A stretch of 64,000 bases of DNA from Pedobacter psychrotolerans (lineage in GTDB: Bacteria; Bacteroidota; Bacteroidia; Sphingobacteriales; Sphingobacteriaceae): positions 124,001 through 188,000 of the forward strand of contig NZ_SLWO01000009.1 in the NCBI RefSeq assembly GCF_004340665.1, read 5' to 3'. Each line of letters opens with the position of its first letter. Positions within the stretch are counted from its first letter, which is position 1. Position numbers and translations under genes: made by a program. The notes under the pieces were generated by a model. That model had not been told where the DNA came from, searched no databases, and saw only the letters and a program-made list of their open reading frames with translations. Below are positions 1 through 64,000 of the stretch, one piece after another.

Positions 1-44
1 TCAAGAAAATATTCCTGACCAACAAAAAAATAATAAATATAACC

Positions 45-1208
45 ATGAAACCGCTTGAAGATTATTTAATTATCGATTTCAGTCAGTTCCTTTCAGGACC
101 GTCTGCAAGCTTGCGTTTAGCCGATATGGGTGCCCGTGTCATCAAAATTGAACGTTCAGGTATCGGCGATATTTGCCGTACACTTTACACCTCCAACCTG
201 ATTATGAATGGCGAATCGTCTGTTTTTCATGCCATCAATAGAAATAAAGAAAGTTTTGAAGTCGATTTAAAGAACGAGGCAGATTGTGAAATGGTTCGCG
301 AGCTGCTTAAAAAAGCAGATGTAATGATCCATAACTTTCGTCCGGGTGTGATGGAGCGCTTAGGTTTTGATTATCAATCGGTAATCGCATTAAATCCCAC
401 CATAATTTATGGCGAAATATCTGGCTACGGAACGGAAGGCGAATGGCGAAACAAACCTGGTCAGGATTTGCTTTTACAATCGGTTACTGGTTTAACATCT
501 CTTACCGGCAATGCCGACAGCGGACCAGTGGCAATGGGATTATCTATTGTAGATATGCTGGCAGGTGCCCATTTAGCACAAGGTTTATTGGCCTGTCTTT
601 ACCGCAAGGCGATCAAAAATGAAGGTGGTTTTGTGCAGGTAAGCATGATGGAATCGGCTTATGATTTCCAGTTTGAAACGATCACAACTTTTATGAATGA
701 TGGGGGAGAATTGCCTCAACGATCAGAAAAGAATAATGCAAATGCTTATCTGGGTGCACCTTATGGGATTTATCAAACCGAAAATGGATACCTGGCATTG
801 GCGATGGGTTCTATTCCACAGCTCGGTAATTTGCTGGGATGCGATAAACTTTTGGATTATGAAGCGATCGAAGAAGCATTCGACAAACGGGATGAGATTA
901 AAGCAATTTTAGCAGATCACTTAAGCACAGAAACAACAGAAACATGGCTTTCAAGGCTAGAACCTGCAGATATTTGGTGTGCAGATGTGTTAAATTGGAA
1001 TGCATTAATGGATCATGATGGCTTCAAAGTGTTGAATATGATTCAGGAAGTGGAGATGATTGATGGTTATCGATATAAAACTACCAGATGTCCGATTCGG
1101 ATTGATGGAGAATTATTAACTTCGACAAAAGGTTCTCCAAAACTGGGCCAGGACAACGAGCGCATTATAAAAGAATTTATTACACAGAAAACTACTGCAA
1201 ATGTCTAA
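45..1208 (+). CDS. CaiB/BaiF family CoA-transferase
   Basis: Predicted class III CoA-transferase of 387 aa, the usual length for the family, moving CoA between carboxylic acids in the cytoplasm. The N-terminus ([29 protein letters not shown]) is the typical start of the fold. [13 protein letters not shown] near residue 139 carries the Asp expected to act as nucleophile in the family. No signal peptide. Its stop overlaps the start of the next gene by 8 bp, so the two are probably translationally coupled. It heads a run with a solute-binding-protein homologue, a Gfo/Idh/MocA oxidoreductase and a MaoC hydratase, which suggests activation of a sugar-derived acid. The substrate cannot be read from the sequence. 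The operon may begin upstream of the window. Confidence 0.88.
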
Positions 1209-2436
1209 CCAAGCCGATACTTTTAGAATAGCTGTACGTAAATTCGGTCCTTTTGAAACTGCGATGCAGAAATTCTGGGATCAATACTGTGCAATTTCCG
1301 GCTGTGATCTGAAATTAGAAATGGTTATCATGGATTTGCATGAACTTTACGAGAGCACTATTACCCATAAAGGTTTAGCAAATGGCGATTTTGATATTGC
1401 CCATATCAATACCGATTGGGTTTACGAAGGATATTTGAACAATGCTTTCGAATTACTCAATCCCTATATCAATACTAAAAAGCCCGTAGATTTTCCAAAT
1501 GGATGGAGTAAATCGCTTTTATCGCTGCAACGTTTCGGATGGGAAGTGGTCGGTTTACCATTTCACGATGGACCAGAATGCTTGATCTATAGAACAGATT
1601 TGTTCGAAAGTGAGACTGAAAAAGCCAACTATTTACAGCAATTCGGAAAAGCCCTGGAAGTACCCAAAACATGGGAAGATTTTCATCAGGTAGCACATTT
1701 TTTCAATCGCCCTGCAGATCATTTGTACGGAAGTATTTTTGCCTGTTATCCCGATGGACATAATACCGTTTTTGATTTTTGCCTACAACTTTGGACAAGA
1801 GGAGGTACCCTGGTTGATCAATCAGGGAATATTCAGATTCATTCGCAAGCTGCTGTAGATGGATTAGATTTTTACCGGATTATGGTAAATGATGAAACTG
1901 CTGTTCACCCAAAATCTGCAGCGTTCGACTCTGTTCTGGCAGGAATTGCTTTCTCACAGGGCGAAGCCGCTATGATGATTAACTGGTTTGGTTTTGCTGC
2001 GATGTGTGAGGTGGATGCAAATTCTAAAGTTAAAGGTAATGTTGGTGTGGAATTATTGCCTGCAACTATCGGAAAAGAATCAGCCTCTTTAAATGTTTAT
2101 TGGCTTTATACCATTGCTAAAGGAAGTAAAAACAAAAATCTGGCTTATGATTTTTTGAGGTTCGTCACCGACGTTGAGCAAGATAAACGGCTTACATTCG
2201 AAGGCGGAATCGGGTGCCGGATCTCTACCTGGAAGGATGCGGAGGTGAATGAAATTATTCCCTATTACCACAAGTTAGAACAATTACACGAGGTGGCCAA
2301 TATGCTTCCTCAACATAAAAACTGGACTTTAATTGCTAAAGTAATTGATGAAATGGTTTTGAAGGCGATCAATACTGACGAGGAATCTTCGGTCTTAATT
2401 GAACAGGCGCAAAATCAAATTAATAAATTGAATTAA
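1201..2436 (+). CDS. ABC sugar-binding-protein homologue without signal peptide
   Basis: 411 aa with the fold signature of family 1 extracellular solute-binding proteins: an [15 protein letters not shown] segment, a [11 protein letters not shown] helix, a [15 protein letters not shown] region and a C-terminal helical tail. The protein starts [12 protein letters not shown], with no signal peptide, lipobox or membrane segment, so it is predicted to stay in the cytoplasm. No ABC permease or ATPase is encoded nearby. ATG at 1201 lies inside the last codons of the CoA-transferase gene and the next gene starts directly after its stop, so it sits in the middle of a coupled operon. It may bind or present a sugar acid to its neighbours, or have acquired a catalytic role. 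The family call is secure; the function is unknown. Confidence 0.8.
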
Positions 2437-3510
2437 ATGAGTATTGAAATTAAATATCAACCAGCATTACCCGAAACTAAGCAGCCCATCATCATCATTG
2501 GGGCGGGTGGAATTGTAGCTGATGCACATCTTCCGGCTTACAAAATTGCTGGTTTTGATGTTTTTGGGATTGTAAACAGAACCAAAGAGCGGGCGCAAAA
2601 ACTGGCTGATGCTTTTGGCATTCCAAATGTGTTTAATACTGTTGCAGAAGCAGTGGCAGCAGCACCTCAGCATACGGTATATGACTTGACCATCATGCCA
2701 GAGCAATACCTGGAAACCTTAAAACAGTTGCCCGATGGAAGCGCAGTGTTGATTCAAAAGCCAATGGGCGATGATTTTGCACAAGCAAATGAAATTCTGG
2801 AACTATGCAGAACAAAGAATTTAAAGGCTGCAATTAATTTTCAATTGCGATTTGCACCCTTTGTAAGTGCAGCAAGATTTCTGATCGAGAGCGGCTCGAT
2901 TGGTGAGCTATATGATATGGAAGTTCGTGTCACGATTAAAACACCATGGGAGATATTTCCACATGTGATGATTCATCCGCGTTTGGAAATACAATACCAT
3001 AGCATTCATTATGTTGATCTTATTCGTTCATTTTTAGGAAATCCACAAACAGTATTGGCGAAGACCTTGAAGCATCCTGCAAAGGCGCTATCTTCATCCC
3101 GGTCTACCATTTTGATGGATTATGGCGACACGATGCATGCTGTAATCAACACCAATCACGATCATGATTTTGGTCCGGATCATCAGGAAAGTTATATCAA
3201 ATGGGAGGGAACAAAAGGTGCAATTGTAGCAAAAATTGGCTTACTAATGGATTATCCTCATGGCGTGCCTGATGTTTTTGAATACTGTATCGTAGAAGAT
3301 GGAAAAACACCGGAATGGCAAACGGTTAAATTAGAGGGTTCATGGTTTCCTGAAGCTTTTATTGGCACAATGGCGAACTTAATGCGATATAACGAAGGCT
3401 CGACTGCTATTTTAAATACCGATGTTGAAGATGTGATACAAACCATGGCGGTTGTAGAAAGCGCCTATCAATCGAGTGATATTGGAGGGGTAAAGGTTAA
3501 TCATGAATAG
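2437..3510 (+). CDS. Gfo/Idh/MocA family oxidoreductase
   Basis: 357 aa NAD(P)-dependent oxidoreductase. The Rossmann start IIIGAGGIVADAHLPAY (residues about 18-35) gives the dinucleotide-binding loop, and the C-terminal half contains the mixed-sheet substrate domain with HSIHYVDLIRSFLG. The usual Glu-Lys-Pro motif reads QKP here (VLIQKPMGD), so Lys is kept but Glu is replaced by Gln. The gene starts at the base after the upstream stop, indicating tight coupling. Family members oxidise hydroxyls of sugars, inositols or sugar acids. With the CoA-transferase and MaoC hydratase nearby, a cyclic or acidic sugar intermediate is the likely substrate, but this is inference. Confidence 0.88.
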   Translation: MSIEIKYQPALPETKQPIIIIGAGGIVADAHLPAYKIAGFDVFGIVNRTKERAQKLADAFGIPNVFNTVAEAVAAAPQHTVYDLTIMPEQYLETLKQLPDGSAVLIQKPMGDDFAQANEILELCRTKNLKAAINFQLRFAPFVSAARFLIESGSIGELYDMEVRVTIKTPWEIFPHVMIHPRLEIQYHSIHYVDLIRSFLGNPQTVLAKTLKHPAKALSSSRSTILMDYGDTMHAVINTNHDHDFGPDHQESYIKWEGTKGAIVAKIGLLMDYPHGVPDVFEYCIVEDGKTPEWQTVKLEGSWFPEAFIGTMANLMRYNEGSTAILNTDVEDVIQTMAVVESAYQSSDIGGVKVNHE

Positions 3511-3516
3511 AAAAAT

Positions 3517-3602
3517 CGTCATTGCGAGGAGGAACGACGAAGCAATCTGTTTATAAGAGGGATTGCTTCGTTTCGAAGAAGAATCGAAAACTCGCAATGA
3601 CG
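3517..3602. repeat. Interspersed palindrome (CGTCATTGCGAG type)
   Basis: Imperfect inverted repeat between the oxidoreductase and MaoC genes. The left arm starts CGTCATTGCGAG and runs to GAAGCAATC; the right arm starts GATTGCTTCG and ends CTCGCAATGACG. Transcribed, it would form a long hairpin. Related arms occur at about 18343-18391 and 18458-18490, and a partial one near 9329. It may act as an attenuator or RNA stabiliser between genes, but this is not shown. Confidence 0.7.
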
Positions 3603-3625
3603 GAATTATAATTAAAAAAAATAAA

Positions 3626-4069
3626 ATGTATTTCAAATCAACATTTTTTGAAGATTATCAATTGGAAGATAAACGGGTAACCTTAGGTCGCACCATTACC
3701 GAAACCGATTTTGTGGTTCATGCAGGTCATACGGGCGATTTCTTTCCGCACCACATGGATGCAGAATGGTGTGCCACCCAACCCTTCAAACAACGAATTG
3801 CTCATGGAACGATGATTTTTAGCATCGGCATTGGACTAACCGCATCAGAAATTAATCCTGAAGCGATGTCTAAGGGTTATGATAAACTGCGTTTTGTAAA
3901 ACCTGTTTTTATCGGCGATACCATTCATTCGGAAATTACAATATCAGAAAAAGGAGAGAGCAAAAGACCAGAATACGGAACCGTAACAGAACACGTCGAA
4001 ATTATTAACCAGTATGGAGAAGTTGTTTTAGTCTGCGACCATCTCCTGGTAGTTAAAAAAGTTCATTAG
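3626..4069 (+). CDS. MaoC family dehydratase (hotdog fold)
   Basis: 147 aa from ATG 3626. The reading frame extends upstream to 3563, but that part lies inside the palindromic repeat, and [14 protein letters not shown] is the normal N-terminus, so 3626 is preferred. The MaoC/R-specific enoyl-CoA hydratase motif is clear: [10 protein letters not shown] followed by FKQRIAHG, giving the Asp/His pair used for hydration in this family. A single hotdog domain of the usual size. It probably hydrates or dehydrates a CoA thioester made by the upstream CoA-transferase. Family assignment is strong; the pathway is inferred. Confidence 0.86.
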
Positions 4070-4272
4070 TTCAATGGTCAATAGTTCATTGGTCTGGATG
4101 CCTATAGCGATAGTTTTAATAAAATAATTGTTATACTTAATATATAACTAACCAATCGGAATGAACTACTGACGAAAGAACGACTAGGCAACTGGTCTGA
4201 ACTAATGACCAATGACTAATGACCAATGACTAATGAACCAATGACCAATAAACCAAAAAAAAACCAAATATA
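4070..4272. repeat. Low-complexity leader with ACTAATGACCA repeats
   Basis: 203-bp spacer before the fucP-like gene. Its first part reads TTCATTAGTTCAATGGTCAATAG, and its last part (about 4199-4255) is a run of ACTAATGACCAATG-type units. No gene is visible. Similar short-word leaders occur before the SDR (13643-13806) and zinc dehydrogenase (14596-14719) genes. Confidence 0.6.
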
Positions 4273-5565
4273 ATGAACCACAACACACATCCAGAAATCA
4301 TAACAGAGGGCGATCCCTCATCCGGAAAAAAGTATTTATTGCCATTTATTCTCGTAGTGAGTCTGTTTTTCCTTTGGGGAATGGCGCACAACCTCGATTC
4401 TATATTAATTCCACATTTAAAGAAAGCGTGTAATTTAAATAACCAACAATCTACGTTGATTGATACCTCCGTGTTCTTCGCTTACTTCATCATGGCGATT
4501 CCGGCTGGAATTATCTTGAAGAAATGGGGTTACAAAGCCACAATGATTGCAGGTTTATTAGCCTTTGCTTTTGGCGCATTTTTATTTGTTCCTGCCGCAA
4601 ACAACCTATCGTATGCTACATTTTTGATTGCACTTTTTATCATTGGTTGTGGTTTAACCATGCTCGAAACTTCTGCAAACCCTTATGCAGCAATCCTTGG
4701 CGATCCGGCGAAAGCCACAAGCAGATTAAATTTAGCCGCTTCATTTAATGGATTAGCCGCTATGGTTGCGCCTGTAATTGGTGGCTTGTTCATTCTTTCT
4801 GGCAAATCGCATACTAAAGAAGAATTGGCAGCAATGACTGAATCGAGCAGAAACAGTTATTTTCTGGAAGAAGCCGCATCAGTAAAAACGCCTTACATTA
4901 CATTGGGTATTATTTTGTTGGTTATCGCAGTGATCTTTTACTTTATTCACCTGCCGGAGATTAAAACGAAAAGCGTAGATGGGGAGGCAAAAGGTAGTTT
5001 CTTTGGTGCATTACGCCATAAACATTTAAGATGGGCGGTAGTTGCGCAGTTTTTCTATGTTGGTGCACAGGTTTGTGTAACGAGCTTTTTTATCAGAATG
5101 GCGCAGCAAGGTGGTGGATTTGATGAAAAAACAGCGGCCTCATATCTAGCCATCTATGGATTTTTATTCACCGCTGGGCGTTTCGCCGGAACGGCCTTAC
5201 TCCAATTTATAGCTTCAAATAAGTTATTAGCCATTTATGCGGTTATTTCTGTTTTACTATGCTTAGTGGCAATATTAGGACAAGGTTCTTATGTAGTTTA
5301 TGCTTTAGGAGCTATCGGCTTTTTTATGTCAATCATGTTCCCAACCATCTTCGCATTAGGAATTGAAGGCATTGGGGAAGATACCAAACCTGGTTCCTCC
5401 TGGTTAATCATGTCAATTGTTGGCGGTGCTATTTTACCATTTGGCATGGGAACGATGATTGACCAGTATGGCGATAATATTCAGATCGGATATAGCATTC
5501 CTTTGGTATGTTTTATCATCGTTCTTTACTTCGCACTAAGAGGATATAAAGTGGCGCATAAATAA
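4273..5565 (+). CDS. FucP-type sugar:H+ symporter (MFS)
   Basis: 430 aa, about 12 hydrophobic segments, of the fucose/glucose permease branch of the major facilitator superfamily. Diagnostic stretches are FFLWGMAHNLDSILIPHLKK, FIIGCGLTMLETSANPYAA and FPTIFALGIEGIGE, all typical of FucP-like symporters in Bacteroidota. It would move a monosaccharide (L-fucose, L-rhamnose or similar) across the inner membrane with protons. It lies between the acid-metabolism genes and three secreted hydrolases, fitting uptake of the released sugar. The exact sugar is not determinable, so no symbol is given. Confidence 0.9.
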   Translation: MNHNTHPEIITEGDPSSGKKYLLPFILVVSLFFLWGMAHNLDSILIPHLKKACNLNNQQSTLIDTSVFFAYFIMAIPAGIILKKWGYKATMIAGLLAFAFGAFLFVPAANNLSYATFLIALFIIGCGLTMLETSANPYAAILGDPAKATSRLNLAASFNGLAAMVAPVIGGLFILSGKSHTKEELAAMTESSRNSYFLEEAASVKTPYITLGIILLVIAVIFYFIHLPEIKTKSVDGEAKGSFFGALRHKHLRWAVVAQFFYVGAQVCVTSFFIRMAQQGGGFDEKTAASYLAIYGFLFTAGRFAGTALLQFIASNKLLAIYAVISVLLCLVAILGQGSYVVYALGAIGFFMSIMFPTIFALGIEGIGEDTKPGSSWLIMSIVGGAILPFGMGTMIDQYGDNIQIGYSIPLVCFIIVLYFALRGYKVAHK

Positions 5566-5627
5566 ATTAATAGTAATTGCGCGGAGGACGATAAAACCAA
5601 CCCTCTCAATGACGAAAAAAAATCAAA

Positions 5628-8600
5628 ATGAAACCAACGTTTAGTAAAATCTTCTTGTTCTTTCTGCTTTGCGCTTTTAGCTTTAAGCTTAATGCACAAC
5701 AAAACGAAAATGCAAAGCCTTGGGTATTTTGGTATTGGGTAAAGGGTGCGGTTTCTAAAGCCGGCATTACAGCAGATTTAGAAGCCATGAAAACCAACGG
5801 AATTGGCGGAGCATATTTGATGAGTATTCAGGGGCCAGATAAAACACCAATTTACACACCTCCTGTAGTTCAGCTTACGCCAGAATGGTGGCAAATGGTG
5901 GAGTTTGCGATGAATGAAGCTAAGCGTTTAGGCTTGAAGCTCGGCATGCACGTAAGCGATGGTTTTGCGCTTGCTGGTGGTCCTTGGATTACACCCGAAT
6001 TGTCTATGCAAAAAGTGGTTTGGTCAAAGATAAGTATCAGTAGCAAAGTACTTAAAATTATTCTACCTCAACCAGAACATAAAGAAAATTATTATCGGGA
6101 TATTGCAGTTTATGCCTATCCATCGCCACCTGGCGAAAGCATCACTACACGTACCGTAATTCCAAAAATCACGGCAAGCAATGGTGCTGATGCGACAGGT
6201 TTGGTTCAGCCAGGAAATAAGAAAAACTTCGGTTCAAATGAGCCATGCTATGTTCAATATGAATTTGAAAAGCCTTTCACTTGCAGAACAGTAACCATAA
6301 AAGTTAGCGGAAATAATTATCAGGCCCAACGTTTAGCCATCAAAGTGAGCAATGATGGAAAAACTTATCGCTCCATTGGACGTTTAGAAGCACCACGTCA
6401 CGGTTGGCAAGATACAGATGAAGATGTTACGCATTCCATCGAGCCAACAACTGCCAGATTCTTCAGGTTTATTTATGATAAAAAAGGCGCTGAACCTGGT
6501 GCAGAAGATTTAGACGCAGCAAAGTGGAAACCATCTTTAAAATTAGTAAACCTGGAAATATCCTCAGAAGCAAGAATCAATCAATTTGAAGGTAAGAATG
6601 GCTCCGTTTGGCGGGTAAGTAAAAGAAGTACCGAACAGCAAATCACTCCGGAATTATGTGTTCCGCTGAATAAAGTCATTAACCTAACGGATAAATTAAA
6701 TCCTGATGGAACATTAAATTGGAAAGCACCAGAAGGAAACTGGACGATTTTAAGGGTAGGACATACTTCTACAGGGCATACGAATGCTACAGGTGGCGGC
6801 GGAATAGGTTTAGAATGTGATAAATTTAATCCTGAAGCTGTTAAATTGCAGTTTGATAGCTGGTACGGCGAAGCATTGAAGCATGGTGGGCAAGAAATTG
6901 TTCAGAAAGTATTAAGTGTTTTTCACGTAGATAGCTGGGAATGTGGCAGCCAGAATTGGTCGCCAGTGTTTAAAGACGAGTTTTTAAAGCGCAGGGGATA
7001 CGATTTAACGCCTTATTTACCCATCATGACGGGTTTGCCTTTGGAAAGTGCAAAGGTATCTGAAGATTTTTTATATGATGTAAGAAAAACAATCTCCGAC
7101 TTAGTAGTTGATCAGTTTTATAAAACACTCGCTGGATTGGCAAAAGCGAAGGGTGTTACGTTCACTGCGGAAAGCATTGCACCCACGATGATGAGCGATG
7201 GTTTAATGCATTATAAAACCGTTGATGTACCGATGGGCGAATTCTGGTTAAATAGCCCAACACATGATAAACCAAATGATATGCTCGATGCCATTTCTGG
7301 TGCACATATCTACGGCAAAAATATCATTCAGGCAGAGGCTTTTACCACGGTTCGGATGGATTGGAATGAAAGTCCGGGGAATATGAAAACCTTGCAGGAT
7401 CGGAATTATGCACTTGGCATTAATAAACTGGTTTATCATGTTTTTACACATAACCCCTGGATTGATCGAAAGCCTGGAATGACATTAGATGGCGTAGGCT
7501 TGTATTTTCAGCGCAATCAAACCTGGTGGAAACAGGGGAAGGCTTGGATAGAATACGCAGAACGCACTCAAAATTTACTCCAACAGGGCAAACCAGTTGT
7601 CGATATCGCCGTTTTTACGGGTGAAGAATTACCTCGCCGTTCAGTTTTACCCGATCGTTTGGTAGAAACCTTGCCAGGTATTTTTGGGCAAGACATAGTT
7701 GAGTCTGAGCAGAAGCGTTTAGCAAATGTTGGTGAGCCATTGCGGCAGATTCCTGCAGGTGTAACGCATTCAGCAAACATGGCTGACCCGGGAAATTGGG
7801 TGAATCCACTTCGGGGTTATGCTTATGATAGTTTCAATCCGGATGTGTTGAGCACAGCCACTGTAAAAAATGGTGATGTGGTTTTTGAAAGTGGCGCTAC
7901 CTACAAGATTTTGGTTTTTACTGGTGCGCTAAAGTTAAATCCAAACCATCAATACATCAGTTATGAAACAGTAAAAAAGCTTGCTGATTTAATTAAAGCA
8001 GGAGCTAAAGTGATCATAGCAGATAAACCACTATATCAATCTGGCTTAAAGCAAGTTGATCAGGTTATTTTTGATAATTTAGTGGAAGAGATTTGGGGTG
8101 GAAACTTCGATTCATTTAAAAGTGGTGGGAAACCTATTTATCTCAAGAAACTGGGTTTAGGACATGTTTTTAGGGCGCCATTTGAAGGAAATGATTTTAC
8201 CAGTTTGGGTTTGGAAAAGGATTTAGATATAGTTGAAATCCCATCAGTGCCTAGTTCTACAATTCTACCGTCCAGGCAGATAACTTTCGCACATAGAAAA
8301 GACACTAGTTCAGATGTTTACTTTATATCAAATCAAGCGAACCAGGATCGTGAATTTAATTTTTCCTTCAGGATTAGTGGCAGAATTCCTCAAATCTATA
8401 ATGCAATAACCAACGATACGTTAGCGCTTAAAAGTTGGTCGATTAAAGACGGCAAAACTAATTTTAATTTGAGATTGCCAGCAAACGGTTCAACTCTCGT
8501 GATTTTTAAAGAAAAGACAAATTTAACTCAATTAAACCTTGGCGCTAATTCAAGTATATTCAAGCGTGTGCTTGATATTTCTAAAAACTGGCAGGCTAAA

Positions 8601-9044
8601 TTCGATACCAATTACGCTGGCCCGTCAAAGCCGGTAATTTTTAAAGAACTAACCGATTGGACAAAAAATGCGGATAGCTTGGTGAAATACTATTCCGGAA
8701 CAGCTGTTTACACCAGAAACTTTAGTTTCAAAGGAAATACAAATGAAAAAATCTGGATTGATTTAGGTGAATTTTCTAGCATTGCTGAAGTGAAAATTAA
8801 TGGTATAGATTGCGGCACCTTATGGACGGCTCCGCATCGCCTTGAAATTAGTAAAGCCATTAAAAGAGGCGAAAATGAAATTATTATAGAAGTGACAAAC
8901 ACCTGGGCTAATCGTTTAATTGGAGATGGTAAATTACCAGAAAATAAAAGACTTACCAAAACTACTGCTCCGTTCCGCTTAGCAGATAAACCTTTAAATC
9001 CTGCCGGATTATTGGGGCCAGTAGTGATACAAGTTGAAGAGTAA
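5628..9044 (+). CDS. GH106-like alpha-L-rhamnosidase, secreted
   Basis: 1138 aa with an N-terminal signal peptide (FLFFLLCAFSFKLNAQ). The mature N-terminus PWVFWYWVKGAVSK followed by NGIGGAYLMS is characteristic of glycoside hydrolase family 106. An F5/8-like beta-sandwich seems inserted at about residues 200-310, and a GH2-like sugar-binding sandwich ends the protein (IWIDLGEFSSIAEVKING, NEIIIEVTNTWANRLIGDG). Family members release L-rhamnose from pectin (RG-I/RG-II) and other glycans in the periplasm. The 62-bp gap after the permease suggests co-transcription. The family call is good; rhamnose specificity comes from family knowledge. Confidence 0.85.
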   Translation: MKPTFSKIFLFFLLCAFSFKLNAQQNENAKPWVFWYWVKGAVSKAGITADLEAMKTNGIGGAYLMSIQGPDKTPIYTPPVVQLTPEWWQMVEFAMNEAKRLGLKLGMHVSDGFALAGGPWITPELSMQKVVWSKISISSKVLKIILPQPEHKENYYRDIAVYAYPSPPGESITTRTVIPKITASNGADATGLVQPGNKKNFGSNEPCYVQYEFEKPFTCRTVTIKVSGNNYQAQRLAIKVSNDGKTYRSIGRLEAPRHGWQDTDEDVTHSIEPTTARFFRFIYDKKGAEPGAEDLDAAKWKPSLKLVNLEISSEARINQFEGKNGSVWRVSKRSTEQQITPELCVPLNKVINLTDKLNPDGTLNWKAPEGNWTILRVGHTSTGHTNATGGGGIGLECDKFNPEAVKLQFDSWYGEALKHGGQEIVQKVLSVFHVDSWECGSQNWSPVFKDEFLKRRGYDLTPYLPIMTGLPLESAKVSEDFLYDVRKTISDLVVDQFYKTLAGLAKAKGVTFTAESIAPTMMSDGLMHYKTVDVPMGEFWLNSPTHDKPNDMLDAISGAHIYGKNIIQAEAFTTVRMDWNESPGNMKTLQDRNYALGINKLVYHVFTHNPWIDRKPGMTLDGVGLYFQRNQTWWKQGKAWIEYAERTQNLLQQGKPVVDIAVFTGEELPRRSVLPDRLVETLPGIFGQDIVESEQKRLANVGEPLRQIPAGVTHSANMADPGNWVNPLRGYAYDSFNPDVLSTATVKNGDVVFESGATYKILVFTGALKLNPNHQYISYETVKKLADLIKAGAKVIIADKPLYQSGLKQVDQVIFDNLVEEIWGGNFDSFKSGGKPIYLKKLGLGHVFRAPFEGNDFTSLGLEKDLDIVEIPSVPSSTILPSRQITFAHRKDTSSDVYFISNQANQDREFNFSFRISGRIPQIYNAITNDTLALKSWSIKDGKTNFNLRLPANGSTLVIFKEKTNLTQLNLGANSSIFKRVLDISKNWQAKFDTNYAGPSKPVIFKELTDWTKNADSLVKYYSGTAVYTRNFSFKGNTNEKIWIDLGEFSSIAEVKINGIDCGTLWTAPHRLEISKAIKRGENEIIIEVTNTWANRLIGDGKLPENKRLTKTTAPFRLADKPLNPAGLLGPVVIQVEE

Positions 9045-9463
9045 ATAAGAATTTAATATGTCAAATAAATGAAAAAGATAATCGTATTGAATACTGGTTT
9101 TAATTCAAACTATGGTCTACGCTCAACAATTTTCAATTTAAAAATTAATATAATGATAAAAAAGCTACCTCATGCGACCGAGAATTTTGTCCTTCATACT
9201 TTACGACTTCAGATATGCGCAGATCGTTTTAAAGTAGCCACCGAAACCATAGTTTCAAATATGTAGGTAATTTATAACGATCTTCGGAGATGTCTGTCTG
9301 GTTGCCGGTAAGTAGGTAAATAAATAATCGTTATTGCGAGGCATTTATGATATAGAACTATGAGGGGAATTCTCCTCTTTTGTAGGGGTGCCTGAAAGGC
9401 GGGGTGTTATAGACTCCATATAAAAAATAAGCCAGCATGAAATTGGATTTCAGCTGTTAGCAA
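9045..9463. other. Intergenic region, no convincing gene
   Basis: 419 bp between the GH106-like and acetylesterase genes. A 65-codon open frame (9069-9266) has no domain, signal peptide or coding look and is not called. The region holds a TTATTGCGAGGC remnant of the interspersed palindrome near 9331 and a GGGGTGCCTGAAAGGC stretch around 9385. The 12 bases at 9320-9331 equal the left half of the araB operator, but no second half follows. Confidence 0.5.
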
Positions 9464-10903
9464 ATGATAAGAAAAATGAAACTAAAACTTCTCATATTTT
9501 TAAACCTTACCTGCTGCATCATCGCATCGGCAACGGTTAAACCCGCATCCATTTTTACCGATCACATGGTGCTGCAGCAGCAAAGTGAAGTGGCCGTTTG
9601 GGGTTGGGCAAAACCTTCTTCCAACGTGAGAATAGAAACGTCCTGGAATAAAAAGACCTATAAGGTAACAAGCGATCAGGATGGTAAGTGGCGGGTAAAA
9701 GTATCTACTCCTATAGCTGGCGGACCATACGAAATGAAATTAGACGATGGCGAAGAGTTGGTATTAAAAGATATTCTGATCGGTGAGGTATGGTTCTGTG
9801 GCGGACAATCCAACATGGAAATGCCAATGAAGGGCTTTAAGAGTCAGCCAATTATAGGTTCGGCAGAGGCAATTTTAAAATCTACAAACCAAAATATCAG
9901 ACTGTATACCGTCCCACGTTCATCTATTACAGAAAAACAAGACAATAGCAAAGCTTCTCAATGGAAATTGGCCGAACCCGAGGCGGTTTCAAATTTCAGT
10001 GCGACAGGTTACTTTTTCGGGAAGCTGCTCAGCGAAGTATTAGCCGTTCCAATTGGAATCATCAATGATAGTTATGGTGGCTCTACAATTGAAGCCTGGA
10101 TGTCGCCGGAAGATTTAAAACCTTTTCCTGAAATCAAAATCCCTTCAAAAGGTGATTTAATTAAAGAAGTGAGTCGTACGCCAACCACTTTGTACAATGG
10201 TATGCTTTATCCGGTAATTGGTTATGGCATAAAGGGAGCCATCTGGTACCAGGGCGAATCCAATTTCGAAAGGCCAGACCGATACGAAGACTTCTTCCCG
10301 GCAATGGTTTCCAGCTGGAGGCAACATTGGGCTATTGGAGAATTTCCTTTCTACTATGCGCAAATCGCACCTTTCAGTTATAATTATTCAACTGTTGGTA
10401 AAGGAACAAAAATTAACAATTCGGCCTTCATTAGGGATGCACAACGGAAGTCTTTATCAAAAATTCCATATGCCGGCATGGCCGTGCTACTGGATATCGG
10501 CGAAGAAAATTCCATCCACCCGGCCAATAAAAAACAAGGTGGTGAACGCTTAGCCTACCTGGCATTGGCACAAACTTATGGAATAAAAGGATTTGGCGGT
10601 GTAAGCCCAGCATATGAATCGGTCACGATTGAGAAAAATGAAGCCATTGTCAAATTTCAGAACGTTCCAAATGGCATCACATCTTTTGGGAAACCACTTT
10701 CGTTATTTGAAATCGCTGGTGCGGATCAGAAATTTTATCCTGCGAAAGCAGTTATAAAAGGAAGCAGTGTAACGGTTTCAGCTATGGAAGTAAAAGTTCC
10801 GGTGGCTGTTCGCTACGCTTTCAAAGATTTTGTAAATGGCGATTTATTTGGGAACGATGGTTTGCCCGTGTCCTCTTTCCGTACCGATAATTGGGATAAT
10901 TGA
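9464..10903 (+). CDS. Sialate O-acetylesterase-like (SASA) carbohydrate esterase
   Basis: 479 aa secreted esterase. The start is 9464 or, equally plausible, 9476 (MKLKLLIFLNL); both give a signal peptide ending near SATVKPA. An N-terminal beta-sandwich (residues about 25-110) is followed by an SGNH/SASA domain with the nucleophile motif GGQSNM and the second block AIWYQGESNF; a His-containing block (NSIHPANKK) supplies the probable catalytic His. Such enzymes remove O-acetyl groups from sialic acids or plant cell-wall sugars. Next to a rhamnosidase, deacetylation of pectin-type glycans is more likely than sialate, but that is inference. Confidence 0.87.
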   Translation: MIRKMKLKLLIFLNLTCCIIASATVKPASIFTDHMVLQQQSEVAVWGWAKPSSNVRIETSWNKKTYKVTSDQDGKWRVKVSTPIAGGPYEMKLDDGEELVLKDILIGEVWFCGGQSNMEMPMKGFKSQPIIGSAEAILKSTNQNIRLYTVPRSSITEKQDNSKASQWKLAEPEAVSNFSATGYFFGKLLSEVLAVPIGIINDSYGGSTIEAWMSPEDLKPFPEIKIPSKGDLIKEVSRTPTTLYNGMLYPVIGYGIKGAIWYQGESNFERPDRYEDFFPAMVSSWRQHWAIGEFPFYYAQIAPFSYNYSTVGKGTKINNSAFIRDAQRKSLSKIPYAGMAVLLDIGEENSIHPANKKQGGERLAYLALAQTYGIKGFGGVSPAYESVTIEKNEAIVKFQNVPNGITSFGKPLSLFEIAGADQKFYPAKAVIKGSSVTVSAMEVKVPVAVRYAFKDFVNGDLFGNDGLPVSSFRTDNWDN

Positions 10904-11361
10904 TAATGGGTTTTACCAGAAAGATCTACATTGATAAAATGACACATGGAAAACCATGTATTTTAGCTAGAAACTTTTATGCTCTAATATGTCTTACATG
11001 GTCAAAATTTTTAAATTGATAATGGGTTTAACAGGAAAGATCTACATTGCCACAAAGGCACATGGAACACCAAGCATCTTAGCTAGGAACCAATATGTTC
11101 TTATATGTCTTATATGGTCAAAATTTTAAATTGATAATGGGTTTTATCGGAAAGATTTACATTGCCACAAAGGCACATGGAACACCAAGCATCTTGGCTA
11201 GGAACCTATATGTTCTTATATGTCTTATATGGTCAAAATTTTAAATTGATAATGGGTTTTACCAGAAAGATCTACATTGCCACAAAGGCACATGGAACGC
11301 CAAGCATCTTAGCTACGAACCTATATGTTCTTATCTGTCTTATATGGTCAAAATTTTTAAA
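10901..11361 (+). repeat. Four-copy tandem repeat, 115-116 bp unit
   Basis: Units start with TGATAATGGGTTTTACC at 10901, 11017, 11132 and 11247. Copies 2-4 are nearly identical and copy 1 is diverged in its middle part. Each unit contains the common Bacteroidota spacer words CACAAAGGCACATGGAAC and CTTATATGGTCAAAATTTT. The array begins at the last base of the esterase stop and ends inside the apparent signal-peptide region of the next gene. Confidence 0.9.
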
Positions 11362-13642
11362 TCCATTATTAGTTGCACTTAGGTTTCTAAGGTGGTCATC
11401 TATTTTGATTGTATCATTATTAATCACAACAGCACAATCACAAGAAAACGTAACGTGGATTACCCAGAGCCATAACTCATCAGAATCAATGCCAGTAGGC
11501 GGTGGTGATATTGGCCTAAACCTTTGGGTAGAAAAAGGCGAGGTTTACTTGTATCTATCGCAAAGTGGCACCTTTGATGAAAATAATACCTTGCTTAAAC
11601 TTGGTCGTGTAAAACTAAAATTAAGCCCAAACCCATTCGAAGGGAAAACATTTAAACAGGAACTGATTTTAAACGATGGTTATGCCCAAATTTCAGGTTC
11701 AAATGGCAAATTAAACACTCAAATTAAGATTTGGGTTGATGTTTTTAATCCTGTTATTCATCTTGATATTAAATCCAATCAGAAAATAACTACTGAAGCA
11801 AGTTATGAAAGCTGGCGTTTTGAAGATCGGATTACAAAAGGGAAGGAGAATAATCAAAATTCCTACAAATGGGCACCACAGGGTATAATAAAAACCTTTA
11901 AAGACGAAATTGGCTTCAAAGGAAATACTATTCAATTCTATCATCAAAATAAACCTGAAACCGTTTTTGATGTTGCCGTAAAACAACAAGGATTAGAAGA
12001 TAGAAAAACAGAATTATTTAATCCCTTAAAACACTTAATTTTTGGCGGTTCATTACGCGGCGACAAAATGATTCCTGCTGGAAATTATTCAGGAACGTAT
12101 TTGAATACACCATTTCAAGGCTGGACATTAAAGAGCAAATCGCCAACAAAATCTGAGCAAATTACCATTCGCTTAAATACCAGTACAACATCGGTTCAGG
12201 CTTGGGAAAAGGAAATAAATGCAATTAAACCTGCGGTAAGTCAAAAGGCTAGTATTAAATGGTGGAACGATTACTGGAAAAAAAGTTTTATTTATATCAG
12301 TTCAAAAGATGAAACGGCGAATCAATCATCAAAAAACTATCAATTATTCCGGTATATGCTGGGCTGCAATGCCTTTGGAAAATATCCAACCAAATTCAAT
12401 GGCGGTTTATTTACTTTCGATCCTCAACTTACAGATTCTACATTAAAGTATACACCCGATTTTAGAAACTGGGGTGGAGGAACACACACTGCTCAAAACC
12501 AGCGTTTGGTATATTGGCCAATGCTAAAAAGTGGCGATTTTGAGCTGATGGAACCGCAGTTCGATTTTTACCTCAAACTGCTCAAGAATGCAGAAATCAG
12601 AACGGAAGCGGCTTGGGGGCATAAGGGTGCCAGTTTTACCGAACAGTTAGAGAATTTTGGTTTGCCAAATCCTGCAGAATATGGATGGAAACGTCCAACA
12701 GACTATAACAAGGGTCTGGAATACAATGCCTGGTTGGAATACGAATGGGATACCGTTTTAGAATTTTGTATGATGATCTTGGAAACCGAACGATATGATC
12801 ATCAAAATATTGATAAATATCTTCCTTTGATCGAAAGCTCGCTCACCTTTTTTAAGGGACATTATACCCAGCTAGCCAAGCAAAGAGGGGCAAAATCGCT
12901 TGATGGAAACGGTCATTTGGTTTTATATCCGGGGTCTGGTGCCGAAACCTATAAAATGGCATACAATTCTACCTCCACCATTTCGGCTTTGAAAACAGTG
13001 CTGAAGCAGTTGATCGAATATCCATCCTTGCCCGACAGTAAAAAGAAAGAGTGGACTGAAATGCTTCAGACGATTCCTCCGATTAGTTTTAGCCAGTTCG
13101 ATGGACATACCACCATTTCCCCTGCAAAAGTTTGGGAGCGCATCAATAATACAGAAAGTCCGCAGTTATACCCGGTTTATCCTTGGGGAATTTACGGCAT
13201 CGGCAAACCTGGACTGGATACGGCCATCAATACATTTAAATATGATACCGATGTACTCAAATTTAGAAGTTACGTAGGATGGAAACAAGATAATATTTTC
13301 GCAGCTAGATTAGGTTTAACCGAAGAAGCCGCCAAGCTTACCACCTTAAAACTTAAAGATTCGGGAAGAAGGTTTCCGGCTTTCTGGGGACCGGGTTTCG
13401 ACTGGACGCCTGATCACAACTGGGGTGGCTCGGGAATGATTGGTTTACAGGAAATGTTAATGCAAGTAGATGGAAAAAAGATTTATCTGTTTCCTGCGTG
13501 GCCTAAAGATTGGGATGTACATTTCAAACTTTATGCGCCATACCAAACCACAGTTGAAGGAACGCTAAAAGATGGTAAACTAATTGATTTGAAAGTATTG
13601 CCAGAAGCGAGAAAAGTAGATGTAAAAGTAATGATAGAGTAA
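11252..13642 (+). CDS. DUF5703 / GH95-like glycoside hydrolase, secreted
   Basis: The mature part (from QENVTWITQSHNSSESMPVGGGDIGLNLW) matches the DUF5703 N-terminal sandwich, and the C-terminal half has the (alpha/alpha)6 barrel and closing block of GH95-like fucosidases/galactosidases (GGSGMIGLQEMLMQ, then YLFPAWPKDWDVHFKLYAP). A hydrophobic SILIVSLLITTAQSQ export segment precedes it. The start is uncertain. The open frame reaches 11162, ATG 11252 lies in the last tandem-repeat copy, and no ATG lies close to the signal segment, so the native start may have been overwritten by the repeat. About 796 aa from 11252. The substrate is unknown. Confidence 0.8.
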   Translation: MGFTRKIYIATKAHGTPSILATNLYVLICLIWSKFLNPLLVALRFLRWSSILIVSLLITTAQSQENVTWITQSHNSSESMPVGGGDIGLNLWVEKGEVYLYLSQSGTFDENNTLLKLGRVKLKLSPNPFEGKTFKQELILNDGYAQISGSNGKLNTQIKIWVDVFNPVIHLDIKSNQKITTEASYESWRFEDRITKGKENNQNSYKWAPQGIIKTFKDEIGFKGNTIQFYHQNKPETVFDVAVKQQGLEDRKTELFNPLKHLIFGGSLRGDKMIPAGNYSGTYLNTPFQGWTLKSKSPTKSEQITIRLNTSTTSVQAWEKEINAIKPAVSQKASIKWWNDYWKKSFIYISSKDETANQSSKNYQLFRYMLGCNAFGKYPTKFNGGLFTFDPQLTDSTLKYTPDFRNWGGGTHTAQNQRLVYWPMLKSGDFELMEPQFDFYLKLLKNAEIRTEAAWGHKGASFTEQLENFGLPNPAEYGWKRPTDYNKGLEYNAWLEYEWDTVLEFCMMILETERYDHQNIDKYLPLIESSLTFFKGHYTQLAKQRGAKSLDGNGHLVLYPGSGAETYKMAYNSTSTISALKTVLKQLIEYPSLPDSKKKEWTEMLQTIPPISFSQFDGHTTISPAKVWERINNTESPQLYPVYPWGIYGIGKPGLDTAINTFKYDTDVLKFRSYVGWKQDNIFAARLGLTEEAAKLTTLKLKDSGRRFPAFWGPGFDWTPDHNWGGSGMIGLQEMLMQVDGKKIYLFPAWPKDWDVHFKLYAPYQTTVEGTLKDGKLIDLKVLPEARKVDVKVMIE

Positions 13643-13659
13643 TGGAATGAGAGATTGAC

Positions 13660-13806
13660 TGAATGATAGATTGATTGAATAATAGAATGATTTAATGGAG
13701 ATTGATAGAATTAGAGATTTGATAGAACGTTCACTCATTCAAAATTCACTCATTCAAAACTCACTCATTCATTAATTCAAAATTCACTCACTAATTAAAA
13801 AAAGAC
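13660..13806. repeat. Low-complexity ATTCACTCATTCAAAA leader
   Basis: The spacer before the SDR gene consists of variants of GATTGAATGATAGA and then ATTCACTCATTCAAAA. No gene, terminator or clear promoter is visible. The same words reappear before the next dehydrogenase gene at 14640-14715. Confidence 0.6.
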
Positions 13807-14595
13807 ATGGATTTAAATTTAAAAGAAAAAGTTATTGTGATTACCGGCGCTGCAAAAGGCATTGGCCGAAGCATTGCAGAGGTGTTTGCCAAAGAGCATG
13901 CAATTGCGGTTATCGTGGGTAGAAAACCGGAAGACAATGAAAAAGTCGTTGCGGCCATTAAAGAAAGCGGTGGCCAGGCAGCTCAGTTTGTTGCTGAATT
14001 ATCAAACCCTGAAGATTGTAAAAATGTAATCGCGGCCATTATTAAAAAGTTTGGTCGGATTGATGGATTGGTCAATAATGCTGGTGTGAACGATGGTGTA
14101 GGCTTAGAAAACGGTAATTATGAAGATTTTATGGCCTCGTTGCATAAAAATATGGTTCATTATTATCTGATGGCTCATCATACCTTGCCTGAATTAATTA
14201 AAAGCAAAGGCGCAATTGTAAATATCACTTCTAAAACTGCCGAAACCGGACAAGGAAATACCTCGGCTTATGCCGCTGCGAATGGTGGAAGAAATGCCTT
14301 AACCCGCGAGTGGGCAGTTGAATTATTAAAATATGGCATCCGCGTAAATGCAGTGGTAGTGGCAGAATGCTGGACCCCAGCCTATGAAACCTGGATTGAA
14401 ACTTTGCCAGATGCCCAAGCGAAGCTGGATGAAATTACTTCTAAAATTCCATTCGAAAACCGAATGACTACAGCAGAAGAAATCGCCAACATGACAGCAT
14501 TTTTATTGTCAGATAAATCGAGCCATACCACCGGACAAATTATTCATGTTGATGGCGGCTATGTGCATTTAGACAGGGCTTTGGCAAACGCATAA
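13807..14595 (+). CDS. SDR family oxidoreductase, sugar dehydrogenase-like
   Basis: 262 aa classical-length short-chain dehydrogenase. The cofactor loop TGAAKGIG (residues 13-20) and NNAGVND are normal. The catalytic region reads NITSKTAETGQ, then SAYAAANGG, so Ser and Tyr are present but the Lys of YxxxK is replaced by Asn. The C-terminus has the usual TTGQIIHVDGGY. It is paired with a zinc dehydrogenase 125 bp downstream, as in non-phosphorylative L-fucose or L-rhamnose oxidation routes. The YxxxN change may be a subfamily trait rather than inactivation. Substrate inferred only from context. Confidence 0.85.
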   Translation: MDLNLKEKVIVITGAAKGIGRSIAEVFAKEHAIAVIVGRKPEDNEKVVAAIKESGGQAAQFVAELSNPEDCKNVIAAIIKKFGRIDGLVNNAGVNDGVGLENGNYEDFMASLHKNMVHYYLMAHHTLPELIKSKGAIVNITSKTAETGQGNTSAYAAANGGRNALTREWAVELLKYGIRVNAVVVAECWTPAYETWIETLPDAQAKLDEITSKIPFENRMTTAEEIANMTAFLLSDKSSHTTGQIIHVDGGYVHLDRALANA

Positions 14596-14719
14596 TAGAG
14601 AATATAGAATGAGTAAATGGCTATGCAATTGCTTTAAACATTCTCTCATTCAAAACTTAAACATTCTTTCATTCAAAATTCACTAATTCAAAATTCAATC
14701 ATTCTCTCATTCAAAACAA
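14596..14719. repeat. Low-complexity CATTCAAAATTCA leader
   Basis: Spacer before the zinc dehydrogenase gene, largely repeats of ATTCTCTCATTCAAAA type, closely resembling 13660-13806. No other signal is seen. Confidence 0.6.
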
Positions 14720-15739
14720 ATGAAAACCCTTACCTGCACCACACCCGGAACCTTCGAATATTCAGAAACTGAAAAACCTGAACTTAAAAAAGACCACGCC
14801 ATTATAAAAATTAAACGTATCGGGATCTGTGGAACTGATTTACATGCTTTTGAAGGTACTCAGCCTTTCTTCAATTATCCACGGGTTTTAGGTCACGAGC
14901 TTTCCGGAGAATTGGTAGAAGCAGATGGTGCCGAAGGTTTCCAAATAGGAGAGGCTGTTACTTTTATCCCTTACTTCAATTGTGGAGAATGTATTGCCTG
15001 CCGCATGAATAAGCCAAACTGCTGTGTGAAAATGCAGGTTTGTGGAGTGCATGTAGATGGTGGAATGCGGGAGTATCTGCAGGTGCCTTCGCGGACGCTT
15101 TTACATGGCGAAGGATTGAGTTATGATGAACTGGCTTTAGTAGAGCCTTTGGCCATAGGTGCGCATGGTGTCCGCAGAGCTGATGTTCAACCTGGCGAAT
15201 TTGTTTTAGTTATTGGCGCTGGTCCTATTGGTTTAGGTACAATGGAGTTTGCCCGAATTGCCGGAGGAAAGGTAATTGCGCTGGATATCAATGATGATCG
15301 CCTGGCTTTTTGTAAAGAAAAACTTGGCGTTGTTCATACCATTAATGCACAATCAGTAGATGTAGCAGAGCAGTTAAGTCAGATCACCAATGGCGATATG
15401 CCTACAGTAGTCATTGATGCCACGGGAAATCAAAAAGCGATTAACAATGCCATTAATTATATGGCGCATGGAGCTAGGTTCGTGCTGATTGGCTTGCAAA
15501 AAGGTGATCTGATTTTTAATCATCCCGAATTCCATAAAAGAGAATCTACTTTAATGAGCAGCAGAAATGCCAATATCGAAGATTTTGAACATGTAATTAA
15601 ATCCATGAAAGCAGGTTTAGTGAAACCCACCACTTATATCACGCACCAGGTAAAATTTGAGGAAGTAAAGGATGAATTTAAAAATTGGTTAGACCCGAAG
15701 AATGGTGTAATTAAAGCGATGGTTAATATGGCAAATTAA
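14720..15739 (+). CDS. Zinc-binding alcohol dehydrogenase (MDR family)
   Basis: 339 aa medium-chain dehydrogenase. Catalytic zinc ligands are in GICGTDLHAF and RVLGHELSGE, and the structural zinc site is CGECIACRMNKPNCC. The nucleotide-binding loop is VIGAGPIGLG. It resembles the L-threonine/sorbitol/L-galactonate dehydrogenase branch. Placed last in the sugar locus after the SDR, it probably oxidises a sugar or sugar acid hydroxyl with NAD+. The family is certain; the substrate is unknown. Confidence 0.9.
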   Translation: MKTLTCTTPGTFEYSETEKPELKKDHAIIKIKRIGICGTDLHAFEGTQPFFNYPRVLGHELSGELVEADGAEGFQIGEAVTFIPYFNCGECIACRMNKPNCCVKMQVCGVHVDGGMREYLQVPSRTLLHGEGLSYDELALVEPLAIGAHGVRRADVQPGEFVLVIGAGPIGLGTMEFARIAGGKVIALDINDDRLAFCKEKLGVVHTINAQSVDVAEQLSQITNGDMPTVVIDATGNQKAINNAINYMAHGARFVLIGLQKGDLIFNHPEFHKRESTLMSSRNANIEDFEHVIKSMKAGLVKPTTYITHQVKFEEVKDEFKNWLDPKNGVIKAMVNMAN

Positions 15740-16154
15740 ACTTTAGCCATACTTTTACCGTGGGCGTCATGCTGAATTCATTTCAGCATCTATTAAACAC
15801 TTCTCTATTGGTTGGTCTCTCACCAACCAAATCATAAAGACTTACGAAGTTTAGATGGGTTTGTGAAGTGGCAAAACTTCGTCAGTCTGAAGATCATTTT
15901 GGAAACTTTCGAAGTTCTTCCTGCGCTCAGCCTTTGAAACTTCGCAAGTTGAATAAGACTCTCTATTGATTGGTGTTTCACCAACCACTTTATGATAATC
16001 TGCAAATCTGCGGCCCCGTTTTCATAAGATGGAGACTAAAAACTTAGCCGATCTGAAGATGCTTTTGCCTTTGAACAAAACATTTATCTATATTTTAAAA
16101 TATTTATATTTGCTATTGTTAATATGAGTTCAAAAACGATAATACCAATTCAAC
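15740..16154. other. Spacer with interspersed hairpins and a possible promoter
   Basis: 415 bp with no gene. It carries a GGTTGGT...ACCAACC hairpin near 15807-15830, a word-repeat area rich in CTTCGAAGTT/CTTCGCAAGTT, and the first of two direct repeats at 15956-16022. TATATTTG at 16105-16112 fits the Bacteroidota minus-7 box (TAnnTTTG) and could drive the toxin-like pair starting at 16155, but no good minus-33 box is seen. Confidence 0.4.
15956..16022 (+). repeat. Direct repeat, left copy, flanking the VapD module
   Basis: Starts AGACTCTCTATTGATTGGTG, includes a GGTG...CACCAACC hairpin, and ends with AATCTGCGGCCCCGTTT. It pairs with 16619-16682, which differs at scattered positions only. The two copies bracket the small two-gene module. 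Confidence 0.75.
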
Positions 16155-16349
16155 ATGAAAATAGGCGACAAAGTTTCAATCTCTCCCCAAGTAACTGATC
16201 GATCTGATTGGATTAATGGAACTATCAAAGAAATAGAAGAAAATCCTTTTGCTGGTATCGTTATTACAGCAGAATCTGAAGATGGTGAAGTATTTTTTGA
16301 AAAAGAAGATCTTTTTAGGCTTTTAAGTAAAGAAGCATGTACGCATTAA
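16155..16349 (+). CDS. Small protein upstream of VapD, candidate antitoxin
   Basis: 64 aa acidic protein starting [12 protein letters not shown], with a compact SH3-like, beta-rich look ([37 protein letters not shown]). No DNA-binding motif is evident. Its last 13 bp overlap the start of the VapD-like gene in another frame, the arrangement expected for an antitoxin translated first. I cannot match it to VapX by eye, so the antitoxin role is inferred from position. Confidence 0.7.
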
Positions 16350-16612
16350 GTTTTGATATGACTATCGCTGATTTGAAAAAAGAATATGGCGAGAAATATC
16401 ATAGTGCTTATGTCGAAATAAAAAATCATTTAAATAAAAATGGTTTTTATTGGATTCAAGGCAGTACTTATGTTACAGAAGGGAATTTAACTGCAGTTTA
16501 TAAAGCCATTAATATTCTATCTAATATTGATTGGTTCAAAAAATCAGTAAGAGATATTAGAGTATTTAAGATAGAAGATTTTTCAGATTTTACTGCTATT
16601 GTGAAGGGCTAG
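16337..16612 (+). CDS. vapD: VapD-like endoribonuclease (virulence-associated protein D)
   Basis: 91 aa, the normal size for VapD. It begins [18 protein letters not shown], continues [22 protein letters not shown] and ends with [21 protein letters not shown]. These match the VapD pattern MYAIAFDL, a GF-x-x-x-QGS-x-Y block and WF-x-x-x-VKDIR. VapD folds like Cas2 and cleaves RNA. Key family residues, including the early Asp and the QGS turn, are visible. Together with the overlapping upstream gene it forms a probable type II toxin-antitoxin pair or VapD-based defence module. Confidence 0.83.
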
Positions 16613-16618
16613 TCTTTG

Positions 16619-16682
16619 AGACTCTCTATTGGTTGGTGTCTCACCAACCAAATTATAATCTGCGAATCTGCTGCCCCGCTTT
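16619..16682 (+). repeat. Direct repeat, right copy, flanking the VapD module
   Basis: Right partner of the repeat at 15956-16022, starting 6 bp after the vapD stop. It contains the perfect hairpin TTGGTTGGTG/CACCAACCAA. Confidence 0.75.
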
Positions 16683-16690
16683 AAAAAATA

Positions 16691-16721
16691 AAAGCCGATA
16701 ATTTATAAAACTATCGGCTTT
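16691..16721 (-). terminator. Rho-independent terminator of araA
   Basis: A 10-bp stem (AAAGCCGATA with TATCGGCTTT) around an AT-rich loop. On the minus strand it is followed by TATTTTTT, so it most likely ends the araBDA transcript 23 bp after the araA stop. Confidence 0.85.
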
Positions 16722-16744
16722 AAGATTGGAAAGTTTATTGTGAA

Positions 16745-18235
16745 TTATTTATAAGCAACCTCATTCCAATGCAATTCATTTCTGAATTGATTGATTTTAG
16801 TATCAGCACCAATGTTGATATATTCCAAACCAGCAATATTTGCAAAATCTGATAAATGTTCTGTCGTTAAATTCTGACTATAAGCCGTATGGTGTGCACC
16901 ACCAGCATAGATCCATGCCGCACAACCAGTTTTCATATCAGGAAGCGGTTTCCAAAGCACACGCGCAACAGGTAAGTTTGGTAAATCATGCTCTGCTTCA
17001 ACAGCAGTCACTTCATTCACCAACAAACGGAAACGATTGCCCATGTCAATTAAAGAAGCATTTAGAGCATCGCCGCTACCTACGTTGAAAACCAAACGAG
17101 CAGGGTCAGCTTTGCCACCAATACCTAAAGGATGAACCTCTAAACTCGCTTTGCCATTCGCCAAAGATGCATCTACCTCAAGCATGTGCGATCCTAAAAC
17201 CATTGAATTTGATGGGTCGAAATGGTAAGTATAATCTTCCATAAAAGCATTGCCTCCAGGTAAACCAGCGCCCATTACTTTACAAGCGCGAACCAAAGCA
17301 GCTGTTTTCCAGTCACCTTCACCAGCGAAGCCATAACCATCGGCCATTAAACGTTGCGCAGCGATACCCGGTAACTGAATCATACCATGTAAATCCTCAA
17401 AAGTATCAGAGAAGCCTTTGAAACCACCATCTACCAGGAATTTTCTTAAGCCCAGTTCGATTTTTGCAGCATCATAAACAGATTGATGTCTGGCACCACC
17501 AGCTTTCAAATCATCGGCCATGTGGTACGTTTCTTCGTATTCCTTCAATAAATCCTGAACAGAAGCTTCATCTATCGCGTTAATTACAGCCACTAAATCA
17601 CCTATGCCATAAGTATTTACCGCGAAGCCAAATTTCATTTCTGCTTCAACTTTATCACCATCGGTTACGGCAACATAACGCATATTATCACCAAAACGAG
17701 CAAATTTAGCACCTTGCCAATCGTTCCATCCGGCAGCAGCTCTGCACCAGGTATCAATTTGTTTGGCTACTTCTTCATCTTGCCAGTGTCCAACCACTAC
17801 TTTACGATCTTTACGCATGCGGGTCACCATGAAACCAAATTCACGGTCACCATGTGCACTTTGATTTAAGTTCATGAAATCCATATCGATGGTATTCCAA
17901 GGAATATCACGGTTGAATTGCGTGTGTAAATGAAGCAATGGTTTCTGCAAAACATTTAAACCCCTGATCCACATTTTAGCAGGAGAGAAGGTGTGCATCC
18001 AGGTGATTACACCAATGCAATTTTCATCGATATTGGCTTGTTGTAAGGTTTCGAAAATTTCTTCAGTCGTTTTTACAATCGGTTTGTAAACTACCGAAAC
18101 GGAGATATTTCCATTTTTGTTTAAAGATTCTGCTACTTCCTGTGCATGATCCGCCACTTGTTTTAAGGTTTCCTCACCGTACAAATGTTGTGTACCAGTG
18201 ATAAACCAAACTTGTAATTTTTTTAAATCAATCAT
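16745..18235 (-). CDS. araA: L-arabinose isomerase
   Basis: 496 aa, full length for AraA (E. coli about 500). It converts L-arabinose to L-ribulose in the cytoplasm. Clear family blocks are [18 protein letters not shown] at the N-terminus, [19 protein letters not shown], a metal-site region with [13 protein letters not shown] (Glu) and [18 protein letters not shown], and [10 protein letters not shown] near the C-terminus. It is the last gene of araB-araD-araA. The 340-bp gap to araD is long for an operon and full of interspersed repeats, but a strong terminator occurs only after araA. Confidence 0.97.
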
Positions 18236-18575
18236 TATTTACTTTATTTAAATACTAATATTTTTATTTTCCGTCATTGCTTCAATCGATTTTTCATCGG
18301 TTGAAGCAATCTCATTTGAAAGATTATTTGATCGAATTAGATTGCTTTGTCGTACCTCTCCGATAAATCGGAGCTGGCTCTCGCAATGACGATGGGTGGA
18401 GACTCTTAACTCCCAACTCCATCAATTGCTCTTCAAATAGCATTTACTAAATGAGGTTGCTTCGCCGTTCCTCCTCGCAATGACGATGGGTGGAGACTCC
18501 AAACTCATTACTCTCAACTCCCAACTTTCTTATGCACCCAGGACTAATGACTTAAGAATCAAGACTAAAGACTCC
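18236..18575. repeat. araD-araA spacer filled with interspersed repeats
   Basis: 340 bp with no gene. It contains inverted arms GATTGCTTTG...CTCGCAATGACG (about 18343-18391) with a nested CTCCGATAAATCGGAG hairpin, and a second GGTTGCTTCG...CTCGCAATGACG arm (about 18454-18486). The 26-bp segment CTCGCAATGACGATGGG... occurs twice, at 18380-18405 and 18474-18499. Being inside a single operon, these hairpins could uncouple araA expression from araBD. Confidence 0.65.
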
Positions 18576-19277
18576 CTAAACCTGTCCATAATAAGCTCCT
18601 GCACCATGCTTCCGTTCAAAGTGTTTTTCAATGAGCGAATCTTTCAACTTCGGTGCCTGCGGATTAATCTGTTGTGTTAACAAGGCCATTTGTGCTACTG
18701 CTTCTAAAACTGCACTGTTATATACCGCTTTTTCAGCAGTTTTTCCCCAGGTAAAAGGTGCGTGATTACCGACCAGGATCATTTCTACTTCCTTGTAGCT
18801 TAGTCCCAGACTTTGAAAGTGATTCATAATCTGAAAGCCAGTTTCATATTCGTAGTTCCCTTTAATCATGGCATCATCCATTGGTGGTGCGCAAGGAATA
18901 TCGACTGTTAAATGATCGGCATGCGTAGTTCCAAAAATCGGAATAGCCTTTTGTGCCTGCGCCCAGGCAGTTCCATAGGTAGAGTGGGTGTGTACCACGC
19001 CGCCAATATCTTCCCAATGTTTATATAAAACCGCATGCGTTTTGGTATCTGAAGATGGACGCAAACTTCCTTCAACAGTATTCCCATCAAAATCTACGAT
19101 CACCATTTTTTCCGGTGATAAATCTTCGTAAGGCACACCACTTGGTTTAATGGCAAAAACACCCTTAGCACGATCGGCTGCACTTACGTTCCCGAAAGTA
19201 AAGAGTACCAGTCCCAGCTTTGGCAACTGCATATTGGCCTGGTAAGCCTGTTCTTTTATATCCTGGTAATTGCTCAT
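18576..19277 (-). CDS. araD: L-ribulose-5-phosphate 4-epimerase
   Basis: 233 aa class II aldolase/epimerase, standard AraD length. It converts L-ribulose 5-phosphate to D-xylulose 5-phosphate. Visible zinc ligands are VHTHSTYGTAW (two His) and a third His in the C-terminal MILVGNHAPFTWG block. GNVSAADRAKGVFAIKPSGV near residue 29 is the phosphate and substrate loop. Its start overlaps the araB stop by 4 bp, so the two are translationally coupled. Confidence 0.96.
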   Translation of the reverse strand: MSNYQDIKEQAYQANMQLPKLGLVLFTFGNVSAADRAKGVFAIKPSGVPYEDLSPEKMVIVDFDGNTVEGSLRPSSDTKTHAVLYKHWEDIGGVVHTHSTYGTAWAQAQKAIPIFGTTHADHLTVDIPCAPPMDDAMIKGNYEYETGFQIMNHFQSLGLSYKEVEMILVGNHAPFTWGKTAEKAVYNSAVLEAVAQMALLTQQINPQAPKLKDSLIEKHFERKHGAGAYYGQV

Positions 19278-20971
19278 GACAAGTAAGGTTTTACGTCTTT
19301 TTTATTATGTTTTTCAAGGTATCTACCTAAGCCTAAGTAAGCCTGATAATGTTGGCGATACAATTTCTGCTTTTTCACACTTGGGGTATATTCTTTTTCA
19401 AAACCGGTACCCATAGCGGCCATCGCTGCCTCTATATTTGGATAGATCCCTGCTGCAACCGCTGCAAACATGGCCGCACCTAATGCGCAGGTATGTTCGA
19501 AACGGTGAATTCTGATGGGCATTTCCAATACATCAGCCATCATTTGCATAATGTAAGCTGATTTTTTAGCCACACCACCAATACCGATAATTCCCTTAAC
19601 TGGAACACCCTGCTCTTTAAAACGATCTACAATGGCTTTTGCACCGAAACAAGTTGCAGCAGCCAAAGCACGGAAAAATCTTGGTGCATCTGTACCTAAA
19701 CCTAAACCGGTAATGGCACCTTTAAGCTCCTGATTAGCATCAGGCGTTCTCCTACCATTTAACCAATCAATGGCTAATTCAGCATAATCATCATCATCTA
19801 AAGCTTCAGCTTGCTGACTTAGATTGGCAATGATTTTACTTTCCAATTCGTCTTTTAAAGCAATGGCTGTTGCTTCGTCAATTAAATCTGATTCGGTTAA
19901 TAAATGATTTAAAGGCCAGCTGATCAGGTTTTTAAACCAGGCATAAACATCGCCGAAGGCAGACTGACCTGCCTCTAAACCTGCCATACCTGGAATGACA
20001 GAACCATTCACTTGTCCGCAGATACCGCCGATTAGTTTGCCATGTAAATCCTGACTAGGCGCAACCAATATATCGCAGGTACTGGTTCCCATCACTTTAC
20101 TTAAATAGTAAGGCTCAATCTGTCCACCAACTGCCCCCATGTGCGCATCGAAGGCACCTACGCCGATTACCACATCTGTATTTAAACCTAATTTTCCTGC
20201 CCATTCCTCACTTAACGTTCCAGCAGAAATATCTGAAGTGTAAGTATCATTAAATAATTTATCTCTAAATCCGGCTAAAAGCGGATCAAGGCTGCTAAAG
20301 AAATCTTCAGGAGGTAAGCCATTGAATTCTTCGGCCCATAAAGCTTTATGTCCGGCCGCACAACGACTGCGTTTCATGGTGGTTACATCTGTTCCACCAC
20401 TTAATAAGAATGGAATCCAGTCGCAATGTTCCACCCATGATGCAGCACCTTTTACTATAGACGAATCAACCCTTAAAGTGCGCAATAATTTTGCCCAAAA
20501 CCATTCAGAAGAATAGATCCCACCTACGTATTTAAGGTAGTTCACCGGGAATTTTGTGGCATGCTCATTAATTTCAGCAGCTTCTTTAACAGCAGTATGG
20601 TCTTTCCAAAGCACAAACATGGCATTTGGATTTTCCTCGAAACCAGAGGTGAGTGCCAGGGGAGTGCCAGTGGCATCAACCGCAACCGGACTAGAACCTG
20701 TGGTATCAATAGAGATCCCTTTAACCAAATGAGCAATTTCTGCACCACCAGCTTTTTCAATACAAGCTTTAATGGTGTGTTCTAAACCCTCAATATAATC
20801 TAATGGATGCTGTCTGAATTGATTGGCAGATGGTTTACAATATAAACCTTTTTGCCATCGGGGATAAAGAAAAACAGAAGCTGAAATTTCTTTTCCGTTT
20901 GCGGTGTCGACCAGAACCGAACGAACAGAGTCCGTCCCGTAATCTACACCAATTACATAGTTTGCGCTCAT
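19274..20971 (-). CDS. araB: Ribulokinase
   Basis: 565 aa FGGY-family kinase, the usual AraB length. It phosphorylates L-ribulose with ATP. Evidence: YVIGVDYGTDSVRSVLVD at the N-terminus (ATPase-fold phosphate 1 loop), ISIDTTGSSPVAVD, VIGVGAFDAHMGAVGGQI and GIGGVAKKSAYIMQMMADV near the C-terminus (adenosine loop). First gene of the araB-araD-araA operon. A 31-bp palindrome lies just upstream of the start codon and is the likely operator for the AraR-like regulator encoded at 45060-45758. Confidence 0.96.
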   Translation of the reverse strand: MSANYVIGVDYGTDSVRSVLVDTANGKEISASVFLYPRWQKGLYCKPSANQFRQHPLDYIEGLEHTIKACIEKAGGAEIAHLVKGISIDTTGSSPVAVDATGTPLALTSGFEENPNAMFVLWKDHTAVKEAAEINEHATKFPVNYLKYVGGIYSSEWFWAKLLRTLRVDSSIVKGAASWVEHCDWIPFLLSGGTDVTTMKRSRCAAGHKALWAEEFNGLPPEDFFSSLDPLLAGFRDKLFNDTYTSDISAGTLSEEWAGKLGLNTDVVIGVGAFDAHMGAVGGQIEPYYLSKVMGTSTCDILVAPSQDLHGKLIGGICGQVNGSVIPGMAGLEAGQSAFGDVYAWFKNLISWPLNHLLTESDLIDEATAIALKDELESKIIANLSQQAEALDDDDYAELAIDWLNGRRTPDANQELKGAITGLGLGTDAPRFFRALAAATCFGAKAIVDRFKEQGVPVKGIIGIGGVAKKSAYIMQMMADVLEMPIRIHRFEHTCALGAAMFAAVAAGIYPNIEAAMAAMGTGFEKEYTPSVKKQKLYRQHYQAYLGLGRYLEKHNKKDVKPYLS

Positions 20972-20975
20972 AACA

Positions 20976-21006
20976 ATAAATAATCGTCTAATTAACGTTT
21001 ATTTAT
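20976..21006. promoter_or_regulatory. Predicted AraR-type operator upstream of araB
   Basis: Inverted repeat ATAAATAATCGT - 7 bp - ACGTTTATTTAT, 11 of 12 positions symmetric. It lies 5-35 bp upstream of the araB start codon. A second palindrome with the same AATCGT-N7-ACG core and identical 7-bp spacing precedes the aldose epimerase gene (46499-46529). Shared spacing and location at two arabinose-related leaders suggest one regulator. The binding protein is inferred. Confidence 0.65.
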
Positions 21007-21488
21007 TCGGATTATAAAATTTTATGAAAATTTGTTAAAAGAAATTTTCGATAGGCGAGTAATTTAAATTAAGCAGAATTCATTTCCATGTATCGGATGG
21101 CGTCTCACCAACCAGTGGATTGAGTGGTAACCTTCTATCTTACCTATAAATTTAATGGTATGAACAGATTTAGGGAATAAACTTAGAATGGTTGGTGTGA
21201 GTAATTACCCAATCTTCGCGTTCTCTGTGATTTTTTCTCTTTGGCCTCTGTGGTTAATAAAGGCATCAAGCGGAATTGTTAGGGTAATAAGTATTTAGGC
21301 ATACATTTTCGACTATCGGTATTGTCTCACCAACAGAAAAACCCACGTCTGTAATTAATGTGTTTAATAAACTAACGAGATAAAACTTATAATGGTTGGT
21401 GGGAGTAATTACCTAATCTTCGCGTTCTCTGCGATTTTTTCTCTTTGGCCTCTGTGGTTAAAAGTCATCAACCAATGGTTCAAAAGAA
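21007..21488. repeat. Intergenic spacer with duplicated 77-bp segment
   Basis: No gene. Two similar segments, 21181-21257 and 21384-21461, share ATGGTTGGTG, AATCTTCGCGTTCTCTG and CTCTTTGGCCTCTGTGGTTAA. Each is preceded about 70 bp upstream by a CTCACCAAC half-hairpin. These words are typical non-coding Bacteroidota filler and may be remnants of a repeat family. Confidence 0.65.
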
Positions 21489-21512
21489 AAGCCCTACATT
21501 TCTGTAAGGCTT
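21489..21512 (-). terminator. Terminator of the CDGSH gene
   Basis: A stem of 10 pairs with one mismatch (AAGCCTTACA / TGTAGGGCTT on the minus strand) and a 4-nt loop, followed by TTCTTTTG. It lies 17 bp beyond the stop codon. Confidence 0.75.
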
Positions 21513-21529
21513 CCTGTAAAAATAATTAT

Positions 21530-21754
21530 TTATACTTTTTTTGGAGGCAAATCAAAAGCTATTGCATCGTGTTCGAAATGGCCTTTATGTGCACCATCGC
21601 AAAAAGGTTTGTTTTGAGAAAGGCCGCAACGGCAGATGGATAAAACTTCTCTGCCTTGTAAACCATAGGCGTTTCCATTTTTATCAACAATTTCGAAATC
21701 GCCTTCAATTTTAACTGATCCGTTATTATTAATTGTAAGTTTTGTTTTAGACAT
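21530..21754 (-). CDS. CDGSH iron-sulfur domain protein
   Basis: 74 aa protein with the complete 2Fe-2S ligand set of mitoNEET-type CDGSH domains: CRCGLSQNKPFCDGAH (three Cys and one His). No membrane anchor or signal peptide, so probably a soluble cytoplasmic redox or cluster-carrier protein. Single-gene transcript with its own terminator; no functional link to its neighbours is evident. Confidence 0.9.
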   Translation of the reverse strand: MSKTKLTINNNGSVKIEGDFEIVDKNGNAYGLQGREVLSICRCGLSQNKPFCDGAHKGHFEHDAIAFDLPPKKV

Positions 21755-22178
21755 GATGTTTTGTTTGTGTAGGGCAAAACTAAAATAATTTTAACGATTT
21801 GATTGGAGATATTGCAGTTTAGAAACATTCCGTTTTAATCCAGCCAGGTCATTTAGCAATGATTCCGTAACGTTAAAATATACTGGATTGATGAATATAT
21901 TTGGTGTGCATGATTATACTACATCATATTCGCACTGCAAGCTTATTTTGGAGTAAAATATTAATTTACCCCCTATTAATTATCGTATTACCCCTCACGC
22001 TGTCTGCAATATTTATAGTTACTTTGACTTAATCAAATATAAATGTTTATGATCTGAAAAAACTACGCCAAAGCGCCGTATCCGGGTGCCCGACAAAACG
22101 CCTTTTCAATAATGACTAAAGCGTAAACTGATCTAAAAAGATTGGTTCCTTCCAAAAAAATATACTAACCAAATCATT
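21755..22178. other. Long leader upstream of susC
   Basis: 424 bp without a gene. It probably contains the divergent promoters of the CDGSH gene and susC. Seen are a possible single arabinose-type half-site TTAATTATCGT at 21976-21986 and a GC-rich patch with a CGGGTGCCCG palindrome near 22084-22093 in an otherwise AT-rich leader. No adjacent sigma/anti-sigma or hybrid two-component regulator exists. Confidence 0.4.
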
Positions 22179-25100
22179 ATGCTAAAAAAACTACTATTCT
22201 CTTTAAGATGTATACCCCTGTTATTTGCTGTAATTCTATTTTTGAATGTCAGTGGTAATAGTTTGTATGCCCAAACGCCAGGCTCAGAAACTTCAGGAGT
22301 AATCCTTGATGTAAAAGGTCAGCCCATTCCTGGTGCAACTATTAAAAATGAAAAAACCGCAAAAGTAGCCATATCTGATGGAAACGGGCGATACAAAATT
22401 GCTGCAGCCAAAGGTGAAACATTAACCTATACATTTGTTGGCTATACTTCCAAAACAATTGTATTTGATAATCAGAATCAATTAAATATAACATTAACCG
22501 AAGCTTCTGATAAGACACTCAATGAAGTGGTAGTGGTGGGTTATGGTACACAGAAAAGATCCGACGTTACAGGTTCGGTGGTGTCTGTGCCAAAATCCAG
22601 GTTATCACAGCTTCCGGTAACCAATATTCTTCAGTCTATCCAGGGCGCTGTTGCCGGTGTAAATATTACTTCTTCTTCATCTGTTCCGGGTAGTCAACCC
22701 AATGCATTAATCAGAGGTCAGAACTCCATCTCAGCAAGTGCTGGCCCCTATGTGGTGGTTGATGGTGTGCCTTTAACCAAAACAGGTGGCTCATTAAATG
22801 ACATTAATCCAAATGATATTGCATCAGTAGAAATCCTGAAAGATGCCAGTGCTACGGCTATTTATGGTACAAACGGTTCAAATGGTGTAATTCTAATTAC
22901 AACTAAAAGAGGTACAACCGGTAAACCGGTCATTCGTTACAATGGTTATGCTGGTATTGATAACATCGCTCATATTTTAGAACCGAGAAGTGGTGAAGAA
23001 TATGTGCAGAAATATGCAGATTTTCTTAAGCAAACCAATCAAACGCAAACCAGACCTGTTCCAAATGTTGGTGAATTAGCAGCCTATAATGCAGGTACAA
23101 CAACTGATTGGGTTGATGAAGCGACACAACAAGGTGTGATTCAAGACCATAACGTTAGTGTTTCTGGCGGAACGTCCGATGTAAAATATTTTATTTCAGG
23201 TGATTATCTCGATCAGAAAGGCGTAATTAAAGGTTACCAGTTCAACCGGATCGGTTTGCGTTCTAATTTAGATGTGAACGTAACCAGTTTCTTAACGGTT
23301 GGTACTTCTTTATTCCTCACCAGCAATAATTTTGATGGTGGCAGAGCTAATTTATTATTAGCCACAGCAATGAGTCCATATGGGCAGGAATATAATGCAA
23401 ATGGCAGTTACAAGATTTTCCCGATGGAACCGGAGTTGTTGTACACTAATCCATTATTAGGTTTAAAAACCACCCAAATCAGCAGAACAACCAATGTGAA
23501 CGGGAATGGATATGCGGAGATTAAATTTCCAGGAGCCTTAACCGGATTAAAGTTCAGGTTAAATGCAGGATATACTTATTTCCCTGAAAGACGAGGTAGT
23601 TATGTTGGGCGTTTAGCCAACGATAATAATGGTACGGCAAGCAGTTTCAATGCCTCTACGAACAGTTATACTATTGAGAATATATTAACGTATTCAAAGG
23701 ATATTAAAAAGCACCATTTCGATTTCACGGCATTGTACAGTGCGCAGGAACGTAAATACAATTCAACAACAGCAGGTGCCGTTGGCTTTATCAACGATGA
23801 ATTAGGTTTAGATAATATTGGTTCAGGCGCTACACAAACCAGCAGTTCTTACCGCGACAGATATGGACTCAACTCTCAGATGGGACGTTTGTTTTATTCC
23901 TATGATAGCCGCTATTTATTAACCTTAACGGCACGTAGAGATGGTTCTTCTGTATTTGGAGCAAACACCACGAAATATGGTGTTTTCCCTTCGGCAGCCA
24001 TAGGATGGAACATTACCAATGAAAGTTTCATGAAAGATATCAAAGCCATCAGCAATTTGAAATTAAGGCTTTCATATGGTAAAACCGGTAATGAAGCCGT
24101 TGGCGTTTATAAGACTATCACCACAGAAGGAGCGGTACGTTCTCCTTTCAATGGAATCAGTACCATTGGTGTAGCGCCTAATAATCTGGGGAATATTTTA
24201 TTACAATGGGAAACGACTAAAACGGCTAATCTTGGTTTAGATTTTGGTCTTCTGAACAATAGAATTACGGGTAGCATAGAAGCTTATCAGAATAAAACCA
24301 GCGGTTTGTTGCTCAGCAGAAGTCTACCCATTATCACAGGTTATTCTAATGTTTTGGAAAATATCGGAAAGACCACTAATAAGGGTTTAGAGCTAACATT
24401 GACTACGCAAAACTTTGCCGGGAAAAATTTCCGTTGGGAAACCATGATTGTTTTTGCCACCAATAAAAATAAAATCACCGATTTATATGGTGATGGAAAA
24501 GATGACTTAGGCAACAGATGGTTCATCGGCCAACCCATCAATGTAGTTTACGATTACAAAATGACAGGCGTTTGGCAAACTGGGGAAGATGTTTCCAAAC
24601 AAGATCCAACAGCAAAACCGGGTAGCCTGAAATTTGCTGATTTAAATGGTGATGGAAAAATTACAGCCGATGACAGAACGATTTTAGGGCAGACAGCTCC
24701 AAAATGGACTGGTGGTATTACCAATACATTTCACTATAAAAATTTGAATTTAAGTGTGTTTATTCAAACAGCACAAGGCATGACGAAGAACAATCCTGAC
24801 TTAACTTATGGTGATGAAACTGGAAGAAGAAATACACCGGCAGAAATTGGGTATTGGACACCTGAAAATCAAAGTCAAACACGCCCTGCATTATCCTATA
24901 ATAATACATTAGGCTATGGATATGCTTCTGATGCCAGCTACACCAGAATAAAGGATGTTACCTTGAGTTATGTTTTTTCACAAAATATGCTGGATAAACT
25001 TCACTTAGGCGGTTTAACCATTTATGCCAGTGGCCGTAACCTGCATACGTTTACCAATTGGGTAGGCTGGGACCCTGAGCAAACTTTTTACACCCGAGGA

Positions 25101-25205
25101 TCAGGGAATTCAGGTGCAAACCAACAAGCATTTTCTGCAGATTGGACAAATAACTATCCGGTTACGAGAACATTTGTTTTGGGTTTAAATGTTTCATTAC
25201 GTTAA
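22179..25205 (+). CDS. SusC/RagA-family TonB-dependent receptor
   Basis: 1008 aa outer-membrane receptor. It has a signal peptide (ending SLYAQ), a carboxypeptidase-D-like regulatory domain (residues about 38-110; GVILDVKGQPIPGATI, FVGYTSKTI), the NEVVVVGYGTQKRSDVTGSV TonB/plug junction, a plug with IEILKDASATAIYGTNGSNGVILITTKRG and a C-terminal beta-barrel ending in TRTFVLGLNVSLR. It imports glycan fragments with the SusD-like lipoprotein encoded 10 bp downstream. No glycosidase lies directly beside it. The araBDA operon on the other side makes an arabinose-containing substrate plausible but unproven. Confidence 0.96.
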   Translation: MLKKLLFSLRCIPLLFAVILFLNVSGNSLYAQTPGSETSGVILDVKGQPIPGATIKNEKTAKVAISDGNGRYKIAAAKGETLTYTFVGYTSKTIVFDNQNQLNITLTEASDKTLNEVVVVGYGTQKRSDVTGSVVSVPKSRLSQLPVTNILQSIQGAVAGVNITSSSSVPGSQPNALIRGQNSISASAGPYVVVDGVPLTKTGGSLNDINPNDIASVEILKDASATAIYGTNGSNGVILITTKRGTTGKPVIRYNGYAGIDNIAHILEPRSGEEYVQKYADFLKQTNQTQTRPVPNVGELAAYNAGTTTDWVDEATQQGVIQDHNVSVSGGTSDVKYFISGDYLDQKGVIKGYQFNRIGLRSNLDVNVTSFLTVGTSLFLTSNNFDGGRANLLLATAMSPYGQEYNANGSYKIFPMEPELLYTNPLLGLKTTQISRTTNVNGNGYAEIKFPGALTGLKFRLNAGYTYFPERRGSYVGRLANDNNGTASSFNASTNSYTIENILTYSKDIKKHHFDFTALYSAQERKYNSTTAGAVGFINDELGLDNIGSGATQTSSSYRDRYGLNSQMGRLFYSYDSRYLLTLTARRDGSSVFGANTTKYGVFPSAAIGWNITNESFMKDIKAISNLKLRLSYGKTGNEAVGVYKTITTEGAVRSPFNGISTIGVAPNNLGNILLQWETTKTANLGLDFGLLNNRITGSIEAYQNKTSGLLLSRSLPIITGYSNVLENIGKTTNKGLELTLTTQNFAGKNFRWETMIVFATNKNKITDLYGDGKDDLGNRWFIGQPINVVYDYKMTGVWQTGEDVSKQDPTAKPGSLKFADLNGDGKITADDRTILGQTAPKWTGGITNTFHYKNLNLSVFIQTAQGMTKNNPDLTYGDETGRRNTPAEIGYWTPENQSQTRPALSYNNTLGYGYASDASYTRIKDVTLSYVFSQNMLDKLHLGGLTIYASGRNLHTFTNWVGWDPEQTFYTRGSGNSGANQQAFSADWTNNYPVTRTFVLGLNVSLR

Positions 25206-25215
25206 TCTTATCATC

Positions 25216-26841
25216 ATGAAAAAAAATATCATCATACTTACTTCCTTATCCATATTGTTTTTTGCCTTTTCCTCTTGCAAAAAAGCTTTCCTGGATGAGA
25301 AACCATTTTCGGCCTATACGCCCTTAACGCTTACGGATTCATTGGGTTTTGAAGCTTCGTTAATTGGATTATATAACCATACCAGTACCATATTTTCCTG
25401 GAGTGATCAGCAGGGCTGGCCAAGTGTTTGGCAAGTTGGAACCGATGTGGCGAATGCCACGAATAACCAGCAGGGCGTAGAAATTCCTTATTATAATTAC
25501 GAAACGTTAACGCCAACTGATAATGGTGCTGCACGTACCTGGAACAGGAACTACATCATGGTGAATTTAACCAACATTATTGTAGATGGAATTGACAACC
25601 CTGCCACCACAACCATCAGTGCGAAAGGCAAAAACCAGATCAGTGCCGAAGCTAAATTTTTCAGGGCATACGCTTACAATAACTTGGCTACACTATTTGG
25701 TGGTGTACCTTTAATTACCCATGCTTTATCGGGTCCTAAAATTGATTTCGTTCGCGCACCTATAGCTGATGTGAATAATTTTATTGTGGCAGATTTAGTG
25801 TTCGCTGCAGCCAATCTTCCAGATATTGAATCAGTAAAAACCAATACGAAGGGTAAAATGTATGGCAGAGCCAATAAGTTTATGGCCATGCAACTTTTAG
25901 CAGAGGTTTATTTAAGGATAGGTAAGCCAGACCTGGCTGAGCAACAGGCACAAGCAATTATCAATAGCGGCAGGTTTAGTTTGATTAAAAACCGTTATGG
26001 TGTAAAAACCAGTCAGCCAGGTGATTATTATTCTGATATGTTCCAATATGGCAATGAGAGAAGATCGCAAGGAAATACCGAAGCCATCTGGGTTTTAGAA
26101 CAAGAAAATCCGAATACTGTAGTCGGCGGTATTACAGATAGTCCACAGCAAAGAAGGGTATGGGGTGCCGCATATTACAACATTGCCGGTATGACGGTTG
26201 CCGATTCGTTGGGTGGACGCTCCGTTGGCAGGTTACGATTAAGTAACTGGGTACTGTATCGTTTGTATAAAGGAAATGATATTCGCAATTCACAATACAA
26301 CATCCGCCGGAAATATTATTATAATGATCCAAGTCCAACCTATGCGGCAATATATGGCAAACAGGTTCCTTTTTCTGGTCCGGATACGTTGATTAACATT
26401 TGTCCAAGTACTACCAAATGGGGCGCTTTTGATCCGAATGATACTTTTGGTTATGCCATGATTAAAGATTTTATTTTAATGCGATTAGGTGAAACTTATC
26501 TCTTACTTGCCGAGGCGCAAGTTGCGCAAGGTAAAACCGCTGAAGCCGCTACCAGTATTAATGTATTAAGAACAAGGGCTAACGCTGCACAGGTGAGTGC
26601 CACAGATATGACAAAAGATTTTATTCTGGATGAACGGGCCAGAGAACTGATTGGTGAGGAGAACAGAAGAATGACCTTAATGAGAACCGGAACATTGGTA
26701 GAACGGGCACTTCGTTTAAACTCAAACGATGCATCAAAACCAATCACAGGCTTAACTACAAAAGCATTGTTATTGCCTATTCCGTTGAATGAAATACAAT
26801 TGAACAAGGATGCTGTTTTAACACAAAATCCAGGTTATTAA
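25216..26841 (+). CDS. SusD/RagB-family outer-membrane lipoprotein
   Basis: 541 aa from ATG 25216, chosen over the upstream in-frame ATG at 25189, which overlaps susC, because it gives a clean lipoprotein signal (MKKNIIILTSLSILFFAFSSC, Cys +1). The SusD fold is indicated by AEAKFFRAYAYNNLATLFGGVPLITHAL, TPR-like helices (FMAMQLLAEVYLRIGKPDLAEQQAQ) and the C-terminal block ILDERARELIGEENRRMTLMRTG then LLPIPLNEIQLN. It captures glycans at the cell surface for the SusC-like receptor. Confidence 0.95.
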   Translation: MKKNIIILTSLSILFFAFSSCKKAFLDEKPFSAYTPLTLTDSLGFEASLIGLYNHTSTIFSWSDQQGWPSVWQVGTDVANATNNQQGVEIPYYNYETLTPTDNGAARTWNRNYIMVNLTNIIVDGIDNPATTTISAKGKNQISAEAKFFRAYAYNNLATLFGGVPLITHALSGPKIDFVRAPIADVNNFIVADLVFAAANLPDIESVKTNTKGKMYGRANKFMAMQLLAEVYLRIGKPDLAEQQAQAIINSGRFSLIKNRYGVKTSQPGDYYSDMFQYGNERRSQGNTEAIWVLEQENPNTVVGGITDSPQQRRVWGAAYYNIAGMTVADSLGGRSVGRLRLSNWVLYRLYKGNDIRNSQYNIRRKYYYNDPSPTYAAIYGKQVPFSGPDTLINICPSTTKWGAFDPNDTFGYAMIKDFILMRLGETYLLLAEAQVAQGKTAEAATSINVLRTRANAAQVSATDMTKDFILDERARELIGEENRRMTLMRTGTLVERALRLNSNDASKPITGLTTKALLLPIPLNEIQLNKDAVLTQNPGY

Positions 26842-26906
26842 TAAAGAAAAGTTGGTTAGTTTTTCGGGTCGTCTTCGGATGGCCCGATTATTAGTCTCAA
26901 CACACT

Positions 26907-27612
26907 GTCATTCAGAGCGAAGCGAATAATCTCCAACCGATAGACACCGAACCCAACCTTAGCTACTGACTAACTATACCATCTTCTATTTATCAGCACC
27001 CTAAACGCAGTGTCATTCAGAGCGAAGCGAAAAATCCCCAACCGATTAACATTGAACCCAAGCTTATCTACTGACTAACTATACCATCTTCTATTTATCA
27101 GCGCCCCAAACACATCGTCATTCAGAGCGAAGCGAAGAATCTCCCAACCGATTGACACGGAATCCAACCTTAGCTACTGACTAACTAAACCATCTTCTAT
27201 TTATCAGCACCCCAAACGCACTTGTCATTCAGAGCGAAGCAAAGAATCCCCAACCGATTAACACGGAATCCAACCTTAGCTACTGGCTAACTATACCATC
27301 TTCTATTTATCAGCACCCCAAACGCACTTGTCATTCAGAGCGAAGCGAAGAATCTTCCAACCAATAGACACAGAATCCAACCTTAGCTACTGACTAACTA
27401 TACCATCTTCTACTTACCAGCACCCCAAACGCACTGTCATTCAGAGCGAAGCGAAGAATCTCCAACCGACTAACACTGAACCAACCTTAGCTACTGACTA
27501 ACTATACCATCTTCTATTTATCAGCACCCTAAACGCACTGTCATTCAGAGCGAAGCGAAGAATCCCCAACCAATTAACACTAAACCAACATTAACTACTA
27601 GCTAACTAACAA
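26907..27612 (+). repeat. Seven-copy tandem repeat, 104-107 bp unit
   Basis: GTCATTCAGAGCGAAGCGAA occurs at 26907, 27012, 27117, 27224, 27330, 27436 and 27540. Each copy continues with AATCTCCAACCGATTAACAC, CCTTAGCTACTGACTAACTA and CCATCTTCTATTTATCAGCA words. Copies differ by scattered substitutions and 1-3 bp length changes. The array fills the spacer between susD (plus strand) and a minus-strand lipoprotein gene. There are no variable spacers or cas genes, so it is not CRISPR. Confidence 0.92.
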
Positions 27613-27645
27613 AAGAGTGCATCAGGAAAATCTATTTTTCCTAAA

Positions 27646-28215
27646 TTAATTTTTCTCTTCAAACCGAATCCAATCCTTCAAAATATAAATAGGGGTGAGC
27701 ACAGTTTTATCTTTGATGAAATTGGCTTTGATAAAATTTCCTGCATTTGAAAGGTATTTAATTTCTGAGTTAATCATATCCGTAGTCGAATAATAAGCCC
27801 CATACGGACAATGGTATGGATTCCCTTTAACATCTGAGGTAAATACAGAAAAAAAGATAAGCTTCTTGGAATTGGTATCCGGTTGTTCATATCCAAAAAT
27901 CCGGTAATCTTCCCTGATATTTCCATATACCATTAATGAACTATCTTGAAGGCTAATGATGGCCTTTTGAAAAGCATCTTCATTCATTTGCGTGGCCTCA
28001 GCATTTCTGATGGTATCAGGCTGATGTACTTTGGTTGAACTAATGTGCTCATTGGGTTTGATTTTGGAAATGCCGTCAGTTTTACTCGTATCAGGAAGCC
28101 TGGTTTTTACGGTTTTGTTATTGTTATTGCCGCAACTCATGGCCAACATACAAATGGTCATCATTGATAAACCTATCCAATGGAAGAAATAATTAAATGC
28201 GCTTGGTTTGGTCAT
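27646..28215 (-). CDS. Hypothetical lipoprotein
   Basis: 189 aa. A hydrophobic N-terminus ending in LAMSC followed by GNNNNK gives a probable lipoprotein signal (Cys near residue 28) with an Asn-rich linker. The remainder (residues about 70-189) is a globular domain of unknown family with YREDYRIFGYEQPD, FFSVFTSDVKGNPYHCPYGAYYS and ILKDWIRFEEKN. It is downstream of, and on the same strand as, the Lamassu-like operon, but separated by another hypothetical gene and 126 bp, so membership is uncertain. Confidence 0.7.
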   Translation of the reverse strand: MTKPSAFNYFFHWIGLSMMTICMLAMSCGNNNNKTVKTRLPDTSKTDGISKIKPNEHISSTKVHQPDTIRNAEATQMNEDAFQKAIISLQDSSLMVYGNIREDYRIFGYEQPDTNSKKLIFFSVFTSDVKGNPYHCPYGAYYSTTDMINSEIKYLSNAGNFIKANFIKDKTVLTPIYILKDWIRFEEKN

Positions 28216-28341
28216 CTTTTAGTGAAATTTGTCTTAACTGATTTAATCCTGAACTGCTGGTAATCAAAATGCAAATTAAATATGGAGAAGAAAAAATAAT
28301 TTCCACTAATTGCTGCGTTATTTCTTGTAAGCTATCAAAAG

Positions 28342-28830
28342 CTATGCAACGATTATCCCGATATTCTTTTTATAAAGCACACAGTAGGCTTCGTCCGCGT
28401 TGCCAAATAGTTTCTCGTAACCAACTAAGTTATTAATGTAATCTATTAACCGCTGATTAGTGAGGGTAGACGTTTCAGATAATCCTGAGATCTTCCATGG
28501 AAAGTTATTTTGATTTGGGTTGGGCGTGTGTAAAAATAACGCATCACTAGCGCTGTCATTGTCTAAAATGGTAATCCAGATCTGAAAATCAACTGTTAAA
28601 GATTTAGCTCGATCACTCAAAAGATCAAAATGTCGGAACAATTTATCGAGGTGAGGTTTACGGCGTTTAAAACTATCATTTCCATAACCATACCAATCGA
28701 AATGCGTATGCCAACGATCAAACCATGCGTTATCTGAATCTGTAAACTTTAACTCACTCCAGTCTTCATTCTTTAGCTCTAGGTTTTTATAATATCGCCG
28801 AAGGCCTCTGTGTTTTTTAATGCGGTTCAT
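28342..28830 (-). CDS. Hypothetical protein, 162 aa
   Basis: A soluble protein rich in Trp, Tyr and basic residues, starting MNRIKKHRGLRRYYKNLE and containing WFDRWHTHFDWYGYGN and FQIWITILDNDSASDALFLHTPNPNQNNFPW. No signal peptide, membrane segment or recognised domain. It lies 140 bp downstream of the SMC-like ATPase gene on the same strand. It could be an independent gene or an accessory of that system; its sequence does not decide. The coding look is good. Confidence 0.68.
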   Translation of the reverse strand: MNRIKKHRGLRRYYKNLELKNEDWSELKFTDSDNAWFDRWHTHFDWYGYGNDSFKRRKPHLDKLFRHFDLLSDRAKSLTVDFQIWITILDNDSASDALFLHTPNPNQNNFPWKISGLSETSTLTNQRLIDYINNLVGYEKLFGNADEAYCVLYKKNIGIIVA

Positions 28831-28970
28831 GATTGGTTTTTGTGTTCCATGAATTTCTGGTTTTGATAATTTTGGTAAATGTCAAGAATAATCAGCCCAT
28901 CTCTCTGATTGGGGATGAGCTGATCATAAAGTAGCTTTGGAATTATGATCTATTTCTTTCGTTAAACTTA

Positions 28971-31931
28971 TTAATTTATCAATTCAGCTCTAACTCCATC
29001 ATCATTAGCAATTAAGCGCCATAGTTTTACGTCTATATTTTCATTCTCAAGTTTCCTTTGGAAGAATTTTGCCTGAATAACATCGTGAGTTCCCATTAAG
29101 ACTTGAAACCCCTGATCAGTTATGTAATCTCGAAGGAGGTCGAATACACCAGAAGCATGAACAAGATCGTGATGTTGAGTTGGATCATCTAGTAACAATG
29201 ATTTCCATGGTGTCCATTTATAGGTACTAGCCATAGAAAGCATAAAAGTTAATTGTAAGTCAGTAGCTTGGGCTTCGCTAGCTACTTCCATTACACTTAC
29301 CTGTTCGTCGTGAAGATTAATTTTAACCTCTGCCTGCGATTTATTTCTATATGAGTAACTTTCTAATTGTGTCTCTACAAAGCGAGGATTTACAACAATT
29401 TTTTTTAGTAAAGAGACCCATAATGGATTTATGGCTTTAATTTTATCGTGTACGCCATTAACTTCTTCACCGATTTTACGATATAATATTTCAAGTGCAG
29501 TTTTCCTTTCTGTTATGAAAGACAGTTCACCATCTATTGTTGATAATCGCTTCTTCATATTTGATAGATAAAGCTGTTCGTCTTGGTTCACACAAATTTC
29601 TTTGATTTCTTTATCCAATGTGGCAAACTTCTCTGCTGCGTTCCAACGACCTAATTCATCACTTATCTTATTTAAGTCTTCTAGTCCTTTTCTGATAAGA
29701 TCTGATTGCTTGATAAGTTTAGTTTTTCCTACATTAAGATTGTCCATTGAAGGCGGCTCAATTAAGTTACTATCTTTCCACTCTGCTAAGATTTCATTCT
29801 GTTGCCCTTGTAACTTCGAAATAGCCATATTTAGGTCTGTGATTTGTTCTTCGGCTTCTCTTTTAACCTTCACAATTTGTTCACTGGCCCTAGTGTTGTC
29901 AGTTATTTTTGATGTTGTAGCTTCAATTTCTGTTGCTATAGTAGAAATTTGTGAGTCTAATAAATCTATGTTAATTAATGAAAGAGATTGGTTTATTTTT
30001 TCAATTTCGGTTTTTATATTTTCAAGAGATGCCGTAAGCGTAGTAACATTTAATTCATTTGAGTGAATTGTATCTCTTGTCTGGTCTCTAGCCGTTATTA
30101 GTTTACTTAATTCTTCTGAAGATGGTTCTTCTCCAAATTCTGTTTTATCTTTAAAAATCTTCTCTAGATTTACATTGTTTTTTTCTTTTTCATTTATTAA
30201 CCATTCATTTGCTTCATTAATATTGTTACTATCAGCGAATCTAGGTAGGCATTTTTCATTAATAAATTCTTGAAGATTTTTTGATTTATCCTCATTTTCA
30301 ACTAAATTTTCATTGATTTTACTTAGCGTCGTTTTTTCATTTTGTATCTGCTGTTTTTTAATATCAACTTCTGTTTTTAATGTGTTATTAGTTTCAATTT
30401 CACTACTGATAATAGGATCTATTTGTTCCAATGCCAAAGCTATTTGCTTCGAAAGTTCATCAGGTTCATATTCTGCGTTACAAACAGGGCAATTTCTCTG
30501 GTCATCAGGCAAATTTGTTGCTATAATTCCTACTGCACCAAGAATTGCATCCGAAGCATTTTTTAGAGAATTAAGTTTGGTTTGACTTTCATTAAATAAC
30601 TTTTCTATTTTTAGTAAATCAGTCTGAAAATCTTCTATTTTTTTCTGAGATCCTGCTTTTTGTCCTGTTTGAATGTTGATGAGATTTTTTATTTCAGCCA
30701 CATTTAGCAAATGGGTATTCCAATCCTCGATTACCAACCGTAGTGAATTGAATTCCCCTTGTTTTTTTAGTGCTTCTGCTTCACGTCCTCTAATAGAATT
30801 GAACGCAGCAATTTTAGCATTGAGCTTATCAACAAGTTCGCTTTCTGTTTTTAATTTTTCTTTTTGTTCAGAAATAGATTCAGATATGGCCTTGATTGAT
30901 TTTTCTGTAGATATAGATTTGGCTTCTTCCTCTTTCTTTTTATCTAATAATCCTTTTGATTTTTGTAAGTCTTTCTGTATGTCTGTCTCTTTATTAAAAG
31001 CATCTTGTAGTAAAGGTAATGCGGTCTTTAATGGGGCAAGATCTAAATCTGCTTTCTGTGCTATGTCTGTTTTTTCAGCTATCTGCTTCTTCTTATCTAC
31101 TATTTCTGTGTTATTACTTTCAAAAAGAGAAATTTTGCTTTCAAGATTTGAAAGGTTAAATAAACGCTTTTGATTATCTTCTTCTAACTTAATTAAAACA
31201 GAGTTTACAAGTCCGCGATAACTAACAACGGCATCTGGTTTTTGGTCAATATTTTCCAAATTTGATGAGCCGTCAAATTGTTTGTGAATCCTTTGTATTT
31301 GATCAATAATTTCGTTTAAAGGCTTGAGTACGTAGTTTAACTTAGCGTTATCACGTTCTTTTAATTTATTTTCTAAAATAGAGACCTTTTCTTCATGTTT
31401 ATTCTTCTCATCTTTTTTTTCATTTATTGTTCTCGTAGCAGCATTTAATGTATTTGATTTTGTTTTGGCAATCGTACTTAAATCCTTTCCAATTGATAAC
31501 TTATCTAACAAATCTCCTGCCTGAGAAGATTCCCCTTTTTGTATAAACCAGTTATTTCCACGCTGCTCTATAAGATGAGTAAGTCTTAAAAGGAATGGAA
31601 CATCTTTTATGGAGTGTTCTGGAAACAATAAATCATGATCTCCCGATATTTTAGGCTCTGAACCTTTTCTATAATTAACCTCACAGTAGTTTCCATTGTC
31701 AAAATCTAATCTGACATCCACATCATTCTGTTTGTCACGTATCAATGATAATGGCGGGTTTACTAAACGTTGAATCGAGCCCGTCAATGCAAACTCGATT
31801 GCTTCGAAAAGAGTTGTTTTTCCAGTTCCATTAGGAGCAAGAAATATATTGGCACCAGAGCTTAATTCGATTTCGACATCTTTACCAAAACGTCTTGCGT
31901 TGCTTATTGTTATTTTTTTAAGATGCTTCAT
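28971..31931 (-). CDS. SMC/Rad50-like ATPase of a Lamassu/ABC-3C-like system (LmuB-like)
   Basis: 986 aa with split ABC ATPase ends and a long coiled coil. Walker A is LAPNGTGKTT (residues about 31-40). Two coiled-coil arms flank a zinc-hook-like CPVCNAEYEP near residue 480. The C-terminal Walker B is SLLLDDPTQHHD (about residue 915), followed by a switch His in VLMGTHD. The ABC signature is atypical: VASEAQATDLQLT replaces the usual LSGGQ. The start overlaps the middle-component gene by 14 bp, and the gene is third in the effector-middle-ATPase order. In Lamassu and ABC three-component systems this subunit is thought to sense foreign DNA and control the effector. Sequence looks AT-richer than the neighbouring sbcC. 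Confidence 0.8.
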   Translation of the reverse strand: MKHLKKITISNARRFGKDVEIELSSGANIFLAPNGTGKTTLFEAIEFALTGSIQRLVNPPLSLIRDKQNDVDVRLDFDNGNYCEVNYRKGSEPKISGDHDLLFPEHSIKDVPFLLRLTHLIEQRGNNWFIQKGESSQAGDLLDKLSIGKDLSTIAKTKSNTLNAATRTINEKKDEKNKHEEKVSILENKLKERDNAKLNYVLKPLNEIIDQIQRIHKQFDGSSNLENIDQKPDAVVSYRGLVNSVLIKLEEDNQKRLFNLSNLESKISLFESNNTEIVDKKKQIAEKTDIAQKADLDLAPLKTALPLLQDAFNKETDIQKDLQKSKGLLDKKKEEEAKSISTEKSIKAISESISEQKEKLKTESELVDKLNAKIAAFNSIRGREAEALKKQGEFNSLRLVIEDWNTHLLNVAEIKNLINIQTGQKAGSQKKIEDFQTDLLKIEKLFNESQTKLNSLKNASDAILGAVGIIATNLPDDQRNCPVCNAEYEPDELSKQIALALEQIDPIISSEIETNNTLKTEVDIKKQQIQNEKTTLSKINENLVENEDKSKNLQEFINEKCLPRFADSNNINEANEWLINEKEKNNVNLEKIFKDKTEFGEEPSSEELSKLITARDQTRDTIHSNELNVTTLTASLENIKTEIEKINQSLSLINIDLLDSQISTIATEIEATTSKITDNTRASEQIVKVKREAEEQITDLNMAISKLQGQQNEILAEWKDSNLIEPPSMDNLNVGKTKLIKQSDLIRKGLEDLNKISDELGRWNAAEKFATLDKEIKEICVNQDEQLYLSNMKKRLSTIDGELSFITERKTALEILYRKIGEEVNGVHDKIKAINPLWVSLLKKIVVNPRFVETQLESYSYRNKSQAEVKINLHDEQVSVMEVASEAQATDLQLTFMLSMASTYKWTPWKSLLLDDPTQHHDLVHASGVFDLLRDYITDQGFQVLMGTHDVIQAKFFQRKLENENIDVKLWRLIANDDGVRAELIN

Positions 31932-32538
31932 TGCTTTCTGATTGGTTATTTATCAATGTATTAAAAAGGTCAAAACTTGAAGTGCCAGAACTAAATGCCT
32001 CTCTCCACTTGACTTTTTCCTCATTATTAAACCATGCAAATTCTTGTTCTAAGACTGAAAAAGCTGAAATAAGTGGGTCTTGCCCTAAATCCAATGGGGT
32101 TGGAGCGTCAACTTTTGTGATAAATGTTCTTTCGACAAATGATTCCTTAGTTTCATTTGGGCGTAATACAAATTTTCGACAAAAATCTTCACTAGCCTCT
32201 ATTCTTAAACATTCTTCAATTGAAGTTTGAGTTTCTTCAGTCCACATAATGGCAAGATAGATATCAGCAGTTTCGGGATCTAAGAGTAATTCTTTGCATA
32301 ATGCGGCCCATTGTAAGACATCTTTTAGATAATTACTCGAATTGATGCCTACTACAAGTAGCGTTTTTAGGCGTGGTTCCGAAGTTTCTAGAGGGCGAAA
32401 AAAACGTATTAGTCTTTTGTTTTGAAGATTTTCAGAAGCTACCTCGATCATCTCGTTTTCAGTTGTCCCTTGACTTTTTATAGAAAAACGAGCTTCAATC
32501 TGATGATTGATATAGAATACGAATTGGTCAAAAGTCAT
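31918..32538 (-). CDS. Small middle component of a Lamassu/ABC-3C-like system (LmuC-like)
   Basis: 206 aa, soluble, no signal peptide. Begins MTFDQFVFYINHQIEARF; central KTLLVVGINSSNYLKDVLQWAALCKELLLDPETADIYLAIMWTEE looks like an alpha/beta core; acidic C-terminus. I do not recognise a catalytic motif. It overlaps the effector stop by 4 bp (ATGA) and the ATPase start by 14 bp. This position between a nuclease and an SMC-like ATPase, its size and its lack of motifs fit the middle component of these systems. The assignment rests mainly on context. Confidence 0.68.
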   Translation of the reverse strand: MTFDQFVFYINHQIEARFSIKSQGTTENEMIEVASENLQNKRLIRFFRPLETSEPRLKTLLVVGINSSNYLKDVLQWAALCKELLLDPETADIYLAIMWTEETQTSIEECLRIEASEDFCRKFVLRPNETKESFVERTFITKVDAPTPLDLGQDPLISAFSVLEQEFAWFNNEEKVKWREAFSSGTSSFDLFNTLINNQSESNEAS

Positions 32539-34442
32539 GATATGTTATTGTTTAAAGTTTCAGTAAGTGACTCGTTATAAATTTTAAGTTTTTGTTTTAG
32601 ATAGGTTTGAAGTTCATCAATACTTCCTTTTTTGATAATTGAATTAAAGATTCGGTTTTTCGTTATTAATAATTTCGGATTATTTCCAGCTGCTAAGGAA
32701 TGATCAATGTTAACTGAGTCACTAATTGAATGTTTGTAAATCTCGCCTTCTGGTTGTTCACTTTGTGAAAGAATTAGAATGTCGTATGCTTCTTTACCAA
32801 TAAGGTCATCAATAGACTCCTCCTCGTCTATCTTCCTAATTTTTTTTACCTTTCCAGCTGGTCCGCTCCACCAACTAAGTCCTATAGCTCCAATACTTAA
32901 TCCATCTTCGGTTTTCATAATTTCTCCGTCAATTGAACCTAATGCCACTGAAATAAGTAAGCAGGTAAATAGAGCATCTGCGATTAGTAATTTTGTCTTC
33001 GGGCCTATTCGTAAGTGTCCCAATATTTCTTCTCCTTCAGCATTAGGGTGTACAATTCTTTTTAAAAGAGGGATTAGTATTGATTCATCCTTAGTTATAA
33101 TTTCTTGCCAGACATTCCAACGTACTTCAACTGCATCTCTTAACTCCGGTGATTGGCTAGTGTCCATTTGGGATATTCTCCCTAAAATTTTTTCAGAAAC
33201 TAATTTCCATGTCTTTTTGGCCATTTGATGACTCATTTCTTTTGCAAATGCCTCACGTTCTGCATGAGTATTCATAATCTTGCCTCCGCTGGTATTAAAT
33301 GAGGCATTATTATTAGAAATACGAATTCCTTCAAAATCATCTTCGTGAACTCCGAATGTACCTCCAATTTTATTTTCAATATGTACTTTCCATCCATCCC
33401 AATTTGCACAAAGACCGTTTACATTTCCATCTAAATGCATTGCAAGTTGAAATATACTTTCGTGAATAGGAGTAAGTGGATCATTTACTTTTGCAATATT
33501 AATATTTAAGTTTCTGTACCTTTCGTTTGACCAGAGTAAGGGTATTGTTTTGCAAGGTCTTTCTATCTCAGTATTGCTTTCTAAATCATGGATACCCATA
33601 ATCTGCCAATTATTATCTATGTGATCAATTTGTGTCCAAATCTTGATATCTGAGCGAATATATTCCTTGAGTTCGAATAATAAGTTTCGAGGGGATATGG
33701 CTCCTGAAAATGTAGTGTTCTCAATAGTGTAAGAAAGGATTTTTAATCGTATTTCTTCAAGTTTATCTGAGATAAATATTTCTTTCAGTTTGTCTTCTGT
33801 CTTACTTTCGATTTCAGATTCCAATCCCGAATTTTTTATTTTTAGAAACTTTAAGGCTTTCAAAATGTGTTCCCAATCTTTGAATTCACACCATGTTGTT
33901 AACCAGTCGAAACAATTTTTAATATTTGTGTCTATGTCAGCTTGAGCTTGGAGCCCAGCAACAGTTGTAACGGCTGGTTTTATTTGAACTTCGCATAAAT
34001 CTTTTAAATTTCTTATCTGAAGTCCATTTTTAATTTGCGTAGTTAACTCTGGTAATTCAATCCAAAATTCCCTTTTTGGATTAATGATGGATATATCAAT
34101 ATCTTTACACCATTCTGCTAAGTTTTTTAAAGTTTGGTCTAAAGGAGATAAATCTCGTTTTTGACCTTTTCTAGGCCCTGTTAAATATTCGTTTCTTTCA
34201 CATTGGTCATTATTATCGCCAAAATCTCCTGATGTTTGTCTTTTAACTTGTACATGAATTTGTGAATTCTTGTCTTTTTCGATAACTATATCATCCCAAG
34301 TGGATATGCCGCCTTGTTCTGCACCAATTCGCTTGTAATGTTCTCTCCCAGCTACAAAATCAATCAGCATCACTGCAATTTTGTAGGTTACGAGTGCCTG
34401 CTCATATTTTTTAGTTTGGTCTAATCTTAATTTAGCTAACAT
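32535..34442 (-). CDS. Cap4-like nuclease effector of a Lamassu/ABC-3C-like system (LmuA-like)
   Basis: 635 aa. The N-terminal domain (residues about 10-110) resembles PD-(D/E)xK nucleases of the Cap4/DUF4297 group: YEQALVTYKIAVMLIDF, GAEQGGISTWDDIVIEK (E42, D50, D51, E55) and the QxK strand VQVKRQ (Q65, K67). The long C-terminal half lacks enzyme motifs and would be the domain that contacts the middle component and ATPase. The gene begins 20 bp after the sbcC stop and is first of three overlapping genes, so sbcD, sbcC and this system may share one transcript. In known systems the nuclease degrades DNA when infection is sensed; here that is inference. Confidence 0.75.
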   Translation of the reverse strand: MLAKLRLDQTKKYEQALVTYKIAVMLIDFVAGREHYKRIGAEQGGISTWDDIVIEKDKNSQIHVQVKRQTSGDFGDNNDQCERNEYLTGPRKGQKRDLSPLDQTLKNLAEWCKDIDISIINPKREFWIELPELTTQIKNGLQIRNLKDLCEVQIKPAVTTVAGLQAQADIDTNIKNCFDWLTTWCEFKDWEHILKALKFLKIKNSGLESEIESKTEDKLKEIFISDKLEEIRLKILSYTIENTTFSGAISPRNLLFELKEYIRSDIKIWTQIDHIDNNWQIMGIHDLESNTEIERPCKTIPLLWSNERYRNLNINIAKVNDPLTPIHESIFQLAMHLDGNVNGLCANWDGWKVHIENKIGGTFGVHEDDFEGIRISNNNASFNTSGGKIMNTHAEREAFAKEMSHQMAKKTWKLVSEKILGRISQMDTSQSPELRDAVEVRWNVWQEIITKDESILIPLLKRIVHPNAEGEEILGHLRIGPKTKLLIADALFTCLLISVALGSIDGEIMKTEDGLSIGAIGLSWWSGPAGKVKKIRKIDEEESIDDLIGKEAYDILILSQSEQPEGEIYKHSISDSVNIDHSLAAGNNPKLLITKNRIFNSIIKKGSIDELQTYLKQKLKIYNESLTETLNNNIS

Positions 34443-34462
34443 TAATTATTCTATTATTAGTT

Positions 34463-37400
34463 TTAAAAAATATTTTCAATTTCCACCTTACTCTTCCCAC
34501 TCTGCTGCTTACTCACCTTAATCTGTACCGGAATCCTTTCCGTCATTTCCTGCACATGGGAGATCACACCCACTTTACGACCCTGATTGTGAAGTCTTTC
34601 CAAGGCATCCATGGCAATATTGAGCGTGGTAGGATCTAAGGAACCAAAACCTTCATCAATAAATAAAGATTCTACTTGCATTCGGCTGGACGACAAAGAG
34701 GCGAGGCCTAAAGCCAGTGCAAGCGATACCAGGAAAGACTCTCCGCCAGAAAGCGAGTACACAGTTCGTACTTCATTGCCCATATCCTGATCTACTACCT
34801 GTAAGCCGAGTGTGGCCGGAATACGTTCGATTTTATACCTGCTGGTAAGTGAATGCAGGTGGATGTTCGCATAGCCGAGCAAAACGTCAAGCGTATATTC
34901 CTGGGCAATCTGTCGGAATTTTTTACCATCAGCAGAGCCGATAATTTCATTCAGTTTGCTCCAGTTTTCCGTAATGCTTGCCTGTGTGTCGATGCTTTTG
35001 AGCAAGTCACCAATTTTGTTTTTATTGGCTTCGTCTTGTTGTAACTGGAAACCGATTTCGCTTCTTTTATGCTTCTGTAATTCTACATCAGACTTTGCAA
35101 CCCTAAATAATTCGCTAAGTTCATCTAACGGACGTTCGGATAAGTTTTTTTGCTGATGCGCATCCAGCAATTGCTTTCTTTCAGCCAGGATGGAGGTTGC
35201 TTTCGTAACTTCGTCATCAATGGTTTGTAATGCCATACGCTCGGCATCCATCCAATCGTTGTTTAAGGTCAGGAGTTGATGCAGTTCGGTAATGCTTAAA
35301 GTCGCGTTATTTTTTTGGTTATAATCACTGAGCCAGGCTTCTGTTTTTTGTGAAGCTTTTGTGGCTTCTGTTTCTAAAGCATTTAATGTGGCAAGCAATT
35401 CCTCTTTTTGAGTATTGGCTTTGGTACTATTAATATTCAGTTCCTGCTGCATTACCTTAAGCTGATCCACATGTATTTGGGCTTCAGTAATCGCCTGTTT
35501 CAATTGATTCTCTATATCAGTTGCAGGTTTTCCATCGAAAATAGTAAGACGTTGTTGCTTCAGATCCTGGTAGTTTTGGTGTTGTATGGTGTAAGCATCC
35601 GTCTTTTTAGTCAGCTCAGCCGAAAGGTTTTTTACCTGATTTTCCAGTTCTTTTAGCGTGGCTGCTAATGCCCCTTCCTGAAGGATATATTGAGCTAACT
35701 TCTCCGAGTTTTCATTCCATGTTTTGGCAAAAGTTTCTATACGGCCTACAAATATTATTGGATCCGCCTTCCAGTTTTTCATCCATTCTGACGTGGTAAA
35801 ATAGGGCGAAAGTATTTTTTCAACCTCATTAAGATCCAAGGTAGCCTTTTGTAGTTCCTTAACTTTTCCGCTTTGCTTTTCCAAGTAAAGAGAGATGGCA
35901 GCTTTTACATCTTTTAATTGATTAGTAAGGCTGTCAATGCTTTCTTTCAGCAGGTCGATTTTGTTTTTATCAGCTTCCAGTTGTTGTTTTTGGCCGGAAT
36001 AAGCCTGTATCTGTACCAGTAAACCTGCTTGTTTTGTTTTTAGAGACTGTAATTTTTCTGCTATCCAGTCGGCTTTTTTTACATCGGAAATGGCTTGGCT
36101 TTCTTGAGAGATGTCGAATTGTTCCCAGATTTGCTTTTTATTTTTCACGGCAGCTTGTTTAGCATCAATGGCCTCACTTTGACTTTGGATGGTTTGCGCT
36201 AAAGTTTGAAAAGCTTGTTCCAAAGCATTATTCTGACGATAAGTGGCGAGATAAACGCGTTCCATTTCTGCATAGGATTCTTCCAGTTTAGCCAGTACAT
36301 TTTGCAAACCTGGATGGTGCATGGCATAGGGATGGCTGGTACTGCCACATACCGGACATGGTTCCTCATCTATCAAGGTGGCTCTGAGCGTTTCAACGTT
36401 TTCTGCTGATGCCAGACGAGATTGTTGCAATAATTGTGCAGTGGTTTCCTTTTGAGCACTTTCTACCACCAATTTTCTGGATAGTTCTGCTAGGTTTTGC
36501 TCTTTTGTTTGGTAATCAGCTTGATCTGTGAGTTGTTTCTGGCTTAAGGTTTGTAATTCTGTAAGCGCACTATCAAGCAATTGCCAATGGGCTTGTGCTT
36601 GTATTGTTTTTTCAACAGCGCGATCTGTTCCCTCTTTATCTAGATTTAAGGTTTCGATGGGGATTAACAGCAACTCCTTCAACCGTTCATCATAGGTTTT
36701 CTTTAACCTTTCCCATTCTTCATTTTGTTTGCCCAGGCTCGCTTCAATCGTTATTTTTTCTATTTCACTGTTATGAATTTTAGCTGCTAATCCATCCAGT
36801 TCTGTGGTAGAAGATTGTACGGTTTCTAAAAGCTTTTTAGCATCCTGTAATTTAGAAAGGATGATGTTTTTATTTTCAGCAATCGGACTCCGATCTTTAT
36901 TTTCTGTCTTCCAGTTAGTTATGGTGTTGATTTGAGCGGAAAGCGCTGTAAATGCTACTTGCTTATCTGCCAGTATTTTTTGTTGCTGGCTGTTTGTTTC
37001 CGATGCACTGTCGGTTTCTTTTTTGGTTTTTTCTAAGGTTTCCTTTTTTTCAGCAATTAACGTATCAAATTTTTTGGCTTGTTCCAGCAGGGGTAAAGCA
37101 TCATTTAGGGCTTTGTTTTTGGCTGTAAGCTCATTTCCTGATGCTAAAAGTTGTACCTCTAGTTTTTCTCTCTGTTCCTGGAGCGAGACAATGGATTCTT
37201 TTAAAGTATTCAGGGCAATTGTTTTCTCCCCATACTGGTGTTGTGCATGCTTTTGTGCATCTACCCAGCTTCTGGTTTGTTGTACCTGCTCGGTTACCAC
37301 CAGTTTCTTCCTGCGTGGAAAAGCATTTACTTTATGCTCATTTGCTTGTTGTAATGTAGTATTGGCATCAATATGATTGGCTTGTAATTTAGCGAGTTGC

Positions 37401-38200
37401 TCGTGCCAGCCGATTTCTAAAGTTAGATTTTCAATCTCTTTATCTAAAATTATGATTTCAGTTGCCAGAATCCCTTGTTCTTCCAGTAAGGTTTTAAGTT
37501 CATCTTCGTTGAGTGTGGCAATTCCTTCCTTTCGTAAATTAAGTTCGCGGAGTTGCTGTTCTTCAAACTTATAATTCTCGAATATTTTTCTGGAGATTTC
37601 AGAATAGATATGCGTTCCGGTAAGTTTTTCTAATAATGAAGATTTTTCATCCTTGCTGGCTTTCATAAAAGCAGTAAAATCGCCTTGCGCCAGCAAAACC
37701 GAACGGGTAAACTGCTCAAAATTTAGTCCAACAAGTCTTTCTATTTCCTTTAGGGTTTCAGCTTTTTTACCAGGAATAGCCACATGAGAAGTGATATTCT
37801 GTAAGATAACCGAATCAGATTGCATACTGCCATCGGCCCTATTTCTGGCACGCCTTACACTCCAGTTTGCACGATAGTGTTGTCCGTCGATTCCTCTAAA
37901 GTCTACTTCGGCAAAACCATCGGCTGTTCCGTCTCGTAAAATTCCGCGAACATCACTTTGGTTTAATTTAAATCCTTGAACATCAAGGATCTCTATCCCT
38001 GTTTCCTTTGCCTGCAGGTATCGTGGTGTTTTACTGTATAGGGCAAGACACAGTGCATCTAATATGGTCGATTTTCCGGCTCCGGTAGCTCCGGTGATGG
38101 CAAAAATCCCTGCCGAACACAGTGGCTCGGCAGTAAAGTTAATCTCGGTAGTTCCTTCTAAAGAGGCCAGGTTTTTTATGCGTATGGCAAGTATCTTCAT
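34463..38200 (-). CDS. sbcC: Exonuclease SbcC (Rad50 homologue)
   Basis: 1245 aa SMC-like ATPase of the SbcCD nuclease, which cleaves hairpins and blocked DNA ends. Walker A is ITGATGAGKSTILDALCLAL; a Q-loop region follows (EQFTRSVLLAQGDFTAF); the zinc hook CPVCGSTSHP is near residue 616 between long coiled coils; signature YSLSGGESFLVSLALALGLASL and Walker B LFIDEGFGSLDP are all canonical. One base separates it from sbcD. The full motif set contrasts with the divergent signature of the second Rad50-like ATPase encoded downstream. Confidence 0.97.
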   Translation of the reverse strand: MKILAIRIKNLASLEGTTEINFTAEPLCSAGIFAITGATGAGKSTILDALCLALYSKTPRYLQAKETGIEILDVQGFKLNQSDVRGILRDGTADGFAEVDFRGIDGQHYRANWSVRRARNRADGSMQSDSVILQNITSHVAIPGKKAETLKEIERLVGLNFEQFTRSVLLAQGDFTAFMKASKDEKSSLLEKLTGTHIYSEISRKIFENYKFEEQQLRELNLRKEGIATLNEDELKTLLEEQGILATEIIILDKEIENLTLEIGWHEQLAKLQANHIDANTTLQQANEHKVNAFPRRKKLVVTEQVQQTRSWVDAQKHAQHQYGEKTIALNTLKESIVSLQEQREKLEVQLLASGNELTAKNKALNDALPLLEQAKKFDTLIAEKKETLEKTKKETDSASETNSQQQKILADKQVAFTALSAQINTITNWKTENKDRSPIAENKNIILSKLQDAKKLLETVQSSTTELDGLAAKIHNSEIEKITIEASLGKQNEEWERLKKTYDERLKELLLIPIETLNLDKEGTDRAVEKTIQAQAHWQLLDSALTELQTLSQKQLTDQADYQTKEQNLAELSRKLVVESAQKETTAQLLQQSRLASAENVETLRATLIDEEPCPVCGSTSHPYAMHHPGLQNVLAKLEESYAEMERVYLATYRQNNALEQAFQTLAQTIQSQSEAIDAKQAAVKNKKQIWEQFDISQESQAISDVKKADWIAEKLQSLKTKQAGLLVQIQAYSGQKQQLEADKNKIDLLKESIDSLTNQLKDVKAAISLYLEKQSGKVKELQKATLDLNEVEKILSPYFTTSEWMKNWKADPIIFVGRIETFAKTWNENSEKLAQYILQEGALAATLKELENQVKNLSAELTKKTDAYTIQHQNYQDLKQQRLTIFDGKPATDIENQLKQAITEAQIHVDQLKVMQQELNINSTKANTQKEELLATLNALETEATKASQKTEAWLSDYNQKNNATLSITELHQLLTLNNDWMDAERMALQTIDDEVTKATSILAERKQLLDAHQQKNLSERPLDELSELFRVAKSDVELQKHKRSEIGFQLQQDEANKNKIGDLLKSIDTQASITENWSKLNEIIGSADGKKFRQIAQEYTLDVLLGYANIHLHSLTSRYKIERIPATLGLQVVDQDMGNEVRTVYSLSGGESFLVSLALALGLASLSSSRMQVESLFIDEGFGSLDPTTLNIAMDALERLHNQGRKVGVISHVQEMTERIPVQIKVSKQQSGKSKVEIENIF

Positions 38201-38201
38201 C

Positions 38202-39437
38202 TTATTCGGCTGTCTGATTTACTTCCTGTGCTACCTGCTGAAAAAGTTGCAGTAGAGTAGAAGGAACTTCGCTGTTGTATCTGGATTGGTATATTTTGTT
38301 AAATACATCAAGAGGCTGTAGTTCGCTCAGTTTTTCTTGTGTAATAAATTCCGATGCTTTTTCTTTGGAAGCAGGATTTATCGATTCAATTTTGGCCAGT
38401 CTTACTTTCTTACCCATTAATACCGTTTCAATTTTATGTCGCAAAGCAGGTTCAGGTCCGTCTAGCAATACACGGACTTCGAGATAGGGCGCTATTTCTG
38501 AATGCTGATCCATTATTGGCAATTGTTCCAAAAGCGCAATAACTTCATGCAAGGGTAGGGGCTTCAGCGGAATTCTTAGCAAAGGTACAAATAGCGGGAT
38601 TTCTATTGTTTTAAGGTTGCTGATCTCTTCTTCCAGTTCAAAAACAATTACCTGATGTTTATAATTTAGTTCTGAAAAAGACATCGGCAGCGGACTTCCA
38701 GAATATCGAATGTGTTCTTTTCCGCCAATGCGTTGCGCTTTGTGGATATGGCCTAGTGCTACGTATTTGAGATCAGGATGAAATGCGGTAGCTGGAATAC
38801 ATTCTACACCACCCATGATCAGCCTTTCAGTTTTATCCAGATCGCTTATTTCTGCATGGTGAGTGTGCAGATGTCCCATCCCAATGATAGTTTGTCCGTT
38901 TTGCTTTTTCAAACTGGCATATTGGAAAGCCTTTTCATATAATGCCGTTACGCCTTCTGTATAAGGATTGGCACAGTCGGAAATTGCCGGATAATCGCCC
39001 ATGCGCAAAAACGGAACAGCCAGACACCATATTTTAATATTGCCCGAAGCATCATGTATGGGAACAATTAGTTTGTTATAATCAATATTTCCATCTGCGT
39101 CTTTTTCAACCAAGCCAATAATATGTACGTTGGATGACTCCAACAATGGCTTTGGCGCTTCTAAGCGAGAGGCAGAATCGTGGTTGCCCGCTGTGATGAT
39201 GATCTGTAAATTTGGATTTGCTTTAGTTGCTTGATTCAAAAAGGTATAGAACATTTTTATGGATGCCGCTGCCGGATTGGAAATATCAAAAACATCACCA
39301 CTGATGAGCAGAACATCTATTTTTTCATCCTGTAGCGTCTGCACCAACCAATTCAGAAACTGCTGGTGTTCAGGTGTACGGTCGTATTCGTGAAACAGCT
39401 GGCCGATGTGCCAGTCTGCGGTATGGAGGATTTTCAT
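38202..39437 (-). CDS. sbcD: Exonuclease SbcD (Mre11 homologue)
   Basis: 411 aa metallophosphoesterase nuclease, usual SbcD size. The five phosphoesterase motifs are visible: HTADWHIGQ, LLISGDVFD, TAGNHDSASR, GMGHLHTHHAE and VALGHIHKAQR, together supplying the two-metal site. The C-terminal part holds the capping domain and an SbcC-binding helical tail. First gene of the apparent sbcD-sbcC-effector-middle-ATPase transcript. Confidence 0.97.
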   Translation of the reverse strand: MKILHTADWHIGQLFHEYDRTPEHQQFLNWLVQTLQDEKIDVLLISGDVFDISNPAAASIKMFYTFLNQATKANPNLQIIITAGNHDSASRLEAPKPLLESSNVHIIGLVEKDADGNIDYNKLIVPIHDASGNIKIWCLAVPFLRMGDYPAISDCANPYTEGVTALYEKAFQYASLKKQNGQTIIGMGHLHTHHAEISDLDKTERLIMGGVECIPATAFHPDLKYVALGHIHKAQRIGGKEHIRYSGSPLPMSFSELNYKHQVIVFELEEEISNLKTIEIPLFVPLLRIPLKPLPLHEVIALLEQLPIMDQHSEIAPYLEVRVLLDGPEPALRHKIETVLMGKKVRLAKIESINPASKEKASEFITQEKLSELQPLDVFNKIYQSRYNSEVPSTLLQLFQQVAQEVNQTAE

Positions 39438-39932
39438 TAGCTAATTTTATAAATGCGTAATATACTTTTCCATACTATAAAATTTGAAGCGTTCATTCTT
39501 AAATTTTAAATAAGGAAATTTTTATACACCCAAGACTTAACTGGTAAGACAATTTGGAATTCGTAAGCCTTATTTATGGTATATAAGTAATTATGAAGGA
39601 GATCTGATTGGATTTCATTAGAGTGAGTTCGTTAATTCAAGGCAATTTAAAAAATAAATTGGGAAATGTTAGGTGAATACTATTTGATTGTGGCTATATT
39701 ATTTTACTAAGTCATAAGATTCTATTTATTTAAATCAAAAATAAAATAAATGTTAATCATATCCTTACGGGAAACCGTAAGAATGAAATCGTGGTTGCAT
39801 TCAGGTCTTTAAAAACGAAAAACATTTATTTCTAATCCATTGCATCATTTTTAAATTGAAAAATAAACAAAATACATAAATTTAGACTTTAGTTGAACCC
39901 GATAACAAACAACTTATTTAAATTAAACAACT
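39438..39932. other. Divergent intergenic region, no gene
   Basis: 495 bp of AT-rich sequence between sbcD (minus) and the ridA-like gene (plus). It must contain the sbcD promoter, but no convincing minus-7/minus-33 pair is recognised. CTTACGG...CCGTAAG near 39765-39781 forms a short inverted repeat. Confidence 0.4.
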
Positions 39933-40367
39933 ATGCGATACCTCATCCTACTTCCTTTCCTTTTCGTTTTTTGTAGAACTTTTTCACAAGAAACCAAAAT
40001 CAAAAAAGAAAAATGGCATTGGAACAAAGCATCAAAACAAGACACCACAGCAGGGTATGCTCAGGTTTTAAAGGTTGATAATATTCTGTACATTTCAGGT
40101 GTGGTAACAAACGATATCACTCCCGAAGGAATTACATCTGTTTATAATAATTTAAAAGCTTCACTAGCCAGTTATGGTGCAACATTCGAAAATGTAGTTA
40201 AGGAAAATTTGTACACGACGGATATTGAAGCAATGAAAAAGTTCAATTACGTGAGAAAAGGGTTTTACAAAAATGACTTTCCTGCAGCCACTTGGGTTCA
40301 AATACAACGATTGTATATGCCGCAAGCAAAATTAGAAATTGAATTGATTGCACACTTGCCGAAATAA
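39933..40367 (+). CDS. Exported RidA-like (YjgF/YER057c/UK114) protein
   Basis: 144 aa. An N-terminal signal peptide (LILLPFLFVFCRTFSQ) precedes a single Rid domain with YAQVLKVDNILYISGVV, the ENVVKENLYTTD block and a C-terminal IELIAHLPK. Classic RidA enzymes, which hydrolyse reactive imines, have Arg after the PA in a PxR block. Here the segment reads FPAATWVQIQ with no Arg at that place, so imine deaminase activity is doubtful. The export signal suggests a periplasmic role. Monocistronic. Confidence 0.85.
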   Translation: MRYLILLPFLFVFCRTFSQETKIKKEKWHWNKASKQDTTAGYAQVLKVDNILYISGVVTNDITPEGITSVYNNLKASLASYGATFENVVKENLYTTDIEAMKKFNYVRKGFYKNDFPAATWVQIQRLYMPQAKLEIELIAHLPK

Positions 40368-40863
40368 TTTCAGAAATCAGCACCAAGTCCTGAAATCAAC
40401 GTTTAAATAGTATTTAGTTCGGTTTTGGATTTCGATTCACCGAATCTCTCAACACTTATAATTTTATAAAGCATCTAATCTTCAATCTTCTCATTTTGTT
40501 CCAGTTTACAATTAATTATCGACCTATTCTAAGTCTGTTATAAACCCTTCTTTTTCCATTCTACGCAACGCACATTTACAAGTTATTTCTCCACTAAATC
40601 TGACCTAGATTTAGATCCGATTCCTACTCGTATCCTATTGCTTTCCTAAGGCATGATAGTTGCATCTTAAAGGCATGTTGGGGTTTATTAAAAAACAGAC
40701 TAAAACCTCGTTGAAAAGGGGTGAAAAAATAAACTCAATTTACTCCGAATAGATAGTCATTTTAAAGAGATGATCAATGTGGCAGTTGGCAGTAAAACCT
40801 ACCAGAGAGCAAATTACTAAAATGCATCAAAATAAGCCATAAAATGGAACCTGAATTAAACAA
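40368..40863. other. Spacer left of the integrative element
   Basis: 496 bp after the ridA-like gene with no recognisable gene, repeat array or RNA. The sequence is AT-rich, with stop codons in all frames by eye. Confidence 0.4.
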
Positions 40864-40891
40864 AAAAGCCTTACATTATTGTAAGGCTTTT
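40864..40891 (-). terminator. Displaced terminator, probably the original tRNA-Lys terminator
   Basis: An 11-bp stem AAAAGCCTTAC / GTAAGGCTTTT with a 6-nt loop. On the minus strand it ends in a T6 run. It abuts the 20-bp copy of the tRNA-Lys 3' end at 40889-40908, as expected if an insertion moved the native 3' end and terminator away from the tRNA. Confidence 0.65.
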
Positions 40892-40908
40892 CGTGATCCC
40901 GCTGGGAT
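40889..40908. repeat. Distal att site (copy of tRNA-Lys 3' end)
   Basis: Twenty bases identical, in the same orientation, to 44830-44849. The match contains GATCCCGCTGGGAT, the acceptor and T-arm part of the tRNA read on the plus strand. Identity stops immediately after this block. Confidence 0.8.
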
Positions 40909-40976
40909 AATGACTTATCAATCCAATCGGTAGTAAATGAGCAAGTTGTGAAAATTATATAATCATCATTTCAATG

Positions 40977-41000
40977 TAGGCACCAAATTGGGCACCAGTT
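40977..41000. promoter_or_regulatory. Integrase arm-type sites, distal end
   Basis: Two GGGCACCA-like words (AGGCACCAAATT and GGGCACCAGTT) lie 70-90 bp inside the distal att site. The block 40985-41000 is the reverse complement of AACTGGTGCCCAAATTT at 44683-44699, apart from one missing base. Confidence 0.55.
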
Positions 41001-41106
41001 ATTTTTATATGATTTGACTAGGTTTGAAAGAACAATTTCTATTTCAAATTTAAATAAAGCAAACCAAAATTACAAAACGTATCTGTTCTAATTTACAGAA
41101 AGTTCT

Positions 41107-41352
41107 TCAATAAATAAGTAACCAAGATTTACATCCCCCGTAATTTGATTTAAGCTCATCAATGGCCTTCATCAAAACAGAATCTTCATTTTTTAGTAAA
41201 TCCCTAATGGTATATTCTTCTTTTATATCAGGTTTGATACCCTTTCCAATAAATTCAGTACCGTCAGGAAGGGATGGAAAAACCAATTTGTATGACTCCA
41301 ATTGGCCAATTTTAATTTTTCTATAACTTGGGTGAATTCTAAACAGTTGCAA
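41107..41352 (-). pseudogene. C-terminal fragment of an S41-like peptidase
   Basis: An 81-codon frame whose middle reads LESYKLVFPSLPDGTEFIG, then GKGIKPDIKEEYTIRDLLKNEDSVLMKAIDEL. This resembles the end of C-terminal-processing (S41) peptidases (DGTEF-x-GKGIxPD followed by a helix ending in DxVLxxA). The catalytic core is missing and upstream sequence is frame-disrupted, so this is a remnant inside the integrative element. Confidence 0.5.
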
Positions 41353-41545
41353 TCTTTTAGTTTTTGGTGATAGGTTATTCGTTTTGTAAAATTGATAGCA
41401 ATAGCAAAGATATTATAATTCAAAATTGCCAACAAGTGCTTTCCTGACCTAATATGGAATAATCCAACATTCATTTTGGATATTCTCCATCTGCAATATG
41501 TTGTTGGGCGCTTATCAGGGATTTACCCAATACGAACTAAGTATC

Positions 41546-42970
41546 TTATACGTCCTTCTTTCTTAGAAGAATTAAAACAGGGGTAGCTCCCAAAGGGGTA
41601 AGCGCAAAAATCCCATATAAATAAAATGATGCATCAATAGCTCCAGCCACGCCTCCGGGATTTTTTATTCCTCCCAAATTTGTAATCAATCCAGCCAATG
41701 CTGCACCGAAAGAGGTGGCTATAAGCTGAACAGTGGTTACAGAAGAAGAGGTAAGATCTTCTTCTCCCAATGGTGATAAGGAGAACACCCTGGTCAAAAG
41801 ATGTGGCCAACCCATTCCAATTCCTGCTCCAATGGAAAGCAGAAATGCACAAGTTAGCGCAAGGTTTAGATTTGAAGATAACGAATTTGTATGAGAAATT
41901 AAAGTTAAACCCAATATGCCTAAAAACATCAGAACGGAGCCTAAAAGGATAATTTTACTAACTATACCTCCTTTGTAGCCAGAAAATGTGATAGAGGATA
42001 GTGTCCATCCAATGGCAATTAAAACAGTTAGGAATCCCGACTCCAAGGGCGAGTAATTGTGAATTATTTGTGCAAAATAGGGGACGTAAATTTCAATTGA
42101 TGTAGCTATTGTCAATAATGCCATAACGGTATAAGTGGCACCTAGGGCAGAAGATATTTTATAGGCCCCGGTAGGAAGTAAACGAAGCCCTTGCTTCTTT
42201 TCCGAAATTACCAGGAAGAACAAAAACAGGACGGCAATGAAAACTCCTACAACATTTTTCAGTACACTTTCTTGTACACTGGCCACGGAAACCGCCAATG
42301 TAGCTAGTCCTAGAAATGATAATTTTAGATAGGGAATAGAAGGAATTGTTTGCTTGTTTTTTTCTTTGGGCAAAACACCGGTGGAGATGATGTAGATTAA
42401 AATGCAGAATATCAATAAGGAACCAAAAGCCCATCTCCAATGACCATTTTCAGCAAATAGTCCGCCTAAAAAAGGCCCTGAAAAAGCAGCTATTCCCCAC
42501 ATGCCTGAAATTAGTGCCATAGCTCTGGACCATAGGTTCTTGTCAAAAACCAGTCTAATCATGGCATAGGATAAGGCGAATAGTAACCCACCTCCAAATC
42601 CCTGAACAAATCTTCCAAATAGTAAAATATACATAGTTGGTGCAAGGGTACAAAGTATTGTTCCGAGAGAAAATAGCAGGATTCCAATTTGATAGGCTTT
42701 TCTAGGACCCGATTGTGCTAACCGATTTGCTGAAATAACGGAACCAATGACAGACGCCACTACAAAGATGGTGGTATTCCATGCGTAATATTCCAAGCCG
42801 CCAATTTCTTTAATGATAGTAGGCATTATTGTAGTCGCCAAATACACATTAGTAGCATGCAACATAACCCCTAATGCTAAGGCTGTTGCCTTTAAACCGT
42901 TTTTATTTGAAAAGAGATCCTGCCAGGATGCATCTTTTACCTTTATAGTTTCAGTATTCGAATTATTCAT
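41546..42970 (-). CDS. MFS multidrug-type exporter
   Basis: 474 aa with about 13-14 hydrophobic segments, of the drug:H+ antiporter (DHA2/EmrB-like) branch. Visible: NVYLATTIMPTIIKEIGG after the first helix, the GRFVQGFGGGLLFALSYAMI motif C-like region, and SGPFLGGLFAENGHWRWAFG, a common exporter motif. It lies 85 bp downstream of an AraC regulator on the same strand inside the element, so it is probably regulated cargo that expels a toxic compound. Confidence 0.87.
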   Translation of the reverse strand: MNNSNTETIKVKDASWQDLFSNKNGLKATALALGVMLHATNVYLATTIMPTIIKEIGGLEYYAWNTTIFVVASVIGSVISANRLAQSGPRKAYQIGILLFSLGTILCTLAPTMYILLFGRFVQGFGGGLLFALSYAMIRLVFDKNLWSRAMALISGMWGIAAFSGPFLGGLFAENGHWRWAFGSLLIFCILIYIISTGVLPKEKNKQTIPSIPYLKLSFLGLATLAVSVASVQESVLKNVVGVFIAVLFLFFLVISEKKQGLRLLPTGAYKISSALGATYTVMALLTIATSIEIYVPYFAQIIHNYSPLESGFLTVLIAIGWTLSSITFSGYKGGIVSKIILLGSVLMFLGILGLTLISHTNSLSSNLNLALTCAFLLSIGAGIGMGWPHLLTRVFSLSPLGEEDLTSSSVTTVQLIATSFGAALAGLITNLGGIKNPGGVAGAIDASFYLYGIFALTPLGATPVLILLRKKDV

Positions 42971-43055
42971 CTTTTAAACTTTAGAAATCATATCGCAAAG
43001 TTCGAAAGTATTGAAATCATCGACAATATCGGATTTTCGGAATAAAGGTCAATTT

Positions 43056-43865
43056 TTACGGATTTTTTCTGAAATCATTGGGTGAACGGTTTGTATGGGT
43101 TTTGAAAAAACGGGAAAAGTAAGACGCTGTTTCAAAGCCTAATTCATCTGCACATTCTTTAATGGATAGTGTTGTGTGTTTTAAAAGGTATTGGCTTTCT
43201 AGCAAAAGCTTTTCATGAATGATCTGTAAAGCTGTACTGCCTGTTTCTTCTTTAACAACCTCTGTGAGGTGTTTGGCTGATATTCCTAAATGTGAAGCAT
43301 ACGCTCCGATAGAATTCCAGGTTAAATAATGTTCTTCCACCAGCTTTCTAAACTCATAGGTTAGTTGATAATTTCGGTTCATATTTTTGTCAAAACCCAG
43401 CAAGCAAAATTCACAAGCCCTGTTATATTCGTACAAAATCTCCGTAATGTTCAATCGAATAATATCTAAATAATAGGCATATTTTAGCTCCAGCTCGTGT
43501 TGAATTTTTTTGAATGTATGTGAAACAGACGGCGCTCTGTCATTTAGCTCATACGCAGGCGGATACTTGCTGTTTAAGGTTAATAATTCATCAACTATAT
43601 TTTCTTTGAGGAACATTTTTTGTAGGGAGAGCTTAGTAAAAAAGATCTGCTTTACTTCTAAATCTTTTGACACATTATTTGTGGAGAATAGTACATCGGG
43701 AGAGAGAATGGCAATTGTATTCGGCACAAGTTCAAATTGATGATATCCTATCTTGATAGAGGCGGCCCCCTTGTCACATATCAAAATGGTGTAGCGATTA
43801 TTCTTAATAGGACCACCTATATTCAAATTTTCTGTGCTTTCAGAATATCCTATTTCAAAATCCAT
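43056..43865 (-). CDS. AraC-family transcriptional regulator
   Basis: 269 aa. An N-terminal cupin-like sensor domain (residues about 1-150; HQFELVPNTIAILSPDVLFS) is followed by the double helix-turn-helix of AraC proteins: WNSIGAYASHLGISAKHLTEVV and TLSIKECADELGFETASYFSRFFKTHTNRSPNDFR. First gene of a two-gene unit with the MFS exporter and the likely activator of that gene. Located within the integrative element. Confidence 0.92.
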   Translation of the reverse strand: MDFEIGYSESTENLNIGGPIKNNRYTILICDKGAASIKIGYHQFELVPNTIAILSPDVLFSTNNVSKDLEVKQIFFTKLSLQKMFLKENIVDELLTLNSKYPPAYELNDRAPSVSHTFKKIQHELELKYAYYLDIIRLNITEILYEYNRACEFCLLGFDKNMNRNYQLTYEFRKLVEEHYLTWNSIGAYASHLGISAKHLTEVVKEETGSTALQIIHEKLLLESQYLLKHTTLSIKECADELGFETASYFSRFFKTHTNRSPNDFRKNP

Positions 43866-44259
43866 ATTTTTTCAATACATTAAATCTATTTACAGCTAAT
43901 TTTTTTGTTAGTATCATTTGGTTATCAAAGTCGAATACAAATAGACACCTGAAAACGATAGTTCTATTTAAAATAAAGTTAAGGACAATAATTAGGCTTA
44001 CAAATCGAATGAAAGTGCCATTAAGCGCTGAAAACATACGTGTTAGTAAATCGCACGTTCAAACTATGTTGCTCACTCTTTTTTTCAGCTGTTCTTCTCT
44101 CGGCTGCACTTTATCTAAGGTTAGTAATTCCAACTTTGACACACGCTTATTTACACTCTCAATATCGTTAGTAGATCATATATCTTTCATCTTCTACAGT
44201 TTCTCGATCTCTTTCTCCAGCTTTTCCAACTCTGATGGCCTGGTGGCGTTTACTGAGAA

Positions 44260-44613
44260 CTACCATAGATTATGCGATTTAATCTGTCCTTTGCTTTCAA
44301 TCGTAATGTTTTTGTATGAATTTTTTAACATTGTTGGAGTAATAAATTCATACTTGGTTTTTAAAACTGTAAAGTTGACTTCCAAGACACTGGATATACG
44401 ATTAAGTTCGGAATTGATCTTCTTCGCATTTTCCGACCTAACGACTTTCTTCAGCTCGACGTCCCAATTGTTAATATGGACTTTTTGCCCAGTAGAAAAC
44501 TCAGCGTCCTTGCCATCAATAGAAATTCTACAAATAATAGGGGCATAGTCTTTTAAATCGGCTTTTGATTTGCGGTGCCAGAACAGGATTTTTAGGGTTT
44601 GGTTACTTTTCAT
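44260..44613 (-). pseudogene. Truncated tyrosine recombinase/integrase (N-terminal arm domain)
   Basis: A 117-codon frame starting MKSNQTLKILFWHRKSKADLKDYAPIICRISIDG and continuing FSTGQKVHINNWD, the arm-type DNA-binding domain found at the N-terminus of Bacteroidota phage-type integrases. The core-binding and catalytic (R-H-R-Y) domains, normally another 270 or so residues, are absent; the frame stops after SHNLW. Minus-strand sequence beyond it (about 44060-44250) holds short broken coiled-coil-like frames. Position next to tRNA-Lys is standard for the integrase of such elements. Confidence 0.75.
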
Positions 44614-44682
44614 TTCTCAATCTTTTGGTAAAACATGTTGTTTTCAGATTGTGCTTCAAATGTTATTCAAGGTATTCTTGAT

Positions 44683-44735
44683 AACTGGTGCCCAAATTTA
44701 CCGATTACGTTTGGGCACCGGAATGGGCACCATTT
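44683..44735. promoter_or_regulatory. Integrase arm-type sites, tRNA-proximal end
   Basis: Three copies of the GGTGCCC/GGGCACC word: AACTGGTGCCCAAATTT, GTTTGGGCACCGG and ATGGGCACCATTTG. The first is an inverted copy of the site near the distal att repeat. They lie between the integrase remnant and the tRNA, the usual position of attP arm sites. Confidence 0.55.
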
Positions 44736-44808
44736 GTATTGGATTACTATGGTTAAAAATGACCTATTATTTTTTGCGAATCGTCGTTTAAAAAGACTTT
44801 TAAACAGA

Positions 44809-44832
44809 AAAGGCGCAATCTCTTGCGCCTTT
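44809..44832 (-). terminator. Terminator of tRNA-Lys (element-borne)
   Basis: A 10-bp stem AAAGGCGCAA / TTGCGCCTTT with a 4-nt loop; the minus strand continues with TCTGTTT. It lies directly after the tRNA 3' end and differs in sequence from the displaced terminator at 40864-40891. Confidence 0.75.
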
Positions 44833-44834
44833 CG

Positions 44835-44907
44835 TGATCCCGCTGGGATTCGAACCCAGGACCACTACATTAAAAGTGTAATGCTCTACCAGCTGAGCTA
44901 CGGAATC
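44835..44907 (-). tRNA. tRNA-Lys (anticodon TTT)
   Basis: 73 nt. The acceptor stem GATTCCG pairs with CGGGATC (one T-G wobble); D arm TAGCTCAGCTGGTAGAGC; anticodon stem TTACA/TGTAG with loop CTTTTAA (anticodon TTT); T arm CTGGG TTCGAAT CCCAG; discriminator A. CCA is not encoded. The 3' end serves as the integration site of the neighbouring element. Confidence 0.97.
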
Positions 44908-45059
44908 ATTTTCTTTTGTTTAAGGAGGTGCAAATATAGAGATTAAAATCAATCACACAAATATTTTTTTAAAATAAATTTAAATACGAATACTCGTTAA
45001 GAAATTGTTAAGATAAGTGCTTGATTGTTAATTTTATAGCAAAGTATGTTATCTATAAA

Positions 45060-45758
45060 TTATTTTGTAGCCTTTGGAATAAAGTTTAAAAAAGACTGAA
45101 ATTGAGCCTTATGTTTGTTTTTATCCAGTTTAAAATAAAATGCACCACGTCTGGAGTTTGATTTATCCTTTTCCGTTTGCTTAATCAATAAGCCACTGGC
45201 TGTAATTTTCCGGATAAAGTTTCGATTATCGATAGGGGCATCATACACCTGCTCATACAATGCCTGAAGTTGCGGAATCGTGAATTTCTTAGGCAGAAGT
45301 TCAAAAAGGATAGGGTGCAGGGCTGCCTGATAACGGATCTTAGCCATTGCTGCCTGAACCATTACGTCATGATCAAAGATTAAAGCAGGCACTTCCTGAA
45401 TTTTAAACCATTCAGCATGAAACTGATCGTTGATTTGAGTGCTATACTTGTTAATGTCGATTAAAGCAAAATAAACTACTGAAACCGTCCTTTCAATAGG
45501 GTCGCGATCAGGGCGACCATAGGCATGAAGTTGTTCCAGGTAAACATCGTGTAAGCCAGTTAGTTCAAGTAAAATCCGTTTTGCGGCACCATCAAGATCT
45601 TCAGCTTCACCAATGAAACCACCCATTAAACTCCATTGATCTTTAACCGGTTCAATAGCCCGTTTAATCACAAGCAACTTAAGTTGTTCACCATCATAAC
45701 CGAAAATGATGCAATCTACCGCCACCAGCACAGGTTTTTGATTAATATATTTTGCCAT
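45060..45758 (-). CDS. NUDIX-domain transcriptional regulator, AraR-like
   Basis: 232 aa. The N-terminal NUDIX domain (residues about 1-145) carries a degenerate box (GGFIGEAEDLDGAAKRILLELTGL; the REUxEE part reads RILLEL), implying ligand binding rather than hydrolysis. The C-terminal winged helix (FTIPQLQALYEQVYDAPIDNRNFIRKI, then SGLLIKQTEK, RRGAFYFKLD) is typical of NrtR/AraR-type Bacteroidota repressors of arabinose genes. It lies 1 bp after a HAD gene on the same strand and near a secreted aldose epimerase. The likely operators are the palindromes at 20976-21006 and 46499-46529. Confidence 0.88.
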   Translation of the reverse strand: MAKYINQKPVLVAVDCIIFGYDGEQLKLLVIKRAIEPVKDQWSLMGGFIGEAEDLDGAAKRILLELTGLHDVYLEQLHAYGRPDRDPIERTVSVVYFALIDINKYSTQINDQFHAEWFKIQEVPALIFDHDVMVQAAMAKIRYQAALHPILFELLPKKFTIPQLQALYEQVYDAPIDNRNFIRKITASGLLIKQTEKDKSNSRRGAFYFKLDKNKHKAQFQSFLNFIPKATK

Positions 45759-45759
45759 T

Positions 45760-46431
45760 TTAAAAAAGCGTATTTAATTTAGGGTCGTTGTAATCACTAA
45801 TAAAAGTAAGGATATTAGAATAATCTTCAAATTCCGGCATGGTATGCGTAGTCGTTAACACAACACATTTCATCCCTGCAAGAAGGGCAGATTCTACGCC
45901 TTTAGGTGCATCTTCAAAAACCAGGCAATCTTTCGGATGAACTTGAAGCGCTGCCGCAGCTTTTAGAAATGTCTCAGGGTTAGGCTTGCTAATTTCAACA
46001 TCATCAGCACTCACAATTGCAGAGAGGTAATCACGAATCTTCAATCCATCCACCACGAAATCTATATTAAAGGGAATGGCCGCAGAACCAATGGCCATTT
46101 TTATGTTTTCGTTTCTCGCCCGCTTTAAAAAATTAGCCAGTCCGTCAATTAATGCTAAATGTGGTAAATATCCCTCCTGATAACGTTTTTCTTTATCAAT
46201 AGATAATTTTTTCACTTCTTCATCACTGAATTTATCTTTACCAAAAACACGCTCTAAAACCTCATGGTTCTTGCCGTACATCTCTTTTTTTACCGTTTCA
46301 TAATCCAGGTTAGCGTCCAGATCTTCGTTCATTACGGCATACCAGGCCTGAGTATGATATTCCATGTCATCGATCATAGTACCGTTTAAATCGAAGAGAA
46401 AAGCCTTAGGTTTAAAATTCAAATCATGCAT
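45760..46431 (-). CDS. HAD-superfamily phosphatase/beta-phosphoglucomutase-like protein
   Basis: 223 aa HAD hydrolase with an alpha-helical cap. Motif I is FLFDLNGTMIDD, with the nucleophile Asp but Asn at the usual second Asp position (DxD to DxN). Motif II is MAIGSAA, motif III the Lys in ISKPNPETF, motif IV VFEDAPKGVESALLAGM. The cap resembles beta-phosphoglucomutase. It probably acts on a sugar phosphate. It is 1 bp from the araR-like gene, so the two form an operon. Confidence 0.88.
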   Translation of the reverse strand: MHDLNFKPKAFLFDLNGTMIDDMEYHTQAWYAVMNEDLDANLDYETVKKEMYGKNHEVLERVFGKDKFSDEEVKKLSIDKEKRYQEGYLPHLALIDGLANFLKRARNENIKMAIGSAAIPFNIDFVVDGLKIRDYLSAIVSADDVEISKPNPETFLKAAAALQVHPKDCLVFEDAPKGVESALLAGMKCVVLTTTHTMPEFEDYSNILTFISDYNDPKLNTLF

Positions 46432-46498
46432 ATTGCCGCTAAATTATGTGATTTTTTGGTTGATGTATCAGGAGACACATCAATAATCTTACAATTAT

Positions 46499-46529
46499 AA
46501 TTATAATCGTCATGGCAACGATAATATAT
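46499..46529. promoter_or_regulatory. Predicted AraR-type operator between HAD/araR and epimerase
   Basis: Inverted repeat AATTATAATCGT - 7 bp - ACGATAATATAT, 9 of 12 symmetric. It sits in the divergent region, so one regulator could control both the HAD-araR unit and the epimerase. Same core and spacing as the palindrome in front of araB. Confidence 0.62.
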
Positions 46530-46563
46530 TTTCTTAATTTAGCCCTAACCAAAATAGATCTTT

Positions 46564-47715
46564 ATGAAAAAAATAATGCTTAGCGCGGTACCATTGGCAA
46601 CATTTTGTTTAGCTGTAGCGCTATCTTCCTGTAATCCAAAAGCGGATAAAGGAACAGAAGCCATGGCGCAAACAGATTCTTTAAAATATAACACGACCAT
46701 TGATGGCAAAAATGTTACTCTTTACACCTTGAAAAATGCAAAGGGCGCTACAGTAACCATTACCAATTATGGCGGACGCATTGTATCGCTTTTAGTGCCA
46801 AATAAAGAGGATAAATTAACGGATGTCGTTTTAGGTTACGACAGCATTGGTGCTTACCGCAAGAAAGGCGAGCCATTTTTTGGTGCTTTGATCGGAAGAT
46901 ATGGAAACAGAATTGGTAAAGGTAAATTTAAATTAGAAGGAAAAGATTACCAGTTGCAATTAAACGACGGACCAAATACTTTACATGGTGGAACCGATGG
47001 CTTCTACTCGAAAGTATGGGATGCAAAACAGCTTGATGGACAAAAATTAGAGTTAACTTATGTTTCTAAAGATGGCGAAGCTGGATATCCTGGTAAGCTG
47101 GATGTGAAAGTGGTTTACACCCTAACGGATGATAACGCTTTACAGATTGATTACACTGCCACCACCGATAAGGCTACAGTAGTCAATCTAACCAATCATG
47201 CTTATTTTAACCTCAACGGAGAGGGGAATAAGAGCATTTTAGATCATGAATTAACCATTGCCGCAGATTCCATCACGCCAGTTGATTCTACATTAATTCC
47301 AACAGGGAAATTGTTAGCTGTTGCTGGAACTGCTTTTGATTTTACGAAAGCCAAAACCATTGGAAAATCTATTGAAGAAACCAATGAGCAGCTGAAGTTT
47401 GGGAAAGGATACGATCATAATTTTGCCCTAAACAAACATGATGCTAAAACACCGGTTGCTACTGTAAAAAGTACTTTAACTGGAATTAAAATGGAAGTAT
47501 TTACATCTGAACCTGGTTTACAGTTTTACAGTGGTAATTTCTTAACAGGTGCCGATCAGGATGGAAAAGGTAAAAAGGCATATCCATTCCGTTCAGCCAT
47601 TTGTTTAGAAACACAGCACTTTCCTGATGCCCCAAATCATCCGAATTTTGCCTCTACAGAGTTGAAACCTGGACAAACTTATAAAACGAGTACTACGTAT
47701 AAGTTTTCGAAATAA
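46564..47715 (+). CDS. Aldose 1-epimerase (mutarotase), lipoprotein
   Basis: 383 aa. A lipoprotein signal (LAVALSSC followed by NPKADKG) places it in the periplasm or outer membrane. The mutarotase fold is shown by VTITNYGGRIVSLLVPNK, GALIGRYGNRIGKGKF, LHGG, the catalytic-His region VVNLTNHAYFNL and the C-terminal ICLETQHFPDAPNHPNF. It interconverts alpha and beta anomers of free sugars, consistent with arabinose or galactose use. It is preceded by the AraR-type palindrome and followed by its own terminator. Confidence 0.94.
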   Translation: MKKIMLSAVPLATFCLAVALSSCNPKADKGTEAMAQTDSLKYNTTIDGKNVTLYTLKNAKGATVTITNYGGRIVSLLVPNKEDKLTDVVLGYDSIGAYRKKGEPFFGALIGRYGNRIGKGKFKLEGKDYQLQLNDGPNTLHGGTDGFYSKVWDAKQLDGQKLELTYVSKDGEAGYPGKLDVKVVYTLTDDNALQIDYTATTDKATVVNLTNHAYFNLNGEGNKSILDHELTIAADSITPVDSTLIPTGKLLAVAGTAFDFTKAKTIGKSIEETNEQLKFGKGYDHNFALNKHDAKTPVATVKSTLTGIKMEVFTSEPGLQFYSGNFLTGADQDGKGKKAYPFRSAICLETQHFPDAPNHPNFASTELKPGQTYKTSTTYKFSK

Positions 47716-47721
47716 TATAAA

Positions 47722-47755
47722 AAGAGCTCCTGTTTTTGCAGGAGCTCTTTTTTTG
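47722..47755 (+). terminator. Rho-independent terminator of the epimerase gene
   Basis: A strong 12-bp stem AAAGAGCTCCTG / CAGGAGCTCTTT with a 6-nt loop and a following T-run, 7 bp after the stop codon. Confidence 0.92.
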
Positions 47756-47879
47756 AAATTCTAAATACAAAATCTTTTCTATTTCAAATCTTAACCGAAA
47801 ATGCGCTAGAGATCACAAAGACTTTAAGCATTCTATATTATTTTCTGTTATTAAATGAATAACTACAAATAAACACAAG

Positions 47880-48464
47880 ATTTTCTCAATAAGAAAAATA
47901 GCAATCCCTTAAATTTCTTATATGGTGAAATAAAGCAGCTATAATTAAGCTCTTCCAACCTCTGTTGAATATCCTTAATTTTAACTCCAAAGGCACCAAG
48001 TTTCTCGAAAGTAAAAAAATAGCAATCCCTTAAATGCTCTTAAATTTCTTATATGGTAAAATAAAGATGCTATAATTAAGCTCTTCTAACCCCCGTGAAA
48101 TATTCTTAATCTTAACTCCAAAGGCACCAATTTTCTCACAAGGAAAAAAATAGAAATAGCTTAAATGCTCTTAAATTCCTGATGTGGTAAAATAAAGCTG
48201 CTATAATTAAGCTCTTCCAACCTCCGTTGAATATTCTTAATCTTAACTCCAAAGGAACCAAGTTTATCGCAAGGAAAAAAATAGCAATCCCTTAAATGCT
48301 CTTAAATTTCTTATGTGGTAAAATAAAGCAGCTATAATTAAGCTCTTCTAACCTCCATTAAATAATCTTAACTCCAAAGGCACCAATTTTTTCTCACAAG
48401 GAAAAAAATAGAAATAGCTTAAATACTCTTAAATTCCTGATGTGGTAAAACCAAGCTGCCAAAA
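47880..48464. repeat. Tandem repeat, about 131-bp unit, 4-5 copies
   Basis: The marker TTAACTCCAAAGG occurs at about 47981, 48112, 48243 and 48368 (periods 131, 131 and 125). Each unit also holds AAAAATAGCAATCCCTTAAAT, CTTATATGGTAAAATAAAG and TATAATTAAGCTCTTC. A partial last copy runs to the lldD-like stop at 48465. No gene is present. Confidence 0.88.
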
Positions 48465-49634
48465 TTAAACCTTTATTAACCTATCGGGGAATTGCGAAAT
48501 CTGCTCAATGGTTAACTGTTGCATAATCTGGTACAAATGGGTTTTAAACATATTGATGGTATGTTCTCCTCCTTCATCACCTAAGGCTCCGACTCCATAC
48601 ATAAAAGGCCGACCCATAAAGTTGAACTCAGATCCAACTGCATGCGCTCTTGCCAAATCAACTCCAGAGCGAATCCCTCCGTCCATCATGATTTTTATCT
48701 TCGATTTATACAAAGGATTGTTTGCCAATTTGATCAGCGAATTGATTGATGATTCGCCAGCATCGATTTGTCTTCCGCCGTGGTTAGAAACAATTACACC
48801 ATCAGCACCAATTTGGATCGCTGCCTGCATATCTTCATCGGTAGTAATCCCTTTAAGTACTAACGGGCCTTTCCACAAATCGCGGATAGCAGCAACTTTT
48901 TCGATATCAACCTTGCCTGTAAATGTCCTGTTCATAAATTGCCCCAATTGCGACATATCTAAACCCTTTTCCATGTAAGGTTTTAAGGTAGCAAAAGATG
49001 GAATGCCATTTTGCAGAGTTTTAATTCCCCATAACGGACGTGCAAATGCCTGCAATACATTATTGATTGACATTTTAGGAGGGATAGACAAACCACTCTT
49101 GATTTCTTTATATCTTAAACCAAATGCAGGTACATCCACCAAAACCACCAAAACCGGGCACTCCACTGCTTTTAAACGGTTTAAGATATCATCCCTTAAA
49201 CTATTTTCTGTAGGATGATACAATTGAAACCAGGCTTTACCCTCTGATACTTCTGCAATCCGCTCAATGCTGCTCGTAGATACCGTACTTAAAGTGTAAG
49301 GTATGTCAAGTTTGGCGGCAGCTTTTGCCAAAATTTCTGGTGCATTCGGCCACATCAAACCCTGTAAACCTATCGGAGATACCCCAAATGGAGCGCTGTA
49401 CTTACGTCCGAATAGTTCAACAGACATATCAATATCTCCACCCACCCGTAAATAATTAGGTTTAAGGTAAATATTGTCGAAGTCGTTTTCGTTTCGTGCT
49501 AAATTAAGTCCCTCATTACAACCACCTTCCAGGTAGTCAAAAGCAAATTTAGGAATTCGTGCCTTTGCTTTTCTTCTCAGATCGGCTACAGAAGGATATT
49601 GAGAATTATAAGGGAATGTAATCTTTTTACTCAT
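48465..49634 (-). CDS. FMN-dependent alpha-hydroxy-acid dehydrogenase (L-lactate type)
   Basis: 389 aa TIM-barrel flavoenzyme, normal size for LldD-like proteins. Key blocks: ARIPKFAFDYLEGGCNEG at the N-terminus, SPIGLQGLMWPN, TLSTVSTSSIE, WFQLYHP, the catalytic segment VSNHGGRQID (His/Gly/Arg) and MMDGGIRSGVDLARAHAVG for the FMN phosphate. It oxidises L-lactate or a similar 2-hydroxy acid to the keto acid. No lactate permease or regulator adjoins it, so the exact acid is open. Confidence 0.92.
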   Translation of the reverse strand: MSKKITFPYNSQYPSVADLRRKAKARIPKFAFDYLEGGCNEGLNLARNENDFDNIYLKPNYLRVGGDIDMSVELFGRKYSAPFGVSPIGLQGLMWPNAPEILAKAAAKLDIPYTLSTVSTSSIERIAEVSEGKAWFQLYHPTENSLRDDILNRLKAVECPVLVVLVDVPAFGLRYKEIKSGLSIPPKMSINNVLQAFARPLWGIKTLQNGIPSFATLKPYMEKGLDMSQLGQFMNRTFTGKVDIEKVAAIRDLWKGPLVLKGITTDEDMQAAIQIGADGVIVSNHGGRQIDAGESSINSLIKLANNPLYKSKIKIMMDGGIRSGVDLARAHAVGSEFNFMGRPFMYGVGALGDEGGEHTINMFKTHLYQIMQQLTIEQISQFPDRLIKV

Positions 49635-50503
49635 ATTGATATATTGTCTTGGTCAGATGCCACTTTTAAAAAGCGAAAACTAATCTTTTATATTATATTT
49701 TCCATCCTGTTCTATCTGCTATTCTATACTTGTTGCCTGTTGTACATTTAAAAGTTTAAGGAAATAAGGTTATTTATTTAGCTTAAAAAGATTATATTCG
49801 ATTGATTACCAAATTATTAAACATATGAATAGCCTTATTCAAAACTACAAAATAATTTTAAAAGAATTGACCATCAACTGCCAGCATATAATTACCAGTC
49901 CCAAAATTAGAATACCAAAACTCTCTGATATGTAACTAGTTGCACTTAATATTACCGCAGAATAGATGTCGATTGGGAGTAAAAACTAACCGAATAGCGG
50001 TTTGTCTTAACCAAATCGCGGGCTTTAGTAAAGTTGCTGTAGTGCGTTCTGCATTAATTAAGAAATGAATTGCTGATGAACGGCTTCAAAGAAACCACTG
50101 GTCATAACACAACAGAAGAAAATAAACCTAAGAACCGGAGATTGGGGTTAATAAATTTATAAGGATATGATTTAAAAATAAACCATATCCTAAACATAGG
50201 ATATGGCAAAGACTTTGGTGTTGATTTTCAACAATATGATGGAGCAAAGAAACAACCTATGCGGCTACCGGAAAGACTACCCAGGCACTTTATGGAAATG
50301 CTATATTAAGGACATAAAAGATGAAAAAATCTTGAGTACTACCTGCTCTAACGGGGGGGCAATTGAACTCACTTCTTTCCCGTTAAACATCACCAACTTA
50401 ATTGATTGGGTATGAAAAGTGATTTTTCTGGGAAGCTTAAACTGGTTAGAGGTGACGGTTACGCAAATCTTGATCCCACTAAGTTCATCTATATCATGGA
50501 AAC
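49635..50503. other. Gene-poor region with decayed coding traces
   Basis: 869 bp. A 70-codon frame (50203-50415) and a following 31-codon frame (from 50412) overlap by 4 bp, but neither shows a domain. About 49940-50110 has short stop-interrupted frames that look like a decayed gene (for example LNITAE). Nothing is called; it is likely a graveyard of an older gene. Confidence 0.4.
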
Positions 50504-51133
50504 TTAATGCAGATTTACTTTAACAATTTCACCATCCTCTTTTACTTCTACAAATTCTTCGATCCGGTCCTGAAAGTCTTTTGAATACTGTTTTTGCTGA
50601 TAATAGTCAGTCTGCCCCCCATAGTTGTTATAGCCAGTTCCTGTATAAGCGTTGTAAGTACCTTTATATGTGTAATCCAGCAATCCCTGTAGAAAATATT
50701 TTCCAGGCTTCATATCAGGAAAAGTGAATTCTCCATCGCTATTTGTGATGGCTTCCAACCGGTGTCTGTATGCATCTTTAGAAAGGTAGACAAAGCGTCT
50801 TTTTCTAATATTTTCCTTATCTTTTCTGAGATTGTACCACTCTTCAACATAGGGTGTCACCGGGAAAAGAACCACCGTCATTTTGTTGGCATATATCCGA
50901 GGTGCCAAGGGGGCACTATAACCAAGTTTAGTCTTTGGCTTGGTATAGGCTACACCTTTAATGACAGCATTGCCTTTCGCCAGCATTCTTTTTGCCTGTA
51001 AGGAATCAAAAGTGACTTCAGGATAAAAAGCCTCAACCTTTTCTTTTTTCTCAGGCTCTTTGTATTGGGAAAATGATGGTGTGGCGGCGGTAAAAGCTAT
51101 CGCTAGTGCCAGGAAACATTTTTCAAATTGCAT
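50504..51133 (-). CDS. Secreted protein of unknown function with prealbumin-like segment
   Basis: 209 aa. Signal peptide ALAIAFTAATPSFSQ. Residues about 55-165 alternate beta strands (AVIKGVAYTKPK, KMTVVLFPVTPYVEEWY, ITNSDGEFTFPDMKPGKYFLQGLL), the pattern of carboxypeptidase-regulatory or transthyretin-like domains. A Tyr/Gly/Asn-rich insert follows (YNAYTGTGYNNYGGQTDYYQQ). No catalytic residues recognised. Probably periplasmic or surface located; no operon partner. Confidence 0.75.
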   Translation of the reverse strand: MQFEKCFLALAIAFTAATPSFSQYKEPEKKEKVEAFYPEVTFDSLQAKRMLAKGNAVIKGVAYTKPKTKLGYSAPLAPRIYANKMTVVLFPVTPYVEEWYNLRKDKENIRKRRFVYLSKDAYRHRLEAITNSDGEFTFPDMKPGKYFLQGLLDYTYKGTYNAYTGTGYNNYGGQTDYYQQKQYSKDFQDRIEEFVEVKEDGEIVKVNLH

Positions 51134-51338
51134 AATTCTAATGTTAAATTTTTATAATATTTCATAGGGAAAGTTAAATGAACCTAATCTCTTACTGATT
51201 ACTTAAAAGAACTGGTTTTGCTAATAAGGTATTTATATCCAATAGCTTTTCCATAGACTGATGTTTATATTGAGGTAATTATGGTAAAGCTATTAGAAGT
51301 CTTTTCTAAAAGGAATACCACTTTTCATGTATTTTTTT

Positions 51339-52118
51339 CTACTGATTTTTAGGTATTTTATGCCGTTTCTTGTATTGAAAGTAATAGAGCAGTAATATCG
51401 CCAATCCGGCACATGTAAATTTAAGCACATTTCCTTTCCAGTCTGTTGCAGCAGTATCGGATATGATAAAAACATTCCACATGGTGTTCAGGGAGATGTG
51501 AAATACAACTCCGCTCCATATAGTATAGCCATCTAAGGCATCTAATATGGCAAAAACTATTGCTCCAAAAAAGGTTATTAAAAATATTTGTATGGCTATT
51601 GGTCCGCTTCCGCCAGCCCCCATCCAATGTATCCAACCGAAAATGGCAGACTGCAATAATACTGCGGGGATATAGTGCCAGCCCAATCTTTTCCTGGTTA
51701 ATACAAATCCAAAACCACGAAATACAATCTCTTCTGCCAAAGGAAAAATGATAGAAAGAAACAACAGCTCAATCAAATTAATATGATCGACTAATTTCGC
51801 CTGCAACGCAAATCCGATCCAGCAGGGTAATGTCGCCAAAAGTGTTAAAGCCGGCCCTGTGATCCTATTCCTCTGAAGCCCCAATGAGTTACTTAATTGC
51901 CTGTCCTTTGGAGGCAACAAAATAAATGCAGCAAATAAAACCAATAATACCGCCAAGAGATTATCAAGACTGGAACCACCGTATGGCATCCGAAAACCGG
52001 AAATCTTCATGCCAAACAATCTAAATATGTCTCTAACGTTTAAAGCGCAGACCAAGGTCACTGTGACAATGATAGCTGCAAAACTGGTTTTTAAAATTCC
52101 TTTTTGATTAATTTCCAT
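51339..52118 (-). CDS. CPBP-family intramembrane metalloprotease
   Basis: 259 aa, about eight hydrophobic helices. The Abi/CAAX-protease motif EEIVFRGFG (EExxxR) is followed by FGWIHWMG, which provides a conserved His, and a third block SLNTMWNVF with Asn where many members have His. Probably an inner-membrane glutamic/metal-type protease; such proteins process prenylated or small peptides or give bacteriocin immunity. No bacteriocin-like gene is seen nearby. Confidence 0.85.
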
Positions 52119-52421
52119 AATAACGCAAATATTAATTTCTTTAATGTATTAATGGTGTTATGCAAAAGTAGACGAGGATTTTTATGATATGGTTGCAAAC
52201 GTTATGTGTTTGTGGGGTTTATGAGCGGTGAATGCGTCGGAAAGCATCTGGTATGCCACAAGATGAGTAGGACTAACGCCAAACTGACACACAAGCGATG
52301 TATAGTCGGAATTTGAATATTGCGTATTTTATTTCTGTAGGAGAATTCAGGAAATCGTATAAAGTTCATCTTACTATTTGATTGCCGTTAATTATCTAAG
52401 TTCTACTTTTAGGAAATGGAA
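52119..52421. other. Intergenic spacer, no recognisable feature
   Basis: 303 bp between two minus-strand genes. No gene, clear hairpin or repeat was found. Confidence 0.4.
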
Positions 52422-53645
52422 CTAATTTCCTGTGCTACTTGCATGGTTACTATTTCTCATCTGAACACCGTATTGATAAAGCTCATTATAAATACCAAAG
52501 AATTTAGCCTCCTCTGTTTCCAGCAGTGAGGTATTGATGAACATAATCACCGCAACTTCTTTTTTAAGATCCGAAAGCATGAAAGTCCTTACACCAAAGT
52601 CGGAGCCGTTGTGTCCGATCCTTTTTCCACCCATTTTGGTAGACCAGAAAATGCCTGAATTTAGTTTGTCTGGTTCTATATTTTCAGGTTTATGCGCATC
52701 ATCGAACTGAAACCGAAGCATCTCCTGCACCGTTTTCTCCCTGAGAACCTGTCTGTTTTGAAATTTACCGCCATTTAACAAACAGATAAAGAAGTGGGAC
52801 AGGTCATTAACCGACGTACGTACGCCACCATCGGGATAAGTGGTCTGTCCGTAAAGCGGTATCAGTTTAATACTGCTATCCGCCTGTTTCTGGTAAAGCC
52901 TGGCATGCTTTTTCAGATTGATCTCTGACAGGAACCAGCCTGTATCATCCATTTTCAATGGCTTGAATAGATATTTCCGGCTGTAGTCGTTCAGCTTTTT
53001 ACCTGTCTGTACTTCAACGATGTAGCCGGCCAGCGCCGTGCCGAGATTTGAATACTCACGAAACGTACCCGGCTTATGATCGAGAAAATTTTCTTTTGAA
53101 TAATATTTGCCACCAGGTGTAAAATAGTTTTGCAGAAAATCACCAAGCGCTTCCTCTGAATCTTTCCCGTTAACATACAAAGTGTCGGAGGTATAAAAAG
53201 GGAACCTGTCACTTAGGCCGGAGGTATGGGTAGCCAGGTTACGCAAGGTGATTTTCTCTTTCGGAAAGAATGGGTTATAAATCTTAAAGGGCAGATAGGT
53301 ATTGATATCTTCATCAAGGGAAAGTTTTCCCTGCTCCACGGCTTTCATTAGGCAGGCGCCGGTAATGGTTTTAGAAATTGATGCAATGTTCATTACTGTT
53401 GATGTGGTGAATGGCACCTTGTTCTCCCGGTCAGCGTAACCATAACCTTTCGACCAAACCAATTTCTTGTCGACGATAATGGCTGCACCTAAGCCTACCA
53501 ATTTTGCATCGTTCATTTTTTCCAGGATAGTGCTGTCAATTGCATTGGTGGATTTTAAGTGTAATTGCTCAGTCTGTTGCCCGTAGGCCGTTGCACCTAT
53601 CGTAATGCATAGAAGCAAGGTAATGATGTTAATTTTTGATCTCAT
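52422..53645 (-). CDS. Serine hydrolase of the beta-lactamase (class C/PBP4-like) family
   Basis: 407 aa with signal peptide (LLLCITIGATAYGQ). Active-site motifs: SISKTITG (SxxK, near residue 91), YSNLGTALAGY (YxN) and GHNGSDFG (HxG, in place of KTG). This pattern is typical of exported D-alanyl-D-alanine carboxypeptidase or esterase-like beta-lactamase relatives, not of true lactamases. It may trim peptides or esters in the periplasm. Divergent from the LytS-like kinase gene, with 192 bp between. Confidence 0.9.
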   Translation of the reverse strand: MRSKINIITLLLCITIGATAYGQQTEQLHLKSTNAIDSTILEKMNDAKLVGLGAAIIVDKKLVWSKGYGYADRENKVPFTTSTVMNIASISKTITGACLMKAVEQGKLSLDEDINTYLPFKIYNPFFPKEKITLRNLATHTSGLSDRFPFYTSDTLYVNGKDSEEALGDFLQNYFTPGGKYYSKENFLDHKPGTFREYSNLGTALAGYIVEVQTGKKLNDYSRKYLFKPLKMDDTGWFLSEINLKKHARLYQKQADSSIKLIPLYGQTTYPDGGVRTSVNDLSHFFICLLNGGKFQNRQVLREKTVQEMLRFQFDDAHKPENIEPDKLNSGIFWSTKMGGKRIGHNGSDFGVRTFMLSDLKKEVAVIMFINTSLLETEEAKFFGIYNELYQYGVQMRNSNHASSTGN

Positions 53646-53837
53646 CTTGATAATTTTTTTGAAAACTTCGATGAAAATCGAGTAAAATAATTTGTCGACA
53701 ACACAGCTCTGCCATAAAAGCCAGAAGGATGTACAGAAACTGCTATACGACTACATATTTCATTTCATCTTTGAATTTGCCCTTTTCAGGATGGTTTTCC
53801 GTTATTCTGTCGTGTTTGGTGAGGGTAATTCTTCTAT

Positions 53838-54944
53838 GTGCTATATTTGATCATGCCATTGATCGAAAGAATCGTTAAGTTCAGCCTGACTCACCGTTTT
53901 CAAACGCACATCATCTTTTGGCTGATAGTTGCATTGCTTTTCATGAACCGGTACGATATTGAAGAATATCGACAACTAGACAGCATTATATACCGCCAGA
54001 TTTATTATATCTCAGTAACCATGCTGGCTTCCTATTTTCTAGCTTACCTTATCATTCCTAAGTTAATGGGGTCGAAGAACTATTTTGAGGTAGTTGTCTA
54101 TTTTATTGCAGGTTCTTACCTCATTTCTGCTTGCTCCCGTATCGCTGTTATATACCTTTTGGAACCGCTGATCAGAACACCTCCTTTTGCGCAGGAATCG
54201 CTATGGCAGATCCTATCTGATCTTCCAAAATTAGTTACACATTATTTTGCCCTGTCATTTTCTGCGGCCTGGGTATTCGCTTTTGTTAAACTGATCCGTG
54301 ATCAGTACGTGGTTCAGCAACGTTCGCTGATGCTGGAGAAAGAAAAGGCAGAAACGGAACTCAAAGCTTTGCGAAGCCAGCTCAACCCGCATTTTTTATT
54401 CAATACACTGAACAACATTTATTCGCTGTCGCTGATGAACTCTCCGGTTACCTCAAAATCGATAGCCGGCTTGTCTGAGATACTAGATCATGTGCTTTAC
54501 CGGTGCAACACCGCTTATGTTCCTATTTCATCAGAAATTAAACTGATCGAGAACTATCTCGCATTGGAAAAACTTAGGTATGACGAGCGGCTGCAGATTA
54601 GTTTTGAGTATGTAACCAACCATCAGGCAGCTATCGCACCACTGATTTTACTATCTTTCGTTGAAAATGCGTTTAAACATGGTGCGGGCATGGATGCGGG
54701 TAATCCTTTTATCGCGATTAACCTTCAGCTAAACAATAACCGCCTCCGCTTCAAAGTGATGAACAGTCTTTTAGATGAGCCACCCGGAACCGATGGAAAT
54801 GGCCTTGGTTTGAACAATGTTACGCGGCAGCTTGACCTGCTCTATCCATCGCAGTATGAATTAAATATAAAAAGAATCAACCATACTTATGAAGTGGAAC
54901 TGGAAATTGATCTTGGGGATGTAAATAATGCTTTAGCTATATGA
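53838..54944 (+). CDS. LytS-type sensor histidine kinase
   Basis: 368 aa; a start at 53853 (MPLIERIVKF) is equally possible. Four transmembrane helices (residues about 20-160), a short coiled coil, then the His_kinase domain with the phospho-acceptor block LRSQLNPHFLFNTLNNI, the N-box SFVENAFKHGAG and DGNGLGLNNV. Its stop overlaps the response regulator start by 4 bp. Such pairs control cell-envelope genes in Bacteroidota; the divergent serine hydrolase may be a target, but this is inference. Confidence 0.94.
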   Translation: MLYLIMPLIERIVKFSLTHRFQTHIIFWLIVALLFMNRYDIEEYRQLDSIIYRQIYYISVTMLASYFLAYLIIPKLMGSKNYFEVVVYFIAGSYLISACSRIAVIYLLEPLIRTPPFAQESLWQILSDLPKLVTHYFALSFSAAWVFAFVKLIRDQYVVQQRSLMLEKEKAETELKALRSQLNPHFLFNTLNNIYSLSLMNSPVTSKSIAGLSEILDHVLYRCNTAYVPISSEIKLIENYLALEKLRYDERLQISFEYVTNHQAAIAPLILLSFVENAFKHGAGMDAGNPFIAINLQLNNNRLRFKVMNSLLDEPPGTDGNGLGLNNVTRQLDLLYPSQYELNIKRINHTYEVELEIDLGDVNNALAI

Positions 54945-55645
54945 AAATAAAATGTCTTTTGGTTGATGATGAGCCGCTTGCAATTAAACTGCTGCAGAAT
55001 CATCTTGCCCAACTGGATGCTTTTGAAGTTGTGGCAACCTGCTCCACGGCAATTAAAGCATTGGAGATGCTGAGAACTATTGCAGTAGATCTCATGTTCC
55101 TGGATATTGAAATGCCCCAAATGAAGGGTATTGATTTTTTGAAAGGCCTAAAGGATCCTCCAGCGGTGATTGTGACAACCGCTTATCGGGAATATGCCAT
55201 TGATGGTTATGACCTCGATATCATCGACTATCTTCTGAAACCGATCACCTTCGAACGGTTTTTCAAAGCTGTTGACCGGTATTTACGGTCTCGGAATGCT
55301 GAAAACCCTGTAGCTGCTGTAGCACCACAAAATTCTTATCTTTTTTTAAAGTCAGGGTTAAGAAACCACCGGTTGAATACGGATGACATTCTATATATCG
55401 AAAGCCTTAAAGATAATATCAAAATCGTTTCCACTAACAGTTCGATTACCATCAAATACAGGATCGGCGATCTCGAACCAGATATCATATTATTTTCTCT
55501 ACTGCGTGTTCACCGATCATTTATTGTCAACATGCTTAAAATTAGTTCTTTTACTTCAAATGATATCACAATCGGGGATAAGACGATCCCCATTGGGCCA
55601 AACTATAAAGAATATGTTTTTAGGAAGTTGCAGGAAATAAGTTGA
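54941..55645 (+). CDS. LytTR-family response regulator
   Basis: 234 aa. Receiver domain with CLLVDDEPLA, phospho-acceptor Asp in LMFLDIEMPQM, Thr/Ala in VIVTTAY and Lys in YLLKPITF, then a LytTR DNA-binding domain (residues about 130-234) with DILYIESLKDNIKI and FSLLRVHRSFIVN. Coupled by a 4-bp overlap to its kinase. Direct-repeat binding sites would be expected near targets, but none was securely identified. Confidence 0.95.
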   Translation: MKIKCLLVDDEPLAIKLLQNHLAQLDAFEVVATCSTAIKALEMLRTIAVDLMFLDIEMPQMKGIDFLKGLKDPPAVIVTTAYREYAIDGYDLDIIDYLLKPITFERFFKAVDRYLRSRNAENPVAAVAPQNSYLFLKSGLRNHRLNTDDILYIESLKDNIKIVSTNSSITIKYRIGDLEPDIILFSLLRVHRSFIVNMLKISSFTSNDITIGDKTIPIGPNYKEYVFRKLQEIS

Positions 55646-55981
55646 GCTCGTAAATTTCCTTGCCGGAGATTTGTTCTTTCAATGTTGTTCCTGGCATCTT
55701 TTTAGGCTATTTGTTTATAATGTACTCTAAATAGTATTAATGAGAAATTTACTCATTAGAAATGAAGAAATACGCAGGATTATTAGCTTCGGAGTAAGTG
55801 AATGCTCACCTTAAAATGGGTAAGATCTGCAATTTTTCATTAAATTAGCTTTTAAGTAGAGATCGAAGATCTGCGAAAAAAGTGTCTCACTTCATGGGGC
55901 TGAAAAAATAACCGTGGCAGTTACTTATAACCGAAAATAAATCTCTAATAGACGTTTAATTAATTTTTAAAAGGACATAAT
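55646..55981. other. Intergenic spacer, no recognisable gene
   Basis: 336 bp after the response regulator. No terminator hairpin stands out and no domain is seen in any frame. It should contain the promoter of the metallopeptidase-like gene. Confidence 0.4.
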
Positions 55982-57277
55982 ATGATGAAAAAATTCTACA
56001 TCACGATATTACTTTTTATATTTATTCAGACAGCGTTTGGACAGAAAGTTTCAACCTTTCAAGACAGCATTTCTACTTATTTTAATGAAATTAAAGATGA
56101 GGCCAAAAAACATCAACAACTGTGGGGAAAAGATTTATATGGTCCGATACTTTTAGTTAATCCGAGTACGAGAAAACTATTTGCAAACTTTCCTGACACA
56201 GCTGGTATTCTTAGGGATGACGACAAAATTTATTCAGGAATTTTACCAAAGGAAGTTAACATTGCAAACACATCTGTCAGCTGGAATGGCAAACGTTGGG
56301 CTATGATAATGCTTCCATTGCCAGCAGATAAACAGGGCAGATTAAATCTACTTGCTCATGAGTTATTTCATGTAAGCCAGCCGGCATTGGGTTTTAAACT
56401 ATTTAATAATGAGAATAACCACCTTGATCAAAAGGATGGAAGAATTTATTTGCGTTTAGAATTAGAAGCACTACAGAATGCTGTACAAACGACAAATGAG
56501 AATAAGCGAAAAATGCATCTTACTGATGCTTTGATTTTTAGAAAATATAGATATTCTCTTTATCCCGGAGCTGATACAACCGAAAATTTATTAGAATTAA
56601 ACGAAGGAATTGCGGAATATACAGGCTTGGTAATTAGTGGAAGGAATGAAAAACAAACTATTGAACATTTTGTAAAAAGCATAAATTCTTTCTTGCGCAA
56701 TCCTACATTTGTACGTTCATTTGCTTATCAAACAACTCCGATCTACGCTTACTTGCTGGCCATCACAAAAAAAAGTTGGAACAGGGAAATAACAGTTAAG
56801 ACTAACCTGACTGACTATTTTATAAAGAAATTTGATTTGTCACTTCCAAATGATTTAAAGAAAGCGACTGATTTACGATTGTATCAATACAATGGAGCGG
56901 TAATTATTTCAGAAGAAAAAGCTAGAGAAGAACAAACCAAGAAAATGATTGCCGAATACAAAAGTAAATTTATTACTCAACCACACTTTGAACTTGTATT
57001 TGAGCAAATGAATGTATCCTTTGACCCAAGGAATTTAATGCCTATAGAAAACAAAGGAACGGTCTATCCGAACATTAGGGTTACGGACAAATGGGGAATA
57101 CTTACTGTTGATAATGGCGCATTAATGAGTATTAGTTGGGACAAAATTTCTGTAACTATTCCTTTAAAGAATGAAAATAATAGTATAACCGGAGATGGGT
57201 GGAAATTGGAGCTTAAAGAAAATTATTCAATAGTAAAAGATGATATTACAGGCAATTACAAACTCACTAAAAAGTAA
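55982..57277 (+). CDS. Exported protein with HExxH zinc-peptidase motif, unknown family
   Basis: 431 aa; start 55982 or the adjacent ATG 55985. Signal peptide FYITILLFIFIQTAFGQ. The motif LLAHELFHVSQPALG near residue 128 is a perfect HExxH (HELFH) zinc-metallopeptidase signature, and a downstream LLELNEGIAEYTGLV supplies a Glu helix typical of the third ligand. The C-terminal 110 residues look like a beta-domain (VYPNIRVTDKWGILTVDNGALMSISW). Probably a periplasmic peptidase or peptidase-like sensor; substrate unknown and not obviously linked to its neighbours. Confidence 0.78.
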   Translation: MMKKFYITILLFIFIQTAFGQKVSTFQDSISTYFNEIKDEAKKHQQLWGKDLYGPILLVNPSTRKLFANFPDTAGILRDDDKIYSGILPKEVNIANTSVSWNGKRWAMIMLPLPADKQGRLNLLAHELFHVSQPALGFKLFNNENNHLDQKDGRIYLRLELEALQNAVQTTNENKRKMHLTDALIFRKYRYSLYPGADTTENLLELNEGIAEYTGLVISGRNEKQTIEHFVKSINSFLRNPTFVRSFAYQTTPIYAYLLAITKKSWNREITVKTNLTDYFIKKFDLSLPNDLKKATDLRLYQYNGAVIISEEKAREEQTKKMIAEYKSKFITQPHFELVFEQMNVSFDPRNLMPIENKGTVYPNIRVTDKWGILTVDNGALMSISWDKISVTIPLKNENNSITGDGWKLELKENYSIVKDDITGNYKLTKK

Positions 57278-57287
57278 AAGTTATTGA

Positions 57288-57467
57288 TATCTGAAAATTA
57301 AGAAATGCGAAGAAATAGATTATGAGGGAGGTTATGATTACCAGATTGCTGATAAAGTGAAGAATAAGAAACAGCGCTACCAAGAACAAATATTTGAAGC
57401 GAATCAATTAGACCGAAAAGTAAAATCCAGAAGAGGGTATTACCTTTTTATGATCTTTTCAAACTAA
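57288..57467 (+). pseudogene. Gene fragment, 59 codons without start
   Basis: An open frame beginning after a stop at 57285-57287, without an initiator, reading KIKKCEEIDYEGGYDYQIAD and then Lys/Arg/Gln-rich sequence before a stop. The amino-acid look is protein-like, but no family is recognised. Likely the tail of a decayed gene. Confidence 0.35.
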
Positions 57468-57578
57468 ACAACTATCCCTAATTCGGAAAGCATGATCAAT
57501 TTCAACTGAGATATATTCACTTACATTTTTAAGTAAGGAACACTTCATTTGCAAAGATAAATTGCAAAGCGTTCGCAT

Positions 57579-57956
57579 CTAAACAATTTTATTGACAAAC
57601 TCTCCTTTTTCAGAGGCGATCTGATTTCCCCACTCTACGATTGCTTTTAATACTGGCATAAGTGTTCTGCCGAAGTCTGTCAGGCTATAAATAACCTTAA
57701 TAGGTGGCTTTTTACCAAATACTTTCCGTGCTATCAATCCATCTTTTTCTAATTGCTTCAACTGCAAACTCAGCGTCATTTCGGTAATATCTGGCACCTC
57801 TTTTCGGAGCTCGCTATACCGTTTTTCAGCATCTTGTAAATGATACAGAATCACTGTCTTCCACTTACCGCCAATTAGGTCCATTGCCAAACTTACGGTA
57901 CAAGGGTAAACCTTTTCCTGTAGTTTGATATAATCACCAATACACTCTGTCTTCAT
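57579..57956 (-). CDS. HxlR-family transcriptional regulator
   Basis: 125 aa winged-helix regulator. CTVSLAMDLIGGKWKTVILYHLQDAEKRYSELRKEVP, MTLSLQLKQLEKDGLIARKVF and VIYSLTDFGRTLMPVLKAIVEWG are classic HxlR blocks. The Cys in YPCTVSLAMDLIGGKW is at the position used for redox or electrophile sensing in relatives such as YodB. Divergent, 86 bp apart, from an NAD(P)H-dependent oxidoreductase, which is its likely target. Confidence 0.93.
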   Translation of the reverse strand: MKTECIGDYIKLQEKVYPCTVSLAMDLIGGKWKTVILYHLQDAEKRYSELRKEVPDITEMTLSLQLKQLEKDGLIARKVFGKKPPIKVIYSLTDFGRTLMPVLKAIVEWGNQIASEKGEFVNKIV

Positions 57957-57973
57957 CTGTTTTTTATTTACAC

Positions 57974-58019
57974 CTATCCATTTTGATAGTTATTGCAGAT
58001 GCAATTTACTATAAATAGT
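57974..58019. promoter_or_regulatory. Candidate HxlR operators in the divergent region
   Basis: Two palindromes: CTATC-N6-GATAG at 57974-57989 and the perfect ACTAT-AA-ATAGT at 58008-58019. Both lie between the divergent regulator and oxidoreductase genes. Protein binding is inferred. Confidence 0.45.
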
Positions 58020-58042
58020 TTTGCTACTCAAATAATTATAGT

Positions 58043-58588
58043 ATGTCATTAATAATATTAGCACACCCGGCCTTTGATACATCTTTTGCGAACAAAACGA
58101 TTATCGATGAATTAAAGAAAAGCAATAACGATATTGAAATCAGAAATATCCATGAGTTATATCCTGATTACAAAATTGATTCAAAAGCAGAACAGGAAGC
58201 CCTGTTGCGGCACAAGACTATAATTTTCCAATATCCGTTTTATTGGTACAATATGCCAGCGATATTAAAGCAATGGTTTGATGTGGTATTTGAATACCAG
58301 TTTGCTTACGGCTCAAAGGGCGACAAATTAAAAGGCAAAAACTTTATACCCAGTTTTACTGTAGGAGCCCCCGAAAATGGATATAGAACATTAGCAGAGC
58401 ATCATTTTAGGATAAATGAATTTTGTAAAAATATTGAACAAACTGCATATTACGCTCAAATGAATTATATAGAACCCATTTATTTTCATGGCACTTCTTT
58501 AGCAGCAGGTTTTACAAAGGAAGAAGTAACCAGGAAAGCAATAGAACATGCTAAGAAATTGATAGCCCTTTTAAATGACTTACCATAA
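58043..58588 (+). CDS. NAD(P)H-dependent quinone oxidoreductase (KefF/MdaB-like)
   Basis: 181 aa flavodoxin-fold reductase. SLIILAHPAFDTSFANKTI gives the FMN phosphate loop, YPFYWYNMPAILKQWFDVVF the central conserved block, and KNFIPSFTVGAPENGY the next flavin loop. Members reduce quinones or electrophiles with two electrons. Its divergence from an HxlR regulator suggests induction by quinone or aldehyde stress. A terminator follows at 58651. Confidence 0.93.
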   Translation: MSLIILAHPAFDTSFANKTIIDELKKSNNDIEIRNIHELYPDYKIDSKAEQEALLRHKTIIFQYPFYWYNMPAILKQWFDVVFEYQFAYGSKGDKLKGKNFIPSFTVGAPENGYRTLAEHHFRINEFCKNIEQTAYYAQMNYIEPIYFHGTSLAAGFTKEEVTRKAIEHAKKLIALLNDLP

Positions 58589-58650
58589 CGACACCTGTTG
58601 ACGCAACTCAGAATAGTATAAATTAATGATTGCTAAGGACTATAAACAAA

Positions 58651-58684
58651 AAATGCCTTAAACATATAGTTTAAGGCATTTTAA
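58651..58684 (+). terminator. Terminator of the oxidoreductase gene
   Basis: A perfect stem AAATGCCTTAAAC / GTTTAAGGCATTT with a short loop, 63 bp after the stop. The symmetrical AT ends may let it work in both directions. Confidence 0.82.
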
Positions 58685-59217
58685 TGTATTTTGATTATAC
58701 ATTGGCGGGGAATCTGATTATCCACTGCAACATCTACAGGAACTTTTCAGAATAATCAGGGGAAATATATAAGAATAAGAAACGAATGGAAGGCGATCAG
58801 TAGGAAGATTGGATTTATGTGTCTCATTGTTAAGTTGTAATGGAATTCACAAGCGGCATCTGGGTTGATGGTTTGTAATATTCAAAATTCGAAACAAATA
58901 GGAGGTTCCAGCATTAAAGTTCGTCAAATCCAGCGATTCATTTTTTGTCTCTGTACAGTTCAATAATTAAGCTTGAATAGCACCTTCAATAATTACTCCT
59001 CCCGAGCCTTACGTCTTTAACACTTTTCTTAATTAATGAATGATCTTCAAAATACCTTACAGAACTGTGACAAGCCTATACTATGCTCACTAACTGCAAA
59101 CTTATCTGTACACGAATTATAAAATTAATATGCATGTACATCATGCACTCTTAATATCATTATTTTAAAAATTTGAGGTTTCATGGCTAGATAAGCCCGT
59201 TTCGTAATCTTCTTTAG
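58685..59217. other. Intergenic region, nothing recognised
   Basis: 533 bp between convergent genes. No coding frame, repeat array or RNA was recognised. Confidence 0.4.
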
Positions 59218-60342
59218 CTAAGTAGGGAGGTTAACCTTTTTTCCTGTTTTCACGGCCTGATAGATGCTATCAATGATTTTAAGATCTTTCAAACCTTCCT
59301 CGCCGTTCACATCAACCACTGGCTTTTTATCTTCAAAAATAATAGTTGCCATTTCATCCATTTGTATAGTTTGATGAGTAGTTACAGGCTGTGTGAGTTC
59401 ACCTTTATGTGTTCTGCCCTTAATCGGACCATAACCAGTAGAAGGTTGCATTTCTGCAAATCCTTTATCACCACTCATAAAAAATCTATCCAGATGATTG
59501 ATATTGTAGCTAGACAAGCACGACGCTATGGCACCGTTTGGAAAACCCAATTGAAACTGTATGGTTTCATCCACACCTTCTTTAAACTTTATTGGGTCGG
59601 TCTTAGTTTCCTGAGCTGTTACCCAAATTGGCTCTTCGCCCACCATATATCTTGCCCCGTTGATTGCATAGATTCCAATATCCATCATTGATCCTCCGCC
59701 TGCCAGCGCTTTGTTTAATCGCCACTGCCCGGGATCGCCTGCTTTAAAGCCACATTGTCCCTGGAAAAACATGATCTTACCGAAGTCACCCGCATTTCTC
59801 ATTCGGATCACCTCCAGCGTTTGGGGTTCAAAATGCATTCTGTAGCCAACCAGTAGCTTTACATTTGCTTTTTTACAAGCGTCGATCATCTCCTGTCCCT
59901 CTTTGGCATTTAAGGCCATCGGCTTCTCGCATATAGCATGTTTCCCTGCTGCTGCTACGCGGATAACCTGACTATGGTGCAGTGCGTTTGGAGTAATTAC
60001 GTAAATTGCATCTATATCCGGATTATTTTTTACCTCATCGAAGTTGTTATAATTATAGCAATTCTTTTCCGGGATGTTGTACTTCGTTTGCCATTCTTTA
60101 ATTTTTGATGGCGTACCACTAATTACACCAACCAGCTTCGCTTTGGTACAGGCTTTCATTGCTTCTGCTACCCGGGTTCCATATCCACCTAAACCCATGA
60201 TGGCTACCCTAAGTACCTTACCTTCGTAAGGCTGTTCAGTTTGATTAGGAGCGTTAGCAAATGCTGTTACAGAACTTAACTGCAGCATTAATGCTGATAC
60301 ACCCATTTTTTGCAGAAAATCTCTTCTAGTATTCATATTCAT
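59218..60342 (-). CDS. Tat-exported Gfo/Idh/MocA oxidoreductase
   Basis: 374 aa; initiation at 60342 or 60336 (MNTRRDFLQ). A twin-arginine signal (TRRDFLQKMGVSALMLQLSS...AFANA) targets it, folded with cofactor, to the periplasm. Rossmann loop VAIMGLGGYGTRVAEAM, catalytic EKP in HAICEKPMALN, and GGSMMDIGIYAINGARYM in the second domain. Resembles glucose-fructose oxidoreductase-like enzymes common in Bacteroidota. Unlike the oxidoreductase at 2437, the EKP motif is intact. Substrate unknown; monocistronic. Confidence 0.93.
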   Translation of the reverse strand: MNMNTRRDFLQKMGVSALMLQLSSVTAFANAPNQTEQPYEGKVLRVAIMGLGGYGTRVAEAMKACTKAKLVGVISGTPSKIKEWQTKYNIPEKNCYNYNNFDEVKNNPDIDAIYVITPNALHHSQVIRVAAAGKHAICEKPMALNAKEGQEMIDACKKANVKLLVGYRMHFEPQTLEVIRMRNAGDFGKIMFFQGQCGFKAGDPGQWRLNKALAGGGSMMDIGIYAINGARYMVGEEPIWVTAQETKTDPIKFKEGVDETIQFQLGFPNGAIASCLSSYNINHLDRFFMSGDKGFAEMQPSTGYGPIKGRTHKGELTQPVTTHQTIQMDEMATIIFEDKKPVVDVNGEEGLKDLKIIDSIYQAVKTGKKVNLPT

Positions 60343-60601
60343 TCTGTGGCTAATTACCCATTCAGCAAAATATGCGATTACCCGTATTTGCCGCTTAATT
60401 GATTGATTTACACTATATAATCTAACACTAATCTGTTATGTTTAGTTTTCGCCATATGATTTGTGGATTGGTTTTGGTGAGATCAGCTGTAGGCCAATAG
60501 GTTTATTGCTCAATTAAATTTAGTGAGATGGGGGTAATCACTTCTGGTTTTTCCACTTAAAGGCTGAAGTGAAATTTAAGGTTTACATGCTATAAAGAAA
60601 A

Positions 60602-61222
60602 TTAAGCTCTTGCTATGATTCGTTGGCTGATCAGCCACATGGCTTCGAACAGTTTAACCAGTTGTTCATAAACGATAATGACCTCTGTTTTAGTCAAACC
60701 TTCTTCCATGAAGGAATTGCTTAGGGCATCGTGTAGCCAAATGTTAAGGATCTTTCTATAACCTTCTGGTTTATGGATCCTGAATATTTTCTTGATCACT
60801 GATGCTGGCCTGATAATCTCCCGGATGCTCAGGTTTCCGGGATAGTCCTCAAGGTTTTTCCTTTCCAATTTGATGTGCCATTTGGCAATGTCGATTTCGT
60901 CTTCGCTGTTAATCTTGATTTGGCCAAACTTTTTGCCTTTTAACAGCCAGGCGGCTTCGATCAGCTTGATGATGAGTTCATAATGGTAGAGCAGGCTGGA
61001 GGCATCACCATTTTTATGTGCTTCGGAAGCAAAAGCCGCATCATTGCGCCATTGTTTCAACAGCCTTAAATGACCGGGCAGCCGTGAAGAAATGAAAAAA
61101 TCATGTAACACGCTGATCGGATCTGTGATTTCATCCTGGTTATTGACCGAAAAAGGAAAGACAAACAAAGATCTGGCAGATGCTTTAAAGATAGCTCCTG
61201 AAACCGTTTCCAGTTGGTGCAC
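60602..61222 (-). CDS. Hypothetical helical protein; start uncertain
   Basis: Up to 206 aa, mostly helical, with a Trp-rich repeat-like pattern (LLYHYELIIKLIEAAWLLKGKKFG near the middle; VIIVYEQLVKLFEAMWLISQRI at the end), suggesting two related helical halves. No family is recognised. The first 40 or so residues from ATG 61222 are antisense to an XRE-like gene and probably not native. The protein-like sequence begins near VLHDFFISSRLPGHLR, where only a GTG is available. The true start may be lost or non-ATG. Confidence 0.6.
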   Translation of the reverse strand: MHQLETVSGAIFKASARSLFVFPFSVNNQDEITDPISVLHDFFISSRLPGHLRLLKQWRNDAAFASEAHKNGDASSLLYHYELIIKLIEAAWLLKGKKFGQIKINSEDEIDIAKWHIKLERKNLEDYPGNLSIREIIRPASVIKKIFRIHKPEGYRKILNIWLHDALSNSFMEEGLTKTEVIIVYEQLVKLFEAMWLISQRIIARA

Positions 61223-61316
61223 AAATTCTGCTCAACTTTCAATAAAGAAATTATTTGAAGTAGCTATATATCTAAATATCGAGGCAGGAGATTTATTGGT
61301 CTCTTCTAAAAAATAA
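61092..61316 (+). CDS. Small XRE-type helix-turn-helix protein, possibly 5'-truncated
   Basis: 74 aa. From about residue 17, LLTEKGKTNKDLADALKIAPETVSSWCTNSAQLSIKKLFEVAIYLNIEAGDLL is a complete Cro/CI-type HTH with recognition helix. The first 16 residues (MKKSCNTLIGSVISSW) are unusual for the family and overlap the opposite-strand gene's 5' end. Either the gene uses this start or its own 5' end was lost in a rearrangement at about 61130-61140. Confidence 0.6.
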   Translation: MKKSCNTLIGSVISSWLLTEKGKTNKDLADALKIAPETVSSWCTNSAQLSIKKLFEVAIYLNIEAGDLLVSSKK

Positions 61317-61758
61317 TGAGTAATTGGATTTGTTTTTGATCTGTTATACATGTGCTTCGTTTTAAAAGCATAGCTATAATTTTCGTATCCTGGCCACTAA
61401 TTAGTTTCATAAAATCAAATGATGCATATAAATTTTTCTATCATATGCTGTAAGCGGTATCGGTTAGGAGATGTATAAGCCGAGAAGTCATCATGTAGCT
61501 AAAAGCAACACCTTGTCCATAAATGCTACAAATCTGTCAATGTCATTATATTAATACAAAAATAATTTTATTTTGGATACATTTTATATGCGGCTAAAAT
61601 GTGCGTTTTTACGGTCACAGGCCCATTTTATGGATTGCAAGTATTGCTTACCTATTAAAAATGAGCGATATACATCATAATTGGCTTAATTTTTGGTTTA
61701 TATTAGTTGTAGCGTAAGCTACAGATAACCAAATTTTTAACCTTTAAATTTAGAAACT
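61317..61758. other. Leader of tssD with a 5' hairpin
   Basis: 442 bp with no gene. TGTAGC-GTAA-GCTACA (61708-61723) is a perfect 6-bp stem with a tetraloop, flanked by TTGGTT and AACCAA that can extend it. It lies 36 bp before the tssD start and may stabilise the abundant hcp-type mRNA. Confidence 0.5.
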
Positions 61759-62154
61759 ATGGCTTTCAAGGCTAGACTGAATTTTTCGGGCAAGGAGTAC
61801 GATGTACTTCATTGTTCCTATGCACTGAACCGCGATGTAGATGCTAAAGGAAGACCTTCTTCCGGAGTTTACGGCGGTACCATTGATATTGAGATCGAGT
61901 CAACCGAAGACACCTCAATTATCGAAGCGATGGTAAACAACCAGTACAAACCCATTACCGGAACCCTTCTGATTAAAAAATCTGAAGAAGATGCCAAAAT
62001 GAAAGAAGTTGATTTTGAAGATGGCTACATTGTGAAGTATTCCGAAGGAATCAACATTGTAGGTGATCACCCGATGACGCTTAAGTTCCAGATCTCAGCC
62101 AGAAAGCTGAAACTCGGAAATGCAGAGCATCTAAACGATTGGCCTAAAGCGTAG
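61759..62154 (+). CDS. tssD: Type VI secretion tube protein TssD (Hcp), copy 1
   Basis: 131 aa Bacteroidota-type Hcp that stacks as hexameric rings to form the secreted tube of the T6SS. Recognised by MAFKARLNFSGKEYDVLHCSYALNRDVD, SSGVYGGTIDIEIES, MVNNQYKPITG, FEDGYIVKYSEG and ARKLKLGNAEH. No signal peptide, as expected. About three quarters identical to the second copy by eye. The last residues are WPKA in both. Confidence 0.93.
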   Translation: MAFKARLNFSGKEYDVLHCSYALNRDVDAKGRPSSGVYGGTIDIEIESTEDTSIIEAMVNNQYKPITGTLLIKKSEEDAKMKEVDFEDGYIVKYSEGINIVGDHPMTLKFQISARKLKLGNAEHLNDWPKA

Positions 62155-62348
62155 ATGAAGTGATTGTTTAGGGTTTAGTGCCTTTAATTGGTTTAGTATA
62201 GTTTAGGGTTTAGTATTGTTTAAATTGTAATTTAATCTAACCTCTATAACCCATCTAAACATTTTCAGGTTCTTACGAACTAACCGCCTGAACACAAAAC
62301 CCATCTCACCACAATTCATTTTTTCAAAAACATTTAAAACTTAAAACA
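62155..62348. other. Spacer between the two tssD genes
   Basis: 194 bp with several TTTAGGGTTTAG/GGTTTAGT words (62166-62215) and no terminator-like hairpin. The two tssD genes may be read through or separately transcribed. Confidence 0.4.
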
Positions 62349-62744
62349 ATGGCATTTAAAACCAGATTAACATTAGGTTCAAAAGAATTTGATGTTTTAC
62401 AGTGCAGCTTTTCATTAAACAGAGATGTAGACGCTAAGGGTCGTCCATCATCAGGAGTATACGGTGGAACCATCAATATTGAAATCGAGTCTACAGAAGA
62501 TACTTCAGTAATCGAATCGATGGTTAATAACCAGTATAAGCCACAGGCGGGAACCATTACCTTCAAAAAGGGAGAAGAAGACGCTAAAATGAAGGAATTA
62601 ACCTTCGAGGATGGTTACATTATTCAATACAGTGAAGGTATCGCTGTAAATGACAACACCCCGATGACGCTTACTTTCGTGGTTTCAGCCAGAAAACTCA
62701 AACTGGGTAATGCAGAGCACGAAAATGATTGGCCAAAAGCTTAA
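62349..62744 (+). CDS. tssD: Type VI secretion tube protein TssD (Hcp), copy 2
   Basis: 131 aa paralogue of the preceding gene with the same framework (SSGVYGGTINIEIES, MVNNQYKPQAG, FEDGYIIQYSEG, ARKLKLGNAEH). Differences cluster in residues 5-22, 66-75 and 85-115, which in Hcp proteins include surface strands and loops, so the copies may prefer different effectors or VgrG partners. Strong terminator 20 bp downstream. Confidence 0.93.
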   Translation: MAFKTRLTLGSKEFDVLQCSFSLNRDVDAKGRPSSGVYGGTINIEIESTEDTSVIESMVNNQYKPQAGTITFKKGEEDAKMKELTFEDGYIIQYSEGIAVNDNTPMTLTFVVSARKLKLGNAEHENDWPKA

Positions 62745-62764
62745 TTCTCAAAATATTATAAGCT

Positions 62765-62794
62765 AAAAGTGACTGGTTATGCCAGTCGCTTTTT
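62765..62794 (+). terminator. Terminator after tssD copy 2
   Basis: Stem AAAAGTGACTGG / CCAGTCGCTTTT (one mismatch) with a short loop, followed by TTAGTTTT. It separates the tssD pair from vgrG. Confidence 0.85.
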
Positions 62795-63038
62795 AGTTTT
62801 ATAATATTTCCTTTTTAAAAAAATAATGCAAATTTAAATTAACACGCTGCTCATGTCCCCGTTAACCAGATATTGCATCTCGATATACATATACGCAGCT
62901 TTTAGCAGTTGCGGATTGAACGTTATATAGCATTTCACTTATAGATGAAATGCAAGTCATTTCATTTTACATTGGTAAAAGGCACAGCAATAAAATTGGG
63001 GTTTCCTCATTCTTGTTGCCACCAATCTTGAAACAAAT

Positions 63039-64000
63039 ATGGAACAAAAACTCATTACCGAAATTAATATAGAAGATAAGGCCATTACCCATTTTGCCTC
63101 CTTCAGCCTTCAGCAGGAATTTAACAGTCACCATTATTTTGAACTGAGGTTTAACCATGATCAAATGGGAGCACCGGGCTTAATTAACCTGGATGACAGT
63201 CGCGGTTTTGTAGGCAAAACCTTAACCGCATCCTTTGGATATTCCCAGGAGCAGCTTCAAAATTTTTCAGGTTTGGTTACCCGGGTAGAACTGGCACAAA
63301 GCCATGGCTATCACGGTGTGTTAATTGTAAGCGGCTATAGCCCAACCATTTTAATAGACCGTGGCCAAGACCTGGGTTCCTACCTGGATAAAGACTTAAA
63401 TACAATTGTCAAACTGGCCACTAATGAAACCCCGGCGAACGATTTGAAAATTGTTGCGAATGCCAGCCGCCAGTCCAACATAGATTACCTCATTCAGTAC
63501 AAGGAAAGCGATTGGGAATTTTTGAACCGCTTATCAGCAGAATACCACGAATGGTTGTATTATGATGGTCAGCAACTGAATTTCGGAAAGCCTGATGAAC
63601 AAAAAGATATCGCTTTATTTTATGGCCGGGATGTGCATAACCTGCAATATGCCATGGAGGTTTCGCCTATTAAAAATAAACGTTTTGCCTATAATCCCAA
63701 GCAGGATGAAATGCTGCAAAGCGAAAGCAGTGGCAAAACGAATAGCAATCCCGATCTGGCACATGCCATCCAGGCTTCTAATGCCATGTATAGCAAAACC
63801 TTTAACCAGCCTTCGCTCATTAGGGTTGACAACAGTGGCGACATTAAAAGCCATGTAGAGAATGAAGAAAAAGCGCACATCAGTGAACTGTTAAAGGTTA
63901 ATGCCAGTGGCGATAATGCCGAGCTTGGCATTGGCACATTGGCTGAAATTACCATGAGCATCAGGCAGGAGATTGCCTTTGCCACCGAAAGCCTGGGTCG
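63039..64000 (+). CDS. vgrG: Type VI secretion spike protein VgrG, cut by the window edge
   Basis: The open frame starts at ATG 63039 and runs off the end of the window (320 codons seen, no stop). The N-terminus (MEQKLITEINIEDKAITHFASFSLQQEFNSHHYFELRF) and later DYLIQYKESDWEFLNRLSAEYHEWLYYDGQQLNFG match the phage tail-hub (gp27/GPD-like) domain of Bacteroidota VgrG proteins; the latter is the classic QYxESDxxFLxRL motif. The gp5-like OB-fold/needle and any effector fusion lie beyond the window. It caps the Hcp tube made by the two upstream genes. Confidence 0.93.
   Translation, partial: MEQKLITEINIEDKAITHFASFSLQQEFNSHHYFELRFNHDQMGAPGLINLDDSRGFVGKTLTASFGYSQEQLQNFSGLVTRVELAQSHGYHGVLIVSGYSPTILIDRGQDLGSYLDKDLNTIVKLATNETPANDLKIVANASRQSNIDYLIQYKESDWEFLNRLSAEYHEWLYYDGQQLNFGKPDEQKDIALFYGRDVHNLQYAMEVSPIKNKRFAYNPKQDEMLQSESSGKTNSNPDLAHAIQASNAMYSKTFNQPSLIRVDNSGDIKSHVENEEKAHISELLKVNASGDNAELGIGTLAEITMSIRQEIAFATESLG

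Follow-up and report, generated by a model that had tools for sequence, protein, structure and literature searches.

A segment of 3.94 kb beside a tRNA-Lys gene is very probably a relic of the CIME type, derived from a family of ICEs that target the tRNA-Lys 3' end. CIMEs descend from ICEs or IMEs and retain att sites after the loss of recombination and transfer genes (PMC5704250, PMC7563491). The window analysed here is a stretch of 64,000 nucleotides (contig 9, positions 124001-188000) of a source genome of 5.19 Mb in 23 contigs. Unless stated otherwise, coordinates are window positions.

The tRNA-Lys target and its displaced 3' end

The features of the insertion site are the following:

44834-44907, minus strand: tRNA-Lys (anticodon TTT, ARAGORN), insertion target, its 3' end read as rebuilt by the element
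44830-44849, no strand: tRNA-proximal att core (20-bp direct repeat)
44812-44829, minus strand: element-borne hairpin GGCGCAA-GAGA-TTGCGCC, conserved in the family, now following tRNA-Lys
40889-40908, no strand: distal att core (20-bp direct repeat), read as the displaced original tRNA 3' end
40863-40892, minus strand: displaced native-type tRNA-Lys terminator with a 13-pair stem (terminator scan)

The two copies of the repeat TTTCGTGATCCCGCTGGGAT are identical at all 20 positions, and 16 of these bases are tRNA sequence. The repeat coordinates and the ARAGORN call bear out the preliminary description, which had reported a perfect 20-bp repeat overlapping the tRNA 3' end. The displaced terminator that it placed at the far end is recovered by the terminator scan. 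Its second claim of this kind, a different terminator beside the tRNA, stands in part: the hairpin is present and conserved in relatives, with a T-run below what the scan reports, and was read directly from the sequence. The repeat is not common in the genome, where the exact 20-mer TTTCGTGATCCCGCTGGGAT occurs three times in 5.19 Mb, twice as the copies in the window. The third copy (C7:153162) has no adjoining tRNA and is the displaced att that bounds another tRNA-Lys island on its distal side, which strengthens the att reading.

Uninterrupted loci were searched with a 220-bp query joining the left flank, the distal repeat and the rest of tRNA-Lys. It matches loci in the congeners G003, G030, G020 and G009 (93-94% identity over 146-148 bp), the matches spanning the junction. 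The empty site proposed as a check, tRNA-Lys followed by the 40864-type terminator, is therefore found in all four. Those of G020 and G009 are the orthologous tRNA-Lys locus adjoining an NrtR-like gene, and a CCTCACAGAAATGTGAGG-type terminator, of the same type as that displaced to 40863-40892, lies there directly after tRNA-Lys. The earlier claim that an element integrated and exchanged the tRNA 3' end and terminator is supported by the empty sites and the joined-flank matches. At the sequence level, these comparisons demonstrate both the insertion and the replacement.

Element ends and the family to which they belong

Both ends carry further conserved features:

44686-44732, minus strand: integrase-end group of three arm-type sites (TGGTGCCCA), two of them direct at a 12-bp step (44724-44732, 44712-44720) and one inverted (44686-44694)
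40977-40997, minus strand: distal-end pair of arm-type sites (TGGTGCCCA), likewise at a 12-bp step
40889-41038, no strand: conserved distal att end common to five related elements (83-91% identity)

The tRNA-proximal end recurs in genomes of the same genus as a unit composed of the GGCGCAA-GAGA-TTGCGCC hairpin, three TGGTGCCCA sites and an integrase starting with MKSNQ. Five genomes contain the distal end, which runs inwards from the core and includes the two arm sites, and in all of them the homology ends at roughly one shared point (~41038). The two ends together hold five arm sites with at most two mismatches, against a mean of 0.57 and a maximum of 4 in shuffled sequences. Of the ten family integrase loci scanned, nine adjoin tRNA-Lys and one (L092) abuts another element's end. 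Judged by both of its ends, the window segment clearly belongs to this same-genus family of tRNA-Lys elements (family A).

Element sizes in the relatives were taken from contigs on which both ends could be paired. The element of G022 spans about 83 kb (G022:C9:330125-413717), that of G013 about 95 kb (G013:C1:2337776-2432641) and that of G020 10.5 kb. Both of the large elements contain TraG (TIGR03783), the conjugation ATPase of CTnDOT-type elements. TraJ, TraK and TraM are found above NCBIfam cut-offs in the G022 element, and also with Pfam. TraG is absent from the genome to which the window belongs. The ORFs of the segment are limited to an integrase fragment, an AraC-family gene, an MFS gene and short unassigned ORFs, among which no conjugation-gene remnant was recognised. 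By gene content, the transfer genes are thus missing from the segment. The proposal that the element lost most of its own genes gains support from the 83-kb and 95-kb relatives, which have both ends and conjugation genes.

The truncated integrase

Two features lie at the integrase end:

44260-44613, minus strand: truncated tyrosine integrase of 117 aa, arm-DNA-binding domain only, family homology ending near 44273
44087-44160, no strand: stretch with weak similarity (76-82% identity) to one end of an IS256-type insertion sequence

The only Pfam domain of the fragment is Arm-DNA-bind_5 (PF17293, E 1.2e-10). The intact integrase of G022 has 429 aa and includes arm-binding, SAM-like and catalytic domains. 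The truncation, already noticed in the preliminary description, is evident from this comparison, and the full-length relatives that it recommended searching for exist and are located at tRNA-Lys. A search of the window's own genome returned no family integrase at E 1e-80 or better. As the genome lacks a cognate integrase, the element should now be immobile. By analogy with the CIME literature, a related ICE landing in one of its att sites could carry the segment along.

The probable IS-end fragment (~44087-44160) lies close to the point where the integrase is broken off and may indicate the way in which the deletion arose. On the branch leading to the window, the integrase fragment has accumulated five synonymous and two non-synonymous changes, numbers too small to speak for or against selection on it. 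The fragment is free of stops. It might still be expressed and occupy the arm sites in competition with newly arriving ICEs of this family, thereby serving as a small exclusion factor for tRNA-Lys, but we consider this speculation very improbable. In G025 (L048, G025:C13), which is another species, the tRNA-Lys/NrtR locus holds a family integrase that has decayed independently, with an ACG start codon and frameshifts.

A foreign AraC-MFS pair

Two complete genes occupy the interior:

41546-42970, minus strand: MFS exporter, DHA2/EmrB-like, 474 aa, intact
43056-43865, minus strand: AraC-family regulator, 269 aa, intact

The AraC-MFS pair described previously is real and forms an intact operon. 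The DHA2/EmrB-like assignment of the MFS protein scores under the family cut-off, and its exporter activity is predicted from the family alone. The nearest relatives of the two genes, in the same order, are found in Flavobacterium, Myroides and Chryseobacterium (62-71% identity for MFS, 59-67% for AraC). Relatives in its own genus are more distant: the six closest MFS proteins share 52-55% identity and all lack an AraC partner. This distribution suggests that the pair is most likely a foreign operon of Flavobacteriia-like origin. It may have entered either with the ICE or at a later time. The idea that ICEs of this family typically carry the operon was rejected, as the pair is absent from every other member examined and the six closest MFS relatives in the genus have no AraC partner.

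The peptidase fragment proposed at 41107-41352 was not confirmed. Searches of this region against Pfam and NCBIfam gave no match (the best hit, at E 0.12, is to an unrelated family), and the label was rejected. Short DNA matches to it occur in G153 and G110, with no clear gene there. Outside the segment, a short dispersed repeat at 40620-40679 has at least four further copies in the genome (C3, C1, C4, C5; 83-92% identity).

A second element family at tRNA-Lys

A second family (B) shares its core with family A, but its arm sites are CTCACCGAAT-like and its integrase is a different one. The family-B integrase found at tRNA-Lys in G007 is 32% identical to that of family A. Members of the two families are joined in other genomes: in G017 the distal end of family A adjoins a family-B end, and in G129 the integrase end of family A adjoins the distal end of family B. 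One trace of this family is present in the window:

40395-40459, no strand: relic of a family-B distal end with its core lost (65 bp, 86% identity), adjoining a RidA-like gene

This match suggests that another element, of family B, probably decayed at the window locus too. A second tRNA-Lys of the same genome, on C7, carries a family-B island of 26.75 kb (G000:C7:153162-179990, L046-L047) which ends at the exact 20-mer copy. It encodes an intact integrase, a MobA/VirD2-type relaxase, an SNF2 helicase, ArsR, an ArsC-like phosphatase and an SBF-family transporter (arsenic-type), and is a candidate mobilizable element. Copies of the 16-bp tRNA-Lys 3' end, each with a terminator, are stacked within a few hundred bases in L060 (G003:C6) and L057 (G020:C2), with four copies within 390 bp in L060. 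They look like traces left by successive rounds of insertion and loss.

Origin of the segment

The shared ends with Tra-bearing elements, the truncated integrase and a genome devoid of TraG lead us to read the segment as an internally deleted ICE. In this scenario, a full-length ICE would have recombined its 20-bp core, identical to the tRNA sequence, into the tRNA-Lys gene. The ICE copy would have restored the tRNA-Lys 3' end and supplied its own downstream hairpin, and the native 3' end and terminator are now displaced by 3.9 kb. Internal deletions, perhaps aided by IS elements, would then have removed the conjugation genes and the whole integrase except its arm-binding domain. What is left is the pair of att ends, each with its arm sites, together with the foreign AraC-MFS operon. 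The preliminary description had proposed a small integrative element. The inserted element stands, with the refinement that it most likely descends from an ICE. Since no relative was found with the same internal content, passage of the lineage through a full ICE stage is what we infer.

The ancestor could instead have been a small non-conjugative IME or mobile genomic island with the same integrase and att ends, the window copy being its remnant. The G020 member, which has both ends within 10.5 kb, makes a small ancestor possible, and the lack of any recognised conjugation-gene remnant in the segment agrees with it. However, the G020 integrase is broken at about residue 181, so that this element also looks decayed, and the two largest delimited members carry conjugation genes. 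We therefore regard a small ancestor as unlikely, although it is the least improbable of the alternatives. Phages too encode tyrosine integrases with arm-binding domains, and the segment could accordingly be the remnant of a prophage or phage satellite with a phage-type integrase. Yet no phage gene was seen in the segment and the relatives carry CTnDOT-type Tra genes; a prophage origin was rejected on these grounds and appears very improbable. The reading that fits least has no att site at all, the tRNA 3' end having been repeated by chance or by a segmental duplication. The 20-mer is rare, the element ends are conserved in other genomes and empty sites exist; the empty sites and shared ends refute this reading, which retains virtually no probability.

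Comparison with known elements

The deleted-ICE reading places the segment among the CIMEs. Both att sites are kept (20-bp cores, conserved ends and arm sites on each side). Integration genes are lost, the arm-binding domain being left and the family integrase absent elsewhere in the genome. The conjugation and mobilization genes are also lost, as judged from the ORF content and a genome without TraG, and descent from an ICE or IME is indicated by the ends held in common with the 83- and 95-kb Tra-bearing elements. A complete ICE has an intact integrase and a conjugation module, which the segment does not. Neither is it an IME, defined by its own integrase and a relaxase or oriT: its integrase is truncated and no relaxase is present among its ORFs.

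The decay of ICEs to CIME-type relics is a general process already described in Streptococcus. In Streptococcus agalactiae, 215 CIMEs have been reported at tRNA-Lys, alone or stacked with other elements, and cargo-bearing CIMEs measure 1.2-13 kb (PMC5704250, PMC7563491). The window segment resembles the CIMEs at tRNA-Lys of S. agalactiae and S. salivarius in its flanking att sites, its lack of recombination and transfer genes, its cargo, its size, its tRNA 3'-end target and tandem stacking (PMC5704250, PMC7563491). It differs from them by its Bacteroidota host, its integrase family and the leftover N-terminal integrase fragment. CTnDOT-type ICEs, including some reported in Mucilaginibacter (PMC6316836), resemble the relatives sharing both ends, with TraG/J/K/M and a tyrosine recombinase, whereas the window copy lacks these Tra genes and its target is tRNA-Lys. 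NBU1, NBU2 and Tn6031 are Bacteroidota IMEs with tyrosine integrases located in tRNA genes (PMC5704250). The likeness is one of target and recombinase type (a tyrosine recombinase inserting the element at a tRNA 3' end), but the window segment uses a different tRNA and has no mobilization genes. We found nothing specific in the literature on tRNA-Lys elements in this bacterial group.

The segment would thus provide a worked Bacteroidota case of a conjugative element cut down to a few kb of cargo, within a size series (95, 83, 10.5 and 3.9 kb) of elements whose ends are shared. The comparison also shows tRNA-Lys to be a hotspot in which elements of two or more integrase families, differing in their arm sites, pile up and decay. 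It accounts as well for the Flavobacteriia-type exporter operon sitting beside the tRNA.
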